Source: a virus
Length of the DNA stretch: 64,000 bases
Strand: one strand, 5' to 3'
IMG/VR virus record: IMGVR_UViG_3300049002_000006
Span: 1 to 64,000 of that record
Shown here: piece after piece, positions 1-64,000 of the stretch
Layout of the letters: the number at the start of each line of letters is the position of its first letter
How positions within the stretch are numbered: the first letter of the stretch is position 1
Translations under genes and position numbers: made by a program
The notes under the pieces: model-generated
The model's input: only the letters and a program-made list of their open reading frames with translations
Told to the model about the DNA's origin: nothing
Database searches by the model: none

Positions 1-795
1 GTCGTGTTCGGTCATGATGACTTCGCCGGTTTCTTTGTCTCGACGGACGTAGAACATCTTGCCCCCCGTGTCTTTATCGACGACCACGCCCATCGCCGGT
101 CGTAGTTCTTTCGGCGGTCTAGGCATGACCCGCCCGCCCCGCCCTGGGATCTTCTTCGTGAACGTCGGTCTCGGACTTAGGAAGCCGAACACGCCGAGGG
201 ACTTCGACGCGATCCTGGTCTCGAATTCGGCGTCGGCGTCTACGTCGTGGACGTATTCTCGGCTGTCGTATTGGACGTTGTCTGCCCTGGCCCGATACGA
301 GTAGGCGGTCGATACGCCCGTCTTGGTCAGGCCGTCGAAGAAGTGCATGAGGTCGTCAGTCAGTCGGCATTGGACGATCAGATAGCCGGGGCACGTCTGG
401 ACGTTCTGCCGCCGGAACGAGCCGTCTTTCTGGAGGACGTTGTCGGGCATCTTCGGCACGATGATTCGGTCGATCTTGAGCCCGGCGGCCTTTGCTTTCT
501 TCAGGATCTGTTGCCGGATGGCCGCGTTGTTTCGGGTGTCTACTGCGAGGACGTAGAACGGATTTGTTCGGAGCATGACGAGTGCGTCTTTCGCTTGATA
601 GAGGACTGTTCGTGCCCCCTTCGGGACAGGAAGTTTCGCCAACGCCTCTTCGAGGATCTTGCTGGCCGTCGCCGATGCTGGTTGTCTTGTGATGGTCTGA
701 ATCGCTGCCGGCTTCGTCGTGTTTTGGGTCTTCGTTTTCTTCGGCAGTGCCGACAGGAAGTCGCCGAGGATTTTGCTGGCCGTCGCGTTCATCAT
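1..795 (-). CDS. NusG-like (NGN domain) transcription factor, 3' end cut by window edge
   Basis: An uninterrupted minus-strand frame of 265 codons runs from ATG at 795 off the left edge. Residues about 78-165 resemble the NusG N-terminal (NGN) domain: NPFYVLAVDTR, then an AxxxxILKKAKAAG helix, a VPK strand, and CPGYLIV at 135-141 in place of the FPGY(V/L)FV signature. NusG and its paralogs (RfaH, LoaP) bind RNA polymerase and promote processive transcription or antitermination. A KOW domain is not evident in the visible C-terminal part. The N-terminus holds two copies of an ATASKIL-type motif (residues about 4-18 and 42-56). The start has a GAGAGGGG ribosome site 8 nt upstream. It is promoter-distal to the small minus-strand genes but has its own candidate promoter. 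The family call is from motif resemblance only. Confidence 0.72.
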   Translation of the reverse strand, partial: MMNATASKILGDFLSALPKKTKTQNTTKPAAIQTITRQPASATASKILEEALAKLPVPKGARTVLYQAKDALVMLRTNPFYVLAVDTRNNAAIRQQILKKAKAAGLKIDRIIVPKMPDNVLQKDGSFRRQNVQTCPGYLIVQCRLTDDLMHFFDGLTKTGVSTAYSYRARADNVQYDSREYVHDVDADAEFETRIASKSLGVFGFLSPRPTFTKKIPGRGGRVMPRPPKELRPAMGVVVDKDTGGKMFYVRRDKETGEVIMTEHD

Positions 796-873
796 GTCAA
801 GGCCCCTCTCTCGTCGGGCGAGTCTCAATCGTTGCCGGCCCGCACGGGCGCAAAAGCTAACGATATAGTGATG

Positions 874-902
874 ATTAAATCACATTGCCCGGCCCGGGGC
901 AA
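874..902 (-). promoter_or_regulatory. Candidate sigma70-type promoter for the NusG-like gene
   Basis: On the minus strand TTGCCC (902-897) and TTTAAT (879-874) are separated by 17 bp. An inverted repeat GTGAT-N6-ATCAC (868-883) overlaps the -10 box and could be an operator. The same inverted repeat lies beside the minus-strand promoter at 10257-10285. Confidence 0.45.
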
Positions 903-923
903 GAGGCGGGCCGGGCAATTTTT
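884..923 (+). terminator. Strong hairpin with T-tract (plus-strand terminator shape)
   Basis: A perfect 12-bp stem (884-895 with 908-919, 12-nt loop) is followed on the plus strand by TTTTT (919-923). The flanking genes are on the minus strand, where no U-tract follows the stem, so it would stop transcription coming from the left on the plus strand, or it acts as an RNA structure in the minus-strand transcript. Confidence 0.5.
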
Positions 924-976
924 AGCTATTGCAAGAGGCGGGCCGGGCAATTTTTAGCTATTGCAAGAGGCGGGCT
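899..976. repeat. 32-bp tandem duplication plus a partial third copy
   Basis: Two identical 32-bp units (899-930, 931-962) are followed by about 14 bp of a third copy (963-976). The unit contains the right arm and T-tract of the adjacent hairpin and the 3' end of the gene at 958-1173, so the gene's last codons and stop are partly duplicated downstream. Confidence 0.9.
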
Positions 977-1173
977 TTCATGTCCTGTATCACTAGCTCC
1001 TCGAGCAGTTTGAACCTTTCTCTTACAACTTTTAGATACTCGTCGTCCGTTTCCATGATGCCGGTGTCTTCCCACTTACAGATGACCGTCTGGAGTTCCT
1101 CCGCTATGAGTCGGGCTAGTGCGACCATATCACCGGCTTCTGTCCTTGGCGGGTACGACGGGTCATGGTCCAT
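958..1173 (-). CDS. Hypothetical protein (71 aa)
   Basis: Small charged, helical protein with no family I recognise. Its start overlaps the end of the upstream gene by 11 nt, which fits translational coupling in a minus-strand operon of small early-type genes. Its last codons lie in the 32-bp tandem repeat. No cysteine pairs, signal peptide or membrane segment are visible. Confidence 0.7.
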   Translation of the reverse strand: MDHDPSYPPRTEAGDMVALARLIAEELQTVICKWEDTGIMETDDEYLKVVRERFKLLEELVIQDMKARLLQ

Positions 1174-1384
1174 GTTGCCTTTCGATTTCGTCTGCTTCCT
1201 GATAGGCTCGAACGATTTGCTCGTCGGTCCGCTTGTTGAGGCCCATCGCCACCCGAGTGAATGCCCACATCCGGATGGTTGTCGGCACTGCCTTGTCTCG
1301 ACCTAGCAGGACGAAAACGAACTCTTCGTCCTTTGCTTTGTTCCAACAGCTATTTAGGTCGTCGATGTTCTCTCGTTTAGTCAC
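1163..1384 (-). CDS. Hypothetical protein (73 aa)
   Basis: GTG start at 1384 sits in a GTGA overlap with the stop of the upstream gene, the junction type used repeatedly in this genome. The protein is charged, mostly helical, and has no recognised motif. Overlap with genes on both sides supports a real coupled gene. Confidence 0.7.
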   Translation of the reverse strand: MTKRENIDDLNSCWNKAKDEEFVFVLLGRDKAVPTTIRMWAFTRVAMGLNKRTDEQIVRAYQEADEIERQHGP

Positions 1385-1602
1385 TTCTGCTCCTTGTGGA
1401 TTCGGGCGAGATGATTCATGACTTCGTGCAGGTCTTCCATTGTGTGGAAGTTGTCGGGCAGGAGGGCGATCTTGACGGCTTTCGTGAATGTGGTTTCCTT
1501 GCCCTTCACCTCCTTCGCCTCGTCGTAGAACTTCCTGGCCGTCCGTAGCACGGGATCTTCCTTCGGTTTGACACTACTGATCTTCTTACGGACTTTCATC
1601 AC
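1381..1602 (-). CDS. Hypothetical protein (73 aa)
   Basis: Basic N-terminus followed by helical segments. An AAGGAAG ribosome site precedes adjacent GTG (1602) and ATG (1599) codons, so the exact start is uncertain by one residue. The 3' end overlaps the next gene by 4 nt. No family recognised. Confidence 0.7.
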   Translation of the reverse strand: MMKVRKKISSVKPKEDPVLRTARKFYDEAKEVKGKETTFTKAVKIALLPDNFHTMEDLHEVMNHLARIHKEQK

Positions 1603-1633
1603 TTCTTCCTTTTAGGTTGCGGGCGAGTGGTTT

Positions 1634-1939
1634 CTAGCCGATTTTTGCGGACATAAACATATGTCCGCAAAAACGACATATCGGTCCGGACAGGCCCTTT
1701 TCGTGAATCAAGACGTGCTTGTAGGTGGGCGAGTATTCGCACTCAGGTTCCACATAGTCCGCCCGAATCAGTTTATGGACTGTTACCTCGCAGTGTCCTT
1801 TCTTTTTTAGCACCTTACGATCGATCAGTTGGTAGCCTTCCTTCGCCTCGTCCTTCAGGAACCTGTCACAGAAGTCCTGATCACCGCTGCACTTACGGAC
1901 ATCGAACTTGTAGCCTTCTGGAGCGAATAGGTCAAGCAT
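1634..1939 (-). CDS. Hypothetical protein with C-terminal Cys motif (101 aa)
   Basis: Good AGGAG ribosome site before ATG at 1939. The C-terminus carries CRFCGHMF, half of a possible zinc-ribbon; other cysteines (CSGDQDFC near residues 18-25, and C50) could complete a metal site. The codons for the last residues form one arm of a perfect 14-bp palindrome. Function unknown. Confidence 0.7.
   Translation of the reverse strand: MLDLFAPEGYKFDVRKCSGDQDFCDRFLKDEAKEGYQLIDRKVLKKKGHCEVTVHKLIRADYVEPECEYSPTYKHVLIHEKGLSGPICRFCGHMFMSAKIG
1642..1673. repeat. Perfect 14-bp inverted repeat inside a gene's 3' end
   Basis: TTTTTGCGGACATA (1642-1655), a 4-nt loop, then TATGTCCGCAAAAA (1660-1673). It lies within the last 14 codons of the gene at 1634-1939. 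On the minus strand a terminator-like U-tract is absent (A5 follows), so it is not a classical terminator; it may be a protein-binding palindrome or an RNA processing or stability hairpin. Confidence 0.85.
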
Positions 1940-1952
1940 CGTGTTCTCCTGG

Positions 1953-2243
1953 TTAGGCGATCTTGGAACAAAACTCGTGGAGTTTGCCGGCCAGTCCGTC
2001 GGCGAAGCAGGCCAGTCGTGGGTCTTCGTTGATGATGGTTTGCACTTCCCAGGCTTGGGCCTCCGTGAGGTTAAAGGTCAGGTCACACTCGCCCGGCCAG
2101 GATTCGTTGAAGTCCAATCCGACTACGTTGTTGGTTACTTCGGCCTGTTCGAGGACGTCTCTCAGGTCGTCGCCGTGCCGGTATCGGTGGCCGACCCAGT
2201 CGATGGCGCTACGCTCGGGCTTCGTGAGGGTGATGGAGTGCAT
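1953..2243 (-). CDS. Hypothetical protein (96 aa)
   Basis: ATG at 2243 shares a base with the stop of the preceding gene (TAATG junction). Acidic protein with alternating helices and strands, no recognised motif, no signal peptide. Part of the minus-strand small-gene operon. Confidence 0.7.
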   Translation of the reverse strand: MHSITLTKPERSAIDWVGHRYRHGDDLRDVLEQAEVTNNVVGLDFNESWPGECDLTFNLTEAQAWEVQTIINEDPRLACFADGLAGKLHEFCSKIA

Positions 2244-2482
2244 TAGCGTCCTTTCTTGAGTTTCTTCAGGATCTTGTCCTGCTCTTTCTCAGGTAAGTTG
2301 CGAAAGGCTTTGACGGCTTCGGTGTCCTTGCCGTACATTTCCAGGTAGCAGTCGGCCGCCATGTCGATGCAGTCTTTATCGGTCAGCGGCGGCTCGCAGG
2401 TGTGGGCGTCCTGTGCCAGCACGTCAGCGGTTCGTTTTAGTGCCCTTTCGATTCTTACGGGCATTGCGATTTCGGGTGGCAT
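2243..2482 (-). CDS. Hypothetical protein (79 aa)
   Basis: Helical protein with a lysine-rich C-terminus. Coupled by a TAATG junction to the downstream gene. No recognised family; possible small nucleic-acid-binding protein only by its basic tail. Confidence 0.7.
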   Translation of the reverse strand: MPPEIAMPVRIERALKRTADVLAQDAHTCEPPLTDKDCIDMAADCYLEMYGKDTEAVKAFRNLPEKEQDKILKKLKKGR

Positions 2483-2503
2483 CGTGTCTCTCAGGTAAGG
2501 GGA

Positions 2504-2818
2504 CTATTGAGGAATCGTGACTGTTAAGTATTTTCGGGCGAGATGACTCTTATAAGGGTATTTAGTGTATTTAATGCTCCTGGCAATGATCTCCGGGACG
2601 TTTTTTGTGATCGTAATGGCACAGCCCATGTCAGTGAGGAAATCGGACATGATGAGCAGTCTTTGCTCGTCTCGGTCGAACCATTTAATGACTAAGACGA
2701 GGCTTTTGTCTTTCTTGTACTGGACCCGATTGAACGTAGAATTATGGACGCCCCACTCGTTTTTTAGTAAGTGGATGACTCTTCGCTGGTTGGGGCTTCT
2801 TTTGTTCACGGCCGTCAC
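2504..2818 (-). CDS. Hypothetical protein sharing an IMSDFLTD-G motif with the 7.4-8.2 kb paralogs (104 aa)
   Basis: GTG start at 2818 inside the upstream gene (77-nt overlap); a second GTG at 2809 is an alternative. The middle contains IMSDFLTDMG, almost identical to IMSDFLTDNG in the protein at 7846-8232 and close to DLLTDNG in 7360-7834. All three have beta-strands before this motif, suggesting one small phage family. Function unknown. Confidence 0.65.
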   Translation of the reverse strand: MTAVNKRSPNQRRVIHLLKNEWGVHNSTFNRVQYKKDKSLVLVIKWFDRDEQRLLIMSDFLTDMGCAITITKNVPEIIARSIKYTKYPYKSHLARKYLTVTIPQ

Positions 2819-3032
2819 TCGGAATAGGAACTATGGAGTAGGACCGGGCGAGGCGTTCGATCTGGTCTTCTTTGTGCCGGCATTCACCCCGGTAATGGAA
2901 GCCAGGACAGGAGCAGAAGACGTAGCCGGTCAGCTTGGACAGCGTTACCGTATGGACTTCACCGGGCTTGCTCTTGCTGTGGTATTTGGCGATGACTTTC
3001 ACGCCGAGCTTCGACGGCCTATCGGTCTGCAT
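2742..3032 (-). CDS. SWIM-type zinc finger protein (96 aa)
   Basis: Residues about 38-53 contain C-S-C-x8-C-R-H, matching the SWIM zinc-finger pattern CxCxnCxH, a nucleic-acid- or protein-binding module. The N-terminal half is basic and strand-rich, the C-terminus basic. ATG at 3032 follows GAGGGCG. Its 5' region carries a structured leader and the conserved 50-bp element also found at 52591-52640. Confidence 0.75.
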   Translation of the reverse strand: MQTDRPSKLGVKVIAKYHSKSKPGEVHTVTLSKLTGYVFCSCPGFHYRGECRHKEDQIERLARSYSIVPIPSDGREQKKPQPAKSHPLTKKRVGRP

Positions 3033-3042
3033 AGCGCCCTCG

Positions 3043-3092
3043 CGTCTAGAATCGCGTTTAACGGCCGATCTATTGCCGGCTGTAGAAAATCA
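3043..3092 (-). promoter_or_regulatory. Conserved 50-bp upstream element, copy 1
   Basis: Three blocks (plus-strand spelling cgtctaga at 3043, acggccgatc at 3061, aaaatca at 3086) recur at 52591, 52609 and 52634 with the same 18- and 25-nt offsets. Each copy sits just upstream of a minus-strand gene start. In the transcribed orientation it reads TGATTTT-N15-GATCGGCCGT-N10-TCTAGACG. It may be a phage promoter or activator site. Confidence 0.7.
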
Positions 3093-3161
3093 CGCCCCGG
3101 GCAAGATCGGCCCGCAAACGCCGTTTAATCGTGACTGGCGGGGCATTGTTCTCAGCCCCGC
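3063..3161 (-). promoter_or_regulatory. Structured non-coding leader
   Basis: The gap between genes at 3032 and 3182 holds two inverted repeats: GGCCGATCT (3063-3071) with AGATCGGCC (3104-3112), and GCGGGGC (3138-3144) with GCCCCGC (3155-3161). Neither is followed by a U-tract on the minus strand. They could form a leader RNA fold or separate the two halves of the operon. Confidence 0.45.
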
Positions 3162-3181
3162 TAATTCAGGCCAGCTTTGTG

Positions 3182-3448
3182 CTACGCCCCGTGCTTCGGG
3201 ATAGGTAACCAGCCCTCTTTTTCGGTTTGGAGTTCGTGTCGCCGCTTGTTGCTCAGGTAGGCCGGTTTGCGAATACCGATGCACTTGTAGTGGACAGAAT
3301 CGTTTGTCGGCTGGTCGTAGATCACGCCGAAGGCCAGTTTGCAGGCTTCGCGAGGACCGGACGCCTTTTCACTGCGGAGGGCGATGATCTTGTCAGTCGG
3401 GACGTTGTTCTCGTCTCGGTCCAGGATTCGGATGTAGTAGTACGGCAC
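3182..3448 (-). CDS. Hypothetical protein (88 aa)
   Basis: GTG start at 3448, just after the stop of the upstream gene. Begins with a tyrosine-rich strand and is mixed alpha/beta. No cysteine pairs or membrane segment. Family unknown; placed in the small early-type gene operon. Confidence 0.7.
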   Translation of the reverse strand: MPYYYIRILDRDENNVPTDKIIALRSEKASGPREACKLAFGVIYDQPTNDSVHYKCIGIRKPAYLSNKRRHELQTEKEGWLPIPKHGA

Positions 3449-3451
3449 AGG

Positions 3452-3703
3452 TCATTCTTTCGTAAAGATGTCAGGGCGACAGTCTTCGGCGAATAGTTGA
3501 TCGAAGCAGGGCGAGCAGTAGCCGGAGATCAGGAGTTCTCGTTGTTCGGTTGTCAGATAGGGCATCGCCTTCTGGATGAGCATACCGTTTTGCCACTTGA
3601 CGTGGTCGATACTGCCCACTTTGAAAGGCGGTTGTTCTTCGCGGCACTTCGGGCAGCAGATGGTCAGAGTTAGTGGAACGCCGTTCATGGCTACTTGCCC
3701 CAC
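3452..3703 (-). CDS. Zinc-ribbon-like hypothetical protein (83 aa)
   Basis: Contains CCPKC near residues 16-20 and CSPC near 63-66, spacing suited to a four-cysteine zinc-ribbon. ATG at 3703 overlaps the previous gene by 13 nt; an ATG at 3688 is an alternative start just past that stop. Function unknown. Confidence 0.7.
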   Translation of the reverse strand: MGQVAMNGVPLTLTICCPKCREEQPPFKVGSIDHVKWQNGMLIQKAMPYLTTEQRELLISGYCSPCFDQLFAEDCRPDIFTKE

Positions 3704-4065
3704 ATTTCTAGGTCTCGGATTCGTTCGTCATGTTCGGCCCGGTCGAGTCGCGGCGTCTCTTCGAGGTCTCGTTCTTGGATGTCTTCCGGAGTATGGTCGG
3801 CGTAGTAGGCTTCGAGATCTTCGTCTGACATGCAGTCGAGGGTCTCTTTGTTCCGGATCGCCTCGTTGGCCCGGTCGTAGCTATTCGTGCCGTCATCGGT
3901 CGGACTGACATGGAGCCGGTCGATCAGCGCCTCGATAGCGGAAGCCTCGGGGTAGCCTTCGGCCGAGTGTAGATCGAAGACTTTGTGGAGTGCTTGAAGT
4001 ACGCTCTGTCGGTCTTCGTCAGTCAGAGTCGTGAGGAATAAATCGATTAATCGTTCGGCGGTCAT
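3691..4065 (-). CDS. Acidic hypothetical protein (124 aa)
   Basis: I chose ATG at 4065, preceded by GAAAGGGGCCTGACG, over an upstream ATG because two other genes (795 and 10142) start after nearly the same GGGGCC/GGGGCT-TGAC leader. The protein is helical and very acidic in its second half. First gene of the leftward operon. Family unknown. Confidence 0.72.
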   Translation of the reverse strand: MTAERLIDLFLTTLTDEDRQSVLQALHKVFDLHSAEGYPEASAIEALIDRLHVSPTDDGTNSYDRANEAIRNKETLDCMSDEDLEAYYADHTPEDIQERDLEETPRLDRAEHDERIRDLEMWGK

Positions 4066-4096
4066 CGTCAGGCCCCTTTCGAGTCTAGATCGGCCC

Positions 4097-4132
4097 CACG
4101 CCTCGCCAGAGAACAGCCCGGCAAGAGGCGTG
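4097..4132 (-). promoter_or_regulatory. Leader hairpin upstream of the leftward operon
   Basis: CACGCCTC (4097-4104) and GAGGCGTG (4125-4132) pair perfectly around a 20-nt loop that has a further GCC/GGC pairing. It falls in the 5' leader of the minus-strand operon. No U-tract follows, so it is more likely a regulatory or stabilising RNA hairpin than a terminator. Confidence 0.4.
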
Positions 4133-4283
4133 AGAATTCGCCGATATCGAGATACTGTACTGTCGGCGGGCCGGCCTCGCAACGTTATTCGCGCCTTTTT
4201 GTCGATGTTTTTTGGCCGCTTCCAGGAGCCCGTCCACTGATAATTACTGTTTCACTCGTTAGTATGATATGGCTTATACCTAC

Positions 4284-4311
4284 TTGACACGCCCACATCC
4301 TCTGTTATAAC
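4284..4311 (+). promoter_or_regulatory. Strong sigma70-type promoter for the terminase operon
   Basis: TTGACA (4284-4289), 16-bp spacer, TATAAC (4306-4311). Transcription would start near 4318 and reach the AAGGAGGAGG ribosome site of the first terminase gene. The same TATAAC -10 recurs at 28548 and 35614. Confidence 0.85.
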
Positions 4312-4340
4312 ATGCCCCCGCCCACTAAAAGGAGGAGGCA

Positions 4341-5138
4341 GTGTCGAAGACGAGAACCATAAAAGTCGCAGTCGTGTGGCAGGACGAGTTCTACCTGCGG
4401 GCCTATCAGTTAGCCCGCAGTGGGATGGGGAAAATGCAAATCGCCCGGGCGATCGGAGTCAGCTGGCCGACGTTCAAGAAGTGGCTGGACAGGAAGGAAG
4501 CTCTCAGGACCGCTATCAAGGACGGATCAGATCCCATCCACGAGGGCAAGCCGCAGCCCTTCCAAGACTACGTTTACGGCAACATGGACCCACACACGAA
4601 AGCAGTGTACGATAAGGTCCGGTCGTACATCGACCCGCAGACGGCTCCTAGGAATGCGGTAGTGATGCTGGAAGAGTTGATGCGGGACCAGGGCGACAAG
4701 ATGCGAAAGTCCTTATTTCTGCACTTCTACGCCAGTCACGGATTCAATCCGTCTGCCGCCTGCCACGCGGTTAATATCAAGAAGAAGACCCTAGAAAGGT
4801 GGTGCATCACCGATCAGGAGTTTTACGAGATGATGGAGGAGATGCGGTGGCATATGAAGAACTTCTGCCGGGGCCGGGCGATGGACTTGGTGGCCGCCGG
4901 GGACGCAAGTATGACCAAGTTCATGCTGAGTAATCTGGATGAGGACTTCAGGAAGACGCCGAGTACGACCAACATCAACATTCAAGGCCGGATCGAACAC
5001 GAGCATAACCTGGTGGATGTGGATAAGATTCCACTCAAGATCAGGATGCAGATGATGGACGCAATCGAGAACGAGCGAGACGGGGACGAAGACGAGATTC
5101 TGGACGCCGAATACGAGGTAAAGGCAGATGGAAATTAG
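4341..5138 (+). CDS. terS: Terminase small subunit (putative)
   Basis: GTG start at 4341 after AAGGAGGAGG. Residues about 18-50 form a helix-turn-helix (LARSGMGKMQIARAIGVS followed by a KKWL recognition helix), and a second similar motif near 118-140 includes AACHAVNIKKKTLERW. Small terminase subunits bind the packaging site and regulate the large subunit. Position directly ahead of the large terminase and the two HTH-like segments support the role. The acidic C-terminal tail probably contacts the large subunit. The assignment rests on context and HTH pattern, not on a family match. Confidence 0.7.
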   Translation: MSKTRTIKVAVVWQDEFYLRAYQLARSGMGKMQIARAIGVSWPTFKKWLDRKEALRTAIKDGSDPIHEGKPQPFQDYVYGNMDPHTKAVYDKVRSYIDPQTAPRNAVVMLEELMRDQGDKMRKSLFLHFYASHGFNPSAACHAVNIKKKTLERWCITDQEFYEMMEEMRWHMKNFCRGRAMDLVAAGDASMTKFMLSNLDEDFRKTPSTTNINIQGRIEHEHNLVDVDKIPLKIRMQMMDAIENERDGDEDEILDAEYEVKADGN

Positions 5139-5168
5139 AGTGGTAGTAATCTACGAGGAGGGCGAGTC

Positions 5169-5459
5169 ATGAGTTTGGTGCGAATCGAAGCTGAATGGTT
5201 TAGAAAGGCGTTAGAGAAATCACAAGAACGGATGAAGGTACTTATAGCTCAGGAACTAAAGAAAGCAGGACTTAAGCTGATGGCTGAAGCAAAGGTGACG
5301 TACAACGAGGCTCAGCTACCTGGATCAGACTGGGTGGAGTTAGAAGGACAGTTGCCGATGACAGACGAAGGTAGAAAAATCTTGGAGGAGTGGTTAGACG
5401 AAACGTTGTCGAGCAGGAAGCAAGCCGACGAGCCGGTCATCGTGAAGGAGAAGGAATGA
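5169..5459 (+). CDS. Hypothetical protein between terminase genes (96 aa)
   Basis: Charged helical protein with a good GAGGAGG site. Its TGA overlaps the ATG of the large terminase (ATGA), implying coupled translation, so it may assist packaging. Base composition is more A-rich than its neighbours. No family recognised. Confidence 0.75.
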   Translation: MSLVRIEAEWFRKALEKSQERMKVLIAQELKKAGLKLMAEAKVTYNEAQLPGSDWVELEGQLPMTDEGRKILEEWLDETLSSRKQADEPVIVKEKE

Positions 5460-6976
5460 ATAAGAAGATGGCCGTGGACCGGATTAAACTGATCCGTAGC
5501 ACCACGATGGAGAGCTACTCCCAATTCGTCAAATACTTCTGGCCGTGCGTCTCGGAGGAGAAACTGTGCTGGAACTGGCACATGGAGTATATGTGCAACG
5601 AGACGCAGAGAATCTACGAACGGGTGTTCAAAGGCTTGCCTAAGGAGTACGACGAGGTCACCAATATCAGTCCTGGGACTAGTAAGAGCACCGTAAAGAG
5701 TGTCATGCCCTGCGCGTGGGCATGGACTAGGATGCCCCACTTCAAGATGATCGGGGCATCCTACGCGGAAGAAGTAGCCATCGACCTGAGTATGAAGTGC
5801 CGAGGACTGGTCACACACGACCGCTTCCGAGAAATCTTTCCGGAAATCGTCTTACGAGACGATATGAACAGTAAAGGAAAGTTCGGTAATACGAAAGGTG
5901 GGTGGCGGCTGGCCGCAGGCGTCAAAGGCCGGATTATGGGTCATCATGCTCATGTGATAGTTGTGGACGACCCGCTTAGTCCAGAACAAGGTGAGTCTGA
6001 GTTAGACACGGCTACGGCCAATAGATGGATTAGTAAAACTCTTTCGACCAGAAAGATCGACAAGGCTGTCACACCAATGATCCTTGTGATGCAGAGGATT
6101 CACCATAACGACCCGACTGCTCTATTCCTCAAAAAGAAACGAGTCCGTCATACCTGCATCCCGGCCGAGATAATGGATGGCAAGATTATGGTTCATCCGG
6201 ACCACCTGCGAAAGCACTACGTAGATGGATTGATGGACCCGGTCCGGCTGAGTCGAGAAGTTTTGGATGATTACAAGGCCGAAGGAGACCGCTTCTATAG
6301 CACCCAATTCTTGCAAATGCCGGCCCCCGACGGCGGCGAGATGTTCAAGGTCGATCGGCTCATCAAGCTGACCGAGTACCCGAAGAAGTTCGACAAGCTC
6401 GTCAGGTTCTGGGACAAGGCCGGGACTAAAGGCGGCGGGGCGTACACGGTCGGAACACTCATGGGCATGGTCGAGGACAAACAAACCAGGAGTGCCCGAT
6501 ATTTTGTCCTCGACGTGGTCCGGCGGCAAGTCGATAGTTATTTCCGGGAGAAGTTGATTGAGGACACGGCCCACAGCGACGGCAGGAGTGTAATCGTCGG
6601 CGTCGAGCAGGAGCCGGGCTCAGGCGGGCTGGAGTCGGCACAGAATACGGTCGGCAGACTAGGTCCGCAACGGTTTGTGGTCAAAGTGAGTAAAGTGGAT
6701 GTGTCAACAGGCGGGAAGATCCAACGAGCCGACCCGTTCAGTTCTCAGGTAAACGGTGGGACAGTATACTACCTGCCCGATAAACCCTGGAACGATGCGT
6801 GGCTGGAAGAACTAGAGCATTTTCCGCACAGTCGTACCAAGGACCAGGTAGATAGTGCGTCCGGGGCTTTCGCCCTGTTGGCCAAGAAGAGGCGGCAGGT
6901 CGGCGGTGTCAGGATGAACAGGTCAAGGGTGTCGAGTTTCGCGGCCCGGGTAGTGCCTCAGTACGCCCCCGCGTAA
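5456..6976 (+). CDS. terL: Terminase large subunit
   Basis: 506 residues. ATP-dependent DNA-packaging motor and headful/cos nuclease. A Walker A-like SPGTSKST lies at 72-79 and Walker B VIVVDDP at 167-173, followed by a TL-R coupling segment. The C-terminal half begins near residue 320 with an RFWDKAG segment, then a LDVVRRQ strand and VGVEQEPGS, typical of the RNase H-like nuclease domain of large terminases. Start chosen at 5456 because of the ATGA overlap with the preceding gene. The P-loop departs from the classical GKS/T-type, as is common in terminases. Confidence 0.92.
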   Translation: MNKKMAVDRIKLIRSTTMESYSQFVKYFWPCVSEEKLCWNWHMEYMCNETQRIYERVFKGLPKEYDEVTNISPGTSKSTVKSVMPCAWAWTRMPHFKMIGASYAEEVAIDLSMKCRGLVTHDRFREIFPEIVLRDDMNSKGKFGNTKGGWRLAAGVKGRIMGHHAHVIVVDDPLSPEQGESELDTATANRWISKTLSTRKIDKAVTPMILVMQRIHHNDPTALFLKKKRVRHTCIPAEIMDGKIMVHPDHLRKHYVDGLMDPVRLSREVLDDYKAEGDRFYSTQFLQMPAPDGGEMFKVDRLIKLTEYPKKFDKLVRFWDKAGTKGGGAYTVGTLMGMVEDKQTRSARYFVLDVVRRQVDSYFREKLIEDTAHSDGRSVIVGVEQEPGSGGLESAQNTVGRLGPQRFVVKVSKVDVSTGGKIQRADPFSSQVNGGTVYYLPDKPWNDAWLEELEHFPHSRTKDQVDSASGAFALLAKKRRQVGGVRMNRSRVSSFAARVVPQYAPA

Positions 6977-7030
6977 TTCGCCTTTTTCTCTTGCATGCCC
7001 CATATCATGCCGATAAGCTATCTCTATGTC

Positions 7031-7073
7031 GTTGTCGGCCGACTGCCTCATCACTTCGGGGCGGGCCGACAAC
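7031..7073 (+). other. Intergenic hairpin after the large terminase
   Basis: GTTGTCGGCC (7031-7040) pairs with GGCCGACAAC (7064-7073) across a 23-nt loop. A-rich rather than T-rich sequence follows on the plus strand, so it is not a classical terminator; possible RNA processing or attenuation site. Confidence 0.5.
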
Positions 7074-7092
7074 GAAAAAGAAGGGGCCGAAC

Positions 7093-7299
7093 ATGCAAGC
7101 GCAAGCGCCGAAGTGTCAGAAGTGCGGGGCGAATCTGATATATGTGACCGACTTCGCGGCCCCAGGCTGTGGTCAAGCCTGGCGGTGCTCCGATCAGTCG
7201 TGTGCCCGGCCGCACGTCAAGATCGGCTCGACTGTCATCGACCTGTCCGAGCATGAAGATCCGACCGAATACGAGTACGACATGGCCGACGTGATGTGA
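7093..7299 (+). CDS. Zinc-ribbon protein (68 aa)
   Basis: ATG at 7093 follows GGGGCCGAAC; a longer reading from 6991 would run through the intergenic hairpin and is less likely. CQKCG near residues 8-12 and paired cysteines (C29, C36, C41 region) suggest a zinc-ribbon. Last gene before the terminator at 7308. Function unknown. Confidence 0.7.
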   Translation: MQAQAPKCQKCGANLIYVTDFAAPGCGQAWRCSDQSCARPHVKIGSTVIDLSEHEDPTEYEYDMADVM

Positions 7300-7307
7300 T
7301 CCTCATT

Positions 7308-7333
7308 GCCCCGTCCGAAAGGCGGGGCTTTTT
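7308..7333 (+). terminator. Intrinsic terminator of the terminase operon
   Basis: GCCCCG(T)CC stem, GAAA tetraloop, GGCGGGGC (7321-7328), then TTTTT (7329-7333). A textbook rho-independent terminator immediately after the small zinc-ribbon gene. Confidence 0.9.
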
Positions 7334-7359
7334 AACCTACTCTCATAATGGTTTAGACC

Positions 7360-7834
7360 ATGAGTCAAAGGAAACTGGAAAAGCGCAGGGCGAAAGAAAT
7401 AGAGAAACAAAGACAGGACACGCTCGCGTACCGGCGGGCCAAGCTGCAAAAGTGTTCTACAGCCCTACGGCTGGAGGATATCGCCGGAGAGCGAGTTTAC
7501 GAACGAGGAAACACAGGTCACGACTATCCGCGTGCATCAGGATTGGGCGAATAAAGGACTAGCGATCTATCAACAACGTGGACTAGAACTAGGTTTGTTG
7601 AAATGGACTAAAACAACGAATATCTCGACCAGGAAAATGGAAAAGATATTAATAATGGGGGGAGATGGATTGGATATAACTGTTCTCGAAAAGTTAGGGG
7701 AGTTGGCAAACAGTATAAGGAAGGAAGTATTTATGCCCCACGAAATGGTCTATGACTTGTTGACGGACAACGGTTTCGAGGCTGGTGTATCCAGACAGTA
7801 TAAGGAAGTGGTTATATTCGATGTGGTCTTATAG
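7360..7834 (+). pseudogene. Small paralog gene interrupted by (or using) a +1 frameshift near 7450
   Basis: The first frame starts at ATG 7360 with a lysine/arginine-rich helix. A second frame is open from 7403 to 7834 but has no good start before GTG 7532. Protein from the second frame upstream of that GTG (QPYGWRISPESEF...TTIRVHQDW) aligns with the intact neighbour at 7846-8232 (AQYGWVIRQG...TVIIEVDWEN), and the first frame supplies its N-terminus (RRAKLQK against NKARLKG). Joining the frames near CAAAAGTGTTC (about 7447-7457) restores one protein of about 157 residues. This could be a real mutation, a sequencing error or programmed +1 frameshifting. AT-richer than neighbours. Function unknown. 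Confidence 0.65.
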
Positions 7835-7845
7835 GAGCCGGAATA

Positions 7846-8232
7846 ATGAAACTAACTAAAGACCAGTTGAAAATATTCCGATTAAACAAGGCTAGACTGA
7901 AAGGTCTCGTCGCTCAGTATGGTTGGGTAATCAGGCAAGGGGCCGTAGGAATTAAGAAAAACGGAACACGAACCGTCATTATCGAGGTGGACTGGGAAAA
8001 CATCGCCCAAGAACTGTATGAAAACGAAATAGATAGATATAGTGATTACTTCAGTAATAGTCATGTTCTGGTCAGTCAAGCGCGGCAAAAGACAATGAAC
8101 GAATTGTACATGAGGTCACCGATCATGTCGGACTTTTTAACGGATAACGGATTTGAACACCAAGTACAAAAGAAGTCCGAATATATAGATGATAACCATC
8201 AACCAATATCCGTGGAAGTACCGCACGAATAG
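7846..8232 (+). CDS. Hypothetical protein, intact paralog of the preceding gene (128 aa)
   Basis: Shares with the preceding gene an YGW segment, a strand ending in D-W-N, and a C-terminal D(F/L)LTDNGFE motif, so the pair is a local duplication that has diverged. The LTD-G motif also occurs in the protein at 2504-2818. AT-rich codon use compared with the terminase genes suggests recent acquisition. Function unknown. Confidence 0.72.
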   Translation: MKLTKDQLKIFRLNKARLKGLVAQYGWVIRQGAVGIKKNGTRTVIIEVDWENIAQELYENEIDRYSDYFSNSHVLVSQARQKTMNELYMRSPIMSDFLTDNGFEHQVQKKSEYIDDNHQPISVEVPHE

Positions 8233-8258
8233 GACTCAAGGACTTAGGAAGAAACCAA

Positions 8259-8615
8259 ATGAAAAAGAACTTCGGATGCCTGGACTGCAAAAGCGACAGA
8301 TTCGCAATGGTCATACTGAAGGAAGAGGTTTGGCTATCAATAGCTGACAAGCACGATTTCCTTTGTCCTGTTTGTATAGAAGTCCGTCTTAAAAGGAAGC
8401 TTACCTGGAATGACTTAAAAGGGTGTGTAGTTAACCTGGACGCTTTAATGGGGATTCACTACTTAATCACTTCCAGTCCACAAGAAATCCTTACTATGTT
8501 CCAGGAATATCAAGCTCTGATGAGTTTGGAAGCCCCTCTCCTCTCGCAAAAGTCAGAAGGATTAAAGGAAAAGCCTCGAAACGCCTCGAAACGCAAAGAA
8601 ATCAACAAAAAGTGA
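8259..8615 (+). CDS. Zinc-ribbon-like hypothetical protein (118 aa)
   Basis: CLDC at residues 7-10 and CPVC near 36-39 form a probable four-cysteine zinc site; the C-terminus is lysine-rich. It closes the AT-rich accessory trio. No terminator is evident after it; about 1 kb without genes follows. Function unknown. Confidence 0.7.
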   Translation: MKKNFGCLDCKSDRFAMVILKEEVWLSIADKHDFLCPVCIEVRLKRKLTWNDLKGCVVNLDALMGIHYLITSSPQEILTMFQEYQALMSLEAPLLSQKSEGLKEKPRNASKRKEINKK

Positions 8616-8688
8616 AAAGGAGGAGGTTTCGCCGAATTAGTAGAATAGAACACTAAATATGTTCTCCAGATGTATACTCAATATTAAC

Positions 8689-8740
8689 AATTAGTGGTAT
8701 AACATATCAAAAACGCCGTACCCAAGTCCAACCACTAATT
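8689..8740. repeat. 10-bp inverted repeat
   Basis: AATTAGTGGT (8689-8698) and ACCACTAATT (8731-8740), 32-nt spacer, in the C-rich half of the non-coding region. Confidence 0.75.
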
Positions 8741-9192
8741 ATTTACAGGTAACGGTAGCACAATTCCAGAGACAGGCTACCTCATTACCAATTAATTCAG
8801 CCGGCTCACTCACTTCTGGCCCAAAACAAGTCTTCAAATCCCCTGGACAATCGTTATTAACCGCCCTTTTCCTGCGATATCTCCTGGCCAGAGCACAATC
8901 TCACGCCCTAGGCATAATAACTCAGGAAACCATCGGTTAATGCATTTCCTTTCAAATACCCCTCAGGTTCAATCAAGGACGCACACTTTCCTGCTAACAG
9001 AAGGTCAATAGGACTAATGGTTGAGTGGATGTGTTACCAATAGACCAATCACACACTCCTTCCAGGTAGCTCCTGTGATATGACTGGAAGAGATTCTTAG
9101 GTCGGGCTAGAGAGTCCAGCTACCAGTCTGCGTTCACGGTTAACAGGATATACGGTTTAGGAATTCGAGGCCGATAGGTAGCATTTGGAAGA

Positions 9193-9432
9193 GGTTAAGG
9201 TGCCAACGGACCAGGAGGGTTCAGCGCTGGTCGAGGTAATAAGGACTTACGGTCGAGCACTTCTTGGAGGTATTTCCATAGGTCTAACCAGGTGGGTTCA
9301 ACCGAGGTTAGACCTATTCGGACTACAGGTAGTATAGGTTTAAGTAGATTAGGACTAGCGGTTTTACCGGTGGTTAAGGGTTCAACAGACCCGGAGGGTT
9401 CATTTGGTCAACAGGTAATAGGTTAACGGTCG
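9193..9432. repeat. Imperfect direct repeats of about 60 bp
   Basis: Copy A 9193-9255 and copy B 9372-9432 share GGTTAAGG, a GGAGGGTTCA core, AGGTAATA and a (T/A)ACGGTCG end in the same order and near-equal spacing. Confidence 0.65.
9278..9317. repeat. 12-bp perfect inverted repeat
   Basis: ATAGGTCTAACC (9278-9289) and GGTTAGACCTAT (9306-9317), 16-nt loop, lying between the two direct repeat copies. No T-tract follows on either strand. Confidence 0.8.
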
Positions 9433-9570
9433 CGGTTGATCGGACTAAAGGACTAGCGGTTTCGATAGGTTTGGAGGTTGGTCAAGGGGTTTAAGTGGTT
9501 CAGGAGGAGGTGGAAGCAGAAAAGCGCAAAAAAGAGAAGGGCGAGAAATCGCCGTGAGTGTGAACGAAAA

Positions 9571-9597
9571 GAGCCCCGGGCGAAGTGCCCGGGGCTC
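9571..9597 (-). terminator. Intrinsic terminator for the minus-strand gene at 9612
   Basis: Perfect 11-bp stem GAGCCCCGGGC/GCCCGGGGCTC with a 5-nt loop. On the minus strand the stem is followed by TTTTCGTT, and it lies 15 nt past the stop at 9612. Confidence 0.85.
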
Positions 9598-9611
9598 ACG
9601 ATATCGAGATG

Positions 9612-10142
9612 CTACGCCGTCGCCACTTCGGGCACTTTCTTGCCCTTCGCCTTGCCCTTCGGGGCTTCGGCGGCCGGCTTCGTTTCGCTCTCGGCCGCGA
9701 TTAGTTGAGAGACGATTTGCACAATCGGCCCCGCCAGTGAGTAGCCGATGGCCGTTTTGCTCACGCGGCCGTTTCGCGTCATCGTGCCGTTGTGCGGGCC
9801 AGTCGGGCGATTCGGGCCGTACTCGACACTGCCGATGCTTGCGGCCATGTCACGATCACGCACGCCAGTCAGCTTGTCGGCCGCTTCGCCGTTCGCCAGC
9901 TGAGCGCACAAAGCGCTCAGCCACACTTTGAACATGGCGTGTGTGCCAGTGCCCGCCCGCGTGCCGTAGCTGGCGAGTAGCGTGCCCTGATCGCATAGGG
10001 CGTCGTACACGCGGCGGGCCGGCGTGTTCTCGGCGGGCAGGGCGATCATAGTGCCCGGCTGACTGCTACGCCCCGGCCGCACGGGCAGGGCCGCGAGGGC
10101 AGTAGCCAGCATCTCATTCGTCGTCGTGTTCAGCTTCGTCAT
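9612..10142 (-). CDS. Isolated minus-strand protein with its own promoter and terminator (176 aa)
   Basis: I place the start at ATG 10142 after CAGGGGCTATGAC, matching the leader seen at genes 3691-4065 and 1-795, rather than at 10205. The protein is alanine/glycine-rich, has a central segment GTRAGTGTHAMFKVW, a predicted helix pair and a lysine/alanine-rich tail. No signal peptide. It is high-GC, unlike the flanking non-coding DNA, and stands alone between plus-strand late genes, like a moron. Function unknown; DNA- or host-factor-binding is possible but not shown. Confidence 0.75.
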   Translation of the reverse strand: MTKLNTTTNEMLATALAALPVRPGRSSQPGTMIALPAENTPARRVYDALCDQGTLLASYGTRAGTGTHAMFKVWLSALCAQLANGEAADKLTGVRDRDMAASIGSVEYGPNRPTGPHNGTMTRNGRVSKTAIGYSLAGPIVQIVSQLIAAESETKPAAEAPKGKAKGKKVPEVATA

Positions 10143-10256
10143 GTCATAGCCCCTGTCTTGTAAGTACGTCATTGTCTGCATTGTGTCGCTCGCCCGCACA
10201 CGCACGTTGCGCGGCAGACGCGAGCCGAGATGTCAGAGAGCGTACTAGACAGAGTG

Positions 10257-10285
10257 ATTAAAGGGGCCGACTAGTCTGTTGTCAA
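10257..10285 (-). promoter_or_regulatory. Near-consensus promoter for the isolated minus-strand gene
   Basis: On the minus strand TTGACA (10285-10280), 17-bp spacer, TTTAAT (10262-10257), leaving a leader of about 110 nt. Ten bp upstream of the -35 lies GTGAT-N6-ATCAC (10295-10310), the same inverted repeat that overlaps the promoter of the NusG-like gene. Confidence 0.8.
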
Positions 10286-10294
10286 CGATATCGA

Positions 10295-10310
10295 GTGATT
10301 TTATCATCAC
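10295..10310. promoter_or_regulatory. Inverted repeat GTGAT-N6-ATCAC (candidate operator)
   Basis: GTGAT (10295-10299), 6-bp spacer, ATCAC (10306-10310). An equivalent site is at 868-883. Both flank minus-strand promoters, so one regulator could act on both. Confidence 0.5.
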
Positions 10311-10486
10311 TATTTCGAGCAATTGTTCACTAGCAGTGGTAGCGAATGTCGTGCCATACCCTCATGGTTCAATAGGACTAACGTGATTACTGCCGACAGG
10401 GGGTAATAGAGGAGGATTGGAGGACTCCCCTACTTCGTGGATGAATCTGGAGGAGGGGCATTGGCAGTGAATGGGCAACCCATCCC

Positions 10487-10590
10487 TATCGATTTTTTTA
10501 TTTTTTACCCGGTATCGATTTCTAAATTTTCGCCCGGTATTTTTTAACTACGGTTTTTATCTCCTGGTATCGATTTTTTATTTTTTTAGG
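10487..10590. repeat. T-rich block with repeated TATCGATTT motifs
   Basis: TATCGATTT begins at about 10488, 10513 and 10568, with long T runs and a fourth degenerate GGTATTTTTT copy between. It is the most AT-rich stretch in the window, just upstream of the promoter at 10607. It could be a DNA unwinding element, an UP element or a protein-binding array. Confidence 0.65.
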
Positions 10591-10606
10591 TAATTTTAGA
10601 AATACC

Positions 10607-10635
10607 TTGCCGTCCAGAAAACTATCGAGTATGCT
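10607..10635 (+). promoter_or_regulatory. Candidate promoter for the 10.7-21 kb operon
   Basis: TTGCCG (10607-10612), 17-bp spacer, TATGCT (10630-10635), about 60 nt before the first gene start at 10698. Moderately good match; the T-rich block lies directly upstream. Confidence 0.5.
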
Positions 10636-10697
10636 ACCCGCATACTCGCAGGAAACTCATCAGACCAAATTACCTGAATTCGCCCTAGGAGAACACC

Positions 10698-11102
10698 ATG
10701 AGTGGTAAGCTGCCTGACCTGGCAAACCCCTACAAAACGCGGGCGTTCGACTACGTCGGCACGACCATCGGGGCGGAAGCCACGAACGTTATCACCGTGG
10801 CCTGCCAGCTGCAAACGAGCGACCGGCGGGACATCGCCGAGCGGGCCATGATCGAATGGTTCATCAGTGACGACGCGGCCGGCGACAGCCTGGTAGCCAC
10901 AGCCCCGGACGGCGGCGTGGCCGCCGGGGCGGACGGTTGGCTCAGCCAACTCGTTACCGGAAAACTCGGGGTCGCCGTGTGCGAGGCCGACGGGGATTTG
11001 GACATCGCCATCACCCACGCGGCCGGGGCGAAGACCGTTTACCTGGGGTTCCGGATGCCGGACGGGACTATCCGGATGTCGGCCGCTATCACCTTCGCCT
11101 AA
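10698..11102 (+). CDS. Virion-type hypothetical protein (134 aa)
   Basis: ATG after TAGGAGAACACC. Strand-rich, small-residue-rich composition typical of capsid or tail decoration proteins, with GGVAAGADGW and a C-terminal beta region. First gene of a long run leading to the tail fibre. No specific family recognised. Confidence 0.7.
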   Translation: MSGKLPDLANPYKTRAFDYVGTTIGAEATNVITVACQLQTSDRRDIAERAMIEWFISDDAAGDSLVATAPDGGVAAGADGWLSQLVTGKLGVAVCEADGDLDIAITHAAGAKTVYLGFRMPDGTIRMSAAITFA

Positions 11103-11115
11103 CGGAGCAACTTCC

Positions 11116-11487
11116 GTGCCGCAGGACCACAGAGGACTCGTATTGGGTCCTGGTTCGGTAAGAGACGAGATTCTGGAAGAAAACCGAAAGCGATTTGAGG
11201 GCGAACTCCTCAAGGCAATGAAGAAAAGGTCTGTCATGCACTACCGGAACGGACGGGAAGCGAAAAACGGGGACAAGATCGTGTCCCTCGGTAGGAGCTT
11301 CCTCATCGAAGCAGTAGGAGTTTTGTTCGACGCGACTTCGGAAGGAGGTAACCACTGCAACGGGCAGATCGCCCCGGTCAGAGGAGGTCCGGTGTCTCAC
11401 GCCTGCCTCTGTGACTGCCTACACGTGGAAGACCTGTACGCGATTCTGAAAGAGAAGGGCCTCCACAAGCGTCCGGACGGAAAGTAA
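11116..11487 (+). CDS. Hypothetical phage protein (123 aa)
   Basis: GTG start at 11116. A central YRNGREAKNGDKIV segment looks like a small SH3/KOW-like beta module seen in phage proteins of unknown role; cysteines (C80, C96-C98-C100 region) might bind metal. Family not certain. Confidence 0.7.
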   Translation: MPQDHRGLVLGPGSVRDEILEENRKRFEGELLKAMKKRSVMHYRNGREAKNGDKIVSLGRSFLIEAVGVLFDATSEGGNHCNGQIAPVRGGPVSHACLCDCLHVEDLYAILKEKGLHKRPDGK

Positions 11488-11503
11488 TAAAGGAGCAACT
11501 TCG

Positions 11504-11686
11504 ATGTGGGCCGTCGTGTTCGTCGTCCTGATGATTCTGATCCCAGTGCTGTACTTCGTCCTGAGGGAACCGCCTGGTCGGAACGTGATGGTAGCGGTCA
11601 TCCTGCTATGGGTGTGCGTGGCGATCCTCGGACTATACATGTTCGGGGGGTTTTGGGAACCTAGGGCGGCAGTCCTGGTAAGGTGA
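11504..11686 (+). CDS. Small two-helix membrane protein (60 aa)
   Basis: Two hydrophobic segments (about residues 2-20 and 29-48) separated by a short charged loop LREPPGRN. The size and topology would suit a holin or another inner-membrane phage protein. Preceded by AAAGGAG. No sequence family recognised. Confidence 0.7.
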   Translation: MWAVVFVVLMILIPVLYFVLREPPGRNVMVAVILLWVCVAILGLYMFGGFWEPRAAVLVR

Positions 11687-11687
11687 T

Positions 11688-12059
11688 ATGACAACCAACG
11701 ACCTGATTTACGGTGAAGACAGTTTACCAGTCCTGGTCTTCACCGGGTACACGGAGTTTCTGGTAGGGGGCAAAGACAGGTCGTCTCAGTGGACTAAGGT
11801 TCGGGACGAATACATCAAGGCCAACCCGGACTGCGAATGCTGCACTAGGAAGGCCGAAACCGTTCACCACAAAAGACCGTATCACCTGTTTCCGGATCTC
11901 GAGCTCGACAAGTCGAACCTGATGAGCGTTTGCGACCACTGCCACCTGGTGTTACTACACGCCGGTGACTTTAGGTTGTGGATGGACATGCCCGATCTGG
12001 AAGCCGCCCGGCACCGGAACATCGTCAAACTCGCCAAGAAAAGGTCGGTGAAACTATGA
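11688..12059 (+). CDS. HNH endonuclease
   Basis: 123 residues. Classic HNH layout: WTKVRDEYIKANPDCE, cysteines C49 and C51/C52, HH at 60-61 with the catalytic histidine, N77 in the LDKSNL segment, C82 and C85 closing the zinc site, and a following H. In phages such enzymes act in DNA packaging or as homing nucleases; being far from the terminase and amid virion genes, its role is open. Stop overlaps the next start by ATGA. Confidence 0.88.
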   Translation: MTTNDLIYGEDSLPVLVFTGYTEFLVGGKDRSSQWTKVRDEYIKANPDCECCTRKAETVHHKRPYHLFPDLELDKSNLMSVCDHCHLVLLHAGDFRLWMDMPDLEAARHRNIVKLAKKRSVKL

Positions 12060-12409
12060 GTGACAGTCCGTACATGGACCGCGACAAGACCAGAGAGCAG
12101 TTCGACTCATATGGAGTCTACGCCTCGGAAGAGTTTCAGGCGTTCTGCGAACGGTTCGGAATCGCCTGGGGACTACATACCAAGTCCATTACGATCACGT
12201 TGCCGGCCGAAGGCATCATGACTGTCGTCCAGGAATACCATACGACGGTGAAGAAGGACGATCCGTTGTCGAATGCCGCCAGGACGAAAGTAGGCAAAGG
12301 AGCCGGACCGCGACCGGCCGACGACCCGGTGAAGGTGATTGACACGACTACTGCCCACAACAAGGAGTACAGGACGGCAATCCCTTCGGCCAGGAAGGAT
12401 TTGGACTAA
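12056..12409 (+). CDS. Hypothetical protein (117 aa)
   Basis: ATG at 12056 in an ATGA junction with the HNH gene. N-terminal half has charged helices (YASEEFQAFCERFG), a middle strand region, and a flexible C-terminus. No recognised family. Confidence 0.72.
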   Translation: MSDSPYMDRDKTREQFDSYGVYASEEFQAFCERFGIAWGLHTKSITITLPAEGIMTVVQEYHTTVKKDDPLSNAARTKVGKGAGPRPADDPVKVIDTTTAHNKEYRTAIPSARKDLD

Positions 12410-12756
12410 TGCCCAATCTGACTACCCAAACGGCCGTCATCGCCAGCGGGGTGTCCATCTCCGGGGTCATCGAAACCGGCCAGCTGACGCCGTGTGCCAT
12501 CCAACTCCCGTCGGCTTGGACGACTGCCGGGATCACGTTCGCCGTCAGTCTCGACGGGGCGACCTACGGGCCGCTCAAGAACCAGGCGGGCACGGAAGTT
12601 CTCGTCACGGCCCCGGATGCGGATGACGTAATCAATCTCGACCCGAAAGACTTCGGGGCCGTCCGGTACTTCAAGATCAGGTCGGGGACGGAAGGCTCGC
12701 CCGTGAACCAGGGTGCCGCCCGGTCGATCATCGTCTGTTCTCGGTTCGTGCCTTAA
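12409..12756 (+). CDS. Virion-type beta-rich protein (115 aa)
   Basis: Coupled to the previous gene by a TAATG junction. Beta-rich sequence with SLDGATYGPL and AVRYFKIRSG, patterns often seen in phage tail- or fibre-associated jelly-roll proteins. Precise role unknown. Confidence 0.72.
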   Translation: MPNLTTQTAVIASGVSISGVIETGQLTPCAIQLPSAWTTAGITFAVSLDGATYGPLKNQAGTEVLVTAPDADDVINLDPKDFGAVRYFKIRSGTEGSPVNQGAARSIIVCSRFVP

Positions 12757-12777
12757 CCGGAAAGGAGAAGTGACCAA

Positions 12778-13191
12778 CTGGCCAGCTACAATAAACATAA
12801 CAACTGGGCGGAGGATATGGTCGAGGTTGCCAACATGGGCACCGACCAATTCGTCCTGGCCCTGACGGCGGCGGCGAACGCCCCGGTGGCGACCAACGCC
12901 ATCCTGGCGAATCTGACCCAAGTCAGCTACACGAACTTGTCGTCCCGTAACCTGACGACGAGTAGTAGTTCCCAGACGACCGGGACTTACACCCTTGTTA
13001 TCAACGACCTGGTGTTGACGGCCTCGGGCGGGGCCGTGGCGACTTTCCGGTACGTGGACATGTACGACGACACCCCGACCAGTCCGGCCGATCCTCTGGT
13101 CGCGTGGTGGGACTACGGCGGGAACGTGACACTGGCCGACACCGAGACCTTCACGTTCGACTGCGGGGCCAACGTTATCAGTCTATCCTAA
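12778..13191 (+). CDS. Phage virion-type protein, apparent CTG start (137 aa)
   Basis: The first in-frame ATG (12817) gives a truncated product. Upstream codons encode ASYNKHNNWAEDMVEVANMG, matching the start of a common phage family (MxxYNKFNxFVEDLxxGxHNLGSD). The only plausible initiator is CTG at 12778, about 10 nt after AAGGAG (12762-12767). The rest is beta-rich (SQTTGTYTLVI). Such proteins lie near tail fibre genes, but the function is unknown. Confidence 0.75.
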   Translation: MASYNKHNNWAEDMVEVANMGTDQFVLALTAAANAPVATNAILANLTQVSYTNLSSRNLTTSSSSQTTGTYTLVINDLVLTASGGAVATFRYVDMYDDTPTSPADPLVAWWDYGGNVTLADTETFTFDCGANVISLS

Positions 13192-13209
13192 GGAAAGGAA
13201 CGACTCGCA

Positions 13210-13617
13210 ATGTCCAAACAACCGAACACTCTGACAGACCTTCAGTTCGACCTGCTCCGGCAGGTTCCAGAGGGATATAAGGACGTAAACCCGACTGGCG
13301 TCTACGTCATGAAAGACCCACGACTTCCGCAATTCGAGTTCCACTGGCACCCCGGCGTCCAAAAAGTGTATTGCCTCTACCTGCGGGGGTACTACAAAGA
13401 AGGGACGTGGGTCAAGTCGGGCAATCAGCGCGACTGCACGGGCGAGAAGATCGCCGAACACGTCGCCACGCACGCCATAGCGTTTTCCTTCGTGCAAACG
13501 TTCTGCCGCGGCTACATACTCGCCCTGAGTCAGAAAGCCCGGGAAACGACGAATTACGGCGGGCTCGTGCCCGAACGCATTCTCCTCTACTCACCGTTAC
13601 CAACGGAGGGCAAATAG
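13210..13617 (+). CDS. Hypothetical protein (135 aa)
   Basis: Good AAGGAAAGGA site. Mixed alpha/beta with aromatic-rich strand FEFHWHPG and a Cys-containing loop. No family recognised. Lies between small virion-type genes. Confidence 0.72.
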   Translation: MSKQPNTLTDLQFDLLRQVPEGYKDVNPTGVYVMKDPRLPQFEFHWHPGVQKVYCLYLRGYYKEGTWVKSGNQRDCTGEKIAEHVATHAIAFSFVQTFCRGYILALSQKARETTNYGGLVPERILLYSPLPTEGK

Positions 13618-13618
13618 C

Positions 13619-13915
13619 ATGACGACCAAAGCAGCCGAAAAAGAAAAGACGCCTCCGGCCAAGAAGCAAGAGTCGGAAATCGTCCAGATGGCAAAAAAAA
13701 GGCGGGCGGAGTTGGTCAAGGAAAAGGCGGAGTTGGTCAAGAAGATGCAGCCCCACCGCGACTACTTGGACAAGGTCGCGGCCGACCAGAAGCTGAACGA
13801 GGCCAGGAAGAAGGTTAAGGAGTACAACGTCCTGATCGGACCCATCGACCAGGCCCTGGCGGACTGTGCCCGGCTGATCGGCACAGTTTCCATGTCCCAG
13901 TCGGAAGGTAAGTGA
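13619..13915 (+). CDS. Coiled-coil hypothetical protein (98 aa)
   Basis: Lysine/glutamate heptad-like helix spanning about residues 20-80 (KKRRAELVKEKAELVKK). Starts two bases after the previous stop. Possibly a structural or chaperone-like protein; no family recognised. Confidence 0.72.
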   Translation: MTTKAAEKEKTPPAKKQESEIVQMAKKRRAELVKEKAELVKKMQPHRDYLDKVAADQKLNEARKKVKEYNVLIGPIDQALADCARLIGTVSMSQSEGK

Positions 13916-13967
13916 CTGATGGTCTATTATGTCTCGAAACAACTCCTAAACCAATTAGCGTGACTTT

Positions 13968-15206
13968 GTGGCTTGCGTATTCCGGGCACAATCGGCGGTC
14001 GTCGGTGCCGGGTCTACGAACCCGAACCCTGGGGAACCTAGCGGGACGGCGGTCGGGGACTACCTCCTCGCCCTCGCCACCATCGACAACACGGCGACGA
14101 CTTGGACCGCCCCGGCCGGGTGGACGACGTTCTCCTCGGGGACACTTGCCGGCCTGAACAACTTCAAGTGGATCATGAGCGGGATTGCCCGGGGCGGGTC
14201 GGCTGTGGCGACGGCGTGGACTCAAAATGCCGTGTCCCTGTTCTGGGAAGTTCACATCCTGTCCCTCCGCAGTAACGCCGGACTGAGTATTGCCCTGGAT
14301 GCTCAGTCCGCGGCAGGTGGGACGTGGGCTAGCGGAGTTCATTCCATTGACCCGCCTGCCGCTGTGGCAATAGCCCCGGCCTCTCTCGCGGTTTGCATGG
14401 CCGTGAACTGGAACGGGACGGTATCCGGGACCTGGACCGCCCCGGCCGGGTACACCATGCGGACCCGGAACACGAGCGGGGACGACACGGTCGGGGCCAG
14501 CAAGACCCTGTCGGCGGCCGGGTCGGAAGACCCCGGCACGTTCTCCGGGACGACTAACGTGACGGTCGGCGGGTGGGACGGGATGACGTTTATTTTGACC
14601 GAAGTCAAAGCCCCACTGCTGCCCCGTCGCCCCCGCCGCTGGTTCCGGACGGCGGGGGGGAGTTCTGGCCCCGCTGACGACCGGTTTATTACTTCCGACT
14701 GGAGTTTTTTAATGAGTCGGATCTATATGTGCCCACTGACCGGGACGATCACCAACGCCGGCGGTAACACCGACTTACTGGAAGTTTTGCCCGGGGACGA
14801 CAAGCCGGTCCGCATTCGGGGTATCTTACTCAGTCAGATAAGTGAGGTCGGGGACGCGGCCGAAGAAGGACTCCAGATCAGTGTCCAACGGTTCGCCGCC
14901 ACGGTCACGTCCGGATCAGGCGGGACGGCCGACGCCGCTGCGAACCGCGTCCCGATTGACAGTGCCGACTCGGCCGGCGGGATGACGGTCGAATTTAACA
15001 ACACGACCGTCGCCACCACGTCCGGTACGGCGAGCCCGATGGGCTATCTAGGTTGGAACGAACGGAACAGCCCTTACGATTTCTGGTTTCCGGACGAGCG
15101 ATTCTGTCCGATCATCAAACAGGGCGAGGGCGGATTCGTCCGGCAGGACACGACGGCCGCCGACGACTACACCGGGTGCTTTACCTTCTGGATCGAGGAG
15201 TTGTAA
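13968..15206 (+). CDS. Tail/virion protein, possibly two fused modules (412 aa)
   Basis: GTG start at 13968. Residues 1-215 are a beta-rich lectin-like or jelly-roll module with WTAPAGW and WTAPAGYT repeats. From residue 249 (ATG 14712, with GGAG upstream) the sequence changes to a second beta-rich module beginning MSRIYMCPLTG. The linker is proline/arginine/glycine-rich. The second half may also be made separately by internal initiation. Location before the repeat protein and the giant fibre suggests a host-contact or tail-tip role. Confidence 0.7.
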   Translation: MACVFRAQSAVVGAGSTNPNPGEPSGTAVGDYLLALATIDNTATTWTAPAGWTTFSSGTLAGLNNFKWIMSGIARGGSAVATAWTQNAVSLFWEVHILSLRSNAGLSIALDAQSAAGGTWASGVHSIDPPAAVAIAPASLAVCMAVNWNGTVSGTWTAPAGYTMRTRNTSGDDTVGASKTLSAAGSEDPGTFSGTTNVTVGGWDGMTFILTEVKAPLLPRRPRRWFRTAGGSSGPADDRFITSDWSFLMSRIYMCPLTGTITNAGGNTDLLEVLPGDDKPVRIRGILLSQISEVGDAAEEGLQISVQRFAATVTSGSGGTADAAANRVPIDSADSAGGMTVEFNNTTVATTSGTASPMGYLGWNERNSPYDFWFPDERFCPIIKQGEGGFVRQDTTAADDYTGCFTFWIEEL

Positions 15207-15487
15207 TGGCGACAATCAAGGTCGGGGGCCGCGTCAAGACGGCGGAGGGGGAAGGAATGGTCGTCACCGTCCACGATGCCAACACACTGTATCCAGGAAA
15301 GCCGTTGCACAAGAAGCAGGACACGAAGCCGGACCGTCGAGACACACACTACCTGCCGGGGGATAAAGTCTATCAGGTCGAATTAGACGACCAACCGATG
15401 CGACCTGGTCCGGCCGGGAAAATGGTCCGGACCAGGAAGGCTCCCACCTATAGTAATTTCCATGAGTCGCAGGTGGAACCGTGTTAG
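15206..15487 (+). CDS. Small hypothetical protein, SH3-like start (93 aa)
   Basis: ATG at 15206 overlaps the preceding TAA. The N-terminus (IKVGGRVKTAEGEGMVVTV) resembles a short SH3/KOW-type barrel strand pair, followed by a charged region. No family assigned. Confidence 0.7.
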   Translation: MATIKVGGRVKTAEGEGMVVTVHDANTLYPGKPLHKKQDTKPDRRDTHYLPGDKVYQVELDDQPMRPGPAGKMVRTRKAPTYSNFHESQVEPC

Positions 15488-15822
15488 AACTTCCAGATTT
15501 GGTGCAGTGTCCGAAGGTGACTCTATCTAAAAACCTGGACTGCGTAATCGGCCGTCGAGGTGCGCTAGTTACGGCCCGGATCGGGAATGCCGACCTGAAG
15601 CCGATGGACTACGCGGAAGCCATCCGGACCGGGCAGTATCTCATCAACCAGGGCGGGGCGGCGATGCGGGCAGGTGAAATTGTGAGTCGTTTGACCTTCA
15701 GTCACCATCATCTCGAATGCCATCCGAAAGTCCTGCTCAAGATCGGACAGTGGATCATGGCGAAGGGAAGTGAGGCGAAACTGATGACTGGTGACACGCT
15801 CAAGCGCGTGTACGTGGGCTAG
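15481..15822 (+). CDS. Hypothetical protein (113 aa)
   Basis: GTG start at 15481 overlaps the previous gene by 7 nt. Helical C-terminal half with FSHHHLECHP. No recognised family. Immediately upstream of the repeat protein. Confidence 0.7.
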   Translation: MLELPDLVQCPKVTLSKNLDCVIGRRGALVTARIGNADLKPMDYAEAIRTGQYLINQGGAAMRAGEIVSRLTFSHHHLECHPKVLLKIGQWIMAKGSEAKLMTGDTLKRVYVG

Positions 15823-15830
15823 GAGGGATC

Positions 15831-16931
15831 GTGCCGTTCTTCGTCCGGGTTCCGTTTCGACCCCGTTGCCGCCGGCCGGTCTTGTACTCCAAGTCCGGCA
15901 TTTCCGGATCGGCCACGATGGTCGTTGGCGGCGGAACTTACAGCTACACGGGGGCCAGTGTCAACCTGGCCTACGGCAGGAAGTTGGCCGTAGGCGGAGG
16001 TGCTTATACTTACACGGGCGGAACGGTAGGGTTGGCCCACGGCTATAAGGTTCCGGTCGGCGGAGGCGCGTACACCGTCACGGGCGGGGCGATCAATTTT
16101 CTACGTACCTACGACCTGCCAGTAGACGGCGGAATTTATACCTACGTGGGGAACTTAGTAGGACTCAAAAGGGGCTACCCGTTAGTCGTCGGTGGTGGGA
16201 CTTACACTTACACAGGAAGTAATGTCGGTTTGGCTCACGGCTACAAGATTCCGGCAGGTAGCGGGACTTATTCGTACACGGGCGGAACGGTTGCACTAGT
16301 ACGTGGTCGGCCGATGGCCGTAGGTCTTGGTAGCTATTCGTACACGGGGGGCAGTGTCGGGTTGCGGCGGGGCTACCCGCTGGCCGTCAGCGGTGGTACT
16401 TACTTGTATGCTGGCTCCAGCGTCAATTTGCTGTATTCCGGGGCCGGCGACAAAGTGATGAGTGCCGACGGCGGGGCTTATGCTTACAGCGGGGGAAATG
16501 TCAATCTACGCTGGACACGGGCAAGTCTAGGCGTGGGCGGGGGCAGTTACAGTTACGCGGGGGCCATGGTCGGGCTAAAGTACGGTCGAAATCTGCCCGC
16601 AGGAGGTGGGTCGTACAGTTACGTCGGCGGTACTGTCATTTTGCGGTATGGGCACAAGACGCCGGTGACTGGCGGATCTTATGCCTATTCCGGAAGTAGT
16701 GTTGGGTTGTATTTGGGCCGGCGGGTGACAGTCGGTAACGGAGTGTATTCGTACACCGGAAGTTTGGTATCTCTCCGGGCTCAGAGGTATCTAACTGTTA
16801 CCGGCGGGGCTTACAGTTACGTCGGTGGTGATGTCGGGTTGACGTATTCAGGAGAGACGGTGTTCCCGACGCACGGCGGTGGGAAGGTGTTCGAGCCACT
16901 TATGGGATTTGGTAGAATCTGGAGGTTGTAA
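15831..16931 (+). CDS. Protein of fourteen 22-residue Gly/Tyr repeats
   Basis: GTG start at 15831. After about 28 residues the whole protein is built of 14 repeats with consensus VGGGxYxYTGxxVxLxxGxxL. The regular Gly-Gly-x-Tyr turns and alternating hydrophobic strands predict a beta-solenoid or fibrous shaft. Repeat copies have diverged at the nucleotide level, so expansion is not recent. Directly ahead of the giant fibre, it is probably a tail-fibre or virion surface component. Confidence 0.8.
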   Translation: MPFFVRVPFRPRCRRPVLYSKSGISGSATMVVGGGTYSYTGASVNLAYGRKLAVGGGAYTYTGGTVGLAHGYKVPVGGGAYTVTGGAINFLRTYDLPVDGGIYTYVGNLVGLKRGYPLVVGGGTYTYTGSNVGLAHGYKIPAGSGTYSYTGGTVALVRGRPMAVGLGSYSYTGGSVGLRRGYPLAVSGGTYLYAGSSVNLLYSGAGDKVMSADGGAYAYSGGNVNLRWTRASLGVGGGSYSYAGAMVGLKYGRNLPAGGGSYSYVGGTVILRYGHKTPVTGGSYAYSGSSVGLYLGRRVTVGNGVYSYTGSLVSLRAQRYLTVTGGAYSYVGGDVGLTYSGETVFPTHGGGKVFEPLMGFGRIWRL

Positions 16932-19900
16932 GTGATTTCGTCCCGTGTCACCGATGCCCGGACCGTTCGCGGGTCTTTCCAGTCCGTAGCTACGGCCGCC
17001 CTACGGAATGCCCTCCCGACTGCTTTACGGGTCGAGGGGATGCTGGTGTACCTTCAGTCCGACCAAATCACTTATCAGTTGTTGCCGGCCCCCTGGACCG
17101 GAACGAACTCAGACTGGACCACGTTCTCGGCTCTGACTCCGTACTCGATTCCTACGTTCAGTCAATTCCGGATCGCCAACCAAGCGTCCGTAGTTGTGGC
17201 CGGAGACACGATCAGCGGGGCGAAGACGTTCACCTGGGCGACCACTAATCCGGCGAACGTGGCGGCGAACAGTCTGAGCATCCTGGACGTTACGAACGCC
17301 GTTACTCTGGCTTCTGCTCTCGCCGACGACGGGACGCAGGCGATCACCATTCCGACGCCGGTGACGCACGGGGCCGGCGGGTCACACGTCTGGCGGATTA
17401 GCGGACTAGACTCGAAGGGGAACGCCTTCACGGCCGACTTTACCGTCTCGTGGGTCGCGGCATCGAACCTGACGTACTATGTTCGACCGGACGGCAACAA
17501 CTCAAATACCGGACTAGTAGATAACGCCGGCGGAGCGTTCCTGACCCTCCAGGCCGCCGCGAACGTGGTCTCGGTTGGGGACATGATCCACGTCCGGCCC
17601 GGGAACTACGTCGGGGCCCGGCAACTGAACAAGTCCGGCACCCTGTCCGCCCCGATTATCTGGTTGTTCGACACCGGGGCGACGGTTATTTCGACCCGGC
17701 CTGGGGCTCCGACCGACGAGAAGGACGGTATGAACTTCGATGGGTGTGAGTACACGACCTTCACCGGGGCAACGCTCACACCCGACGGCAGTATCGACCG
17801 GGCCGGCATCCGCATGTCCGGATCGGGCATCCTTCGGGGCAACAGGGTCCTAAACTGTACGGTGTCGTCCGGTATTCTGGCCGGCATTTTCACGGGCGGG
17901 CAGTCCGATTTCGAGGTCGGGTACTGCACCGTCTTCGGCATCGCCGGGCCGTCGGACGGACAGGGGCACGCCTGCTACACGTCCCGGACCAGTGACAACG
18001 TTTGGATTCACGACAACGTGTTCCACGATGTTGGTGGGGACGGCATTCACACCAACGGCGGGAGCGGCGGGCCGTCCACTAACTACCTGATCGAGCGGAA
18101 CACCGTCTACCGAAGCAACCTGTCACAGGGCGGCGGGGCGTTGGACTTGGACGGGTTCGTGAACGGGGTGATTCGGAACAATGTCATCTATAATTGCTAC
18201 TCGGCCGGAATCGCCCTGTTTAACGGAGACACGCCCCAGCCGTCTACCGGAAACGTTGTTTGCAACAATTCGATTCACTTGGCGGCAACTTCCCCGGAGG
18301 CCAAGGGGGTGATCTACCTGACCGGGGCGGCGACGGGGAACAAGGTCTTCAACAACGTCGTCTGGTGTGCGAACACGGTCAATGGGGACAGCGGGCAGGG
18401 CGGGTATACAGTCCTCGTCAGCCAAGCCGCGATCAGCGGCGACGACCCGAGCCAATTCGATTACAACGCCTATGCGGACGAGGGTGACAACCAGATTGCG
18501 GTCAATACCGGTCTAGAGGCCGGTCCGGTCCGGCTGACGCTTGCCCAATGGCAGTTCAGCGGGTTCGACGCCCACGGCATCACAGTGGACGCCGACGATG
18601 CCTTCCTGGACTCGGCAACTCCGAATTTGGAGCCGAAGTCCGGAAGTGATTTGATTGATGCTGGGATTGACACGTTCGCAGGAGAGGATGCACCGGACGA
18701 TGACGTGAACGGGGCAGACCGGCCGTCCGGTACCTTGTTCGACATCGGGGCGTTTGAGTACGACGCGAATGCCGTCCATATCACGGCGACGTCCCCCGTC
18801 GGGAATTCAGTCGGAGTTAAATCCGGGGTAGTTGCTTGGACGTATGACCGGGCAATCAGTTCCGCTAGTATCGTGTTCACTCTAGTCGATGAGGACGACG
18901 TGGCAGTTGCAGGATCGGTCGGATACAACTCGGGCAGTCATGTTGCCACGTTCACCCCGACCGATCCTGACGATATTAACCCACTGACCGAGTACACTGC
19001 GACTGTGTCCGTGACGACTACTGTCGGTGGCGGACAGACGATGCCGAGGCCGGCTATTTGGTCGTTCACTACCGCGGCAGCGCCTAGTGTAGGTCCGTTT
19101 AGCCTGTTCGGGCAGTCGGTTCCGTCTATCGCGGACTTTGACGATCCGACTCCTGTCGAACTCGGTACACGGATTAAAGCGTCCTACAACGGCTACGTCA
19201 TCGGTGTTCGCTTTTATAAAGCCCTCCTGAACACGGGCACACACGCGGCCCACTTCTGGACTGTGAGCGGATCGCTTTCCGCCACTAAAAACTTCGCCGG
19301 AGAAACCTCGTCCGGTTGGCAGGAGCAAGAATTCGATACACCGATCGGAGTTACGGCCAACGTCGCGTTCATCGTCAGCTACACCTGCCCGGTCGGACAC
19401 TGGGGGGCCACCCGACCGTTCTTTACTACTGATTTCGTAAATGGTTTATTGACCGGGCCGGTGGACGATCCGGAAGGCTCCCCGAACGGCCCGTTTCACG
19501 CCTACGGCGGTTTTCCTGATACTTCCGTCGGGGCTACTTGGTACGGTGTCGATTGTCTGTTCACAGGACAAGATCCGTACCCTGACAAGACTGGGGTTAG
19601 CATCTTCTCGGCCCTGACGTGGGTGTTTGCAGACGCGGTAGATCCGGTGTCGGTGACGTTCAGTCTAGTCGATTCCGGAGACACTCCTGTAGACGGGACG
19701 TTGACGAACGACGGTCCGAAGAAGAGGTTCACTTTCACTCCGGACGACGTACTGGAACTTAGTGAGACTTACACGGCTTCGGTGTCGGGGGCCACACTGG
19801 ACGGTGGGACAATCACTCAACCGACCGAACAGACATGGTCGTTTACGACGGAAGCTGTCGCCAGCCCGGTGAATATCTTCGGAACAACAGTTCCTGGTAC

Positions 19901-20351
19901 TATCGACGCGACGGACTCCCAGCCGTTCGAGGGGGGCGTCAAGTTCCGGTCCACAGTAGGTGGGAACGCCGTCGGAGTCCGATTTTACAAGGGGCCGCTA
20001 GATACCGGGACGCACGTCGGCCGACTGTACACGGTCCTCGGCGTCCTACTCGCCGAAGTCGCGTTCACCGGAGAGTCGGCGTCCGGCTGGCAAGAGATGA
20101 ATTTCGCCAGCCCGGTCGCCCTGACGGCCGGTGTGACCTATGTCGTCAGTGTCTACCACGCCTCTGGGTTCTTCCCGATCAACGCGAACTACTTCACGGC
20201 TTCGGGGCACACCAACAATCCGTTGACGGCTTTGCAGACCGGAGTGGACGGAGGGAATGGTGTGTTCCTTGAAGGTCTAGGCGGAGGATTCCCGACGACG
20301 ACGGTGAACGGCGGCAACTACTGGTCTGACATCATCTTCCAGGTGACTTGA
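16932..20351 (+). CDS. Giant tail fibre with beta-helix (pectate-lyase-like) and DUF4082 modules
   Basis: GTG start; 1139 residues. About 180-610: right-handed parallel beta-helix region beginning YYVRPDGNNSNTG with repeated N-x-V turns, as in pectate-lyase-like depolymerases. About 617-716 and 883-974: SbsA/Big_5-like Ig domains ending WSFTT. About 723-876 and 978-1139: two DUF4082-like domains with GVRFYK and TGTH motifs and SGWQE. The C-terminal half is therefore an internal duplication. Likely receptor-binding protein that degrades or binds cell-surface glycans. Domain names are from motif recall, not a search. Confidence 0.85.
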   Translation: MISSRVTDARTVRGSFQSVATAALRNALPTALRVEGMLVYLQSDQITYQLLPAPWTGTNSDWTTFSALTPYSIPTFSQFRIANQASVVVAGDTISGAKTFTWATTNPANVAANSLSILDVTNAVTLASALADDGTQAITIPTPVTHGAGGSHVWRISGLDSKGNAFTADFTVSWVAASNLTYYVRPDGNNSNTGLVDNAGGAFLTLQAAANVVSVGDMIHVRPGNYVGARQLNKSGTLSAPIIWLFDTGATVISTRPGAPTDEKDGMNFDGCEYTTFTGATLTPDGSIDRAGIRMSGSGILRGNRVLNCTVSSGILAGIFTGGQSDFEVGYCTVFGIAGPSDGQGHACYTSRTSDNVWIHDNVFHDVGGDGIHTNGGSGGPSTNYLIERNTVYRSNLSQGGGALDLDGFVNGVIRNNVIYNCYSAGIALFNGDTPQPSTGNVVCNNSIHLAATSPEAKGVIYLTGAATGNKVFNNVVWCANTVNGDSGQGGYTVLVSQAAISGDDPSQFDYNAYADEGDNQIAVNTGLEAGPVRLTLAQWQFSGFDAHGITVDADDAFLDSATPNLEPKSGSDLIDAGIDTFAGEDAPDDDVNGADRPSGTLFDIGAFEYDANAVHITATSPVGNSVGVKSGVVAWTYDRAISSASIVFTLVDEDDVAVAGSVGYNSGSHVATFTPTDPDDINPLTEYTATVSVTTTVGGGQTMPRPAIWSFTTAAAPSVGPFSLFGQSVPSIADFDDPTPVELGTRIKASYNGYVIGVRFYKALLNTGTHAAHFWTVSGSLSATKNFAGETSSGWQEQEFDTPIGVTANVAFIVSYTCPVGHWGATRPFFTTDFVNGLLTGPVDDPEGSPNGPFHAYGGFPDTSVGATWYGVDCLFTGQDPYPDKTGVSIFSALTWVFADAVDPVSVTFSLVDSGDTPVDGTLTNDGPKKRFTFTPDDVLELSETYTASVSGATLDGGTITQPTEQTWSFTTEAVASPVNIFGTTVPGTIDATDSQPFEGGVKFRSTVGGNAVGVRFYKGPLDTGTHVGRLYTVLGVLLAEVAFTGESASGWQEMNFASPVALTAGVTYVVSVYHASGFFPINANYFTASGHTNNPLTALQTGVDGGNGVFLEGLGGGFPTTTVNGGNYWSDIIFQVT

Positions 20352-20791
20352 TGGCAAATGAGTTCCAAGTCGATTATATTCCTGGGGCAACTGTCTACTT
20401 CCTGGTTCGAGACTACCTAGGACGGATATGGTCTACTGTTGCGTCGTCGTTCGGGACGTATGCTACGGTGACCTTGGCGAATTACGACGTGTCGGCCACC
20501 GAACAAGGAACGGCAAGTGGGTATTATGTGGCCGACGCCCCGGCCGGGTTACCGAAAGGTGTGTATAACGTCGTGGCGAAGGTCCAGGCAGGAGGGTCCC
20601 CGTCTGAGGTAGACTTGACTATCGGGTTTGGGACCCTAGAATTTCCGCCGGCCTGGTTCGAATACGGCGGGCAGACGATCAAGAACGATGGGGCTGGGAC
20701 GATTGTCCGAAAAGATCGGGACGGGAATACAGTGTCGAGTCAGACGTTCACTAGTGCTTCCGGGGTGGACACCATTAACGCGGCGTCCTAA
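20351..20791 (+). CDS. Tail-fibre-associated hypothetical protein (146 aa)
   Basis: ATG at 20351 in a TGATG overlap with the giant fibre. Two beta-rich halves; GGYYVADAP-like segment followed by GFGTLEFPP, similar in style to fibre-attachment or collar proteins. No exact family. Confidence 0.72.
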   Translation: MANEFQVDYIPGATVYFLVRDYLGRIWSTVASSFGTYATVTLANYDVSATEQGTASGYYVADAPAGLPKGVYNVVAKVQAGGSPSEVDLTIGFGTLEFPPAWFEYGGQTIKNDGAGTIVRKDRDGNTVSSQTFTSASGVDTINAAS

Positions 20792-21324
20792 TGATCGACG
20801 TACTCGACTTCTTGACGGTTGCCTACCCCTTTTCTTTTGGGGCTTCCGTTGGGCCGCCGGACCAGGATGAAGGATGGATATTCGACACTCCTAAAGGAGT
20901 CCACGTTCGGGTATTTTTGCCCACGGACGAGTCTCAGTTTCTCACAGGAGAGTCGATGCCGACCGCACAATTCGCCGTAGGGACTTTGATCCTGATTAAA
21001 GGGGAAATTAAGACCTTCGGTTTTGACTATTCCAAGTTTGGGGCGGTCCGGGCCGGGGACACAATTCAGAACCCGGTCGTGTCGTTCGTCACGGGGGGCA
21101 GCGGAGTTACTGTGGGCACGGCCGAAGTGAACACCGAAGAGTTCTTCGATTTTGGCACTAGAAAGGCCATTCCCGCGAACAAGGGCGTTATTGTGGCGTT
21201 TGATGCCTCTGGCACAATAACGCCAGGGAAATACGTTGTCAGTTGCGTTGCGCAAGTAGGTGACGATCCTGCCGTGAAGATTCTTGGGAAAGTTCTAGTC
21301 ACAGACACGTCGGGGGGTATCTAG
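20791..21324 (+). CDS. Virion-type hypothetical protein (177 aa)
   Basis: Coupled by a TAATG junction to the previous gene. Beta-rich with regularly spaced glycine turns; C-terminal region resembles an Ig-like or jelly-roll strand set (GKYVVSCVAQVGDDP). Last gene before the hairpin-rich gap preceding the portal. Confidence 0.7.
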   Translation: MIDVLDFLTVAYPFSFGASVGPPDQDEGWIFDTPKGVHVRVFLPTDESQFLTGESMPTAQFAVGTLILIKGEIKTFGFDYSKFGAVRAGDTIQNPVVSFVTGGSGVTVGTAEVNTEEFFDFGTRKAIPANKGVIVAFDASGTITPGKYVVSCVAQVGDDPAVKILGKVLVTDTSGGI

Positions 21325-21350
21325 GACCACTGCAAGGTGGCGGCTCCGGT

Positions 21351-21375
21351 AGAAGTAGTTGCGAGTCCTACTTCT
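21351..21375 (+). other. Intergenic hairpin 1
   Basis: AGAAGTAG (21351-21358) pairs with CTACTTCT (21368-21375), 9-nt loop. Not followed by a T-tract. Confidence 0.6.
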
Positions 21376-21381
21376 GGTAAG

Positions 21382-21414
21382 TTGATGTTGTAAGATCGGA
21401 CCTTACAACATCAA
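21382..21414 (+). other. Intergenic hairpin 2, perfect 13-bp stem
   Basis: TTGATGTTGTAAG (21382-21394) and CTTACAACATCAA (21402-21414), 7-nt loop, no T-tract after it. Together with hairpin 1 it separates the fibre operon from the portal operon; may protect the downstream mRNA 5' end or act in regulated termination. Confidence 0.75.
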
Positions 21415-21431
21415 GCCGGGGCTGATATATT
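21403..21431 (+). promoter_or_regulatory. Weak candidate promoter for the portal operon
   Basis: TTACAA (21403-21408), 17-bp spacer, TATATT (21426-21431). Good -10, poor -35, and it overlaps the second hairpin. Confidence 0.35.
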
Positions 21432-21444
21432 AAGGAATACTAAA

Positions 21445-21543
21445 ATGGTTTCGTTCGACAGGTCTTGGTGGAAGGGACCGGCCCCGTGGTGGGGCGGGCT
21501 ACTGGTCGTCGCCGTAACCCTACTGTTCTGGATTTTCTCATGA
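21445..21543 (+). CDS. 32-residue membrane micro-protein
   Basis: ATG at 21445 after TAAGGAATAC. Encodes an aromatic N-terminus (WWKGPAPWW) and one hydrophobic segment (GLLVVAVTLLFWIF). Its TGA overlaps the portal ATG (ATGA), the usual coupling in this genome, which supports it being translated. Function unknown; could act as a leader peptide coupling portal expression or as a small membrane protein. Confidence 0.65.
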   Translation: MVSFDRSWWKGPAPWWGGLLVVAVTLLFWIFS

Positions 21544-23126
21544 AGGGTATGCCAAAGGTCACTTTCGACCAGGCCGAGCGGATCCTCGATCAGAAAATCG
21601 AAGAACTCCTTCGTCACGGCAACGTCCGGAACGAATCCAGTCTGCACGGTCGGCCGTCCCGGTCCGATCTTGCTGCCACGTCTGTGGACGAAGATCCGGA
21701 AAGGGACTTGTACACGGAGTGCGGGTATCCGAGGACGATCACCGCCTTCAAGTATAAAGCCCTGATCGAACGGGAAGGACACGCCCGCCGGGCGAACGAA
21801 ATCTACCCGGACGAAACGTGGGCCGAGGAGCCCGAGATTTTCGAGTCGGACGATGAGACGGTCGAGACTCCACTGGAAAAGTCGTGGTTGGAGTACGCCG
21901 CGAAGACCAGGGCTTTGAGGTACATGTACCTCGGAGACATCGCGTCGGGCATCGGCCGGATCGGCGGACTTTTATTCGGCTTTAACGACCTATCTGGAAG
22001 CCGGAAGCCGGAAAAACCAGTTCTAGGTTTGAAGGACGACGGGACGCGAGCCCCCGGCCGCCCGCCCGAAGACCGTCAACACCTGTTCACGCGGGTGTTT
22101 GACGAGACGCTCATCCAGATCGTTGACGTTGACAACAGTTACGGGCCACGACACGGCCAGCCGACGATGTACCGGCTGACGCTCACGACACCTGACGGCA
22201 TCATCAACTCCGCGACCGAGGGCACGCAACGACCGATCAGCAAGAAGGCGGCAACGGACGAGACGCTACTAGTTCATTGGACTAGGTTCTTGCCCCTGGC
22301 CGACGGGAAGACGACACACCCGATTTTCGGCACGCCCCGACTCGAAAGCAACTATAACCGGTTGCTCGATCTTCGGAAGCTGTATTCGGCCTCGCCCGAG
22401 ATGTTCTACAACGGAGCGTTTCCTGGGTATTCTCTCGAAGCCCTGCCGGACGTGACCAGTGACGACGACATCGACGTGGAGGCGACTCAACTCCAGCTGA
22501 GTCGGTACCGGAAGAAACTGCAACGGTTTGTCATGCTCGTTGGCATGACCATGAAGCCGCTGACACCACAAATTGCCGACCCGTCTAAGCACGTCGAAGT
22601 CTTGTTGGCGGCCGTCGCTATGGCGATGGGTATTCCGCTACGAATCTTCCTGGGCTCGGAGTCAGGGCATCTGGCGTCCACACAAGACGTAGCCACATGG
22701 AACAAGCGACTGGCAAAGCGGCAGCATACCTACGTCACCCCCGAGATTATCATTCCGTACATCGAACGGATGCAACTCGTCGGGTGTCTGCCGCAGTCGA
22801 AGCAGGTCAAGGTGGCGTGGGCCGACTTAAACAGTTCGTCGGACGAGACGCAGGCGGACGTGGCGTTGAAGACCACGCAAGCCTTGTTGCAGTACGCCAA
22901 GTCCGGGGCCGAGGAATTCTTCCCGTTGCCGTTCTTCCTGGCTCACGTCCTGAAGTATAACAGGAAGTTGGTGTCGGCTATTGTCAAGGAGGCTCAGAAG
23001 CGAGGTCGGTTGAAGCTGACGAGGAAGGTTTGGGAACAAGAAAAGGCCGCTCCGATCGGCGGGACAGGGAAGAAGCAGACCGGAGCTAAGACTGGTCGCA
23101 AGAGGAATGCGACCAGTAGTAAGTGA
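21540..23126 (+). CDS. Portal protein
   Basis: 528 residues, start chosen at 21540 (ATGA junction). Sequence is of the DUF1073/anti-CBASS-type portal family: after an acidic N-terminal segment there is YLGDIASGIGRIGGLL, a mid-region LVHWTRFLPLADG, a long helix pair, and FLGSESGHLAST followed by WNKRLAKRQ near the C-terminus. Portal forms the dodecameric vertex for DNA entry and exit. Unusually it lies about 14.5 kb from the large terminase, with fibre genes between. Confidence 0.85.
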   Translation: MKGMPKVTFDQAERILDQKIEELLRHGNVRNESSLHGRPSRSDLAATSVDEDPERDLYTECGYPRTITAFKYKALIEREGHARRANEIYPDETWAEEPEIFESDDETVETPLEKSWLEYAAKTRALRYMYLGDIASGIGRIGGLLFGFNDLSGSRKPEKPVLGLKDDGTRAPGRPPEDRQHLFTRVFDETLIQIVDVDNSYGPRHGQPTMYRLTLTTPDGIINSATEGTQRPISKKAATDETLLVHWTRFLPLADGKTTHPIFGTPRLESNYNRLLDLRKLYSASPEMFYNGAFPGYSLEALPDVTSDDDIDVEATQLQLSRYRKKLQRFVMLVGMTMKPLTPQIADPSKHVEVLLAAVAMAMGIPLRIFLGSESGHLASTQDVATWNKRLAKRQHTYVTPEIIIPYIERMQLVGCLPQSKQVKVAWADLNSSSDETQADVALKTTQALLQYAKSGAEEFFPLPFFLAHVLKYNRKLVSAIVKEAQKRGRLKLTRKVWEQEKAAPIGGTGKKQTGAKTGRKRNATSSK

Positions 23127-23151
23127 TCGCCTTCGCCTATCGGGAGTTAGG

Positions 23152-23802
23152 ATGTGGTGGTTTGAAACAACAGACTGGCCCGCCCGCTGGCAGTGCGGTA
23201 TTTGGCCGTGGTGGCTAGGATGGGGGACGATTTGTAGTAACCTGATGATCACGGGAGCTTACTACCTGATTCCTGGTTTGATGCTTTATTTAATCAGGAA
23301 GAAGCCGGAGCTAGTCCATAGTCACAAGAAACTGGCAATTTGGTTTGCTATGTTCGTCATCATGTGTGGAACGACTCACGCGATGGACGCTCTGTCGTAC
23401 TGGTGGCCGGCTTATCGATTTAATCTTTTGGTCCGTTTCGGAACGGCAGTCGTCTCCGTGTACACTCTGGCTTTGTTGTGGGCCAGTCGCTTATCACTCT
23501 TGAATTACTGCGGGCCGGAGGCCGTGCAGAAGTTACTAGACGAGCGCAACGAAGCTGTCCGGAAGTTACAGGCGACCAATAGGCTCCTCGAAGCGCAGGC
23601 GGCCAGAGACCACAGGCAATTACAGGAATTCGAGAAGGACTTGTCTGACGTCCGAGTTCAAGCCGTCAAATTAGAGCAAATGGACGATGACGGGTTAAGA
23701 GCCATCGGAGACCAAATCCGGAAGAAGATCCATGAGATTCGAGGGCACACTCCGATCTCCCTCGCCCACGTGATAGCCAAAGCCGGAGAAGAAATACCGT
23801 GA
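23152..23802 (+). CDS. Membrane protein with an ethylene-receptor-like (copper-site) domain
   Basis: 217 residues; ATG 23152 after GGGAG. Residues about 27-112 form three hydrophobic helices that align without gaps over the first helix of the ETR1/SynEtr1 ethylene-binding domain: SN-L-x6-AYYLIP (29-41) against SDFFIALAYFSIP, and FVIMCGTTH (68-76) against FIVLCGATH. The copper ligands Cys65 and His69 of ETR1 correspond to C72 and H76; Tyr32 to Y37; Asp25 is N30. WxPAY and TAVVSVYTLALL also match bacterial homologs. The usual GAF, kinase and receiver domains are absent: the helices lead to a coiled coil (about 125-185). GTGA-coupled to the next gene. Gene function in the phage is unknown. Confidence 0.75.
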   Translation: MWWFETTDWPARWQCGIWPWWLGWGTICSNLMITGAYYLIPGLMLYLIRKKPELVHSHKKLAIWFAMFVIMCGTTHAMDALSYWWPAYRFNLLVRFGTAVVSVYTLALLWASRLSLLNYCGPEAVQKLLDERNEAVRKLQATNRLLEAQAARDHRQLQEFEKDLSDVRVQAVKLEQMDDDGLRAIGDQIRKKIHEIRGHTPISLAHVIAKAGEEIP

Positions 23803-24275
23803 TTACGCCTATCGTGTTCGCCGACACTGACTGGAGTACAGTCGTGACAGCAGCGGTGGCAGCTTTCTTAACTGTGGCAACTACCATAGGAGGCGGAATA
23901 GGGTGGTTGCTGAATTGGCGGTCTAAGCAGGAAGACAAAGAAAGGAAATATTCGACCGAAATGATGACCAGGTTCGAAGCCCTGGTCGGTAAGGTCGAAA
24001 GCATATCGACCGAATTTCGGACGGCAAACCGGGACATGGCCAAGGACTTCCAAGGCACGGCGACCTCTTTGGCGAAGGAGGCCAGAACGGAAAGCCGGGA
24101 AGTGATGAAGACTCTGCTGAACATCCAGAGTGAGGCGGTCGAAGCCGTCGGCGGATTGGCCACCGAGGTCAGAGCCCTCGGGATGGCCCTCAACGAGTTG
24201 AGACTGGAGTTAGACAGGAAGCAAGACAAGCACCCGTCGCTAGTGCTTCCTGCCGGGGTGACAGGAGGGAGTTGA
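23799..24275 (+). CDS. Membrane-anchored coiled-coil protein (158 aa)
   Basis: GTG at 23799 in a GTGA junction. N-terminal hydrophobic segment (about 13-38, VVTAAVAAFLTVATTIGGGIGWLL) followed by a long charged helix to about residue 145. The topology resembles some phage holin- or spanin-like or virion tethering proteins, but no family is recognised. Confidence 0.75.
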   Translation: MITPIVFADTDWSTVVTAAVAAFLTVATTIGGGIGWLLNWRSKQEDKERKYSTEMMTRFEALVGKVESISTEFRTANRDMAKDFQGTATSLAKEARTESREVMKTLLNIQSEAVEAVGGLATEVRALGMALNELRLELDRKQDKHPSLVLPAGVTGGS

Positions 24276-24487
24276 TGATGCCAGAAGAACTCCATAGCGG
24301 ACAGTCACTATTCTGGTATCGAGTTTTCGTGATCGTCGTCAGCCTCGCCATCGTCCAATACGTCGTCGGCCGTATTTCGACCAAAGATTCGACACGCGAA
24401 GACGTGGCCTCGTCTATGGTACGGGAAAACGAGGCTAGAACGTGGGCATGGTGGGTGGCGGTCCGATCTGACAATCAACAACCGTGA
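24275..24487 (+). CDS. Small single-span membrane protein (70 aa)
   Basis: Follows GGAGGGAGTTG; start ATG 24275 (next ATG 24278 also possible), overlapping the previous stop. One transmembrane segment (about 14-35), then a charged stretch and a WAWWVAV patch. Third membrane protein in a row after the portal; converges on and overlaps the antisense lipoprotein gene by 53 nt. Possible lysis component. Confidence 0.7.
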   Translation: MMPEELHSGQSLFWYRVFVIVVSLAIVQYVVGRISTKDSTREDVASSMVRENEARTWAWWVAVRSDNQQP

Positions 24488-24851
24488 CGAAGAATCGATA
24501 GTCGGACGTACCTCTGATTTTCCCGTCCCAAGTCCGGCCCACACACTTGCCATAGATCCAGATGATCCCAGTCAGGTCCTTCGGCTTCTCGAGGAATCGA
24601 AATACCAAGACGGCCGGTTCTGACAGTGGGCCGACGTGGACCAGAATGTCGTCGCCCGAGATGGTGTAAGTTGTTACTGCAACGACCACTCGCCGGTCGT
24701 TGTAAGCGATGGTTGCATTAGTTGGGTCAGATTTGTACGCTTGAACTAGATAATCGAATCGGACGACTGCCGGCGAATCGTCCTTAACTCCGGCACACGA
24801 GGACAACATGACGATTAAGAAGCCGGCGACGACACGGAAAAAAGAGGTCAC
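24435..24851 (-). CDS. Antisense lipoprotein with OB-fold (tRNA_anti-like) domain (138 aa)
   Basis: Minus-strand gene inside the plus-strand late block. GTG start at 24851, preceded by AGGAGG with 7-nt spacing, gives a short signal peptide ending in lipobox LSSC (residues about 16-19). The mature part (NATIAYNDRRVVVAVTTY, a hydrophobic strand, then IYGKCVGR) resembles the tRNA_anti-like OB-fold lipoprotein family. Outer-membrane or periplasmic location is likely. It overlaps plus-strand genes at both ends (53 and 44 nt). Possible superinfection-exclusion or moron gene; function inferred only from location and orientation. Confidence 0.7.
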   Translation of the reverse strand: MTSFFRVVAGFLIVMLSSCAGVKDDSPAVVRFDYLVQAYKSDPTNATIAYNDRRVVVAVTTYTISGDDILVHVGPLSEPAVLVFRFLEKPKDLTGIIWIYGKCVGRTWDGKIRGTSDYRFFVTVVDCQIGPPPTMPTF

Positions 24852-25038
24852 TGGGAAGCCTCCTAAGGTAAGAATCAAGACCGATGCTCCTGTCTGTTCC
24901 GGTCCTCCTCAGGGGGCCGGCGGAGTTTGGGTCCATGACGGCATTAGCTGGACCCAAAAACAAGTCCCAACAGGAAGCGGTACTTGGCGTCTGATCTGGA
25001 CGTCAGCCCACGGTTGGGATTGGGAGCCCGTCAACTAA
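24808..25038 (+). CDS. Hypothetical protein with W-rich C-terminus (76 aa)
   Basis: ATG 24808 after CGAGGAC. N-terminus is lysine/threonine-rich; the C-terminal half (GVWVHDGISWTQ, WRLIWTSAHGWDWEP) looks like a small beta module. Its first 44 nt oppose the start of the antisense lipoprotein gene. Less certain than its neighbours. Confidence 0.55.
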   Translation: MTIKKPATTRKKEVTGKPPKVRIKTDAPVCSGPPQGAGGVWVHDGISWTQKQVPTGSGTWRLIWTSAHGWDWEPVN

Positions 25039-25044
25039 TATAAT
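25014..25044 (+). promoter_or_regulatory. Possible promoter before the lipoprotein/protease genes
   Basis: A perfect TATAAT (25039-25044) with a poor TTGGGA (25014-25019) at a long 19-bp spacing. About 60 nt later come a TTTCGCCCTTTTAA stretch and the next gene's ribosome site; a similar TTCGCCCGCTTTTAA stretch precedes the gene at 42298. Confidence 0.35.
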
Positions 25045-25105
25045 CGAGATTCGCCTCAGGAACCTGTCAAAAATCTTTCGCCCTTTTAAAACGCAGGAGA
25101 TTTGA

Positions 25106-25819
25106 ATGCGACGACTCGCAATCGTTGGCATGTTCGTCCTGGTGACGGCGTGCCAAGCTGCCGACTTGAAACTGGTCGGTGAGCGGCAAGTGTCGGCGGA
25201 CAAATTCGCCGACTTCATGGTCGAAGGTCACACCGAAAACGTAGACTACTTCGTCTATCCGATCCCGCCAATGTCAGTAGAGCGGGGCGGCGGGATATCG
25301 TTCAGCCGCGATCCGAAGGTTGCCGTCTACGTCATCAAAGCGACCGTGGTAGATTTCAACGCCAAAAAGGTTTTGAAGAGTGATCTAGTTCCGGTGACAT
25401 TCGGGATTCCGATCCCACCAGGTCCTCCGGACCCACCTGAACCGCCCCCACTGCCGGAAGATCCCTTCATCAAAGGGTTGAGAGAGGAAGTTGCGAAAAT
25501 CTCTCCCGCGGAAGACAAAGCCCGGGTCACGGCTTTGTCGGAAATGTACCGGGCCGGGGCCAAAGCCGTCGAGGACAAGATCGTCAAATCATGGACCGGG
25601 CTCCGGGCAAAGTTGGGGGACGAAGCGGCCAGTCGTCAAATTTCAGGTCGTCTAGCAAACGTCCAGAAGTACATCATCGAAACCAAGCTGAGTAAGGCGA
25701 TGCCGAAAACCATCGATCCTCTGGACGACGTGTTTACGGCAGATAAAGGGAGGGCCGCTCAGCAGGTGTTGACCGAGGCGGCGGATGCTTTGGACAAGGT
25801 GGCCAGGAACGGAAAGTAA
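25106..25819 (+). CDS. Secreted proline-hinged lipoprotein (237 aa)
   Basis: Signal peptide MRRLAIVGMFVLVTAC with lipobox VTAC (residues 13-16). A beta-rich domain to about residue 110 is followed by a polyproline hinge (PIPPGPPDPPEPPPLP) and a helical domain to the end. Lipoprotein plus proline linker recalls outer spanins, but it is larger and no spanin family is recognised. Lies between the membrane cassette and the papain-like enzyme, so a lysis or envelope role is plausible. Confidence 0.75.
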   Translation: MRRLAIVGMFVLVTACQAADLKLVGERQVSADKFADFMVEGHTENVDYFVYPIPPMSVERGGGISFSRDPKVAVYVIKATVVDFNAKKVLKSDLVPVTFGIPIPPGPPDPPEPPPLPEDPFIKGLREEVAKISPAEDKARVTALSEMYRAGAKAVEDKIVKSWTGLRAKLGDEAASRQISGRLANVQKYIIETKLSKAMPKTIDPLDDVFTADKGRAAQQVLTEAADALDKVARNGK

Positions 25820-25834
25820 CCAGGAGAACTCGCG

Positions 25835-26854
25835 ATGGACGAACATGAAATCTTCCGGCAGGTCGGTGGTCGCCCAATGCTTCCTGTAGGAGCCAAGTTC
25901 GCCGACTTCGCTCCCGCAGACGTTCCGTGGAACTTCGGGCTTCTGCCACAGACGCCTCCGGTCCTGGACATGATCCGGGCCACGCCGTCCTTGGCCCAAC
26001 GGTTTCCTAGACTTGTCGGGTCATGGGACGGCAAGACCGAAATCAACCTGCTTGATTCGGTTCGGAAGATTGGTGTGGACCCGATCAGTCTCGTACAGTA
26101 CCAGCCCCGCGGGACTTGTGGCGGCCGGGCGGGGAGTCTCGGCCTCGACCTGATCCAGGCTTCCGTGATCGCGTCGGGCAGGTCTGATAAGAAGACTAAG
26201 TTCCGGCGGGCCTCGCACGCGGCCGTCTACTACTTCGCCCGGCAGAAGTACGGCATGGACCGGGGCGGGAATAACGAAAACAATGACGGCGTGGCGGGCG
26301 GGGCCGTGCCCGAGATCCTAGCCGACCCCTTATTCGGTGTCGTATTCCGGGACGAGATCGGGGACACGAACTACTACGGTGAAGGGTCGGACGATCTGGC
26401 GTGTACGATTGGTGGCGGTCAAATCAGTGCGGACATGAAGAAGAAGATTCACGAATTAGGTAGCGACAACACCATCGTGAAGGTCCGGTGCAAGTCTGCG
26501 CAAGACGTGGCCGACGTCCTGTTCAATCGAGGAGTCATCGTTCAGTCCGACAGTCAGGGCTACACGATGCAGCGGGACAAGGACGGATTTTGCCGTCCTT
26601 CTGGAACGTGGGCTCATTACCAAGTTCGCGGGGGGATTATAATCCGGAACGGCCGAAAAGGGTTTGTATACTACCAGTCGTGGAACAGGGACACACCGTC
26701 GGGGGACGTGATTCCGGGTTATACCGGAAACTGCTTCGGCGTAGATTGGGACGTCGAAGACAAGCTGTGCCGGACCGGCGAAGTGGATGGACTACTGGAC
26801 CTGGCTCTGTGGGATTACGATAAAGGACCGATCGAACTCAACTGGTTATTCTAA
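25835..26854 (+). CDS. Papain-like cysteine peptidase-type protein (339 aa)
   Basis: The arrangement Q90-PRGT-C95-GG, H261 in TWAHYQV and N284 in YQSWNRD resembles the Gln-Cys-His-Asn order of papain-family (C1A/NlpC-like) enzymes, with the helix after C95 (GRAGSLGLDLI) typical of the catalytic Cys helix. Could be a peptidoglycan-cleaving or virion-associated enzyme, possibly the endolysin because no lysozyme or amidase is seen in the window. No signal peptide. Catalytic assignment is inference from motif order. Confidence 0.6.
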   Translation: MDEHEIFRQVGGRPMLPVGAKFADFAPADVPWNFGLLPQTPPVLDMIRATPSLAQRFPRLVGSWDGKTEINLLDSVRKIGVDPISLVQYQPRGTCGGRAGSLGLDLIQASVIASGRSDKKTKFRRASHAAVYYFARQKYGMDRGGNNENNDGVAGGAVPEILADPLFGVVFRDEIGDTNYYGEGSDDLACTIGGGQISADMKKKIHELGSDNTIVKVRCKSAQDVADVLFNRGVIVQSDSQGYTMQRDKDGFCRPSGTWAHYQVRGGIIIRNGRKGFVYYQSWNRDTPSGDVIPGYTGNCFGVDWDVEDKLCRTGEVDGLLDLALWDYDKGPIELNWLF

Positions 26855-26873
26855 CTAACAAAGGAAGTGTGTC

Positions 26874-27137
26874 ATGCCAAAATTCAGAAGCAGGCCGGTC
26901 GATTTCGAGGCCGTCCAATGGAAAGGAGATATGTACGGCACGCCAGGAGTCATTCAAGAACCCAATCCGGACTATCGGCCAGGAGGGACACTACCTGATT
27001 ATAAGTATTACGTGATGACAGCCCACAAACAAAAGGTGTACTTAGAAATCGGAGATTGGGTCCGAGCCGAGCCGGATGGCAGAGGACACTACCCGATCAA
27101 GCCGGACATCTTCGTGACCATTTGTGACCCGATATAA
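26874..27137 (+). CDS. Conserved phage protein of the FEAVQW / KPDIF type (87 aa)
   Basis: Opens with a basic strand then DFEAVQWKGD and ends with YPIKPDIFVTICDP, a pattern found in a very widespread small phage protein family of unknown role (RKPVxxEAxQW...GDW...KPDIFExTYEP). Good GGAAGTG site. Confidence 0.85.
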   Translation: MPKFRSRPVDFEAVQWKGDMYGTPGVIQEPNPDYRPGGTLPDYKYYVMTAHKQKVYLEIGDWVRAEPDGRGHYPIKPDIFVTICDPI

Positions 27138-27150
27138 AGAGGAGTGTGCT

Positions 27151-27732
27151 ATGCGCTCGTTGTTCGTCGTTCTGGTGTTCGTTTTGCCCCTCGCCGCAGA
27201 CGACAGCCCGTGGGACTTTTCGAGGCGTGTGGACGACATAGAAAAGAAGCAGAAAGAGTTTGACCGTAAGTTAACGGATCTGAACTCGAAGGTCGATGCC
27301 ACAATGGTGTTGATCGACCAGATCAAAGCGAAGTTCGCCGAACCGATGAAAGTCGCTTCGCCTACCGAGACGGAAATCATTCCGGTCCCGAAGACCACTC
27401 TCCCTCCTGGTGTAGGAGGCGGGTGGGTGCCGATGTCGGATGGTACTTACGAGCGGACGATTAAAGTGAAGTACAATCCGGTAATGCCGACTTCGGTCAT
27501 GATCTATGGAACTCCTGTAGTCGAACCAGCCGTGCCGGTGTATGCTCAGTCTACTCCCGTTTATACTCAACCGTATGTCGGTACTTATCAGACCATTGGA
27601 GGGTACACCGTCAGTCCTTCTTGGTACGGGAGTGTGGGGGCCGACGGCGGCGGGACGTGTGTAGGCGGGGATTGCGGAAACACAACCATCAACTACGGGC
27701 GGCCCGGCTTGTTCGGCCGGTACCGGAGGTAA
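27151..27732 (+). CDS. Secreted coiled-coil / low-complexity protein (193 aa)
   Basis: ATG 27151 after GAGGAG. Sec signal peptide (MRSLFVVLVFVLPLAAD) without lipobox, a coiled coil at about 25-60, then a Tyr/Pro/Val-rich disordered region (PVYAQSTPVYTQPYVG) and a Gly/Cys/Asn-rich tail (GGTCVGGDCGNTT). Possibly envelope- or surface-acting; no family recognised. Confidence 0.72.
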   Translation: MRSLFVVLVFVLPLAADDSPWDFSRRVDDIEKKQKEFDRKLTDLNSKVDATMVLIDQIKAKFAEPMKVASPTETEIIPVPKTTLPPGVGGGWVPMSDGTYERTIKVKYNPVMPTSVMIYGTPVVEPAVPVYAQSTPVYTQPYVGTYQTIGGYTVSPSWYGSVGADGGGTCVGGDCGNTTINYGRPGLFGRYRR

Positions 27733-27733
27733 C

Positions 27734-28060
27734 ATGACGACCAAGCAACTGTGTGCCAAGCTGAACGACCGGATGGAATCTGTCCCGGCAGAAGTGTGGG
27801 GGGCGATCCTTGCGGCCGTCATGAAACTGATTCAAGGGTGTAAGGACACTCCTCAAGAAGCCCTCGACTACGTCCGCGAAGCACGAGGTAACTTGCGTCA
27901 CCGGGTAGTCGTGGCGGCGATGTTTCGGCGGGCGTGGGTGAATCAAGGACTCCCTCGCCGGAAAATGGATGACGGACTAGAAGCCCTCCTCGAAGAGGCG
28001 GACTTCGTTGATGTTAAGGACGTCAAGCGCATGTTTAAGGAGGCGGCATATGAGTCCTGA
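27734..28060 (+). CDS. Hypothetical helical protein (108 aa)
   Basis: All-helical with a basic middle segment (NLRHRVVVAAMFRRAW). No known family. Its end overlaps the next gene by 11 nt. Confidence 0.7.
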   Translation: MTTKQLCAKLNDRMESVPAEVWGAILAAVMKLIQGCKDTPQEALDYVREARGNLRHRVVVAAMFRRAWVNQGLPRRKMDDGLEALLEEADFVDVKDVKRMFKEAAYES

Positions 28061-28511
28061 CGAATTTCTGGAAAAGTCTCTGGCCGTTCACGACGCACTG
28101 AGCAGACCGGTTGAGGACGAGGTAGTGACTATCCTCAAAGTCATGTCGGACGTGGCAGAACTGTTCCAATCCGACGAAGCCGAGTACACACCCGGCCAGC
28201 AGAAGCAGTTGGAGGTCCTCGAGAACGACGTCCACATGATCGCGGTTAAACCGGTCAGTCTGATTCACGCCAAGCGGAAGACCGTGGATCGGAAGATCGA
28301 TCCCGCCGCCGAGAAAGGTCTTTGGATGGTCTTCCGGCACGCCCTGCGGACGATGCTCGGCAAGATCAAAGTAGTCGAGCCCCCGGCCGAAGAAACGCCG
28401 GCCCCCGAGAGTGCCGAAGGAAGCGAGCCAGAAGCCGTTTTCCCGGCCGATCAGCCGCCCGACGTAGAAAGTGACGCCCCGCCCGACAGCAAGCGAAGGA
28501 GAAAGAAATAG
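28050..28511 (+). CDS. Hypothetical protein with acidic/proline tail (153 aa)
   Basis: ATG 28050 after AGGAGG. Helical first 100 residues, then a P/E/A-rich disordered tail and a final basic KRRRKK. Ends just before the head-operon promoter. Function unknown. Confidence 0.72.
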   Translation: MSPDEFLEKSLAVHDALSRPVEDEVVTILKVMSDVAELFQSDEAEYTPGQQKQLEVLENDVHMIAVKPVSLIHAKRKTVDRKIDPAAEKGLWMVFRHALRTMLGKIKVVEPPAEETPAPESAEGSEPEAVFPADQPPDVESDAPPDSKRRRKK

Positions 28512-28524
28512 GGCCTTTGCCGTT

Positions 28525-28553
28525 GACGCTCGCCCGGCATCCGGCTATAACTT
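28525..28553 (+). promoter_or_regulatory. Strong promoter for the head gene operon
   Basis: TTGACG (28525-28530), 17-bp spacer, TATAAC (28548-28553), 28 bp upstream of the prohead protease start. Shares the TATAAC -10 with the terminase promoter. Confidence 0.85.
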
Positions 28554-28580
28554 CGAGGAACATCAGACCAACCTACCTGT

Positions 28581-30008
28581 ATGAATGAACTAGTCCAATA
28601 CTCAGTGCTGAATATGGACGGCGTGAGCCGGACCGAATACTTGCACGGCCGCAAGTATTTGGTCCGGATGGCCGCCTGTGGTACCGAAGGAGTCATGGCC
28701 GGGGTCGATCCGGACGGGAACCCTATCGAGATTTTCTACCCCGAGAAAGTCTGGAAGGATACTCTGCATTCATGGTCGAACAAGCCGATCATGAACCAGC
28801 ACCCGGGCGGCGACGACATGGCCGACGACCAAACGGCCCTCGAAAAGCAGAGTATGGGGTTTTTGCTCAAGCCGAGTTACGACAACAAGTTCCGGACGGA
28901 ATGCTGGTTCGACGCAGACCGGACGCAGAAACTCGACCCGGCCATCTACAAAGCGGTCCTTAACAATCAGCCCATCGAATGCTCGACCGGGCAGAAAATG
29001 GCCATCCGGAAGGAGGACGGGGAACACAACGGAGTCCCGTACAAGTACGTCGCCGTCCGGATCAACCCGAACCATCTCGCCATTCTCACCAAGCGTCGGG
29101 GGGCGTACTCGATATCGAAAGGAGGGGGCATTAACGTCCTGAACGAAGACGGCCATTCGTTGGTCGCAGTAACCAACGAAGCGTCCTATTCCGACATCAT
29201 GCGAAATCTGGACGTGGCCCTGCGGCAGAAGTTCATGAAGCCCGGGTACGACTGGTTCGGGTGCATCTGCGACGTGTACAAGGACGGCTATCTGATCTAC
29301 AGCAGTGCCGGGAAGTTGTGGCGGCTCGATTACGAAGCGGCCGACGACGGGACCGTTACGCTGTCCGGCAAGCCGGAGGAAGTGCAACGAACGACCGTCT
29401 ATGTGACGGTGAGTAACGAGGAGGCGGTCGTGGGCATCGCCTCGGGGAAGTATCTCACACAAGCGGAGGCGGAAGAAATGGCGAAGGTACTGACTAAGGA
29501 ACAACTGATCGACACGATCATCGGGAACGGCGGGGCGTGGGAAGAGACGGATCGGGAACACCTCGGCAAGAAGAACGAAGACCAACTCAAGAAGCTCCTG
29601 CCCATCGGGGCACCGAAGACGACCGAAGTCCCGGTCCTAAACATGGCCGCCGAAGTCAAGCCCGGGACTTACATCCTGACGGCCGACCAAGCTGCCGCCC
29701 TGAGCCGGATGGCCGCCCACGAGAAGCAGGCCAAGGAGGAGATCATCACGGCGGTCATGAATATGGAAGGGAACCAGTTCAAGAAGGAGTGGCTGGAAGA
29801 GCAGAAGCTGGACGTGCTGCAAGGACTCCAGGCCCTCGCCGTCGCCCCGAAGAAGGAAGAGGAGGTCGCCGTTCTGAACCAGGCCGGCGGGGCCCTCCAA
29901 CCGAAGTATTACGGGGCCGGCGGGTATATTCCGTCCGTCCAGCCGCAAGAAATCGTTCCGCTGCCGTTGTCGGCTTCCCGAAAGAAGAAGGAAACGGCCG
30001 CGGTGTAA
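28581..30008 (+). CDS. Prohead protease/scaffold (DUF2213-type)
   Basis: 475 residues. N-terminal half matches DUF2213 prohead proteins: GRKYLVRMAAC..EGVM, a KPIMNQHP block, IECSTGQ near residue 138, and NPNHLAILTKRRGAYS near 163-178. The C-terminal half is helical, charged and includes LTKEQLIDTIIGNG, as expected for a fused scaffold. Sits immediately before decoration and capsid genes. No stop or frame change separates protease and scaffold. Confidence 0.85.
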   Translation: MNELVQYSVLNMDGVSRTEYLHGRKYLVRMAACGTEGVMAGVDPDGNPIEIFYPEKVWKDTLHSWSNKPIMNQHPGGDDMADDQTALEKQSMGFLLKPSYDNKFRTECWFDADRTQKLDPAIYKAVLNNQPIECSTGQKMAIRKEDGEHNGVPYKYVAVRINPNHLAILTKRRGAYSISKGGGINVLNEDGHSLVAVTNEASYSDIMRNLDVALRQKFMKPGYDWFGCICDVYKDGYLIYSSAGKLWRLDYEAADDGTVTLSGKPEEVQRTTVYVTVSNEEAVVGIASGKYLTQAEAEEMAKVLTKEQLIDTIIGNGGAWEETDREHLGKKNEDQLKKLLPIGAPKTTEVPVLNMAAEVKPGTYILTADQAAALSRMAAHEKQAKEEIITAVMNMEGNQFKKEWLEEQKLDVLQGLQALAVAPKKEEEVAVLNQAGGALQPKYYGAGGYIPSVQPQEIVPLPLSASRKKKETAAV

Positions 30009-30047
30009 TCCAAATTCAATTCGACCAACTCTCAGGAGAAATAAGGA

Positions 30048-31004
30048 ATGAGCGCAAGCGACAACGTGATCGTGCTCCGGGGTGACATGAGCAAGCGGCA
30101 CATGGAAGCCAAAGCCGGGGAGGCGAGCATCTACCCCGGGGACCTGCTCGAAACGTACCGGGCTTCAGGAGAAGAGAAGTTCCGGAAGGCTACGGTATAC
30201 GGAGCCCGGATCGGCGAGAAGATTTTCGCCAAAGAAAACTACGTCCTCGGAAAGACGAAGGCCACGGCCTACGACAGTGGGTCGAACGTCCTGGCTCACC
30301 GGGCGACACCGGGCGACTGCATCAACGCCCGGATCCCGGCCAACGCCGCGGCCATCCTGATTGACGATTATCTGATCTCCAACGGGGATGGGACGCTTGT
30401 CAAGTCGGTGTACGGCGAAGGACAGAGTCTCGGGAACGCGGTGGCCGCTTCCACGGCCGTCACGAACACGACGACGGAAGCGGCCTTCGACAACGCGAAC
30501 GTGACCATCGCGGCGAACACGCTCCGGGCCGGTGACGTTATCCGGTTGCGTGGCCAAGGGATCGCAACCGCGACTAACTCGACCGACACTCTGACCGTTC
30601 AGGTGTATGTCGGGTCTACGTCCATCGCCACGACTGGTGCAGTGGACGTAGCCAACAACGACATCTTCCGGTACGACATCCGAGTGATCTTCCGGACCGT
30701 CGGGGCGTCCGGAACGATGGTCGTGGAAGGGACGGTGGCCCTCGGGGCGGCTGCGACCGTTACCGACAAGAACGTGTTCAAGGCTTCCACAGCCGTGGAC
30801 ACGACGGCGGCTATCGTGCTGTCGGTCAAGGCGACCTGGTCCGTGGCGAACGCGGGCAACAGTGTCCGACAAGACGTGGCAACGGTCGAGAAGTCGCAGG
30901 CGACGGGGGCGGCCGGAGACGGGATGCTGGCCCGGGCCGAGGAAGACCTTGACAACTCGGCGGTTGCCACCATTACTTGGTGTGCCGTCCGAATCCTTGA
31001 CTAA
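30048..31004 (+). CDS. Head decoration or minor head protein (318 aa)
   Basis: The N-terminal 110 residues have a decoration-like layout (IYPGDLLETY, then a segment on a filled cavity protein with FAKENYVLGKT), followed by a threonine/valine/alanine-rich beta region ending CAVRILD. Position directly before the major capsid gene suggests head decoration or head fibre. Confidence 0.7.
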   Translation: MSASDNVIVLRGDMSKRHMEAKAGEASIYPGDLLETYRASGEEKFRKATVYGARIGEKIFAKENYVLGKTKATAYDSGSNVLAHRATPGDCINARIPANAAAILIDDYLISNGDGTLVKSVYGEGQSLGNAVAASTAVTNTTTEAAFDNANVTIAANTLRAGDVIRLRGQGIATATNSTDTLTVQVYVGSTSIATTGAVDVANNDIFRYDIRVIFRTVGASGTMVVEGTVALGAAATVTDKNVFKASTAVDTTAAIVLSVKATWSVANAGNSVRQDVATVEKSQATGAAGDGMLARAEEDLDNSAVATITWCAVRILD

Positions 31005-31034
31005 CAAAACCAACCACAGAGGAGGAGATCAGAA

Positions 31035-32117
31035 ATGGGACAGCCGAAAGTGATGGGCGGACATTACGAGTCCAGTCACCCCATCATGTCGATGGTCCGG
31101 GACCCCGGATACTACCAGCCCTTCTTCGAGAACGGCCGGTCGTGGCGGTCGAAGATCCGGCGGGACCGGCACGGATATCCGATCGAGGACGGACAGGGCA
31201 ACATCATCGAGGACGTGGTAGTCTCGAACGAGGAGGCCCTGTACACCCGCGATCAGTGGGTCGAGTTCGAGACCGCCATTCTCGAAGTCGCCCAGGAACC
31301 GCTCGTGTTCTTTGACGACGTGGCCGGGATGGGGAAGGTCACAATCCCGGCCGGCCTCGGGAAGACGATGTACGAATATCGGAATCGGTCGTTCTCGGCG
31401 TCGGCCACTACCAGCATGGACGGCCTCCGGGAATCGAACCGCGGTCGGTTCACGGTAGATACGGCCCAGCTGCCACTACACATCTACCACGGCGAACTGT
31501 CTTTCCCGTCTCGCGACCTAGACATCGCCGCCGGGAGTGCGTTGCCGCTCGATACGGAACAGGGGCAGGACGTCACTCGGGCGATTCAGGAACTGAAAGA
31601 GGACGCGACTCTCGGCTTGTACACGCCGAATCCGGTCGGCGGTACCTCGGTCGAAGGGGCGTTGAACTTCACCGGCCGGAACACTTACACCATCCGTTCG
31701 CCAGCCACGGTCGGCTGGACGCCTAACGATTTGGTTGATGACCTGATCGGCATGAGGACGATGCTCGAGGACGACAACCAGAAGGGACCGTTCCGAGTAT
31801 GGTACGGTCGTGGTTGGTCGTCCTACCTCGACAAGGACTATTCCCAGGCGAAAGGGGATAACACCGTCCGGGCTCGCGTCCAAGCCCTCGACAACATGGG
31901 GTCTTTCAAGCAGGTGCGGCGGTTGTCTGGGTACACAATCATCATGATGGCTCCGAACTCCACGACGGCGAAGATCGTTGAGGCGTCCGGCTTCAAGACG
32001 GTGACCTGGTCTGAGCGGGGCGGAATGCTCCGTCGCTGGCTGATCTACTGGGCCGGCAACCCGCTGTTCCGGGCGGACGACGAAGGGCAGTGCGGTCTGG
32101 TCGTCGGGACGGTCTAA
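31035..32117 (+). CDS. Major capsid protein
   Basis: 360 residues, AGGAGGAG site. Sequence is of the encapsulin/linocin-like HK97-fold capsid family seen in many phages: LYTRDQWVEFETAILEVA, IPAGLGKTMYEY, SMDGL and LPLHIYHGELSFPSRDL in the expected order, with a conserved C-terminal strand set. Follows scaffold and decoration genes. No fused protease. Confidence 0.88.
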   Translation: MGQPKVMGGHYESSHPIMSMVRDPGYYQPFFENGRSWRSKIRRDRHGYPIEDGQGNIIEDVVVSNEEALYTRDQWVEFETAILEVAQEPLVFFDDVAGMGKVTIPAGLGKTMYEYRNRSFSASATTSMDGLRESNRGRFTVDTAQLPLHIYHGELSFPSRDLDIAAGSALPLDTEQGQDVTRAIQELKEDATLGLYTPNPVGGTSVEGALNFTGRNTYTIRSPATVGWTPNDLVDDLIGMRTMLEDDNQKGPFRVWYGRGWSSYLDKDYSQAKGDNTVRARVQALDNMGSFKQVRRLSGYTIIMMAPNSTTAKIVEASGFKTVTWSERGGMLRRWLIYWAGNPLFRADDEGQCGLVVGTV

Positions 32118-32149
32118 CTCCAACTCATCGAACGAAAGAGAACCACCAA

Positions 32150-32713
32150 ATGTCGCGTAAGACACAGAGGAAGCAGGCGGAGGTTCCGAAAGGCCCGGCC
32201 GTGCGAAAATTCCGTCTAAAGGAGAACGCCGGACGGGCCGCCGTCCGGATCGCCGAGGGTCCGAACCACGAGGGCATCAAAGTCATCGAGCCGGGGCAGG
32301 TGTACGCCACGACGCGGGACATGTGTAAGAAGGACCTGAACAAGTGGGAGGAAGTGACCCACACGAACGCGAAGCCCATCGCGTCCGAGGATATGACTCC
32401 GCTCGTTAAGGACGATCTGCCCGAGGTCGTAGACGTGCCTAACCCGCCGACGCCGATGAACCCGAAGAAGTCTCGCGTTCATCCGATCGAGATGGAGGAT
32501 ACGCCGGAAGACGATCATGTCGATCTGGAAGACACCGAGTCGAAGATCGAAACTTCCGACGAGGAAGAAGAGAGCGAGGAGTCCGAAGACGAAGAGGTCT
32601 TTGAGGCTTCCGACGAGAACGAGGACGAAGAAGAGTCTGAGGACGAGAAGGAAAAACCGAAGGCCAAGGTCAAGATGAAGACGGCACCGAAGACCAAGGC
32701 CAAGAAGAAGTAA
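32150..32713 (+). CDS. Hypothetical protein with long acidic tail (187 aa)
   Basis: ATG 32150. A compact basic/beta N-terminal domain (residues 15-75) is followed from about 110 by a long Glu/Asp/Ser run and a lysine-rich end. Located between capsid and connector genes; may be a head-associated or DNA-mimic-like protein. No family recognised. Confidence 0.72.
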   Translation: MSRKTQRKQAEVPKGPAVRKFRLKENAGRAAVRIAEGPNHEGIKVIEPGQVYATTRDMCKKDLNKWEEVTHTNAKPIASEDMTPLVKDDLPEVVDVPNPPTPMNPKKSRVHPIEMEDTPEDDHVDLEDTESKIETSDEEEESEESEDEEVFEASDENEDEEESEDEKEKPKAKVKMKTAPKTKAKKK

Positions 32714-32734
32714 GTCCGTCTTGGAGGGCTTTCG

Positions 32735-33154
32735 ATGGCTCGCACGACGGCAACGCGGGTCGAGGGTATCATTGAGGTCGATCCTGATGATACCTTGACC
32801 CCGTTCATCAATTCTGCCAACCGGGTAGTTACCAGGATCTGTGAAGACACCGACGATGCCTACACGACCGACGAACTGGAAGATATCGAGTGCTGGTTGG
32901 CCGCCCACTTCTACGCCGTCCTTCGACCGGCCTTCGTCGTGGAAAGTGTAGACGTGATGACGACCAGGATCGAGTCGAAAGTGGACTTGGGGCTGTCAAA
33001 CACCAGATGGGGCATCGCCGCTATGGCGATTGACACGTTCGGGAATTTGGCAAATTGGAATAACGAGATGGTTAACAGGAAGCCGACTGACGGCAGACGG
33101 ACGCCATCTCTCAGCTGGTTGGGCATTGACCAGTCGCCCAACAACGTTCCTTGA
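32735..33154 (+). CDS. Head-tail connector (adaptor) protein
   Basis: 139 residues, largely helical with FINSANRVVTRIC and ECWLAAHFYAVLRP, the pattern of HK97 gp6/DUF4054-type adaptor proteins that sit beneath the portal. Its place after the capsid gene and before stopper and completion genes fits. Confidence 0.75.
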   Translation: MARTTATRVEGIIEVDPDDTLTPFINSANRVVTRICEDTDDAYTTDELEDIECWLAAHFYAVLRPAFVVESVDVMTTRIESKVDLGLSNTRWGIAAMAIDTFGNLANWNNEMVNRKPTDGRRTPSLSWLGIDQSPNNVP

Positions 33155-33168
33155 GAGGAGATTGACTA

Positions 33169-33528
33169 ATGGCCGCCGCGAACGATAACACACGAATCCC
33201 GCGGCGTAAACAGAAGGCCGTGTATTGGGTCGCCCAGCCCAAAGACAGCGACGGGAGAACGACGTATGCGGCCCCCGTCGAAATCGATTGCCGGTGGTCA
33301 GACGTGACAGAGGAACTCGTAGGACCGTCCGGGGCCGCTGTGACTATCAAATCGAAAGTATACCCGGACCGAGACTTAGAAAAGGACTCTGTCCTGTGGC
33401 TCGGCGGGTTGAATGATCTAACGGACTTTACAAACCCGTTTAAGAATCCGGCCGCCGCTCGCATTCAAGGATGGACTAAGATCCCAGACGCCAGGGCGAA
33501 AAGGTTTTTGAGGATTGCCTTCCTGTGA
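33169..33528 (+). CDS. Head closure (stopper) protein, putative
   Basis: 119 residues, beta-rich; AVYWVAQPKDSDG and a central VYPDRDLEKDSVLWLG strand pair are typical of head-closure proteins. Overlaps the next gene by 4 nt (GTGA). Order adaptor-stopper-completion-terminator is standard. Confidence 0.7.
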   Translation: MAAANDNTRIPRRKQKAVYWVAQPKDSDGRTTYAAPVEIDCRWSDVTEELVGPSGAAVTIKSKVYPDRDLEKDSVLWLGGLNDLTDFTNPFKNPAAARIQGWTKIPDARAKRFLRIAFL

Positions 33529-34016
33529 GTACGGTAATCAGGACGACCGGAATCGAAGCAACCCTCCGGGCGTTGACCGACAAGAAACGGGACACGGTCA
33601 AAGCCGTCAACGAAGGACTGCATCTGGTGGCTAGGATGATTCTGAACCGGGCGTTGTACTTGTGTCCGGTCGAGACGGGGGCCATGCGGGCGACCGGGGA
33701 AGTCGGTGAGCCGACCGGAACAGGTGTCGGACTCGGGACGAGAACGTCAGTTAGTTTCGGCGGTCAGTCCGCTCCGTACACAATTTTCGTCCATGAAAAT
33801 CTGAACGCGAGTCACCTGGCCCCGACGATTGCCAAATGGCTGGAGGTGGCCGTCATGCAAACCCGCGGCCCGGCGACTAGAGTCCTCGAGCGGGCGTTTA
33901 AGTACCAAATCGTCAGTCACGAAGAGGGGGCCGCCGACCGATTCGTTCGAGGGTCTAAAGGTTTCCGAACCGCCACTGACCGGAGGGCCGGTCCTGCCCC
34001 CAGGAGAGGTCGATGA
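33525..34016 (+). CDS. Tail completion protein (HK97 gp10-like)
   Basis: 163 residues, GTG start. Contains CPVETGAMRATGEV (the CPVxTGxLRxS motif of HK97 gp10) and a later YTIFVHE strand, then a helix and a basic tail. Joins head to tail in siphoviruses. Confidence 0.85.
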   Translation: MSTVIRTTGIEATLRALTDKKRDTVKAVNEGLHLVARMILNRALYLCPVETGAMRATGEVGEPTGTGVGLGTRTSVSFGGQSAPYTIFVHENLNASHLAPTIAKWLEVAVMQTRGPATRVLERAFKYQIVSHEEGAADRFVRGSKGFRTATDRRAGPAPRRGR

Positions 34017-34468
34017 TTTCCGCCTCGCCGGCCCGCGTCTTGCAATATTACCTGGTCGCCGCCGGAAAAGCCGTCCTGCCGGCCGCAGGCACGGAAGACA
34101 ACTGGCCGATCACCCGCGGCTTCCTTCCGTCCGGGGAAGAAGACCCGGACAACTACCTTGCCACCTACGACTACGGGGCAGATCAGGAATTCGGAGTCAC
34201 GAACGATTCCCGTAACGACCATCCTGCCGTCCAAGTCAGGATTCGTTCCAGAACTTATGAAGAAGGGTGGGCGAAGGCCGTCGATATACTGGAAGCATTG
34301 AAGGTGATCGCCCAAGATCAGATTTGGACTTCTGTGACGGTCTTGACCGAGACGATCCTCATTCAAGGGTGTATGATCCAGGCGGGTATCATGCACATAG
34401 GACGAGAGGAGAAGGAGACGCGGGAGAATTTCACGATCAACCTGCGGTTAACCATTTCGGAGGGGTGA
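34013..34468 (+). CDS. Tail terminator protein
   Basis: 151 residues; VQVRIRSRTYEEGWAKAVDI followed by a helix matches the minor-capsid/tail-terminator pattern that caps the tail tube. Overlaps its neighbour by ATGA. Confidence 0.78.
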   Translation: MISASPARVLQYYLVAAGKAVLPAAGTEDNWPITRGFLPSGEEDPDNYLATYDYGADQEFGVTNDSRNDHPAVQVRIRSRTYEEGWAKAVDILEALKVIAQDQIWTSVTVLTETILIQGCMIQAGIMHIGREEKETRENFTINLRLTISEG

Positions 34469-34469
34469 T

Positions 34470-35087
34470 ATGAGCGGAGTCTCTACGGCAGTCAGGAGCA
34501 GCATCAGTTTTCTAGGAAAGAATTTCAAACAGGCCAAGGCACAAACACCGGATCAGGTCGGCTACTACGGCGAGAAGGACTTGGCTGCGGCAAAAGTCGG
34601 GCAGTTGACGACCAGGACGGATAATGACACCGGCACGTTGACGATGGTCACCGGTCACGGGATTACGACAGGAGCCATTCTCGACGTGTACTGGGACGGC
34701 GGTTACCGGGCGAACATGGTCGTTGGGACGGTTGCCACGAATAGTGTACCGATCGACGGCGGGTCCGGAGACAACTTGCCGACCAACCTGACGGCCATCA
34801 CGGCAATGGTTCCTAGTGTCGAGACCGTCGTGATCGTCGGCAACAATCTGAACAATCTGGTCGCAGACGTGACGGACAAGACGGTCCGGGGGCTCGTGAC
34901 GTACACGGACGGATCGGATGTCGTCCAAGCCGCCTTAGAAATCGACCCGCTGATCGGGGCATATCTGTGGGAGAGTACGAGCGGGGTGACGAATCCGCTG
35001 TCCGGAGCTACGACCGCAAAGATCAAATACTCGCACGCCTCGTCGGTCGGGACCAAGAAGGTCAGGGCCGGGGCACTCCGTTCCTAA
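34470..35087 (+). CDS. Tail-associated structural protein (205 aa)
   Basis: Beta-rich and small-residue-rich; an SISFLGKNFKQAKA start, then repeated Thr/Val/Gly strands. It lies between the tail terminator and the tail tube genes; possibly a tail tube paralog or a decoration protein. Confidence 0.7.
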   Translation: MSGVSTAVRSSISFLGKNFKQAKAQTPDQVGYYGEKDLAAAKVGQLTTRTDNDTGTLTMVTGHGITTGAILDVYWDGGYRANMVVGTVATNSVPIDGGSGDNLPTNLTAITAMVPSVETVVIVGNNLNNLVADVTDKTVRGLVTYTDGSDVVQAALEIDPLIGAYLWESTSGVTNPLSGATTAKIKYSHASSVGTKKVRAGALRS

Positions 35088-35119
35088 TTCGAACCATCTA
35101 CTAAAAGGAGGCCCCGGAC

Positions 35120-35551
35120 ATGTCTCGTCTACGCGACGGATTTAGTACCCAGATCAGCTTCGCGGAAAATCCAACGGTCAAATTTTTCGAGATTACCGTC
35201 CAGCCTCCGGGCATCGACGGCGGCGGGGCGAACGACACGACGACGATGCGGAACACAGCCCTCCGCACGATGCAGCCGAAACAGTTGAAGTCCCTGACGC
35301 CGATGACCTTCTCCGCGTCCTACGACTCGGAAGTCTTCGACGTGGACGAAGTGTTCGCGATGATTAACGTCAACCAGTTAATCACAATCCTGATGCCGGA
35401 CGGGAGTGAGTACGCCTTTTGGGGCTTCCTCAACTCGTTCATCCCCGGGGCTCATCAGGAAGGCAGTCAGCCGGTCGCGACACTCAACATCATCCCGACG
35501 AACCAAGACGACGACTACGTCGAGACGGACCCGGTCTACACGCCGGCGTAA
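35120..35551 (+). CDS. Major tail tube protein
   Basis: 143 residues after AAGGAGG. LRDGFSTQISFAENPTVKFFE then LKSLTPMTFSASYD and MPDGSEYAFWGFL match siphovirus tail-tube strand patterns. Directly precedes the G/GT chaperone genes, as is standard. Confidence 0.8.
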   Translation: MSRLRDGFSTQISFAENPTVKFFEITVQPPGIDGGGANDTTTMRNTALRTMQPKQLKSLTPMTFSASYDSEVFDVDEVFAMINVNQLITILMPDGSEYAFWGFLNSFIPGAHQEGSQPVATLNIIPTNQDDDYVETDPVYTPA

Positions 35552-35575
35552 GTGCTGTGAGTCGTTTTCCCGAGT

Positions 35576-35619
35576 CGCCGAATCGTCGGCGTGTCGAAAC
35601 ATGCCGGGCGGCTTATAAC
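35576..35619 (+). promoter_or_regulatory. Hairpin and candidate promoter before the tail chaperone
   Basis: CGCCGA (35576-35581), ATCG loop, TCGGCG (35586-35591); then TATAAC (35614-35619) with a poor GTGTCG 17 bp upstream. The -10 matches the two strong late promoters, but the -35 is weak. Confidence 0.45.
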
Positions 35620-35656
35620 GTGGGAAAACTAGCTCTAATATCAAAGGAAGCGTATC

Positions 35657-36082
35657 GTGAGTAGTGAAGTAGCAGAAGCGGCAACGCCCGAAACAGAAAC
35701 GCCTGTCCCGGCTCCTGTCGGCCTAACCAAACTCCGATTCACCGTCAGCCTCCGGGAAGAGAAGTTCGACATCGAAATCGACGGTCAGGAAAAGGAGTAC
35801 ACACTCAAACAAGTCCCGTCGAACGTATTCGCCAAGTGGCAGTCCGACACGGCCGACAGGTATCGGAAGGATAAAGACGGTCGGGTGATCGGCGGAATCA
35901 GTAAGTTCGACGGTTGGTACACGAGCCTCCTGTGCAAGGCGGTGTTCGATGAAAGTGGTCAACCGGTCGGGCAGAAGACTTTGGACACATGGCCGGCCGG
36001 AGTGATCGACGGGCTGTACGAACGGCTGGGCGAACTCCAGCTGATGACCAAGAACGCAATCGACCAAGCAAAAAAAGCATAA
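35657..36082 (+). CDS. Tail assembly chaperone G
   Basis: 141 residues, GTG start. Region FTVSLREEKFDIEIDGQEKEY followed by helices is typical of the short chaperone that binds the tape measure. The 3' end carries a slippery A AAA AAA at 36070-36076 (frame GCA AAA AAA GCA TAA), allowing a shift to the -1 frame. Confidence 0.88.
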   Translation: MSSEVAEAATPETETPVPAPVGLTKLRFTVSLREEKFDIEIDGQEKEYTLKQVPSNVFAKWQSDTADRYRKDKDGRVIGGISKFDGWYTSLLCKAVFDESGQPVGQKTLDTWPAGVIDGLYERLGELQLMTKNAIDQAKKA

Positions 36083-36666
36083 CGCCGGAGTTGAGGGCCT
36101 GGTCGAAAATAGCCAAGCGGCAACACAGGTCGATATCGGAGGCGATGTGCGCGACATCGCCGACCGAGTTCGTTCAAACCGTCCAGATGATGGAGGACGA
36201 ACTCGAGGACCCGGACCTACATTGCATGTACCAGGCTCAGACGGCTTATCAGCTGTACCTGCTCCGGCGGACGGTTCAAAACGTGCTTCGCACAACTCCG
36301 GACACGACGCCCCCTTTAGGTCTTAAGGACTTCATCCTGAAGTTCTACAAGAAGACCGACGTTGTCTTGGACGAAGAGACCAAGAAGAAGGCGCTCGAAG
36401 CGTTGAAGAGGAATCTGTTCGCGGCTACCGGCTTTACCGGCAAGAAAGCGGACGACGGCGGGCGGCGGGGGACGCGCAAACGACTACCAGGTAGGGTGAT
36501 CCGTGGCAACCTTCGACAAACTGATTCAGGAACTGGAAGCGAAGACGGACAAGTTCGAGCAGGGGTACGCGGTAGCAGAAAGGTCGGTCAAGGCTTTCGG
36601 AGCGGCGGTCGAGAAGGCGATGACCCGGCTGGCGGCGGACGAAGCGAAGGCGGAGGCGGCGACTAA
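35657..36666 (+). CDS. Tail assembly chaperone GT (-1 frameshift product)
   Basis: Ribosomes slipping one base back on A_AAA_AAA (36070-36076) leave the G frame and read on as KSITPELRAW, with a helical extension containing EFVQTVQMMEDELEDP and later FILKFYKK. This is the standard G/GT arrangement. In the shifted frame the next stop is at 36664-36666, 160 nt inside the tape measure gene; a neater end (ANDYQVG, TGA at 36500-36502) exists in the +1 frame after a G-rich run near 36462-36470, so the exact C-terminus is unsure. Confidence 0.8.
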
Positions 36667-39502
36667 AGGAGTTTCGGAAGCCTTAGAACGGATGAGTCAG
36701 GTCGCGGCTCGGGCCGCCGCCGTTAACACGGAACTAGGAGCCGCCGCCCAATCGGCAATGGACCGAGTCAGGTCGTCAACCGTCGGGGCAATGGCAGCAG
36801 CGTCCGCCAGTATGAGTTCGACCGCCGGCCACGCCAAGATGCTCGAGGATGCTTTACGGCAACTCGGGGCGACTGCGGACGCCACGATGGCCAAGGTTCG
36901 GGTTGCCGCTCCAGGAATCCATTATCAGTCTACGTCTACCGGAACAGGCGGTGGGGTAGTCGGTGCTCCTGGTGTTCGGTTTCCTTCGATGCCTGCGTCC
37001 GGTGGTGGGGGCGTTGCCCCTCCGGGGCTTCGATTTCCGACGGTCATGTCGGACCCTGGTCGAGGCCCGGCTATAGGGGCACCGGGCCTCAGGTGGCCGA
37101 TTCAGGAACAGCAACGGATAGTCGGGGCTCCGGGACTTCGTTGGTCTAATCAAGAACAGCCGGCCGCTTCCGAACCTTGGCGATGGAATTGGGGGGCGGC
37201 GGCCGGCGGCGGGTTCTTCGGCCGGGCGATTGGCGGAATGCCCGGCGGGATTGGCGGGGCACTAGGTGGTGGTATCTTTGGCGTCCCGGGGGCCGTCGGT
37301 GGGGCGTTGGGTGGGGCCGGACTAGATTGGCTGGTCGTCAAGCCGTTATCCATAGCAGCGGATTTGGCTTCGACGGCACTCCATAAGCTGGCCGAAGGTG
37401 TTCATTTCCTGGTCGAGAAAGTCTTCACGCTCGGTATCGAATTCGAGAAGACTAGGACTGAATTCAGCATCATGGCCGGGTCCCCTGAGAAGGGGTTGAA
37501 TCTTCTCGGCCGCATCCAAGAACTTGCCGTCAAGTCGCCATACACGACCAGAGAGTTGGCCCCGACTGGTCGGATGCTCTTGAGCATGGGCGTCGATCCG
37601 GAGGATGTTCCGTCCGTCTTGAGTCGCATCGGTGACGTGGCCGGCGGAAGTCGAGACCGGCTTAACCGGCTGACGTTGGCCTACGGCCAAGTGGTTGCGG
37701 CCGGTCGGTTTCGGGCCACCGAGCTTCGCCAGTTCACGGAAGCCGGTGTCGGTGTTTCGGATTTCGCCAGGGCGGCCGGAGTTAGTCCTCGCCGCCTGCG
37801 GGAGATGATGGAAGGCGGCGAGGCCGGGGCCGACATCGTTGGTCGGACGTTCAACCAAATCACCGGTCCGGGTGGCCGATTCTTCAACATGTCGGCCGGC
37901 GTTAACCGGACCGTCGGCGGGCAGTTGAACACTCTACAGGAGTCACTGGAGATCGCCGGGCAGAAGGCCGGGGTGAGCGCCTTCGCCAGGTATGACGTGT
38001 CCGGTCGTATTGACCGGCTGACCGCGAGCATTGAGGATATTATCAAGGCGGCCGAGAAGGGCGGACCGGCCCTGGACGAAGTAGTCAAGATGCTCGATTC
38101 TGTTTATGAGGGCGTCCAGAAATCTATCGGTAGCTCTAATTTGACCTGGGAAAGTCTGACTAGCACTTTGGCAGACTTCGGTAAGAACGATCTTCCGGGG
38201 TTGATAACCGGAATCATTGAACTGTCCGGGGCGTTCATGGAACTGACAGCCTTCTCCTTGAGGGCCGCGCGGGAGATCGCAGCCGTCGTCCTTGCCGTTC
38301 CGGATACTGTGTCCTGGGCGTATCACGGATTCAATTCCAACACGACCGGAACATATCAGAAGTCCAGGGAAGCATTTGTCAATTCGACTACTGCACTAGC
38401 GGACGCCGCAAGCCGTGGCGGTGGTTTCCTGCTGGACAGAGGACAAGGCGTTGGAGATCGGGTCGCTACGGCTTACGCCCTCGGCGGGATGCGAGGGGCC
38501 GGGCTACCGGAACCGGAACCCGGCCAGATGGTCAACGGTCGTTGGCTACCACACAGCACTGTAACGCTGGCCGGCGGTCGTACAGTATCGGCACTGTCTC
38601 CGGAAGGTAGGGCGGCGTTGCTGTCCGCCGGCATTCCTATTACCTATGGGTACTCTGCCGGCGGGCAACAGCAACTCACCAGGGCGTTACAACCTTTTGG
38701 TGTCGCGGGAGGACAAGTTCCTTTCTTGCAAAACTTCTTCGGGGCCTTCGGAGCAGTCCCTCGTCAAGGATTTGTTTCACCTAACATTCCGATAGCCCCT
38801 AACGCACCGAGATGGAGTGGAGAAGACCAGCAGCTGATTGACGCCATGAAGAAGAAGTTCCTAGAACGTGATCCGGTAACGACGCTCCTGAATCAATTCT
38901 CTCTGGCCAGCAGGTTGCAGAATCCCTTAGTTGCAAGGAACTTTAACCAACTTCTATTCGGCGAAGGATTTGTTCCGGGCATCAACCAGCAGCAAGGGAA
39001 CTTCGCCAGGGAACAGGCGATGACGGAATTCAAAAAGGATATGGGAATTCCTGTCAGTCCGTGGGAACAGTTCCAAAAATCAATGGATCAGATTAACACT
39101 GGGATAGGGGCAGATTTCACCAGTAGGTTTGCTCAAGGCTTCGGCGGCGGGATGGCCGGTACCGGCCTGACGACGGCGATGGCAGCGGCCCGCGCGGCGG
39201 CCGGGGCGCAAGGCGGGCCGCTACAGAACGCCCTCAGGATGGCTCGGGTCGGAGCCTTCGACAAGCTAACTCAGGTGCGGCCGTGGGACAGTTTACCTAC
39301 GGCCATGCAACTCGGATCGAGTCAGGCCCAGGAGACGATCAATCGGAGCATGATGATGCAGCAAGTAGGGGGCGGTGTCCAGGATCGAATAGACGAAGCC
39401 CTCCAGGAGCATAAGGAAATGCAACAGAAACAATTGAAAAAACTGGAAGACATCGAGAAAGCAATCAAGGACAGACCAGGCGTCGAAGTGGTAGGAGGGT
39501 AA
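36503..39502 (+). CDS. Tape measure protein
   Basis: 999 residues, GTG start. N-terminal coiled-coil region, then a glycine/proline-rich stretch with GAPGLRW repeats (about 155-225), a hydrophobic segment (about 230-295), and the widespread tape-measure core with SPYTTRELAPTGRMLLSMG and LRQFTEAGV. Several hydrophobic helices follow; C-terminal coiled coil near 960-990. Length predicts a tail of roughly 150 nm if the usual 1.5 Angstrom per residue holds. No lysozyme or peptidase insert is seen. Confidence 0.9.
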   Translation: MATFDKLIQELEAKTDKFEQGYAVAERSVKAFGAAVEKAMTRLAADEAKAEAATKGVSEALERMSQVAARAAAVNTELGAAAQSAMDRVRSSTVGAMAAASASMSSTAGHAKMLEDALRQLGATADATMAKVRVAAPGIHYQSTSTGTGGGVVGAPGVRFPSMPASGGGGVAPPGLRFPTVMSDPGRGPAIGAPGLRWPIQEQQRIVGAPGLRWSNQEQPAASEPWRWNWGAAAGGGFFGRAIGGMPGGIGGALGGGIFGVPGAVGGALGGAGLDWLVVKPLSIAADLASTALHKLAEGVHFLVEKVFTLGIEFEKTRTEFSIMAGSPEKGLNLLGRIQELAVKSPYTTRELAPTGRMLLSMGVDPEDVPSVLSRIGDVAGGSRDRLNRLTLAYGQVVAAGRFRATELRQFTEAGVGVSDFARAAGVSPRRLREMMEGGEAGADIVGRTFNQITGPGGRFFNMSAGVNRTVGGQLNTLQESLEIAGQKAGVSAFARYDVSGRIDRLTASIEDIIKAAEKGGPALDEVVKMLDSVYEGVQKSIGSSNLTWESLTSTLADFGKNDLPGLITGIIELSGAFMELTAFSLRAAREIAAVVLAVPDTVSWAYHGFNSNTTGTYQKSREAFVNSTTALADAASRGGGFLLDRGQGVGDRVATAYALGGMRGAGLPEPEPGQMVNGRWLPHSTVTLAGGRTVSALSPEGRAALLSAGIPITYGYSAGGQQQLTRALQPFGVAGGQVPFLQNFFGAFGAVPRQGFVSPNIPIAPNAPRWSGEDQQLIDAMKKKFLERDPVTTLLNQFSLASRLQNPLVARNFNQLLFGEGFVPGINQQQGNFAREQAMTEFKKDMGIPVSPWEQFQKSMDQINTGIGADFTSRFAQGFGGGMAGTGLTTAMAAARAAAGAQGGPLQNALRMARVGAFDKLTQVRPWDSLPTAMQLGSSQAQETINRSMMMQQVGGGVQDRIDEALQEHKEMQQKQLKKLEDIEKAIKDRPGVEVVGG

Positions 39503-39525
39503 CGTGATTTTCGACAGGAGGGAGT

Positions 39526-40551
39526 ATGCCCGCGTATCCGGATAGTCCTGTTTGGGCATTTGCCGACGAGTTGGATGTCGGCAAAAAAGGCACTCCATTC
39601 TCGGCCGGCACGGATCAAGTTCGAGAACACTTCAGGAAGTTTCGTGTCATCCTGCGAGACAAGCGAGGGGGGGACGTGGCCGCGTGTTCGGCCCCGATCA
39701 TCCCAAAACCGTATGCGTTCTATATGTCACAGGATGGGTATGAGTTTGACGAACTGGCTTTGTGCGTCAAGATCAGTGCCGAACAGGAACACCAGGACGA
39801 TTGGAAGTCGTGGATCGTTTCGTGTGACTATTCGACGGACATCCCAAAGAACGGAATTCCGAATAACTTCGGGTCTGTCGGAAACGGGCAAGGGAGGCAA
39901 CAGAATCCGGAACTAGAACCACCGACCCTCCGATGGGACTTCACAGACATCCAGAAGAACCGGCCAGGAGACTTGAATCAGGACCCGTTCCTTATGTCAA
40001 ACGGCCGTCCTATAACTGCCCCGCAGAACGTCGCCCGTGCCAGGTTGACTTATACCAGGAACGAACGGGCGTTCAGCCGGGTAGTGGCGACCAAGTATGC
40101 CAATTCGACCAACTCTCTCCCGTTCGCCGGGGTTGGGAAGTACATGGTGTCGATGCCCGGTCCGGTTGCCGAAATGCGGCAGATGGGAAAGATCAATTAC
40201 TTCCGAGTTACTTACGTTTTCATATTTCATGAAAACTGCGACGAGAAAAGACAAATCCCAATTTCTAGCGGCGGGATCAGGGCTGTTGCGGCCGTAGACA
40301 TGCGTATCGAGGACTGGCAAGGATACTATCTAGATCAGGACACGATGTTCTGGGACCCAGTCGCTTTGAAACTACGGAAAATCCTGTCTGGGATGCCAAA
40401 CAACCGGGACGGAGATCCTGTGAGTTCTCCGGTCTGCCTAGACGGGAATGGGCGTGTTCTTGATTTAGCTCTGTCCCCTCCGGTCTACCGATTTTTCTTA
40501 GAAAAGAAGAGGGTAGACTACAACCAACTCTTACTAAACGGGATCGGATAA
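39526..40551 (+). CDS. Distal tail / tail-associated protein (341 aa)
   Basis: Follows the tape measure after AGGAGGGAGT. Contains a beta-rich N-terminal half and repeated aromatic strands; GYYLDQDTMFWDP and a C-terminal FFLEKKRVDYN segment. The position suggests distal tail or hub, but no family match is clear. Confidence 0.7.
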   Translation: MPAYPDSPVWAFADELDVGKKGTPFSAGTDQVREHFRKFRVILRDKRGGDVAACSAPIIPKPYAFYMSQDGYEFDELALCVKISAEQEHQDDWKSWIVSCDYSTDIPKNGIPNNFGSVGNGQGRQQNPELEPPTLRWDFTDIQKNRPGDLNQDPFLMSNGRPITAPQNVARARLTYTRNERAFSRVVATKYANSTNSLPFAGVGKYMVSMPGPVAEMRQMGKINYFRVTYVFIFHENCDEKRQIPISSGGIRAVAAVDMRIEDWQGYYLDQDTMFWDPVALKLRKILSGMPNNRDGDPVSSPVCLDGNGRVLDLALSPPVYRFFLEKKRVDYNQLLLNGIG

Positions 40552-40554
40552 CTC

Positions 40555-41055
40555 ATGGCTTCCGTTATCGAAGGGGATCTGATCGTAACTGGGAGTATCG
40601 TCCCTGCGGGTATGAACATCCCGGTAGATAGCGTCGGGGCGGCGCAAATGAACCCGGCCGACCTGCCTACTGTGGATCAGATTCACCATCTGCTGCCCGG
40701 CGTGTTTGCCGACACCTTTGCGACCACAACGGCCGCCGTCCGAAAGCTGATCTATTGTGCGAAGAACGCTGGGGTGGTTAAGGGATTCAAGGTCGGCGTT
40801 ACGGTGGCGGCTGTTGGGGATTCGACTATTACTCTCGATCTATTCAAGAACGGCACGACTGTCCTGAGCGCGGCAAAGACGGTCAATGCCGGGCACGGCA
40901 CGACGGCCCAGGACGCCTCACTGTCAGGAACGCCGGCCACGCTGATCTATGCGGCCGGCGACAGGTTCGAGGCGAGCGTGACGATCAGCGCCGGGACAGG
41001 GACGCTGCCGAAGGGGGCTTACGGGGTCGCTTTCTTCGATGAGGTGTTCATCTAA
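40555..41055 (+). CDS. Virion-type fibre protein (166 aa)
   Basis: Starts MASVIEGDLIVTGSIVPAG, the type of short head domain common in phage fibre/spike proteins, then a beta region with regular turns (STITLDLFKNGTTVLS). Shares its final base with the next start (TAATG). Confidence 0.72.
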   Translation: MASVIEGDLIVTGSIVPAGMNIPVDSVGAAQMNPADLPTVDQIHHLLPGVFADTFATTTAAVRKLIYCAKNAGVVKGFKVGVTVAAVGDSTITLDLFKNGTTVLSAAKTVNAGHGTTAQDASLSGTPATLIYAAGDRFEASVTISAGTGTLPKGAYGVAFFDEVFI

Positions 41056-41852
41056 TGTTCGGCGACCCGGTGATGTTTAGTCCGACTATCGCCGCCCGCA
41101 TTATGCGGATGCTCGCGTGGGCGGAGCGGCAAGCGGCCAAGCCGGACTTACCTGAGTTAGAGAACCCGCCGTTCGAGGTAATGGTCAAGGTTACGAACGG
41201 GACGCCGGACGACGACGGGTTGTACGAGGCGACCTACGTCCTTCTAAATCCGATCACGATGGTCCTGGAAGAACTGGACGAATGCCTAGCTTATGGAATA
41301 AATGCCGAAACACTGACCGTAGATACGGTGTACAAAGGGTACACCGTTAGGTACATGGAAGAGGACGATCTAGACTTCCCGAGTTGGGCTGTGGTTGAAC
41401 TTATCGTGCCTGGTGGCGACAGCGGTGGGTCGGTCACGATCACCCAAGTCTCAGACTTGTTGTCGGGCAACGTCCGGGGCACGTCGGTAAACCTCACTGC
41501 GTTGTCTATCGGGCCACCCGGGATGTACCTCGTCACGGCCCACGTCGTATCGCAACTATTTGACCTGACGGCGGAAACTTACTCGTCTAACATGACCGGC
41601 ACGTTTTCTGTGACCGGTGGGACCGGGACGATTGTAAACCAAGCGACTAGTGGCCTACTCATCGCCGCGAGCGGATTCGGCGGCTCGGGCGGGGCTGCAT
41701 TCACGTTCTGGGAAATGGCTTCTCTGTCGGCCCAGGTAGAGATCACGGCCGGGACTGGCCAGGTCACGCTCCAGGTCACCGAAGCCGGAACCGGGGCCGC
41801 CAGAGTAGTGTCTTGCACGGCAACGATCAACGCTATTGGCACTTTGTATTAG
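41055..41852 (+). CDS. Tail/fibre-type hypothetical protein (265 aa)
   Basis: N-terminal helix then beta-rich repeats, Ser/Thr/Gly/Val-rich from about residue 120. Style of a fibre or baseplate accessory. Ends by overlapping the antisense gene at 41849 by 4 nt. Confidence 0.7.
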   Translation: MFGDPVMFSPTIAARIMRMLAWAERQAAKPDLPELENPPFEVMVKVTNGTPDDDGLYEATYVLLNPITMVLEELDECLAYGINAETLTVDTVYKGYTVRYMEEDDLDFPSWAVVELIVPGGDSGGSVTITQVSDLLSGNVRGTSVNLTALSIGPPGMYLVTAHVVSQLFDLTAETYSSNMTGTFSVTGGTGTIVNQATSGLLIAASGFGGSGGAAFTFWEMASLSAQVEITAGTGQVTLQVTEAGTGAARVVSCTATINAIGTLY

Positions 41853-42193
41853 CGGACCGTGAAGTCGTACCAGTGAGAGGATTTTGCCCCCACCGTTCCA
41901 TACCACCCCTGTCCCTTAACGAAGAGTCCGGTGGGGGAGGTACTCCCCCACCCGGCCCCGATCCCTTCCTCGGCTCCGGACGTAGAGACCCGGACCTCGA
42001 CTACGCCGGGCTTCAGGAATGTCATCACCACGGTGTAGGTGCCCCCGAACTGCATCACGCCTACGAAGCCGAGTGGTGTCGGGGCGAGCGGAGTTGATCC
42101 GCCTCGGGCATAGAACGTGGGTACTCCTTGGGCCGAAGCGAGAGTGGGCAGGAGTAAAGCGACGGCAAGTGTAAGGAGTTTAATCGCGTGCAT
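41849..42193 (-). CDS. Antisense secreted protein (114 aa)
   Basis: ATG 42193 after AAAGG; Sec signal peptide MHAIKLLTLAVALLLPTLASAQ with an ASA-Q type cleavage site. The mature part is beta-rich (YTVVMTFLKPGVVEVRVSTSG) with no recognised family. Second minus-strand secreted gene in the late block, converging with the last tail gene, so it is probably a moron acting in the periplasm or on the envelope. Confidence 0.72.
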   Translation of the reverse strand: MHAIKLLTLAVALLLPTLASAQGVPTFYARGGSTPLAPTPLGFVGVMQFGGTYTVVMTFLKPGVVEVRVSTSGAEEGIGAGWGSTSPTGLFVKGQGWYGTVGAKSSHWYDFTVR

Positions 42194-42297
42194 GGCTCGA
42201 CCTTTCATGAAGTCTCGGGCGATGAATTCAGCTTACGCCCCCGGGCCGCCAGGAGACAAGAGGGAATTTTTTCGCCCGCTTTTAAGAGGAATTCGCA

Positions 42298-42600
42298 ATG
42301 GCCGACGACAACGAAACCCCAAAGTGGGGTGTGAATTGGTTGCTAAGCCCGACCGGCATGTCTCAGGTCGGGCAACTCATCATCTTGTTGATCGCGCTGG
42401 TGAAGGCTTTCCAGAACGGCGAGAAGGCCGACAAGGCGAAGGACGCGGCTGACGACGCCCGGGGCCACGCCGCCGTAACCGCAACCAGGATCGAAGACGT
42501 GAAGAAAGACGTGCAAGAAGTTCGTGTGGACGTGGAGCAGGTGAATAAGAACCAGCAGAAAGTTCTTATGAACCAGTTGAAGCCGAAGAAGGGCGATTAA
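42298..42600 (+). CDS. Small membrane-anchored coiled-coil protein (100 aa)
   Basis: AAGAGGAATTCGCA site. One hydrophobic segment (about 21-40, MSQVGQLIILLIALVKAF) followed by a charged coiled coil (50-95). The size and layout could be a holin or antiholin partner. Converges on the replication block, overlapping its last gene by 4 nt; divergent from the secreted antisense gene. Confidence 0.72.
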   Translation: MADDNETPKWGVNWLLSPTGMSQVGQLIILLIALVKAFQNGEKADKAKDAADDARGHAAVTATRIEDVKKDVQEVRVDVEQVNKNQQKVLMNQLKPKKGD

Positions 42601-43157
42601 ACCTTAATCACGTTTCCGACGTGCAGCCAATCGTCATCAGAGACCACGATCAACTGCACGTCCATTTCTTCTGCTAGTTGTACCAGGAGCCCGGCAACTC
42701 TTTCCTGGTATTCGGACCCATTTACGTTCTTGAACGGTTCGTCCAAAATTAGCAGTCTCCTCTTCTTCGGACGGAGCATCATCAGGCAGGCGAGCCGCAA
42801 CCCGAAAGCGGCGACCTCGATCTGCCCGCCGGCTTTCTCCTCCGTCAAATCCGTGTACTCCTCCCCGTCCGCCGTGAACACGAATACGGCTTCCGTCTTC
42901 CCTCGCTTCTGTTCGAACCGAATCTTAAAGCCGTAGGCGTCTTCCCCGAAGACCGCTTTCAGGCATTTCGTCACGACGGCGACCAGTTGCTTGTGGACTA
43001 CTTCTTGTGTCGCCACGGCAATTGACTGGAGGAGCTTCTGCGCCGAGATGCTGTTCCTGTGTTTGGCCGTCGCCACCTTGACGGCGATATTCTCCTTCGA
43101 CCTTTCGTGTGCGGCCAGCAGGTAATCATGCTTGACACTAGTCGCGTACCGGATCAG
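42597..43157 (-). CDS. sbcC: Rad50/SbcC C-terminal half (ABC ATPase half), apparent CTG start
   Basis: 186 residues if initiated at CTG 43157, which overlaps the upstream TGA as CTGA, exactly where neighbours use ATGA or GTGA. A longer reading from 43322 would be antisense to nothing but lacks a ribosome site. Contains an ABC signature-like EKAGGQIEV (107-115) and Walker B with D-loop RRLLILDEPFKNVNG (about 133-147). No Walker A, which is on the separate gene 44582-45637. Together they would form the Rad50 head of an SbcCD end-processing complex. Confidence 0.78.
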   Translation of the reverse strand: MIRYATSVKHDYLLAAHERSKENIAVKVATAKHRNSISAQKLLQSIAVATQEVVHKQLVAVVTKCLKAVFGEDAYGFKIRFEQKRGKTEAVFVFTADGEEYTDLTEEKAGGQIEVAAFGLRLACLMMLRPKKRRLLILDEPFKNVNGSEYQERVAGLLVQLAEEMDVQLIVVSDDDWLHVGNVIKV

Positions 43158-43441
43158 CTGGCGTAGCTCTCCAGTATCTTTAACAACTCCTGATCGGGCT
43201 CCTCTTTGGCCTTTTCCTTTTCTAGTAGTTCCTGCCACATTTGGTTGTACTTTCGGAGCCATGCTATCTCCTCGTCTTGCTGCTTCCGGAGCAGGCTTTC
43301 GGCCTCCCGGAGTTCTTTGCACCCGAAGCTTGTCCGGATGCGATTCATTCGTTCCTTGTAAACCCCGTCGGCTTCCGCCTTTTCTCTTTTCCTCTTTTCG
43401 ACGTGTCGTTCGAGTTCAGGTAGCCGGTCGAGCATAATCAT
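43154..43441 (-). CDS. Coiled-coil protein, probable second coil segment of split Rad50 (95 aa)
   Basis: ATG at 43441 in an ATGA junction, after AGGAAGGG. Almost entirely charged coiled coil (about 5-90), ending at the CTGA junction with the ATPase half. Its position, between the hook-bearing half and the Walker B half, suggests it supplies the descending coil of a split Rad50. No hook motif itself. Confidence 0.7.
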   Translation of the reverse strand: MIMLDRLPELERHVEKRKREKAEADGVYKERMNRIRTSFGCKELREAESLLRKQQDEEIAWLRKYNQMWQELLEKEKAKEEPDQELLKILESYAS

Positions 43442-43650
43442 TCCAACCCTTCCTGAATTCCTTGGAAGTGGAAGATGTGTTCTTTTCCTACTTCTCGGCT
43501 CGCCGAGTATTTCCAGTATTGAATTGGTTTTCCTGTTGGCTGGTCGTCGCACGGCCGCATGAAGTCGTAAGTCCTTTTCGGAAAATGGAATTGTTGGCCG
43601 TCGAACGGGCCACCGACTATGTCAGTCAGCATGTCTTCCGGTTCGGTCAT
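43438..43650 (-). CDS. Conserved small phage protein of GGPFDG type (70 aa)
   Basis: VGGPFDGQQ near residues 12-20 matches a small, widespread phage protein of unknown role (DxVGGPxDGxxxxxP). Aromatic-rich C-terminal half. Coupled on both sides by 4-nt overlaps within the SbcCD cluster. Confidence 0.75.
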   Translation of the reverse strand: MTEPEDMLTDIVGGPFDGQQFHFPKRTYDFMRPCDDQPTGKPIQYWKYSASREVGKEHIFHFQGIQEGLE

Positions 43651-44648
43651 TTCTTTCCCTCCACGGTCGATAGAAGCTCTAAAATAAGTTTCCTGAGTGT
43701 CTTACTTTCCAGTCCTTCTACCTTTCTTTTTACCGCGTCGAAGAAGTTGGCAGTTTCGTCCTGAAGACCTGATAAGGCTTGGATGAATTCGATGGAGTCT
43801 TCTGACTCTTCCACTTCTTTCGATACCGTCTCGCTGAACACGTCTCTTGATATGTCCAGATAATGCCGCTCGACGGAGCCGTCTGACATGACCAGTCCTA
43901 CACTTGGCCGCAAGTCCTTCTCGTCCGATCGCCGCCGCATGAACCCGCCGCCGTTGAAGGCGTATTGGTATTTATCGTCTCTCAGGTGCTTGACCGTCTC
44001 GAATGGCTTGTGGTTATCTCCGATCAGGATAGTGTCATAGCCGGTCAGCTTGTCCATCAGAACCGTGACATGATCTTCTTCCTTAGCCCCCGGGTGTTTG
44101 TGACCGCCCATCCATGTGTATTTATGGACGACAGCAACGTCCAATGCTCCTTGTGATTTGTCACTCGATTTTGACCAGACAGTGCCTCCTTCGTCTAGTC
44201 CGTGTAATTCTGCTCCATATGGAAAAGCGTGCAATCGAACATGACGTCCATCTGATAGGAATACCCATCCTGGCGGTCCGTCCTCTTGCAAATGTTCAAT
44301 CGCGTCAGAGTTGCGAAGCGTCCAGTAAGCCGTTTGGTTAATATTCGCCAGGTTATGATAAGCCAGGTCGTGGTTACCTGGGATGGTCCGCATGGACCGC
44401 GGAATGGTTTCTAAGACCAGGTTGATTAGTCGGGCAGTGCTGTTCCACTTGTCGAAGATGTCACCCGTGCAGACGATGTCTGCTTTGTGTTTGTGCCGGA
44501 GGGCTGCTAGTTGTCCTAGGTAGCCGACCTGAGTGGCGAGCCAGTCCTTCTCCTCCGCCCGACACGCCGGGGCCTTCTCACTCAGGTGAAGGTCGCCGCA
44601 GGAAATGAGGACGACCTTCTTTTCATTGGCTGACCACACTTTGGACAT
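43647..44648 (-). CDS. sbcD: SbcD/Mre11-like nuclease
   Basis: 333 residues. Calcineurin-type metallophosphoesterase motifs in order: GDLH (18-21), GDIFD (62-66), GNHD (91-94), H175 in VVHKYTW and GDNHKP (210-215). This is the nuclease partner of Rad50/SbcC and sits between the two halves of the split ATPase gene. Its first 66 nt overlap the end of the N-terminal Rad50 gene. The C-terminal part is helical. Confidence 0.9.
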   Translation of the reverse strand: MSKVWSANEKKVVLISCGDLHLSEKAPACRAEEKDWLATQVGYLGQLAALRHKHKADIVCTGDIFDKWNSTARLINLVLETIPRSMRTIPGNHDLAYHNLANINQTAYWTLRNSDAIEHLQEDGPPGWVFLSDGRHVRLHAFPYGAELHGLDEGGTVWSKSSDKSQGALDVAVVHKYTWMGGHKHPGAKEEDHVTVLMDKLTGYDTILIGDNHKPFETVKHLRDDKYQYAFNGGGFMRRRSDEKDLRPSVGLVMSDGSVERHYLDISRDVFSETVSKEVEESEDSIEFIQALSGLQDETANFFDAVKRKVEGLESKTLRKLILELLSTVEGKK

Positions 44649-45637
44649 GTCTTTATCTTCCTTTTTTCCTTACTGAGTTTCTCTTCCGCCCCTTGCACTT
44701 CTTTACCTAGCCTATTTGACCTGTTCAAGGCTTCCTTAGCTTCTTCGACCAACGATTCTAGCTCCCGTCGGTGCTCCGCTATTCTGTCTGCCTCGGCCCG
44801 GCACAACAACAGTTCGGACAGGTTAGGGACTTCCTGCTTCGCCAGCTTCTTGGCGGTCTTTGCTTCCTGGATGAGTTTTTTGAGCGCTCGGGCTGTCGTT
44901 CGGGCCGCAAACGCCCCTCGCCCTGCCACGACGACGCCAGAAGCGTCTACAATTGCTTTTCCTGCACGTTCTATCGCCCGGCGTGCCGATTTGCAGTCTG
45001 AGATTAAAGAGGCCAAGGAAACGATTTTATGCGATTTGCGGGCAAGGGCTTCGCCGGCCTTTTCGAGCCGGGCAACGTCCTTCAAGAATTCGGGCACCCA
45101 CGCTAGTGTTTCCAGCTGTTTCTCGGCGGCTTTCAACCGGGCCCGACTTACTTCTTTCTCCGTTCCGGACTTACGGACTAGCTTACCAGCTTCTTTCAGC
45201 ACCTGGTCGATAGCGTCGAGGTTAACTACCTGGTTGAGTTCTTTGCTGACTTGACCTGGAGTTTTTGTGAAGAGATAAGGTGGGTCGAGTTGGCCCTGAA
45301 AATTGGGGTCACAGGTGTTCAGAAGTTCTTGAACCTCGGCGGGAATTCCGCCTTTGCCGAGAGCGTTGAGAGACTTACCGTCGAGGATGTAAGCATTCTT
45401 TCTTTTGCCACGAACACGTCGTAAGGTACGCCCATCGACTCTTGCAGATATTCGGTAAGACTTTGCCCCTCTTTTAATAACAGAAGCTGTGGCCCGGTTG
45501 AGACAGAGGGTTTTGATAGCCCGGAGAACGGAAGACTTTCCACGACCAGTACTCCCGATGAAGACGGTGATCTTACCTAATTTGAAAGACTTGTATTTGT
45601 GTTTTTGGAAGTTCTCAATGATAAGACGGTCGATCAT
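44582..45637 (-). CDS. sbcC: Rad50/SbcC N-terminal half with zinc hook
   Basis: 351 residues, start at ATG 45637 (ATGA junction). Walker A GSTGRGKSS at 28-36, an ABC ATPase N-lobe to about 150, then a long coiled coil and a C-terminal CPKCGQP hook (C331, C334). The chain stops about 15 residues after the hook, so the descending coil, signature and Walker B are missing and occur in separate genes (43154-43441, 42597-43157). A split Rad50 is unusual. Confidence 0.85.
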   Translation of the reverse strand: MIDRLIIENFQKHKYKSFKLGKITVFIGSTGRGKSSVLRAIKTLCLNRATASVIKRGAKSYRISARVDGRTLRRVRGKRKNAYILDGKSLNALGKGGIPAEVQELLNTCDPNFQGQLDPPYLFTKTPGQVSKELNQVVNLDAIDQVLKEAGKLVRKSGTEKEVSRARLKAAEKQLETLAWVPEFLKDVARLEKAGEALARKSHKIVSLASLISDCKSARRAIERAGKAIVDASGVVVAGRGAFAARTTARALKKLIQEAKTAKKLAKQEVPNLSELLLCRAEADRIAEHRRELESLVEEAKEALNRSNRLGKEVQGAEEKLSKEKRKIKTCPKCGQPMKRRSSSFPAATFT

Positions 45638-45819
45638 TTGACTTTTTGGTAAGGACAATCGTGAGTCTCGATTTCGATCCACTTCAAAAGACCTTGTGAG
45701 CATTCGTACATCGGGGCCTTGCCGCAGTCAGGACATCTTCCAATGAATTGTTTCTTCTTCGCCTTGTCCGGACGTATCACTTCTCCGGTCGTTGATTTCG
45801 GCGGTTCCGGATGTGTCAT
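45634..45819 (-). CDS. Small zinc-binding protein (61 aa)
   Basis: ATG 45819 in ATGA overlap. CPDCGKAP (29-36 region) and C40/C53 suggest a zinc site. Placed directly before the Rad50-half gene. Function unknown. Confidence 0.7.
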   Translation of the reverse strand: MTHPEPPKSTTGEVIRPDKAKKKQFIGRCPDCGKAPMYECSQGLLKWIEIETHDCPYQKVK

Positions 45820-46091
45820 TTCGTCTCCGGTTGCGGTGTTCCTTCTTGAGATTTTCCGAGTAGTCGCAGGATGGCATTTCCGCAAGCGATCATATCCTCA
45901 GCATGGTGCTTGAGCGTTTGTCGGTTCGGTTCGTCCATTACGGTTTGGGCAGACGTGGTACAGGCTGCGGCCGATTCCCCGATTCTGATTCGGTCTTTGG
46001 CGGCTCGGCCCAACGACATCATTTCTGACAGGATGCGATCCGTCCGTCCAATCGTCAGATCGAAATTTCGTTGAAGTTCATCCATCATCAT
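45816..46091 (-). CDS. Hypothetical helical protein (91 aa)
   Basis: Helix-rich with methionine start cluster (MMMDEL). Overlaps the previous gene by 4 nt and the next by 4 nt. No family recognised. Confidence 0.7.
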   Translation of the reverse strand: MMMDELQRNFDLTIGRTDRILSEMMSLGRAAKDRIRIGESAAACTTSAQTVMDEPNRQTLKHHAEDMIACGNAILRLLGKSQEGTPQPETK

Positions 46092-46702
46092 AGTCCGTGT
46101 TGGGCGAGCGTGCGAATGTGGTCCGGCGTGACGTTGGCCAAAAACTTCCTGAGAGTCGTTCCGACAATTAACTCCCGAACCTTCACCGTCTTGTTGTTTT
46201 GCTTCTCCCGGAAGATCGTATCAACGGTGAAGAACGGGGCCGGCGGGTGCTGAAACGCCCCGACGTTGACGAGCCCGAGCATGAGCAGGTGCGGGTAGAA
46301 CACGATAGGAACTCGTCCGTTGGCCTGGTAGATCAGCATCCAGGAATGTGATCCGGAGTTCTTGTGGCCTTCCCGGGCTTGTTGCAGGAACGCCTCGACC
46401 ACGGTCTGTCCTTGCCGCTTCGTCTTGTTGACCAAATCGTTCAACTTGAAGTTCGGGTAGCCCCGCTTGGCTTCGATGGACAGCAAGTCGATTAGAGGTT
46501 GGGCGTCCGGCCGAATGGCACAAATGTCGCCGCAGTGGAGGTTGGCCTTCTGCATCCTCTTTCGCCGCATTGTGGACCTGGCTCCGCTCGCCGACGTCCT
46601 CCAGAAGATTGGTTCCTCGTGTCGATCTCCTGTCCACCAGAATGTGAAAACTCGACAGAGCGATCTCTCGAAGGTACTCCCTTTTGCGTGACCTCGCGGC
46701 AT
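46088..46702 (-). CDS. PD-(D/E)XK-type endonuclease, resolvase-like (204 aa)
   Basis: N-terminal GSTFERSLCR (E12) is the first acidic residue, then FWRTSASGARST, GDICAI (D59) and LLSIEAKRGY (E77, K79), the PD-(D/E)XK nuclease layout seen in phage Holliday-junction-resolvase-like or nicking enzymes. Probably processes branched recombination or replication DNA. No fused DNA-binding domain. Adjacent to the 5'-3' exonuclease. Confidence 0.8.
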   Translation of the reverse strand: MPRGHAKGSTFERSLCRVFTFWWTGDRHEEPIFWRTSASGARSTMRRKRMQKANLHCGDICAIRPDAQPLIDLLSIEAKRGYPNFKLNDLVNKTKRQGQTVVEAFLQQAREGHKNSGSHSWMLIYQANGRVPIVFYPHLLMLGLVNVGAFQHPPAPFFTVDTIFREKQNNKTVKVRELIVGTTLRKFLANVTPDHIRTLAQHGL

Positions 46703-46711
46703 TTTATTCTT

Positions 46712-47605
46712 TTACTCGAAGATGGATTGTTTGGCGTTCTTCCTTTGTGGCAGCAAGGACTTCATACCGTACCGGTCGCATAGTTTCCTGAAAGCCATCT
46801 TATCGAGTTTCGTCGGTCCGTCAACGATGCTCCGTTTGAAGTCATGGAGTGGAAAACCCTCGAACGGGATAGTCACCAGTCGCTTGAACAGCTTGAACTC
46901 CTCGGACTTGAAGAAGGCCCGGATCTTTTCAATCTTTACCGACCCGGGCTTTAGTTGGTTGCTGTAGAACAGACACGCGGTCGCTTCACCGATGCCCTTG
47001 CACCCTGGGATGTTGTCGGACGAGCATCCGGCCAGGGCTTTGACGGATTTCCACCTGACGGGCAGGACTCCTTTGGACGAGATGAAAGAGGATGCCGTGA
47101 CCATCTGTTCCTTGCTCGGGTGCCAGACCCCAACGTGGCCGTCGGCGAGTAATTGGTACATGTCCTCGTCGCCGCTGACGACCACAGCCTCGTCTAGTGG
47201 GTCCATCATTTTGCAGAATGCCCCGATCACGTCGTCGGCCTCGAACCCGTCATAGGCGTAGATGTTTTCGTAGCCGAGATTCGGCAGGATCTGTCTTCTC
47301 AGGGTCGTTGTTGTCGCCCGGACCTCTTCAAGCTGTTGAGTTAGTTCCGGATCGGCCTCGGCCCGGTCGCGGCGGGCTTGCTTGTACCCTGGGTAGATGT
47401 CGAGCCGCTTCGGCTTGCCGTGGTCGAAACAGAATACGAAGCGGTTGCTATTGAACTTCCTTTCTAGCGTTTGCAGGTCTCGCAGGAAGCCGAACATGAC
47501 ACCGGTCTTGACGTGTTCGTACTCCAACCCTTTCATGGCGTGATACGCACGGTAGGACAAATAGTTCACGTCCAGCAGAAGCCATACCTTTTTACTTCTG
47601 CTCAT
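46712..47605 (-). CDS. 5'-3' exonuclease (FEN/Pol I N-terminal type)
   Basis: 297 residues. Acidic cluster pattern: LLLDVNYL (D13), FCFDHGKPKR, YDGFEADD, VVSGDEDM, and a helix-hairpin-helix-like DNIPGCKGIGEATA near 195-208. Removes RNA primers and flaps; in this phage it is a separate gene from the polymerase and proofreading domain. Confidence 0.9.
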   Translation of the reverse strand: MSRSKKVWLLLDVNYLSYRAYHAMKGLEYEHVKTGVMFGFLRDLQTLERKFNSNRFVFCFDHGKPKRLDIYPGYKQARRDRAEADPELTQQLEEVRATTTTLRRQILPNLGYENIYAYDGFEADDVIGAFCKMMDPLDEAVVVSGDEDMYQLLADGHVGVWHPSKEQMVTASSFISSKGVLPVRWKSVKALAGCSSDNIPGCKGIGEATACLFYSNQLKPGSVKIEKIRAFFKSEEFKLFKRLVTIPFEGFPLHDFKRSIVDGPTKLDKMAFRKLCDRYGMKSLLPQRKNAKQSIFE

Positions 47606-47850
47606 GCTCCACTTCCTTTCATTCGCGTACCGGCAACCCTAGGTATAGGTTCTTCCGGCTTGAGGCAGATGACCAGAGTTGGCGGGCCGGCGAACTTCTT
47701 TTTACCGTCCACCTCTTCGACTAACGGAATAATGTTCCGTTCCGTTATCGTCAACCGACGGCCGTCGGGCAGGACGAATACGACTGGTGAATTGGCTGCC
47801 AGGTCTTTAGTCACGATCTGTCGGAACTCGGCAGCGGTTAAGATGCTCAT
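47602..47850 (-). CDS. Hypothetical protein (82 aa)
   Basis: ATG at 47850 after GGGAGGGACC; a longer reading from 48027 would overlap ThyX on the same strand and is less likely. Short strand-rich protein with VVFVLPDGRRLTIT. Overlaps both neighbours by 4 nt. Function unknown. Confidence 0.72.
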   Translation of the reverse strand: MSILTAAEFRQIVTKDLAANSPVVFVLPDGRRLTITERNIIPLVEEVDGKKKFAGPPTLVICLKPEEPIPRVAGTRMKGSGA

Positions 47851-48611
47851 GGTCCCTCCCGTCCGTTGTCCACGAACGCCTTGTAGGTGATAGGCCATCC
47901 TTGTTTCAAGAAGTCTTCGACCATCCGAGCGGCGACCTCTATCTCGTGCAGTGGATAGCTGACGTGATTGGCCGTCTCGTCGTGCGTTCGGAGTGACAGG
48001 AAGGCCATCAGTGACCGTGGGTTGCATGTTACCCAGCAGGACGAGTAGATGCCGACGGGTAGGCAGTCGCGGGCGAGACCAGGGTCGAAACCCATGGACA
48101 GGTTATCCTCATAAATTCGGTAGCTGTGTTCGTAAGACGATTTTAGATTCTCGACCAACTGTCCATACTGTCTTTCGGTTTGTCCGTTGTCAGTGCTACC
48201 TAATAGTTCTTTTCGTTGTTCGATGGTCAAGAACTTCGGCCGCCCAGGTTTCCAGGAATCGACTTTGAACATCGCACGATCTTTGGACGGAACATAGAAG
48301 ACAGGATCGAGTTGCTTGTAACGCCCGCTCTCTTCGTTATAACTAAATCCAATTCGGTGCCGGTGCCACTCTCGCCACACGAATATTGGAGCATGGACGA
48401 AGAACGTGATGGCAGAATGCTCAAATACCGAACCGTGTCTGTGCTTCATCACGTAATTAATGAGTCCTGGAACCTTAGTCGGGTCGGCTTTTGCTTTTGT
48501 TAAAGCCTCTGCCCCGTTTGTGCTGACCCAGGCCGCTCCGGCGATGATGGCGTCCTCACCCATCGACTGGATGATTTTGACAGTAATTTCGGAAGTCAGT
48601 TTAATTTCCAT
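47847..48611 (-). CDS. thyX: FAD-dependent thymidylate synthase ThyX
   Basis: 254 residues. ThyX motif: RHR at 84-86 and SYNEESGRY (S90, N92, E93, S95, R97, Y98). Converts dUMP to dTMP using methylenetetrahydrofolate and FADH2, raising dTTP for replication. No thyA or dCMP deaminase is seen in the window. Overlaps the upstream small gene by 11 nt. Confidence 0.92.
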   Translation of the reverse strand: MEIKLTSEITVKIIQSMGEDAIIAGAAWVSTNGAEALTKAKADPTKVPGLINYVMKHRHGSVFEHSAITFFVHAPIFVWREWHRHRIGFSYNEESGRYKQLDPVFYVPSKDRAMFKVDSWKPGRPKFLTIEQRKELLGSTDNGQTERQYGQLVENLKSSYEHSYRIYEDNLSMGFDPGLARDCLPVGIYSSCWVTCNPRSLMAFLSLRTHDETANHVSYPLHEIEVAARMVEDFLKQGWPITYKAFVDNGREGP

Positions 48612-48873
48612 TTGATTCTTCCTGTTCTACTATGTGAATAGCTCGATCCAATGCGACACGAGCTTCCTTCAGGTCTTGTAGCTTGTTTCCCTTGCCACGA
48701 ATTCCGGCACACAAGACCTTTTTGGCGCAATGGTCAAGGGCCGGACTGGCAGTCGGGAATGCTTTCAGCACGCTATATACGTCTACTGTAATTGACGCAT
48801 GATCGTCCGGAAGGCATGAGAATATCGTCCTGTGGTATTTACTCTTTCCGTGGTCGTTCGGTTGTTCAGCCAT
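48601..48873 (-). CDS. Conserved phage protein (90 aa)
   Basis: KKVLCAGIRGKGNKLQDLKEARVALDRAI is a recognisable pattern of a small, otherwise unnamed phage family. DxxxxITVDVYSVLKAF precedes it. Helical C-terminus. Lies between ThyX and the recombinase gene. Confidence 0.75.
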   Translation of the reverse strand: MAEQPNDHGKSKYHRTIFSCLPDDHASITVDVYSVLKAFPTASPALDHCAKKVLCAGIRGKGNKLQDLKEARVALDRAIHIVEQEESNGN

Positions 48874-49957
48874 ATCGATTTTTCCTTTTTACGATACACT
48901 GGTCTTCGATATCCCTCCAGGTCTTCGCTACGATTTGCTGGAGTTCGTCTTCTCTGCCTTGGAACTGGATCATTTCGACTAAGTCTTCCTTCGAACCTTT
49001 CGGAAAGTCGAACTCGGGGGCGATGACCTGATTCTCAGTGCCTTTCCAGTGTCCCTCGTCAATCAAGTAATTAATCATCCCGCCAATGTCGTCCACTCCG
49101 GCCGAATGATAGATCGGGATTTCCACCTGCCGCTTGCGGCCCGTCAACCTATTCTTCTTGACCTTGACGACGGCCCGAATGCCCAACTCCCGGAACTTGC
49201 CGTTGACCTTGCCGGGCGTCTTGATCGTCTCTTTCGTTCCGGTCCAGATGACTGTATGAGCGTAGAACTTCAACGCCTTTCCACCACTTACGGACTTCTT
49301 GTTGTCACCCATGAGCATCGGACTACCGCCTACCACGTCATGGAGTTGGGCGATGATGATGAGGATAGACTTGGACTTGGCGATTTGAGTGGTGGCTAAC
49401 ACCCGCAACCGGTTGGCGTTCATCTTCGCCTTAGCCGTCCCGTAACTGCCGGCCGCTTCTTCTTGTTCGCGACGGGCCTTCCTCTGTTTCTTGATCTTGG
49501 CGGCGTCCTCTCTCGGCAGCAGAGCGTCCATCGAGTCGAGGACTTTAATGAACGGACGACCGTCCTCAATATCCTCGTCCGTGCTGTCGTAGAAATCGTC
49601 CAGGAAAGACGAGTGGCGTTCCTCCACTCGCTTCGCCAAACTCGGGAAGAGTCGGCGAATGTCCATCAGGGCCGTACCGTATTCCGGGTCATCGTAGATT
49701 AGCCGGTAGTTTTTGAATTCAGGGTTGATACTCGCCTCGGCCAGAATGGAGCGAGCTATGACGCTCTTTCCCGAGTCTGAATCGCCGGCCGCGAGTAAGT
49801 ACGTGCCTTTGGCGATGCCCCCCGAAGGAGAGCCGCTGAGGGCCATGTTAAGGCAGGTCGAAGACGTTGACAGCAAGTCTTTGTCTTTGAGTTTTGAAGG
49901 ACGGTTTTTAACCTGCGGGGCCAGGAGTTGTTTACGAATCGTTTTGGTCTGAATCAT
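48866..49957 (-). CDS. RecA-like recombinase
   Basis: 363 residues. Walker A GDSDSGKS (58-65), a Walker B-type FIKVLDSMD (136-144), and a KxxGSYGTAKAKMNANRL loop before a RecA/RadA-like core. Sequence is closest in style to phage UvsX/RecA variants. Probably forms the strand-exchange filament with the SSB gene upstream and the split SbcCD complex. The P-loop sequence differs from the RecA consensus but keeps GKS. Confidence 0.85.
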   Translation of the reverse strand: MIQTKTIRKQLLAPQVKNRPSKLKDKDLLSTSSTCLNMALSGSPSGGIAKGTYLLAAGDSDSGKSVIARSILAEASINPEFKNYRLIYDDPEYGTALMDIRRLFPSLAKRVEERHSSFLDDFYDSTDEDIEDGRPFIKVLDSMDALLPREDAAKIKKQRKARREQEEAAGSYGTAKAKMNANRLRVLATTQIAKSKSILIIIAQLHDVVGGSPMLMGDNKKSVSGGKALKFYAHTVIWTGTKETIKTPGKVNGKFRELGIRAVVKVKKNRLTGRKRQVEIPIYHSAGVDDIGGMINYLIDEGHWKGTENQVIAPEFDFPKGSKEDLVEMIQFQGREDELQQIVAKTWRDIEDQCIVKRKNRYG

Positions 49958-49977
49958 GGTGACTCTAGAAGTGGAGC

Positions 49978-50006
49978 GAAGGGTCCCTCAATTTGAGGGA
50001 CCCTTC
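49978..50006 (-). other. Intergenic hairpin between recombinase and Ig-like gene
   Basis: GAAGGGTCCCTC (49978-49989) and GAGGGACCCTTC (49995-50006), 5-nt loop, perfect 12-bp stem. No U-tract follows on the minus strand, so probably processing, stability or partial attenuation. Confidence 0.65.
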
Positions 50007-50013
50007 TAGATGA

Positions 50014-50412
50014 CTACCGAATCTTCTTCACACCGCCCGCACCGGACGATCCGGACTTCGCCCGCGCGGCCGCAGTCATACCTGACACGACACCTTCCGG
50101 CGGCGGAGGGGTTTCCTCTTCCCGGATGTCAAAGAAGCTGACGCCGAGATTGGTCGCCGGCAGCGGGGCCTCGAAACTCGGGGCCGTGATGGAAAAACCC
50201 ATCGACATCGTGGACTGTCCGTCCGCCCCGTACACGGTCACGTTGAACGACAAGGACGTGAACGGCTCGACCCGCTCGATGGTAAACTCGGACATCTCCG
50301 ACGGCAGTTCCCAGCTACTCGGGACGCCGTTGACCGTGTAGTCCAGGACCTGCTTCGTGACTTCGCCCGTCAGGGACCTGTTCCAAGTCAGCTTGGCCGA
50401 TGCTACCTTCAT
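50014..50412 (-). CDS. Fibronectin/Ig-like small protein (132 aa)
   Basis: First 90 residues show an FN3-like strand set (YTVNGVPSSWELP then FTIERVEPFTSLSFNVTVYGADGQST), followed by a Pro-rich linker and a Gly/Ser/Ala-rich tail ending KKIR. FN3-like domains are usually virion proteins, so its place inside the replication block between SSB and RecA is unexpected. Function unknown. Confidence 0.7.
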   Translation of the reverse strand: MKVASAKLTWNRSLTGEVTKQVLDYTVNGVPSSWELPSEMSEFTIERVEPFTSLSFNVTVYGADGQSTMSMGFSITAPSFEAPLPATNLGVSFFDIREEETPPPPEGVVSGMTAAARAKSGSSGAGGVKKIR

Positions 50413-50482
50413 ACCACAACCCTCTTAGTGTTTTGGGCGAAAACGGCTAGACAGGAATCGCACCTGCCTAGCCGGGGACTAA

Positions 50483-51886
50483 CTACTTCTTCACGACCTT
50501 CTTTTTCTTGGTCGGGGCCGGCTCTTCGACCTTCTTCACTTTCTTCTTGGGCTTCTTCTCTTCTTCCTCTTCGACCTCTTCCTCGTCATCGAAGGACGGG
50601 CCGTCGTCTTCCATATCGAGGTCGTCGTCCTCGGTGTCTTCCGAAGCAGCGTCGTCCTCGTCCTCTTCTGGGAATGGCGAATCATCTTCTTCCTCGGCCT
50701 CTTCTTCGACTTCTTCCTCTTCGATCAGTTTGGTCAGGTCCTCCAGGCGAAGCTGGAGTGTCTTGCCCTTGCTCTTGCCCTCCGTGACCTTGACCGTCGC
50801 AACGCCCTTCTTGACCTCCTTGACGATGCCCTTACCGCCCTTAGAGACCTCCCACTCGACCTCGTCCTTCGGTTCGAGTTCTACTTCTTCGGACTCCTCG
50901 TCCGAATCATCCTCGGTTTCCTCTTCGCTGTCGTCAGTGTCTTCGGACTCTTCACTTTCTTCCTCGTCCTCGGAATCCCCACTATCAGCGTCTTCGTCCG
51001 AATCTGCTTCGCTGTCGTCATCGGCTTCCTCCTCTTCTTCGATTTCTTCCTCTACCTCTTCGTCGTCTTTCGGCTTCTTCTTTTTGTCGGCTTTCTTGTC
51101 CTTCTTTCCGTCAGCGGGCTTGTCTTCCTGGCCCTTCTTCGGTGTGGCCAGGAACAGATCCATCAACTCATCATACTCCAAAGCCCCTTGTTCGACCAGA
51201 TCATCGAGACACGGAGCGGTTTTGTACAGCTTCATGTCCAGGTCGTTCCGTTCCGCCGTTTCGATCTTGTCGGCCCGCAGGTAGGTAATCGATCCTCCGT
51301 CCGATGCGAAACTGTCTTTCACGAACCGGACCTTGAGTGTCCGACCTCCCTTCGGATGGAAGAACTTGTGGATCGGCGAATCCTCATCGGCCGATTCAAG
51401 TTCCGTCTTGAGCAGGGCTCCGAAGGACTTGTAATGAGCCGAGTCGAACAACTGGAGGCCGGCTTCTTTGTTCTGTCGGTCCCGGACGAGAAAAGCTTGC
51501 TGCACCTTGGGCTCTTGCTCCTTCAGAACGGCTTCGGAAACCCCGCTCCGGCGGGCCTTGGCAACCTCCTCACACACCGGACACGGCTTACCGAAGTTTT
51601 CCTTGAGGCAGACGACCTTTCTCTTCCTAGGTCCTACGTTCTTGTGGATCATGTACGTCCGCTCGAAGTGCCACGACCCTTCGTCGGCCTTCGGGTTGCC
51701 CTTACCGACCTTGAACGCGATGAAGTCGAGTTGGTAGACTTTCGCCTCTTTCGGTCGGAATACTGACATGCCTTCCGGGACCGCGATTGCCGGCGGCGAG
51801 GAGTCGTCGTACTGACTGGCCCACTTCTTGGTGTCTGTGAAGTTCATCACTTCTTCGGTCTTCTGGACTTTCTTCTTGTCGGCCAT
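50483..51886 (-). CDS. gp32-like single-stranded DNA-binding protein with large acidic tail
   Basis: 467 residues; ATG 51886 chosen because AAGGA lies 8 nt upstream, not the ATGA at 51895. The first 255 residues resemble T4 gp32-type SSB with a zinc-finger KPCPVCEE (C102, C105, preceding C93). A lysine-rich linker leads to a long Glu/Asp/Ser stretch, a small KOW/Tudor-like insert (GGKGIVKEVKKGVATVKV, about 345-380), more acidic sequence and a lysine-rich end. The acidic tail would bind partner proteins such as polymerase, clamp loader or recombinase. The KOW-like insert inside the tail is unusual. Confidence 0.8.
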   Translation of the reverse strand: MADKKKVQKTEEVMNFTDTKKWASQYDDSSPPAIAVPEGMSVFRPKEAKVYQLDFIAFKVGKGNPKADEGSWHFERTYMIHKNVGPRKRKVVCLKENFGKPCPVCEEVAKARRSGVSEAVLKEQEPKVQQAFLVRDRQNKEAGLQLFDSAHYKSFGALLKTELESADEDSPIHKFFHPKGGRTLKVRFVKDSFASDGGSITYLRADKIETAERNDLDMKLYKTAPCLDDLVEQGALEYDELMDLFLATPKKGQEDKPADGKKDKKADKKKKPKDDEEVEEEIEEEEEADDDSEADSDEDADSGDSEDEEESEESEDTDDSEEETEDDSDEESEEVELEPKDEVEWEVSKGGKGIVKEVKKGVATVKVTEGKSKGKTLQLRLEDLTKLIEEEEVEEEAEEEDDSPFPEEDEDDAASEDTEDDDLDMEDDGPSFDDEEEVEEEEEKKPKKKVKKVEEPAPTKKKKVVKK

Positions 51887-51891
51887 GCGAA

Positions 51892-52077
51892 TCATTCCTT
51901 ATGGTCGGGCGATTTTAGGACCTTGTTGAGTTCCCGGTAATAAGACAGACGAGTCCCGAACCAGGCTTGGGCGATTGCCGACGTTACGGCGTATACGAGG
52001 ACGTATACGCTGATGACTCCGGCACACAATCCTGCCAATGACAGGACGGCAGCTAGAGCGTATTCCCAGGTCGTCAT
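51892..52077 (-). CDS. Small membrane protein (61 aa)
   Basis: One long or two short hydrophobic segments (about 5-37) and a basic C-terminus; GTG/ATG-coupled between SSB and the coiled-coil gene. A membrane protein inside a replication operon is odd; could anchor replication or act on the host. Confidence 0.7.
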   Translation of the reverse strand: MTTWEYALAAVLSLAGLCAGVISVYVLVYAVTSAIAQAWFGTRLSYYRELNKVLKSPDHKE

Positions 52078-52577
52078 TCCTCCATCCTGCCTTTCAGGTA
52101 CAGCTTCTTTTCCTTTTTGGTTTCGAGCCTCCTTTTCACTTTCCGGTCCTCTGACGAGTTTTGGGCAACTCTCACACGCGGTTCGGCAAAGTAGTCTCTG
52201 GCCTCTAACTTCACCAGATTTTCCAGGGCGGTCTTTCTTTGCTCGAACCCGTTCACTAGTGCTTCCAACATTTCGACTTTGTATTTTGCCTGGTTGTAGG
52301 CTTTTGTGGCCACTCGGACGCGTTTGTCTCTGGCGACGGCCGCTTCCGCCGTCTTCTCGGTCAACTTAGGAAGACGGTATCTAGTTGTCGGATTAGAATA
52401 CACGTCCAGTGTCACGTCGGCCCTGACCACTTCTAAAGCCGCCTTTCTCTCGTCCCTCCGAAACTTGGCCAGGGCTAACTGGACCGCTGCATTATGGAAC
52501 TGCTCTGCCTGGTCGAGCCATTCTTCGTCTAATTTATTCTGGTCAATCGCCAGAGGCGATGTTAGTTGTTCGGCCAT
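52074..52577 (-). CDS. Coiled-coil hypothetical protein (167 aa)
   Basis: Long charged helices with ETAxxAAVxRDKRVRVATKAYNQAKYKVE-style heptads and FEQRKTALENLVKLEARDYF near the end. Of a phage family often encoded beside SSB and RecA genes, without known function. Its upstream gap carries the second copy of the conserved 50-bp element. Confidence 0.72.
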   Translation of the reverse strand: MAEQLTSPLAIDQNKLDEEWLDQAEQFHNAAVQLALAKFRRDERKAALEVVRADVTLDVYSNPTTRYRLPKLTEKTAEAAVARDKRVRVATKAYNQAKYKVEMLEALVNGFEQRKTALENLVKLEARDYFAEPRVRVAQNSSEDRKVKRRLETKKEKKLYLKGRMEE

Positions 52578-52590
52578 ACGTTTCCTTTAA

Positions 52591-52640
52591 CGTCTAGAAC
52601 GGCTTTAAACGGCCGATCATACGTCGGCCGGGCAAAATCA
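52591..52640 (-). promoter_or_regulatory. Conserved 50-bp upstream element, copy 2
   Basis: Same blocks as at 3043-3092 (cgtctaga at 52591, acggccgatc at 52609, aaaatca at 52634), with identical offsets. CGGCCGA (52610-52616) and TCGGCCG (52624-52630) also form a 7-bp inverted repeat here, and TATGAT (minus strand, about 52621-52616) could be a -10 box. Candidate shared phage promoter. Confidence 0.7.
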
Positions 52641-52682
52641 TTGTCGCCGTAGCAAAGGCCGGGAAATCGACGTATACGCAAT

Positions 52683-53645
52683 CTATTTGCCCTTGCTCGA
52701 AAGGGCTTGCGATGCCTCAAAGGCTGCAAGAACGAGACCGGCTTTGGCCGTGTCGAACAGATTGAACTGAAAAAACCTCATGATTAGAGCCGCTTTGCCC
52801 GATGAATGATCCGCTTTCAAACAGATAGTCGAGGCGATGGTCATAACCGCCCGGCGAATGCCTTCCGGATCTTCATCGAACTTCTGGACTACAGGAGCGA
52901 CGTTCGGCCACGTCGGAATGATCTTGTCCCAGCCCATTAGTCTACGGAACAGAGCGAAGGCGTTGGAGTTTTCTTCTTCTATGGTAATGACTGAAGATTG
53001 TTCTTTGCTCGGAAGTTCTCGGACTTTATCGAGAATGACCAGAGCCTGCCGGGCCGACCCTCTACTGGCTTCCGCAATTTGCTTTAGCACGTCTTCGGAC
53101 ACTTTTGCCTTTTCGGCCTTGACCACCTTCTTCATCAAAGACACCAGATCGTCCTGACTGATCGACTGAAATCGAACCGTCGTGCATCTGGTTTTGATAG
53201 CGTCGATCACCTTAGACGGATCGGACGCGGCCAGGAAAAAGTAAACTCCTTTCGGAGTGTCTTCTAGAATCTTTAGGATGGCTTGCTGGGCGAAGCCGGC
53301 TTTCGACCACGCCTGAATCTCGTCCAGGTAATAGATTTTCGTTTTTCCGACTAACGGCTTCATGCCCATCTGCCGTTCGATCTTCCTGATCGTATCGATA
53401 GGACTGTCCACAATGGCGCAGTTGAGTTCCGTGTAGGCCGATTCAGAACATCCTAACATCTTTTTCAGAATCCTAGCTACCGTAGTCTTTCCAGTTCCGC
53501 TTGGGCCGGTGAGTAGAATTACTTGCGGTATTCGATTCTTGTTCGCCATAGACTGGAGGGCTTTCACGGCGGCCTGTTGGCCGGTCAATTCTGCCAAGGT
53601 CTTGGGCCGGTGCTTATGATATAGTCCGCCGGCTTCTTCTGCCAT
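52683..53645 (-). CDS. dnaX: Clamp loader ATPase (DnaX/RFC-like)
   Basis: 320 residues. Walker A GPSGTGKTT (47-55), Walker B YYLDEIQ (105-111) and an arginine-finger-type TRC (152-154), with LTGQ near the start. AAA+ loader that opens the sliding clamp. A single gene appears to serve as loader, with no separate delta-type subunit seen; the host may supply the rest. Start overlaps the previous stop (TAATG). Confidence 0.88.
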   Translation of the reverse strand: MAEEAGGLYHKHRPKTLAELTGQQAAVKALQSMANKNRIPQVILLTGPSGTGKTTVARILKKMLGCSESAYTELNCAIVDSPIDTIRKIERQMGMKPLVGKTKIYYLDEIQAWSKAGFAQQAILKILEDTPKGVYFFLAASDPSKVIDAIKTRCTTVRFQSISQDDLVSLMKKVVKAEKAKVSEDVLKQIAEASRGSARQALVILDKVRELPSKEQSSVITIEEENSNAFALFRRLMGWDKIIPTWPNVAPVVQKFDEDPEGIRRAVMTIASTICLKADHSSGKAALIMRFFQFNLFDTAKAGLVLAAFEASQALSSKGK

Positions 53646-53833
53646 TACTTATGCTCCTTTGTCCAGTCCTTCTTATCGGTGAATACGAACACCGAATACT
53701 GACACTGCTTACACCTGGCCGCCTTGTCTAGTTCCGATTCGTTCGTGGCGTGACACGACGGACACGTCCAAGTGAATAGCCAGGTCTCTAACTCACGGTC
53801 GTAGCACCGGATTTGACCTTCGACACGTTTCAC
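53645..53833 (-). CDS. Zinc-ribbon protein (62 aa)
   Basis: GTG at 53833 (GTGA junction). CPSC (21-24 region) and CKQC (about 40-43) form a four-cysteine zinc-ribbon in a small basic protein. Lies between the clamp loader and a hypothetical gene. Function unknown. Confidence 0.75.
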   Translation of the reverse strand: MKRVEGQIRCYDRELETWLFTWTCPSCHATNESELDKAARCKQCQYSVFVFTDKKDWTKEHK

Positions 53834-54126
53834 GGCCAGTCCTTGTAAAAGACGCCCCCGGCCTTCGTCGTCGGCTCGACAATCTCCAGGGCCGCCATGC
53901 CGGGCAAGTCGCGGAGAACGGCCCATATCTCACTCGGCTTGATCTTGTCGGCCGTGTCGCGCTCGACTTGTGCTAGTATCCGGAAAGTGTCGATGATGTC
54001 GGCATCCGGAATCATCTTGACTAAGTCGATCCAGGACGCCCGATTGACGTTCCGCCAGACCCGCATTTCGTACCCGAGGGCCTTGTACGGTCGAATGGTT
54101 TCGTAGGCGTCACCTTCGTGCTTCAC
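53830..54126 (-). CDS. Hypothetical protein (98 aa)
   Basis: GTG at 54126 (GTGA junction); a longer in-frame reading from 54330 is less likely. Mixed helix/strand with ADIIDTFRILAQVERDTAD and a C-terminal EIVEPTTK. No family recognised. Confidence 0.7.
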   Translation of the reverse strand: MKHEGDAYETIRPYKALGYEMRVWRNVNRASWIDLVKMIPDADIIDTFRILAQVERDTADKIKPSEIWAVLRDLPGMAALEIVEPTTKAGGVFYKDWP

Positions 54127-54521
54127 TCCGGTTCCGGTACGGCGTAAGTCTTGCAGGACACTTTGGACTCTTGGGCCATCCGGATCATCTTTCCGGTGCT
54201 CTTGCACTTTCCATTCGTGAACGCCACTAGGTAGTCCGCTCGGCATATCATTTCCTCGTTCCGTTGTTTGGCCGGGTAGTCCTCGGCCGTGTGCCAGACT
54301 TGGACTAGATACCAGTTCCGCCCCGCCCACTTCATGACTAGTTTGTTCGTGCCGACACTCGACCGGATCATGATAATTGGGTCGGCCAGTTTCGACAGGG
54401 CGTGATCCAGTTTCTGTCTCAGGTAGCTGTACGTCGGCCCCGGCTCCTGGCTAATTACTATTACCTTCTTTCTCGTCTCTTCCGGCCACCTGATTGTCGG
54501 TGGTGAAGGTCTTTCGTTCAT
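54123..54521 (-). CDS. SLOG-superfamily (DprA/YspA-like) protein (132 aa)
   Basis: VIVISQEPGPTYSYLRQKLD, a mid HTAEDYPAKQRNEEM segment and ADYLVAFTNGKCKSTGKMI resemble the DUF2493/YspA-type SLOG fold (RN..M.. AD.lvaf..G.S.GT). SLOG domains bind nucleotide-like ligands or DNA in recombination or signalling. Overlaps the upstream gene by 71 nt. Confidence 0.72.
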   Translation of the reverse strand: MNERPSPPTIRWPEETRKKVIVISQEPGPTYSYLRQKLDHALSKLADPIIMIRSSVGTNKLVMKWAGRNWYLVQVWHTAEDYPAKQRNEEMICRADYLVAFTNGKCKSTGKMIRMAQESKVSCKTYAVPEPE

Positions 54522-54705
54522 TGTCTTTACCGGTTTCTAGTGCGAGTTCCAATAGAGGGATGATACTTTCTTTTCCGCACGTCTCGACAATGTGAACTCC
54601 TTCTAGTCCGAATACTAGAGCGATGACAACGTGTTCTTCGATCGCTTCTTTGTCCAGGTCTTTAATCAAAGCTGACAGGGCTTTTGTGTATTCCTGATTT
54701 TTCAC
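54451..54705 (-). CDS. Hypothetical protein (84 aa)
   Basis: GTG at 54705 (GTGA overlap with the polymerase stop). Helical with a mildly hydrophobic centre (VVIALVFGLEGVHIV). C-terminal region overlaps the SLOG gene in another frame. No family recognised. Confidence 0.7.
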   Translation of the reverse strand: MKNQEYTKALSALIKDLDKEAIEEHVVIALVFGLEGVHIVETCGKESIIPLLELALETGKDNERKTFTTDNQVAGRDEKEGNSN

Positions 54706-56111
54706 GCCGCGATCTCCATGGGGGCCTTCTCGTGCCACGACCTGCCCCGGGGGGCCACGTCCGCCTCGATTTCTAACGGGACGATAATCCAGCTGAAATG
54801 TTTACGGACTTCTTCGACCATTACTTTGTGACAGATCGCCAGCAGCTTCTTAACTTCGTCCTTGTGACAGTCGAACAGAATGGAATCGTGAATCTCTCCG
54901 ACCATCAAGCACCGTTTCAGCCCGGCCTTCTCTAACTCTTCCAGAATTCTGGGCATCGACCACAGGGCTAGATGGAAGGCCGACCCCTGGACCGGGATGT
55001 TGATGACTTGGTTGCGACGCATCGGGCTGTCACAACGAAACCCTGTCAGCAGGTCGAAGTAGCCACGTTCCAGATATTTATTATACCATTCCTTCTTCCA
55101 TTTCGAGTAGACGGCGAAGCGTTCGTTCCAGAACTTCTTCTCCACTTGCTTGATATGGTATTCAAACGTGCCGGGCCGCGGGTCGCAATCTTCGAGGCAC
55201 GCCCCCATAGATTTGATTCCGTTGCGAGCCAGGTGCTTTTCTAGAGGCACACCGCTATTGGTCGTGAGTTTGAGCTGGTCGATGGCGTGCCAAAGTGCTT
55301 TGGCACAGTCCACATAATAGCTTCCGTAGAACTGTGGGAAGACGTACTTGTTTTTTGCGCAATATCTGGAATCTTTGCTAACTTCTTCCTTACTAAGCAG
55401 GTAGCACTCCATCGCCATGTCTCGGTGCATATCCGTCGTCTTGTCTTTGATGTATTTCAACAGGACCGGGTCCTTGTTGTAGCACGCCGAGACCTTGACC
55501 TCGATTCCGCCGTAATCGACTTCAACGATACAGTGATCCGGATGGCGTGGCTTGTAGCATCGCCGAACCATCTCGGCCAGTTTCTTATTTCTTACCGGCT
55601 GGTTCTGGAAGTTAGGCCGGCTACATCCGGACCTGTGGCTGAGAGACAAATTGAGACTGTAGCCCGGATGCACGAACCCGTCGATCATTTCCCGCTTCAA
55701 GCCGTCGAGGTAAGTGGACTTGATCTTTAGGAGCTTTCGCAGGTCCTGGTATTTTTTCAGGAAAGGTAAGTCCGACGAGTCGAGTCTCGACAAGACCTCT
55801 TCTGTCATCTTCGGCTGGCCCGTCTTCGTCAACTCTCTCTGGTCGATCTTAAATCCGAGGACGCCGTACAGGAGCTTACCGAATTGGGGCAGGCTGTTCA
55901 GGTTGGCCTTCTGCCCGAAGCGCTTCTTCCATTCTAACCAGACAGGACTTCCTTTCAGAATGGCTTGCCTGATTTCAATCTTGTGGGCCATGCCCTTGAT
56001 CGCTGATTCCAGGTAGTCCACGTCTACGGCGACTCCATTAAACTCTATCTCGGCGAGAGCCCGTTGCCCACGATACAGGAGCTTGATCGCTTCTTTAGTA
56101 TTCGGTTTCAC
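54702..56111 (-). CDS. polA: DNA polymerase, family A polymerase domain only
   Basis: 469 residues. Motif A VEVDYGGIEVKVSA (D199, E204), motif B RYCAKNKYVFPQFYG (R249, K253, Y262, G263) and motif C GEIHDSILFD (H408, D409). The motif B spacing (one residue longer than E. coli Pol I) is of a phage subtype. No exonuclease domain is fused; the 5'-3' exo (46712) and 3'-5' exo (58725) are separate genes. Replicative or repair polymerase of the phage. Confidence 0.92.
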   Translation of the reverse strand: MKPNTKEAIKLLYRGQRALAEIEFNGVAVDVDYLESAIKGMAHKIEIRQAILKGSPVWLEWKKRFGQKANLNSLPQFGKLLYGVLGFKIDQRELTKTGQPKMTEEVLSRLDSSDLPFLKKYQDLRKLLKIKSTYLDGLKREMIDGFVHPGYSLNLSLSHRSGCSRPNFQNQPVRNKKLAEMVRRCYKPRHPDHCIVEVDYGGIEVKVSACYNKDPVLLKYIKDKTTDMHRDMAMECYLLSKEEVSKDSRYCAKNKYVFPQFYGSYYVDCAKALWHAIDQLKLTTNSGVPLEKHLARNGIKSMGACLEDCDPRPGTFEYHIKQVEKKFWNERFAVYSKWKKEWYNKYLERGYFDLLTGFRCDSPMRRNQVINIPVQGSAFHLALWSMPRILEELEKAGLKRCLMVGEIHDSILFDCHKDEVKKLLAICHKVMVEEVRKHFSWIIVPLEIEADVAPRGRSWHEKAPMEIAA

Positions 56112-56734
56112 GAGAGTCGATTCCTGTGAAGGTGTTTATAGGTCTCGACCGCCGCTTTGATTTCGTTCCACTCCTTCGCAGACAGGGTCCTTCCTGTTTT
56201 CTGACTGCCCTGACGGTTGTTACCGCTTTTCGCGGTAAGTTCTATAAAGACCCGGTCGGACAGCATCTTGTCGATGTTCGCCACGAATCCGTTCGTGTTA
56301 TACGTGTTGAGGAATGTCTGCACGTCTGACATCTTTGCCATATTCGGAATACCGGACCTGGCCCGGATGTATGCCGGGTTATCAAGGATCTTGGTGACGA
56401 TCATCATGTCGATGGTGTCTGACGGGTTGTGTTCCTTTATGTTCTGCTTGACCTCACCGTTCGTCCTCTTGCCCTTGTCCGTCAAGGCGTACACTTTTGG
56501 CCGGACCTTATCCAGAAATCCTTGGTTGTGAAGTCCTCTTTCCCCCATGACGTAAGACAGGACTTTATTATTGTCAGGATGTTCTTCTTCGTATCCGCGA
56601 AGACCTAGCAGTTTTTTGTTGTGCTGCCAGCTAGTCACTACCAGTTGCTCGGCGGTGAACGTGAGTAGCCCTTGACTGGTCAGGAGTTTTGCAGCCGACA
56701 GGATGTTTTGCTTGATGGTAGTCGAGTCAGACAC
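56108..56734 (-). CDS. Hypothetical helical protein, wHTH-like N-terminus (208 aa)
   Basis: First 90 residues (LLTSQGLLTFTAEQLVVTSW, then a recognition-like helix and VYALTDKGKRT strand) suggest a winged helix. The rest is helical. Directly upstream of the polymerase with ATGA overlap; possibly a replication or regulation accessory. No family match. Confidence 0.65.
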   Translation of the reverse strand: MSDSTTIKQNILSAAKLLTSQGLLTFTAEQLVVTSWQHNKKLLGLRGYEEEHPDNNKVLSYVMGERGLHNQGFLDKVRPKVYALTDKGKRTNGEVKQNIKEHNPSDTIDMMIVTKILDNPAYIRARSGIPNMAKMSDVQTFLNTYNTNGFVANIDKMLSDRVFIELTAKSGNNRQGSQKTGRTLSAKEWNEIKAAVETYKHLHRNRLS

Positions 56735-56737
56735 TTA

Positions 56738-57310
56738 TCAGCCTCCGTTTTCCTTGAGGACTTCTTCTTGGATGCGATTCAGGTACACTGTCGGACCTAT
56801 TCGCCTTTGGCAGTTTAGAACGTGGTTATGATCCGGAGCCTGCCATCCTTCTGGTTTGAGATACTTCCCTGTCTCAGGGTTGATGATCGCCTTGCCATCC
56901 GGGAACTTGGAGTTGTTTGCCCGGCAGACTTCGGCCAGGTGGGGCAGGTCCGGAACGCCGCAGGCGACCAGGGCTCCGGTGGCGACGTAAATCAGGTCAC
57001 ATGCCCCGTCGATGATCTCTTCCAGAGTGTGCCATTCGTTATCAATACCATCATGGGACAATAGTTCGTAGTTGGGCTGACACGGCACTTCCTCCGGATC
57101 GCCCTTCATCGGCATAACTAGGAAGCCTAATGCGTGAATAGTTTCCATGGTTTCTTCAAGGATCAGTTGGGCGGACAGCCGCCGGATAGCTTCATCCGGA
57201 ACGCCCGGCATGGCCCGGATCGCCTGCCGCGGATCGTACTTAACGGCGACTCCTTTCGTGAAAAGATTCGAGAGGGCGACCTGGCTGAGCAGCGGATGAG
57301 TCTTCATCAT
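56738..57310 (-). CDS. MazG-like NTP pyrophosphohydrolase (190 aa)
   Basis: EETMETIHALGF helix, an EIIDGACDLIYVATGALVACGVPDLPHL segment (metal-binding E/D positions), then EVCRANNSKFPDGKAIINPETGKYLKPEGW, typical of the MazG/PRA-PH-like all-alpha hydrolases. Predicted to remove non-canonical nucleoside triphosphates or adjust pools, fitting its place near ThyX, UDG and the polymerase. Confidence 0.85.
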   Translation of the reverse strand: MMKTHPLLSQVALSNLFTKGVAVKYDPRQAIRAMPGVPDEAIRRLSAQLILEETMETIHALGFLVMPMKGDPEEVPCQPNYELLSHDGIDNEWHTLEEIIDGACDLIYVATGALVACGVPDLPHLAEVCRANNSKFPDGKAIINPETGKYLKPEGWQAPDHNHVLNCQRRIGPTVYLNRIQEEVLKENGG

Positions 57311-57624
57311 GTTCCTTTCTTGACTACTCGGTACCGAACCTTAGCACAGTTGTCATGGTGTAGGCGAGTCTTTTGGAAGGCTTTGATCCACTTCTGGACC
57401 TTGTTAGCAGCGTCCAGATACGCCCGACTCGGCCGCATGTCCTTTTCTTGCCCCGGCCGGTACGTAGACCAGATCAGGTCTCGGAGTTCTTTCGGGAGTT
57501 GGAACCAGTGAGCGGCACAGCCCCACTTGGCCGGAGGCACTTGTTGCTTGCAGCCGGGCCAATGACAGCTGTGAGGCCGGTCCTGCTTCTGCCTTTGGAC
57601 ATAATCAGCCTTCCGATTCGCCAT
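57307..57624 (-). CDS. Conserved phage zinc-finger protein (105 aa)
   Basis: ATG 57624 after CAGGAGCCGGAAG. HSCHWPGCKQQVPPAKWGCAAHWFQLP followed by LRDLIWSTYRPGQ and SRAYLDAANKVQKWI is a common phage family of unknown role, with Cys/His ligands for one zinc. Overlaps the MazG gene by 4 nt. Confidence 0.8.
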   Translation of the reverse strand: MANRKADYVQRQKQDRPHSCHWPGCKQQVPPAKWGCAAHWFQLPKELRDLIWSTYRPGQEKDMRPSRAYLDAANKVQKWIKAFQKTRLHHDNCAKVRYRVVKKGT

Positions 57625-57675
57625 CTTCCGGCTCCTGATTGTTTGTATTCTAGGCGGACGAGGGAACGAAGAGGC

Positions 57676-57710
57676 GGGGCGGTTATTTTCTGGACGTTTA
57701 TAACCGCCCC
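57676..57710 (-). other. Intergenic hairpin, 11-bp perfect stem
   Basis: GGGGCGGTTAT (57676-57686) and ATAACCGCCCC (57700-57710), 13-nt loop, between two minus-strand genes. No U-tract follows on the minus strand. Confidence 0.65.
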
Positions 57711-57725
57711 TGGAACGACTGCCCA

Positions 57726-58349
57726 TCAGCCGTCGTACTCTTCGTCTTGATCTTCCTGATCTTCCTCGTCGTCGTCCTCTTCTGACCTGCGAATCCTTTC
57801 CTTCGCCGCTAGGACCTTTTTGTCAGGGCCGATCACTTCGTGAGGGACGAACGGAGTCTCTTCCGAGACGATTTCGAGTTTCGACACCGTGATATTCAGG
57901 AATTCGACCTCAATCGAGACGAGTGCCCCGTTCGGGACGTCTTTCGGACTAAGCCCCCAATGGGCTAGGCCAGCCTCGCAGATGGTCTTCTCCACCTCCG
58001 GATTGACGTACTTGCCTAATTCTACGGTCGGCTTAGTCCCGGAGCAGTAGACGGTTCCGAACCAGTCTTTTCTCTTGATCTGACCAGGAGTCCTTCTCGA
58101 CAGAGGTTCCAACCGCCAGAAGTAGAACTTCTTCCTGATCCGTTTCGGTTCTTCCGGCGGCTGATCGTGTTCGTGTGTCTGAGCCGCCGGAGCTTTGACG
58201 TGAGTTCCGTTTCTTTGGACGAAAAGCGTCGAGTGTCCGTTTACTTCGGAAGCGACAGTTAGCGCTCTGGCCGCTAGGACCTTGAACGCTTCTCGTTCCT
58301 GTTCAGTTAAGGGAGCTTTCATATCGCGACTGAAAGTCAGTTGATCCAT
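57726..58349 (-). CDS. Hypothetical protein with acidic C-terminus (207 aa)
   Basis: Basic central domain (RIRKKFYFWRLEPLSRRTPGQ) with beta-rich second half and a long acidic end (EEDDDEEDQEDQDEE). Could bind DNA or replication partners; family unknown. Its end lies about 15 nt from a strong hairpin. Confidence 0.7.
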   Translation of the reverse strand: MDQLTFSRDMKAPLTEQEREAFKVLAARALTVASEVNGHSTLFVQRNGTHVKAPAAQTHEHDQPPEEPKRIRKKFYFWRLEPLSRRTPGQIKRKDWFGTVYCSGTKPTVELGKYVNPEVEKTICEAGLAHWGLSPKDVPNGALVSIEVEFLNITVSKLEIVSEETPFVPHEVIGPDKKVLAAKERIRRSEEDDDEEDQEDQDEEYDG

Positions 58350-58380
58350 TGTTTAATCCTCCTTTCTTTTGGTATTTGAA

Positions 58381-58728
58381 TCAGGCCCCAGGAGGCAGTT
58401 CCGTACCAGGAGTCGGAACGTCTTGTTGATCGCCGGCCTTCGCCAAAGGAACAGTTGTCTCTGCCCCTAGCGTGGCAGGAACTTCCGTCGGGACCGGAGG
58501 CGTCACGCTCGCCCTGGCCTGGTCCATCATTGCCGAGAACTTCGCCTCTAGCCGGTTGAAGCATAGCCCGATGTCCTTCACCTTACCCTCGGCCCGGTTG
58601 CTATACAAGCTTTGGGCGATGCCGACGAACTCCTGGCCTGTCCGATAGTTGCCGAACAGCTTTCGCAGGGTATCTACTTCCTTCTGCACGACTTCCAACG
58701 ATTCGATACTGACGGTTGCGTTAATCAT
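58381..58728 (-). CDS. Hypothetical protein (115 aa)
   Basis: Helical N-terminal half (LEVVQKEVDTLRKLFG...) and Pro/Thr/Ala-rich C-terminus. Overlaps the UDG/exonuclease gene by 4 nt. No family recognised. Confidence 0.7.
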   Translation of the reverse strand: MINATVSIESLEVVQKEVDTLRKLFGNYRTGQEFVGIAQSLYSNRAEGKVKDIGLCFNRLEAKFSAMMDQARASVTPPVPTEVPATLGAETTVPLAKAGDQQDVPTPGTELPPGA

Positions 58729-59945
58729 CCGATCTCCTTGAGTTGTTCCTTAGCGACGTGCCACGTCAATAAGGAATCTAGGGCGTTATAACGGAGGACC
58801 GTACTCAGGTCGCATTCCGTTATTCGGTTGAGCCCCGGCCCGGATTCGTCTTTCGGTACCAGGTACGGGGCTACTGTATCGTTGTATTGTGGTTGCCCTA
58901 GTTTCACGAACGCCTGGAATTTCAGGCCACTAACCCCGCGTCTATGGTCTAGGGCGTGGGCGACTAGCATTCCGTCATGTCTCCAGTTGTTGACGAACTT
59001 GCCCCATTGAAACCTGGTCCATAAATCTTCGTGTTTCGTGTTCCAACCGATCTTCGGGCGAGGCCCTAAAACGATTTCCTTCGCGGCTTCGATCACGGGG
59101 CCGACGAAAGGGCAAGCGACAGACGAAAGGCCGTCGGAAACGCTTATAGAGAAGATGCGGCTATGGACGTGCGGCACTAAAGAGCAAGTCTCATAGTCGA
59201 AGGATAAAGACCGTTTATTCGCGTGCATCTTTCGTAGTAATGCCGCCCCTTCGGTCGGGGCTATTTCGACCACGCATCTAGCGTCCAAGTCATCGACTGG
59301 TTCTTTATGTGGCCGTCCGTTTAACTCGAAAGCCGCTTTCAGGTGCTTGTCGAATAGAATACCTTCTATCGGTTTGTTCTCGTCTTCGTTCCGGTTGACA
59401 TGACTCGGATGAAACGTCGGGCAGACCCAAGTGTTCGGCTTCCGGCAAGGAATCTTCCAGCCGGCCCACTTCGTGATGCCCCCGACGTCCTTATCGAACA
59501 GCCAACCGATTACCGACTCGACGGCCCTGGCCCCGAGGACGATAATTGTTGACGGCTTTAACTCCTTGATCGTATTGGTCACGTTCGGACGACACCATTC
59601 GATCATTTCGTCCTTGGTGATCTTATTCCGTGGCGGCCTGCACCAAAGACTGTTGATGGTCCAGCAATCCCGCTCCAGGTCGATTTTTAGCTTCCTGAGA
59701 GTCTTATGGAGTCTGGCCCCGGCCGGGGCTCCTGGAAAGAACGGCCGCCCGTGCAAGTCTTCCTGTTCTCCGGGGGCCTCGCCGACGATCAGGACACCCC
59801 GCTTGCCCTTACCGAAGACCTTCATCTTCGGCGTCCGACACCCGCTCTTGTCGAGCCGGCACATGGAGCACTTCGGGCTGATCGGGTCCGGCGGCCGAAA
59901 CATCTCTAAGGCGGTCCGCGAGAACAGAGGACTTTCTAACATCAC
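58725..59945 (-). CDS. Family 4-type uracil-DNA glycosylase fused to a 3'-5' exonuclease (406 aa)
   Basis: GTG 59945 in a GTGA junction (ATG at 59942 also possible). Residues 1-215: UDG with GEAPGEQED (55-63), four Fe-S cysteines (C26, C29, C102, C118) and HPSH (179-182). Residues about 245-406: DEDDh/y-type exonuclease with FDYET (D250, E252), WNTKHED and YNALDS. A UDG and proofreading-type exonuclease in one chain is unusual and would couple uracil removal to end-processing near the polymerase, which lacks its own proofreading domain. Confidence 0.88.
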   Translation of the reverse strand: MMLESPLFSRTALEMFRPPDPISPKCSMCRLDKSGCRTPKMKVFGKGKRGVLIVGEAPGEQEDLHGRPFFPGAPAGARLHKTLRKLKIDLERDCWTINSLWCRPPRNKITKDEMIEWCRPNVTNTIKELKPSTIIVLGARAVESVIGWLFDKDVGGITKWAGWKIPCRKPNTWVCPTFHPSHVNRNEDENKPIEGILFDKHLKAAFELNGRPHKEPVDDLDARCVVEIAPTEGAALLRKMHANKRSLSFDYETCSLVPHVHSRIFSISVSDGLSSVACPFVGPVIEAAKEIVLGPRPKIGWNTKHEDLWTRFQWGKFVNNWRHDGMLVAHALDHRRGVSGLKFQAFVKLGQPQYNDTVAPYLVPKDESGPGLNRITECDLSTVLRYNALDSLLTWHVAKEQLKEIG

Positions 59946-60133
59946 TGTTCCTTGCTAGGCGGGCCGTCGTACAGACAAATATTTCCGGAATCTTTCCATT
60001 GTTTAACTATTCGGTCGAAGTCTTTTTCGCAGTCGGCGAACGCCCGAAGGCTGATCTGCCCTCTGGCGAGGAAGGCACCGTCTACGAACACGACGATTCG
60101 CTTGACGGTACCTATTGTGATCGGAACTTCCAT
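59942..60133 (-). CDS. Hypothetical protein (63 aa)
   Basis: Short alpha/beta protein with two strands (ITIGTVKRIVVFVDG). Shares its start base with the upstream clamp stop (TAATG) and its end with the UDG start. Function unknown. Confidence 0.7.
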   Translation of the reverse strand: MEVPITIGTVKRIVVFVDGAFLARGQISLRAFADCEKDFDRIVKQWKDSGNICLYDGPPSKEQ

Positions 60134-61179
60134 TAGTCCTCCAGACTTTCGGTTTCCGCCTTCTTGTAGTCGTACAAGCCGGCGACGTAGGTAAACTTCC
60201 CACCGTCTACGATGATCCGGCGTTCCGGACTGACTTGACAGTCCGTGTGTCGTTTGACGAGTTCGATCAGGAGTTTCGGGGACACGGCAAACTTGAGTGG
60301 CTTTCCAATATACTTAACCTTCTTGAACTCGGTATGCTTCCCGTTCGGCCCGTGCCCAACGATTTTGAGGGCGTCGTTGGTTAGTTCGACCACTACGATG
60401 TTGTCGTCATTCTCGTCCGAGAACACTTGGGCCCGGTCGGCAGCGTCGCCTAGTCCCGGAGGCAAAACCGTCGGCACGCCCGTGACCTGAAGGGCTTTGT
60501 CCATGTCCTTAATGAATTCTGAGATCCACTTCTTCACACTATATACCAACTTCGATCTGGTGTAGAAGTGAACGAAGTTTTCGTCCTCGGCAATGTAGAC
60601 AGGGGCAATGACTTGGACGTGCTTGACCGACTCTCCTCGGACCATAAACGGCTCCTTCACGCCCGTTTGGAGCCTATATCGAGTAAGTTGCACACTGTCA
60701 CAGGACTCAATATGCTTCGGGGTGATATGGACGCAGACCGTGTAGAACATCGACACGTCCTTACCTACGCAGGTCATGGCGATGCCGATTGCGTCCGTGA
60801 AATCAGTATGGATTCGATTCCAGTCTTCTTTCTTCGGCAGCTTGATCTTATCTACCGGAAGCAGGATCTCGCGGGCCGCCGGGAGTTCAGTCTTTCTTCC
60901 TTTACCTTTGATCACCAGATCGTTCCCGGACAGGCCCACGTCGATTTCTTCGTCCGGGAGTTTCGATAGAATCCGGAGTAGTGGGTCGGCTTGTACAGCA
61001 CACACTAGGTCCTTTGGTAGGCCGCTTGGCGTTCGGCAAGCCACTTCCTCGTTGTAGGTGTAAATCCAACCGTTCTGAAATATGAAGTGCGTCGATTGCT
61101 CCACGATCGGCTGGTGCGAAAGCCCCGGCTTAACTTCGTCCAGTCGTTGCAGCAGGTATTCACGGTTGATTCGGGCCAT
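60133..61179 (-). CDS. dnaN: DNA sliding clamp (beta-clamp-like)
   Basis: 348 residues, ATG at 61179 in a TAATG junction. INREYLLQRLDEVKPGLSHQP with QSTHFIFQNG, a mid region with AVQADPLLRILSKLPDEEIDV, and a third domain with FAVSPKLLIELVKRHTD match beta-clamp-like domain starts; the C-terminus (GKFTYVAGLYDYK) replaces the usual MP(V/M)R end. Ring clamp tethering the polymerase. Assignment is by pattern; the C-terminus is divergent. Confidence 0.75.
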   Translation of the reverse strand: MARINREYLLQRLDEVKPGLSHQPIVEQSTHFIFQNGWIYTYNEEVACRTPSGLPKDLVCAVQADPLLRILSKLPDEEIDVGLSGNDLVIKGKGRKTELPAAREILLPVDKIKLPKKEDWNRIHTDFTDAIGIAMTCVGKDVSMFYTVCVHITPKHIESCDSVQLTRYRLQTGVKEPFMVRGESVKHVQVIAPVYIAEDENFVHFYTRSKLVYSVKKWISEFIKDMDKALQVTGVPTVLPPGLGDAADRAQVFSDENDDNIVVVELTNDALKIVGHGPNGKHTEFKKVKYIGKPLKFAVSPKLLIELVKRHTDCQVSPERRIIVDGGKFTYVAGLYDYKKAETESLED

Positions 61180-61349
61180 TACTTGTTGTCCTCGGCAAGT
61201 GAGTCGATACAGGTCGAAATCAGCCGACGCCGGGTAAAGTCTTCCTCGAGATTGAGAACGACTGTGTAGGCGTTCATCAACTCTTCGTACCTGCGTTGTT
61301 CTTCGTGTTGCTGGCGAGCCCATTCTTCGTTTGTTGCTGGCTTCGACAT
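61179..61349 (-). CDS. Hypothetical charged protein (56 aa)
   Basis: ATG at 61349 after GAAAGGAGCC. Glutamate/arginine-rich helix. Coupled to the clamp gene. A longer reading from 61565 is rejected because of poor start context. Function unknown. Confidence 0.65.
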   Translation of the reverse strand: MSKPATNEEWARQQHEEQRRYEELMNAYTVVLNLEEDFTRRRLISTCIDSLAEDNK

Positions 61350-61510
61350 TCGCTGGCTCCTTTCTTCCATCGGTACTTGATAGCTCGTTTCAACCGGGCG
61401 TTGATCTTCTTCTTCCGCATGTAGCAGCACACGTACCAGCTGAGCATGATTGGTGGGTCTTTTAGACCCGTTTCGGCAATCTCTGAACCGCCGCTCAGAT
61501 ATACGATCAT
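61277..61510 (-). CDS. Hypothetical basic protein (77 aa)
   Basis: MIVYLSGGSEIAETGL start, then a basic tail (KKKINARLKRAIKYRWKK). Overlaps the upstream gene by 4 nt and the next by 73 nt in another frame. Possibly related in role to the TGT-like protein, with which small SGG-start proteins are often found, but this is an inference. Confidence 0.6.
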   Translation of the reverse strand: MIVYLSGGSEIAETGLKDPPIMLSWYVCCYMRKKKINARLKRAIKYRWKKGASECRSQQQTKNGLASNTKNNAGTKS

Positions 61511-61752
61511 GTTTTCGTGATTTCTTTAAAGTGATTCGTTCTGAGCCAGTACACGAAGTCCTCAAATAGTGTCATCAGCTTTGGATCTTTGAAACAGAAG
61601 CTCGCAAGCTCTCGCATTGTCTCAGTAGGTCCGCCGTCATGCTTCCATGGAAAATCGTAATCGACGGTTAGACCAAAGTCTAAAATCATCTGGTTCGACT
61701 TGTTCATATGGGCGATTAATGCCTCGAATTTTTCGTTTTTTGGTCGGCTCAT
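61507..61752 (-). CDS. Hypothetical protein (81 aa)
   Basis: Coupled to both neighbours by 4-nt overlaps. Acidic/aromatic alpha-helical protein without recognised motif. Confidence 0.7.
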   Translation of the reverse strand: MSRPKNEKFEALIAHMNKSNQMILDFGLTVDYDFPWKHDGGPTETMRELASFCFKDPKLMTLFEDFVYWLRTNHFKEITKT

Positions 61753-62690
61753 TGGAATATCCTTCCGTAATTAGTTTTCGGTTTGAAGGCCCACGGCCAT
61801 TTAGGCAACCATTCACACAGCTTCTCGAAGAACCTGGCGTTCGCCAGGGCTCGCGGGTTGTACGTCGATAACGCCCCAGGAACTTTCACCGTTCCGTCTT
61901 TGTTGAAAGTCCCGAGCGGCACGTCGATGATCTTCAACCACTCTAAGACTATTGCCCTTGCCCCGGAAGTCAGATGGTAGAAATGCTTCCAGTTCTTGCC
62001 GATTGTTTTACTCCGGTGACTCATGCCGATCTGGTATGGGGCCACGCCGAACGTAAACGCCCCGTTCCGCTTGTGTGGCACGAACAGGCTCCCGAAGCCG
62101 GCCGCTTTCGCCCACGACGAGGAATCGACGCTATAAAAAGGGTAGCGAATCATCAAGTCGTAGGACGTGACTGCGAACCCGTGTGTTTTGATCCTCGGCT
62201 TTCGGTCCGGAAAGCTACACAGCCTGTCGAACACCGAATCAGTCCATTTCTTGTACGATTGCTTGGTCGAGTCCTGTCCCATGCCACCGATACCAATGAA
62301 GTCGTACCCGGCCTCTATGTGCTTGTCGAGCCACTTTAACGGAGTCTTATCGTGTATGACAGGAACAGGACTGAGCCCGTGCTTCTCTTCTAAATACTTG
62401 AGTGACTTCCAGCTTAGTTCCGGATTGAAGATTACGTCCACAGTGACGTAGAAGTCGATGCCCTGACCGTATCTTTTCAGGAAGGCCGCGTACTGATCCA
62501 GGTACGCCTTGAACTCGGAAGTTTTGAACCAGTCGTACCGGGCTTGCCCTTTTCCTAGGACGTGCATGTTGAACAGACTATGCGCTCCTGAGTCCAGAAA
62601 TAAAGAACCACACGTTGATTTGGAGTGATCGACGTAGACACGGTTCAAACTCATGAACTTTCTTTTCAACCCTAATCGACCGGAGCCCAT
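61749..62690 (-). CDS. TGT/DpdA-like base-exchange enzyme (putative)
   Basis: 313 residues (an internal ATG at 62654 is an alternative start). LFLDSGAHS (DSGA at 33-36), VDVIFNPE, FIGIGGMG, and YPFYSVDSSSW (SVDSSSW at 187-193) are in the order seen in queuine-tRNA-ribosyltransferase-like/DpdA-like phage enzymes with a TIM barrel. These exchange guanine for a 7-deazaguanine in tRNA or DNA. No preQ0 pathway genes are visible in this window. Function inferred from motif order only. Confidence 0.65.
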   Translation of the reverse strand: MGSGRLGLKRKFMSLNRVYVDHSKSTCGSLFLDSGAHSLFNMHVLGKGQARYDWFKTSEFKAYLDQYAAFLKRYGQGIDFYVTVDVIFNPELSWKSLKYLEEKHGLSPVPVIHDKTPLKWLDKHIEAGYDFIGIGGMGQDSTKQSYKKWTDSVFDRLCSFPDRKPRIKTHGFAVTSYDLMIRYPFYSVDSSSWAKAAGFGSLFVPHKRNGAFTFGVAPYQIGMSHRSKTIGKNWKHFYHLTSGARAIVLEWLKIIDVPLGTFNKDGTVKVPGALSTYNPRALANARFFEKLCEWLPKWPWAFKPKTNYGRIFQ

Positions 62691-62691
62691 G

Positions 62692-63870
62692 TCAACTCTC
62701 CGGGTATAGCGGTTCGAGGACGTAGTTCGTCAGGCCCATTACGTTTGTCATCCGTTTCCAGGTGTCGTCGTATCGTTTGTGAATCCAAGACCTTTTCTTG
62801 ATGCTGGCCGGTCCGAAAGATACAATATCTAGTGCGACCAGGACACTAGACACAGCGTCCCCGACTGACCAAGGATTGTACATGAACACACCGTCCTTCT
62901 CATAGTTCAAGGTCTCGGGGAAGGACCTGAACTTAGGATAGATTGGGTAGCATCCGGCTACCGATGCTTCGAGAAGGGTAAAACTGACCCAGTCTTGCAG
63001 GGCACAGTTGAACTGGATCTTTGACTCGCATAAGGTCGCGTAGTATTGCTCCTTCGTCTGATTTTCCCGGAGTTCTACTACACCGTCGGCCAGGGCTTGG
63101 TTGAGCAGGGTCAGAAGGTGCTTGCCGTTACTTCTGATCTTCCGAGCAGAGGTTGTTACGACGAAGTTCACGTCCGGCCTGAACTTTTTGACCTCCCTGG
63201 CGACTTGCAGGAAGAACTCCGGCTGCTTCTCGACGTCCCACCGTGACGAGAACACGACTTGATTCTTGCGACTGACGGCTCCGGCATATCCGAGGACTGG
63301 AAATCCCTTCGTCTCGTTGACGTACCCAGCAGGCATCCGATCCATAACTTCGGTCGAGTCAAACGGCAAGCCGACTACATGGATTTTGTCTTCATCGACT
63401 TCGTACTCCTCAATCATAAGGTTTTTAAGGAGGGAATTGGCTACAAACACTCCTTCACACAGGTCGAGAACCATGTTCTCATAAGTCCACATCCACACAT
63501 CCATCTTCGCCGTGAAGTCATATTCGTCTACCGACTGTGCCCACCAGTAGCAGTAGATTTTCGGCTTGATCCCGAGTTGATGGAAGGTGTACGGTAGGGC
63601 CTCGATTCCAGGTGTCCACGCGTCGTCTATCAGGATCACGTCCTTGTCTGTTAACTTCCAGTCTAGCAGCTGACTGATTTGTCTAAAGGAGTTCCCAGTT
63701 CTGGCATACGGATTTACGACTTGCCCGATGCCTACCGAGCCTTCTTGCTGAATAGTTCCTTCTATCTCCTGGAACAGAATACCTGCTTTCCGCCAGTTGT
63801 TGTGATACCAGAGTCGTAACTGGTCCGTATATCTTTCCTTGTACCCTTCGAGCGGCAGGTGAAAAAGCAT
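62692..63870 (-). CDS. Glycosyltransferase, GT4-like (392 aa)
   Basis: C-terminal half has the GT-B signature style: VLGYAGAVSRKNQ, SSRWDVEKQPEFFLQVAREV, then an EASVAGCYPIYP segment near 325-340. The N-terminal half has VILIDDAWTPG and KIYCYWWAQS. Could modify DNA bases, virion proteins or the host surface. It neighbours the DpdA-like gene, making nucleic-acid modification a possibility. Confidence 0.8.
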   Translation of the reverse strand: MLFHLPLEGYKERYTDQLRLWYHNNWRKAGILFQEIEGTIQQEGSVGIGQVVNPYARTGNSFRQISQLLDWKLTDKDVILIDDAWTPGIEALPYTFHQLGIKPKIYCYWWAQSVDEYDFTAKMDVWMWTYENMVLDLCEGVFVANSLLKNLMIEEYEVDEDKIHVVGLPFDSTEVMDRMPAGYVNETKGFPVLGYAGAVSRKNQVVFSSRWDVEKQPEFFLQVAREVKKFRPDVNFVVTTSARKIRSNGKHLLTLLNQALADGVVELRENQTKEQYYATLCESKIQFNCALQDWVSFTLLEASVAGCYPIYPKFRSFPETLNYEKDGVFMYNPWSVGDAVSSVLVALDIVSFGPASIKKRSWIHKRYDDTWKRMTNVMGLTNYVLEPLYPES

Positions 63871-63872
63871 AG

Positions 63873-63989
63873 TTATACCTTACTCAGAGGAAGATAAATG
63901 GCCCCGTTCTCGTCGTCCTCGTTCACGGTCACGGAACCAACTGTGAATCCGGTACTTGCGAGGAAAGCGGCGGTATTTCTGGCGATCAT
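63873..63989 (-). CDS. Small or partial hypothetical protein at the right edge (at least 38 aa)
   Basis: ATG at 63989 to stop at 63873, with codons upstream of the ATG also open to the window edge, so the gene may be longer. No ribosome site is clear before this ATG. Acidic segment NEDDENGAIYLP. Ends 2 nt before the glycosyltransferase start. Confidence 0.5.
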   Translation of the reverse strand: MIARNTAAFLASTGFTVGSVTVNEDDENGAIYLPLSKV

Positions 63990-64000
63990 TTCACACGATT

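Follow-up and report, generated by a model that had tools for sequence, protein, structure and literature searches.

The gene across the circular junction

The window, which is the whole 64,000-base stretch of DNA that was analysed, covers bases 1-64,000 of the 82,146-b record IMGVR_UViG_3300049002_000006, and the source is an uncultured phage of about 82 kb. A minus-strand frame without a stop codon runs from an ATG at 795 to window base 1, and is thus open to the left edge as the earlier note had claimed. Window positions 1-127 are an exact terminal repeat of the final 127 bases of the record; the assembly is therefore circular, with 82,019 unique bases, and its apparent left edge comes only from linearisation. 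Because of this 127-bp repeat, the ORF running off window base 1 resumes at the far end of the record, and the joined NusG-like product has 360 aa and the C-terminal end ...GRQVKVQANKLQLEIVK*. The gene and its leader consist of the following parts:

1-795, minus: first 265 codons of the nusG-like gene (open frame, joined translation, TIGR00922 match)
record 82,019-81,732, minus: remainder of the gene across the circular junction, stop at 81,732
559-795, minus: N-terminal extension, residues 1-79, with two copies of ATASKIL-x6-7-LP (sequence)
334-558, minus: NGN core, residues 80-154, signature CPGYLIV (PF02357, TIGR00922, alignments)
1-333, minus: NGN insertion, about residues 155-271, approximately 115-120 aa (alignment with related phage and bacterial NusGs)
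past the junction and wholly outside the window, minus: last NGN helix WKPVPIETYEAAIILIRG, residues 272-289 (alignment)
past the junction and wholly outside the window, minus: KOW domain, about residues 303-358 (alignment)
796-975, minus: nusG leader, with a hairpin of 13 perfectly paired bp (884-919) and a 32-bp unit repeated in tandem 2.4 times (899-975), both upstream of the start codon

The record is classed among linear-type virus records despite its terminal repeat. Terminal repeats were also present in three related records (72 bp in G008, 86 bp in G027 and 90 bp in G046), and all four of these records look like circular or complete assemblies.

Family identity and domain anatomy

Compared to NCBIfam, the joined protein matched TIGR00922 (nusG) with an E-value of 4.6e-11 in two stretches, the NGN domain (residues 81-154) and the KOW near the C-terminus. 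The score, 42.9 bits, is below the curated cut-off of 135.7 bits, and by its sequence the 360-aa protein is a diverged NusG relative, not the housekeeping equivalog. The leftward extension in search of a KOW domain, as had been proposed in the earlier note, was run, and the gene ends past the junction in a KOW, the second TIGR00922 stretch, and not in the C-terminus of another family. Pfam NusG matched residues 80-153 with an E-value of 2.9e-5 for this record alone and 0.0022 over all Pfam; the PF02357 score of the joined protein (18.9 of 22.2 bits) is just below the cut-off, which the NusGs of two relatives exceed (29.4 and 44 bits). A NusG_myco match (2.6e-5) supports the C-terminal KOW, and phrog_6386 'transcription antiterminator' matched the KOW part only (residues 294-357, E 2.8e-7). 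With a bacterial NusG profile the joined protein scored 28.0 bits. The top score among 5,000 shuffled versions of it was 8.7 bits, and the remaining frames of the record came nowhere near 28.0. A profile built from the four related phage proteins matched solved NusG structures with an E-value of 3e-28, covering both NGN and KOW, and hhalign against other NusGs gave 99.5%. Structure prediction of the NusG of the related phage G010 alone, and of the window fragment together with two relatives, gave pLDDT values of 34-36, too low to be usable. The claim of NGN-like residues at 78-165, including CPGYLIV, is borne out by Pfam NusG, TIGR00922 and the four-protein profile. Both an NGN domain and a C-terminal KOW domain are thus recognised, and there is hardly any doubt that the predicted product belongs to the NusG family, as a complete but highly diverged phage version.

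As in housekeeping bacterial NusG (TIGR00922, E. coli), NGN is followed by KOW, and the PGY signature, the final NGN helix P-x-P-I/L-x-x-E and the G-R loop of KOW are present. In contrast, the identity to housekeeping NusG is about 20%, and the phage-encoded protein carries an N-terminal extension of about 79 aa, for which no family match was obtained, and the insertion of about 115-120 aa in NGN. The insertion follows the PGY strand/helix and precedes the last NGN helix, with its final few residues past the junction. In E. coli NusG, the KOW loop I164-F165-G166 contacts Rho (PMC7593976). All four comparison NusGs of our alignment have IFG, whereas the loop is L-M-G in our phage, with Phe165 replaced by Met, and L-L-G, I-L-G and L-V-G in the three relatives. 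The Phe is thus missing in all four phage NusGs, and since the loop aromatic is absent in every one of them, we infer a loss of Rho binding. The region facing RNA polymerase (RNAP) is also altered, as the W of the WY motif (PFY) and the first F of FPGY (CPGY) are changed, and therefore RNAP binding is not guaranteed. The KOW retains a hydrophobic loop and GR that could still bind S10.

Related phages and genome setting

Direct searches with the protein itself gave no close relatives in IMG/VR or phage records, and nothing was found with it in 43 TerL-relative records; the relatives were reached with the terminase (TerL) and the DNA polymerase (PolA) as bait. NusG was found by TIGR00922 in G005 (IMGVR_UViG_3300036045_000002, 80,085 b, E 1.6e-15), G010 (IMGVR_UViG_3300015371_000790, 17,057 b, E 4.8e-19) and G061 (IMGVR_UViG_3300049847_000321, 77,099 b, E 2.6e-21), the TerLs of which are about 50% identical to ours. 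G005 and our phage have 42 proteins in common, collinear across both arms. In the TerL tree, the four NusG phages and one fragmentary contig form a clade with a support of 96/97; this fifth contig (L027, 59 kb) shows no NusG, but it breaks off at TerL and may lack the part with the early arm. Among the related records of at least 58 kb NusG was found only in G005 and G061 and was undetectable in about 15 of 17. The gene marks a sub-lineage, and is not essential to this lifestyle, because so many related phages do without it. A weak match in G087 was false, as it falls in an SNF2-type helicase, and one in G101 with the same length and score was likewise judged false.

All four NusGs occupy the same place in collinear genomes and have the altered KOW loop together with extensions or insertions, but their N-termini, insertion sites and lengths differ. 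By eye, two Cys4 zinc ribbons precede NGN in G005 (L018 2244-3527, minus) and one in G061 (L290 946-2112, plus), whereas the N-terminus of G010 has a short helical stretch; the zinc-ribbon extension of G005 had no Pfam match above cut-off. G005 carries an extra domain in the beta-hairpin position, unlike our insertion site, while G061 has a shorter NGN insertion at our site and shares with it the motif WKP-x3-E-x2-EAA-x2-L-x-R.

The resemblance to NusG could in principle be due to chance or to a bacterial contaminant, as the Pfam score of the protein itself is under the curated cut-off. This explanation, to which we give a practically negligible probability, is refuted by the profile and synteny results: the TIGR00922 match, hhalign, the profile of four and the shuffle control all speak against it, as do the syntenic relatives in three independent phage contigs and the circularity of the phage record.

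The genome is organised in two arms that diverge from an intergenic region near the left end of the window, and the following features define the setting of nusG:

4067-4340, no strand: divergent intergenic region, start of the leftward and rightward arms (gene map)
approximately 4097-4132, leftward leader: hairpin with an 8-bp stem (fold, strong stem)
4284-4313, rightward: promoter-like TTGACA-18-TAACAT in the divergent region
4341-5138, plus: TerS-like, first rightward gene (synteny with G005, G008, G010, G027 and G061 beside TerL)
5456-6976, plus: terminase large subunit TerL
7308-7336, plus: intrinsic terminator GCCCCGTCCGAAAGGCGGGGC TTTTT, about 3 kb into the rightward arm
record 79,023-79,529 (L002 15023-15529), minus: sigma70 region-2-like gene about 2.3 kb downstream of nusG (PF04542 relatives)

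The rightward arm (about 38 kb) holds TerS, TerL, portal, capsid and tail genes, and the leftward arm (about 44 kb) holds nusG and the replication and nucleotide genes, continuing past the junction to about 42.6 kb. Our nusG starts about 3.3 kb into the leftward arm; measured from the divergent region or TerS start, it is the first leftward gene in G010 and lies at 1.4 kb in G061 and about 5.4 kb in G005. In all four phages it belongs to the early genes, points away from TerS/TerL and precedes the sigma-region-2-like gene, which is collinear downstream of nusG in each. The gene has evidently been passed down in a small group of phages with this two-arm layout, and has stayed close to where the early leftward arm begins. 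The sigma-like gene has relatives in five related phages, all six aligned members match PF04542, and their profile matched sigma factors with an E-value of 1e-6; the product is likely a phage sigma factor, as judged from these profiles. A search for a multisubunit RNAP beta gene found none, and the gene map has no unassigned ORF of phage-RNAP size, the only ORFs above 700 aa being a tail-like protein and the presumed tape measure; therefore the host RNAP is the likely partner.

No tRNAs were found, and TerL matches in MAGs were spread over several phyla and do not single out a host. Window 58725-59942 encodes a 405-aa protein with a uracil-DNA glycosylase superfamily domain (PF03167, E 1.5e-19) in its N-terminal half, and the rest was read as a putative polymerase exonuclease part. 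At record 64351-67001, putative genes for FolE, radical-SAM QueE and QueD were recognised by eye, as for 7-deazaguanine DNA modification.

A candidate role in transcription

We consider it probable that the protein is an early elongation or antitermination factor that acts on the host RNAP in place of host NusG and allows read-through of what would be two very long phage transcripts without recruiting Rho. The phage NusG would be made early in infection, and its NGN domain would bind the elongating host RNAP in competition with host NusG, raising processivity and read-through over the leftward and rightward arms. As the KOW lacks the aromatic Rho-contact residue, it would probably not recruit Rho, and phage transcripts may so be shielded from Rho-dependent termination, while initiation would fall to the sigma-region-2-like protein encoded downstream on this arm. 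The terminator at 7308 is a candidate target of antitermination; no strong intrinsic terminators were found in the leftward arm, which counts against this role. Processive antitermination, which the earlier note had proposed, is plausible and the best explanation, but like RNAP binding and competition with host NusG it is inferred.

The same early position and altered KOW loop would be expected also if the protein mainly served host take-over, displacing host NusG and uncoupling host transcription from Rho and the ribosome, with phage processivity being secondary. NusG paralogs generally compete for one RNAP site (PMC7819879), which agrees with this idea. However, these data also fit antitermination, nothing indicates inhibition as such, and with its hydrophobic loop and GR the KOW could still bind S10, so we regard host take-over as unlikely. 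It is very unlikely that the protein has left RNAP for another role, for example as a structural or RNA-binding KOW barrel. Its very fast divergence, the changed RNAP-facing signature residues and the large NGN insertion would suit such a role, but the early-gene place near the sigma-like gene is conserved and NGN is kept in all four phages.

Another explanation is an antiterminator of the LoaP/RfaH type, loaded by a phage hairpin (4097 or 884) or by palindromes of the leftward arm. LoaP and RfaH likewise combine NGN with KOW and serve long operons, and in RfaH the Rho contacts are lost or changed. The strong hairpins without U-tracts noted earlier at 4097, 7031, 21382, 49978 and 57676 are all real stems, and the leader hairpins at 4097 and 884 have in common the 11-mer CGCCTCTTGCC, the only motif that hairpins share. 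In addition, a palindromic element of about 66-70 nt (CCGATCTAGT...GGGGCGTGATTTTNTACG...ACTAGATCGG) occurs in seven copies, all of them in intergenic gaps of the leftward arm and usually just upstream of a -10-like box and AAAGGAAAC:

record 3057-3123, 52607-52666, 64250-64315, 67037-67096, 70731-70800, 73511-73579 and 75260-75329: palindrome copies, both core orientations

The element is perhaps a promoter/operator or a loading element. LoaP targets a hairpin with a UNCG loop (PMC12691694), whereas no UNCG tetraloop is seen in the folds predicted for the two leader hairpins (884-919 and 4097-4132). The suggestion that the five hairpins are loading signals as with LoaP found no support, as they have no common sequence and show no UNCG loop in their predicted folds, and the protein is not a member of either family by score: LoaP (NF033641) gave 24.1 of 125 bits, and RfaH (TIGR01955) gave 14.2 of 144.5 bits for a C-terminal piece, both short of the cut-off, with no RfaH match to the whole joined protein. 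The palindromes stand in both orientations and were not present in five related phages, those with NusG included. No conserved loading element was found, Rfam gave no match in the window, and nothing ties the hairpins to the NusG protein. A LoaP/RfaH-type mode is thus not a likely one here, while the hairpin and repeat in the nusG leader are a candidate site of attenuation or autoregulation.

The statement that phage NusGs are rare holds only in part, as 46 phage records hold one, although several of these appear to be host DNA. The 'nusG' of Microcystis PhiMa05, for example, was rejected as a phage gene, since it is part of a secE-nusG-rplK-rplA cluster and so resembles host sequence. Recorded phage NusGs come from cyanophages, Bacillus phage G ('NusG-like transcription antitermination factor'), three rhizobial phages and huge phages. 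Named examples of the PHROG 6386 type (S-CRM01 g104, phage G gp582, Rhizobium PPF1, Sinorhizobium phi3LM21 and Mesorhizobium vB_MseS-P1) resemble ours as phage-encoded NGN and KOW proteins, and those of phi3LM21 and vB_MseS-P1 also lie near terminase genes. In contrast to our 360 aa, proteins of this type have about 180-230 aa and no long NGN insertion; the rhizobial genes are on the terminase strand upstream of the terminase genes, whereas ours is in the divergent early arm, and the compared cyanophage and huge-phage NusGs keep the FGR loop that is altered in ours. Phage control of elongation is usually exerted by small unrelated proteins (N, Q, p7) or by RNA, and lambda N/Q and Xp10 p7 (PMC4513864 for p7) are unrelated to phage NusG in sequence and architecture. 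They would share with it the purpose of read-through in phage operons with host RNAP. Phage-encoded NusGs are not treated in the passages found of the NusG-family literature, including PMC7819879, and in the literature searched there was no functional study of the phage NusGs annotated in databases. Phage NusGs as such are already known, but a NusG of this predicted form and setting was not known before, and it adds a tractable case to those annotated in databases. A clade that retains a NusG of its own in the early region, without the Rho-contact residue and with large extra modules, offers a natural test of what in the universal NusG/Spt5 factor serves processivity and what serves termination.

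Beyond the role as an early elongation factor on host RNAP, the clade might have built an elongation system of its own, in which NusGs with exchangeable N-terminal modules and NGN insertions read phage-specific loading elements in DNA or RNA and are paired with the phage sigma. This we regard as distinctly unlikely, but if true, host RNAP would be reprogrammed at both initiation and elongation by a phage sigma and a modular NusG. The fused zinc ribbons of G005 and G061 formally recall the separate zinc protein Spt4 beside Spt5.
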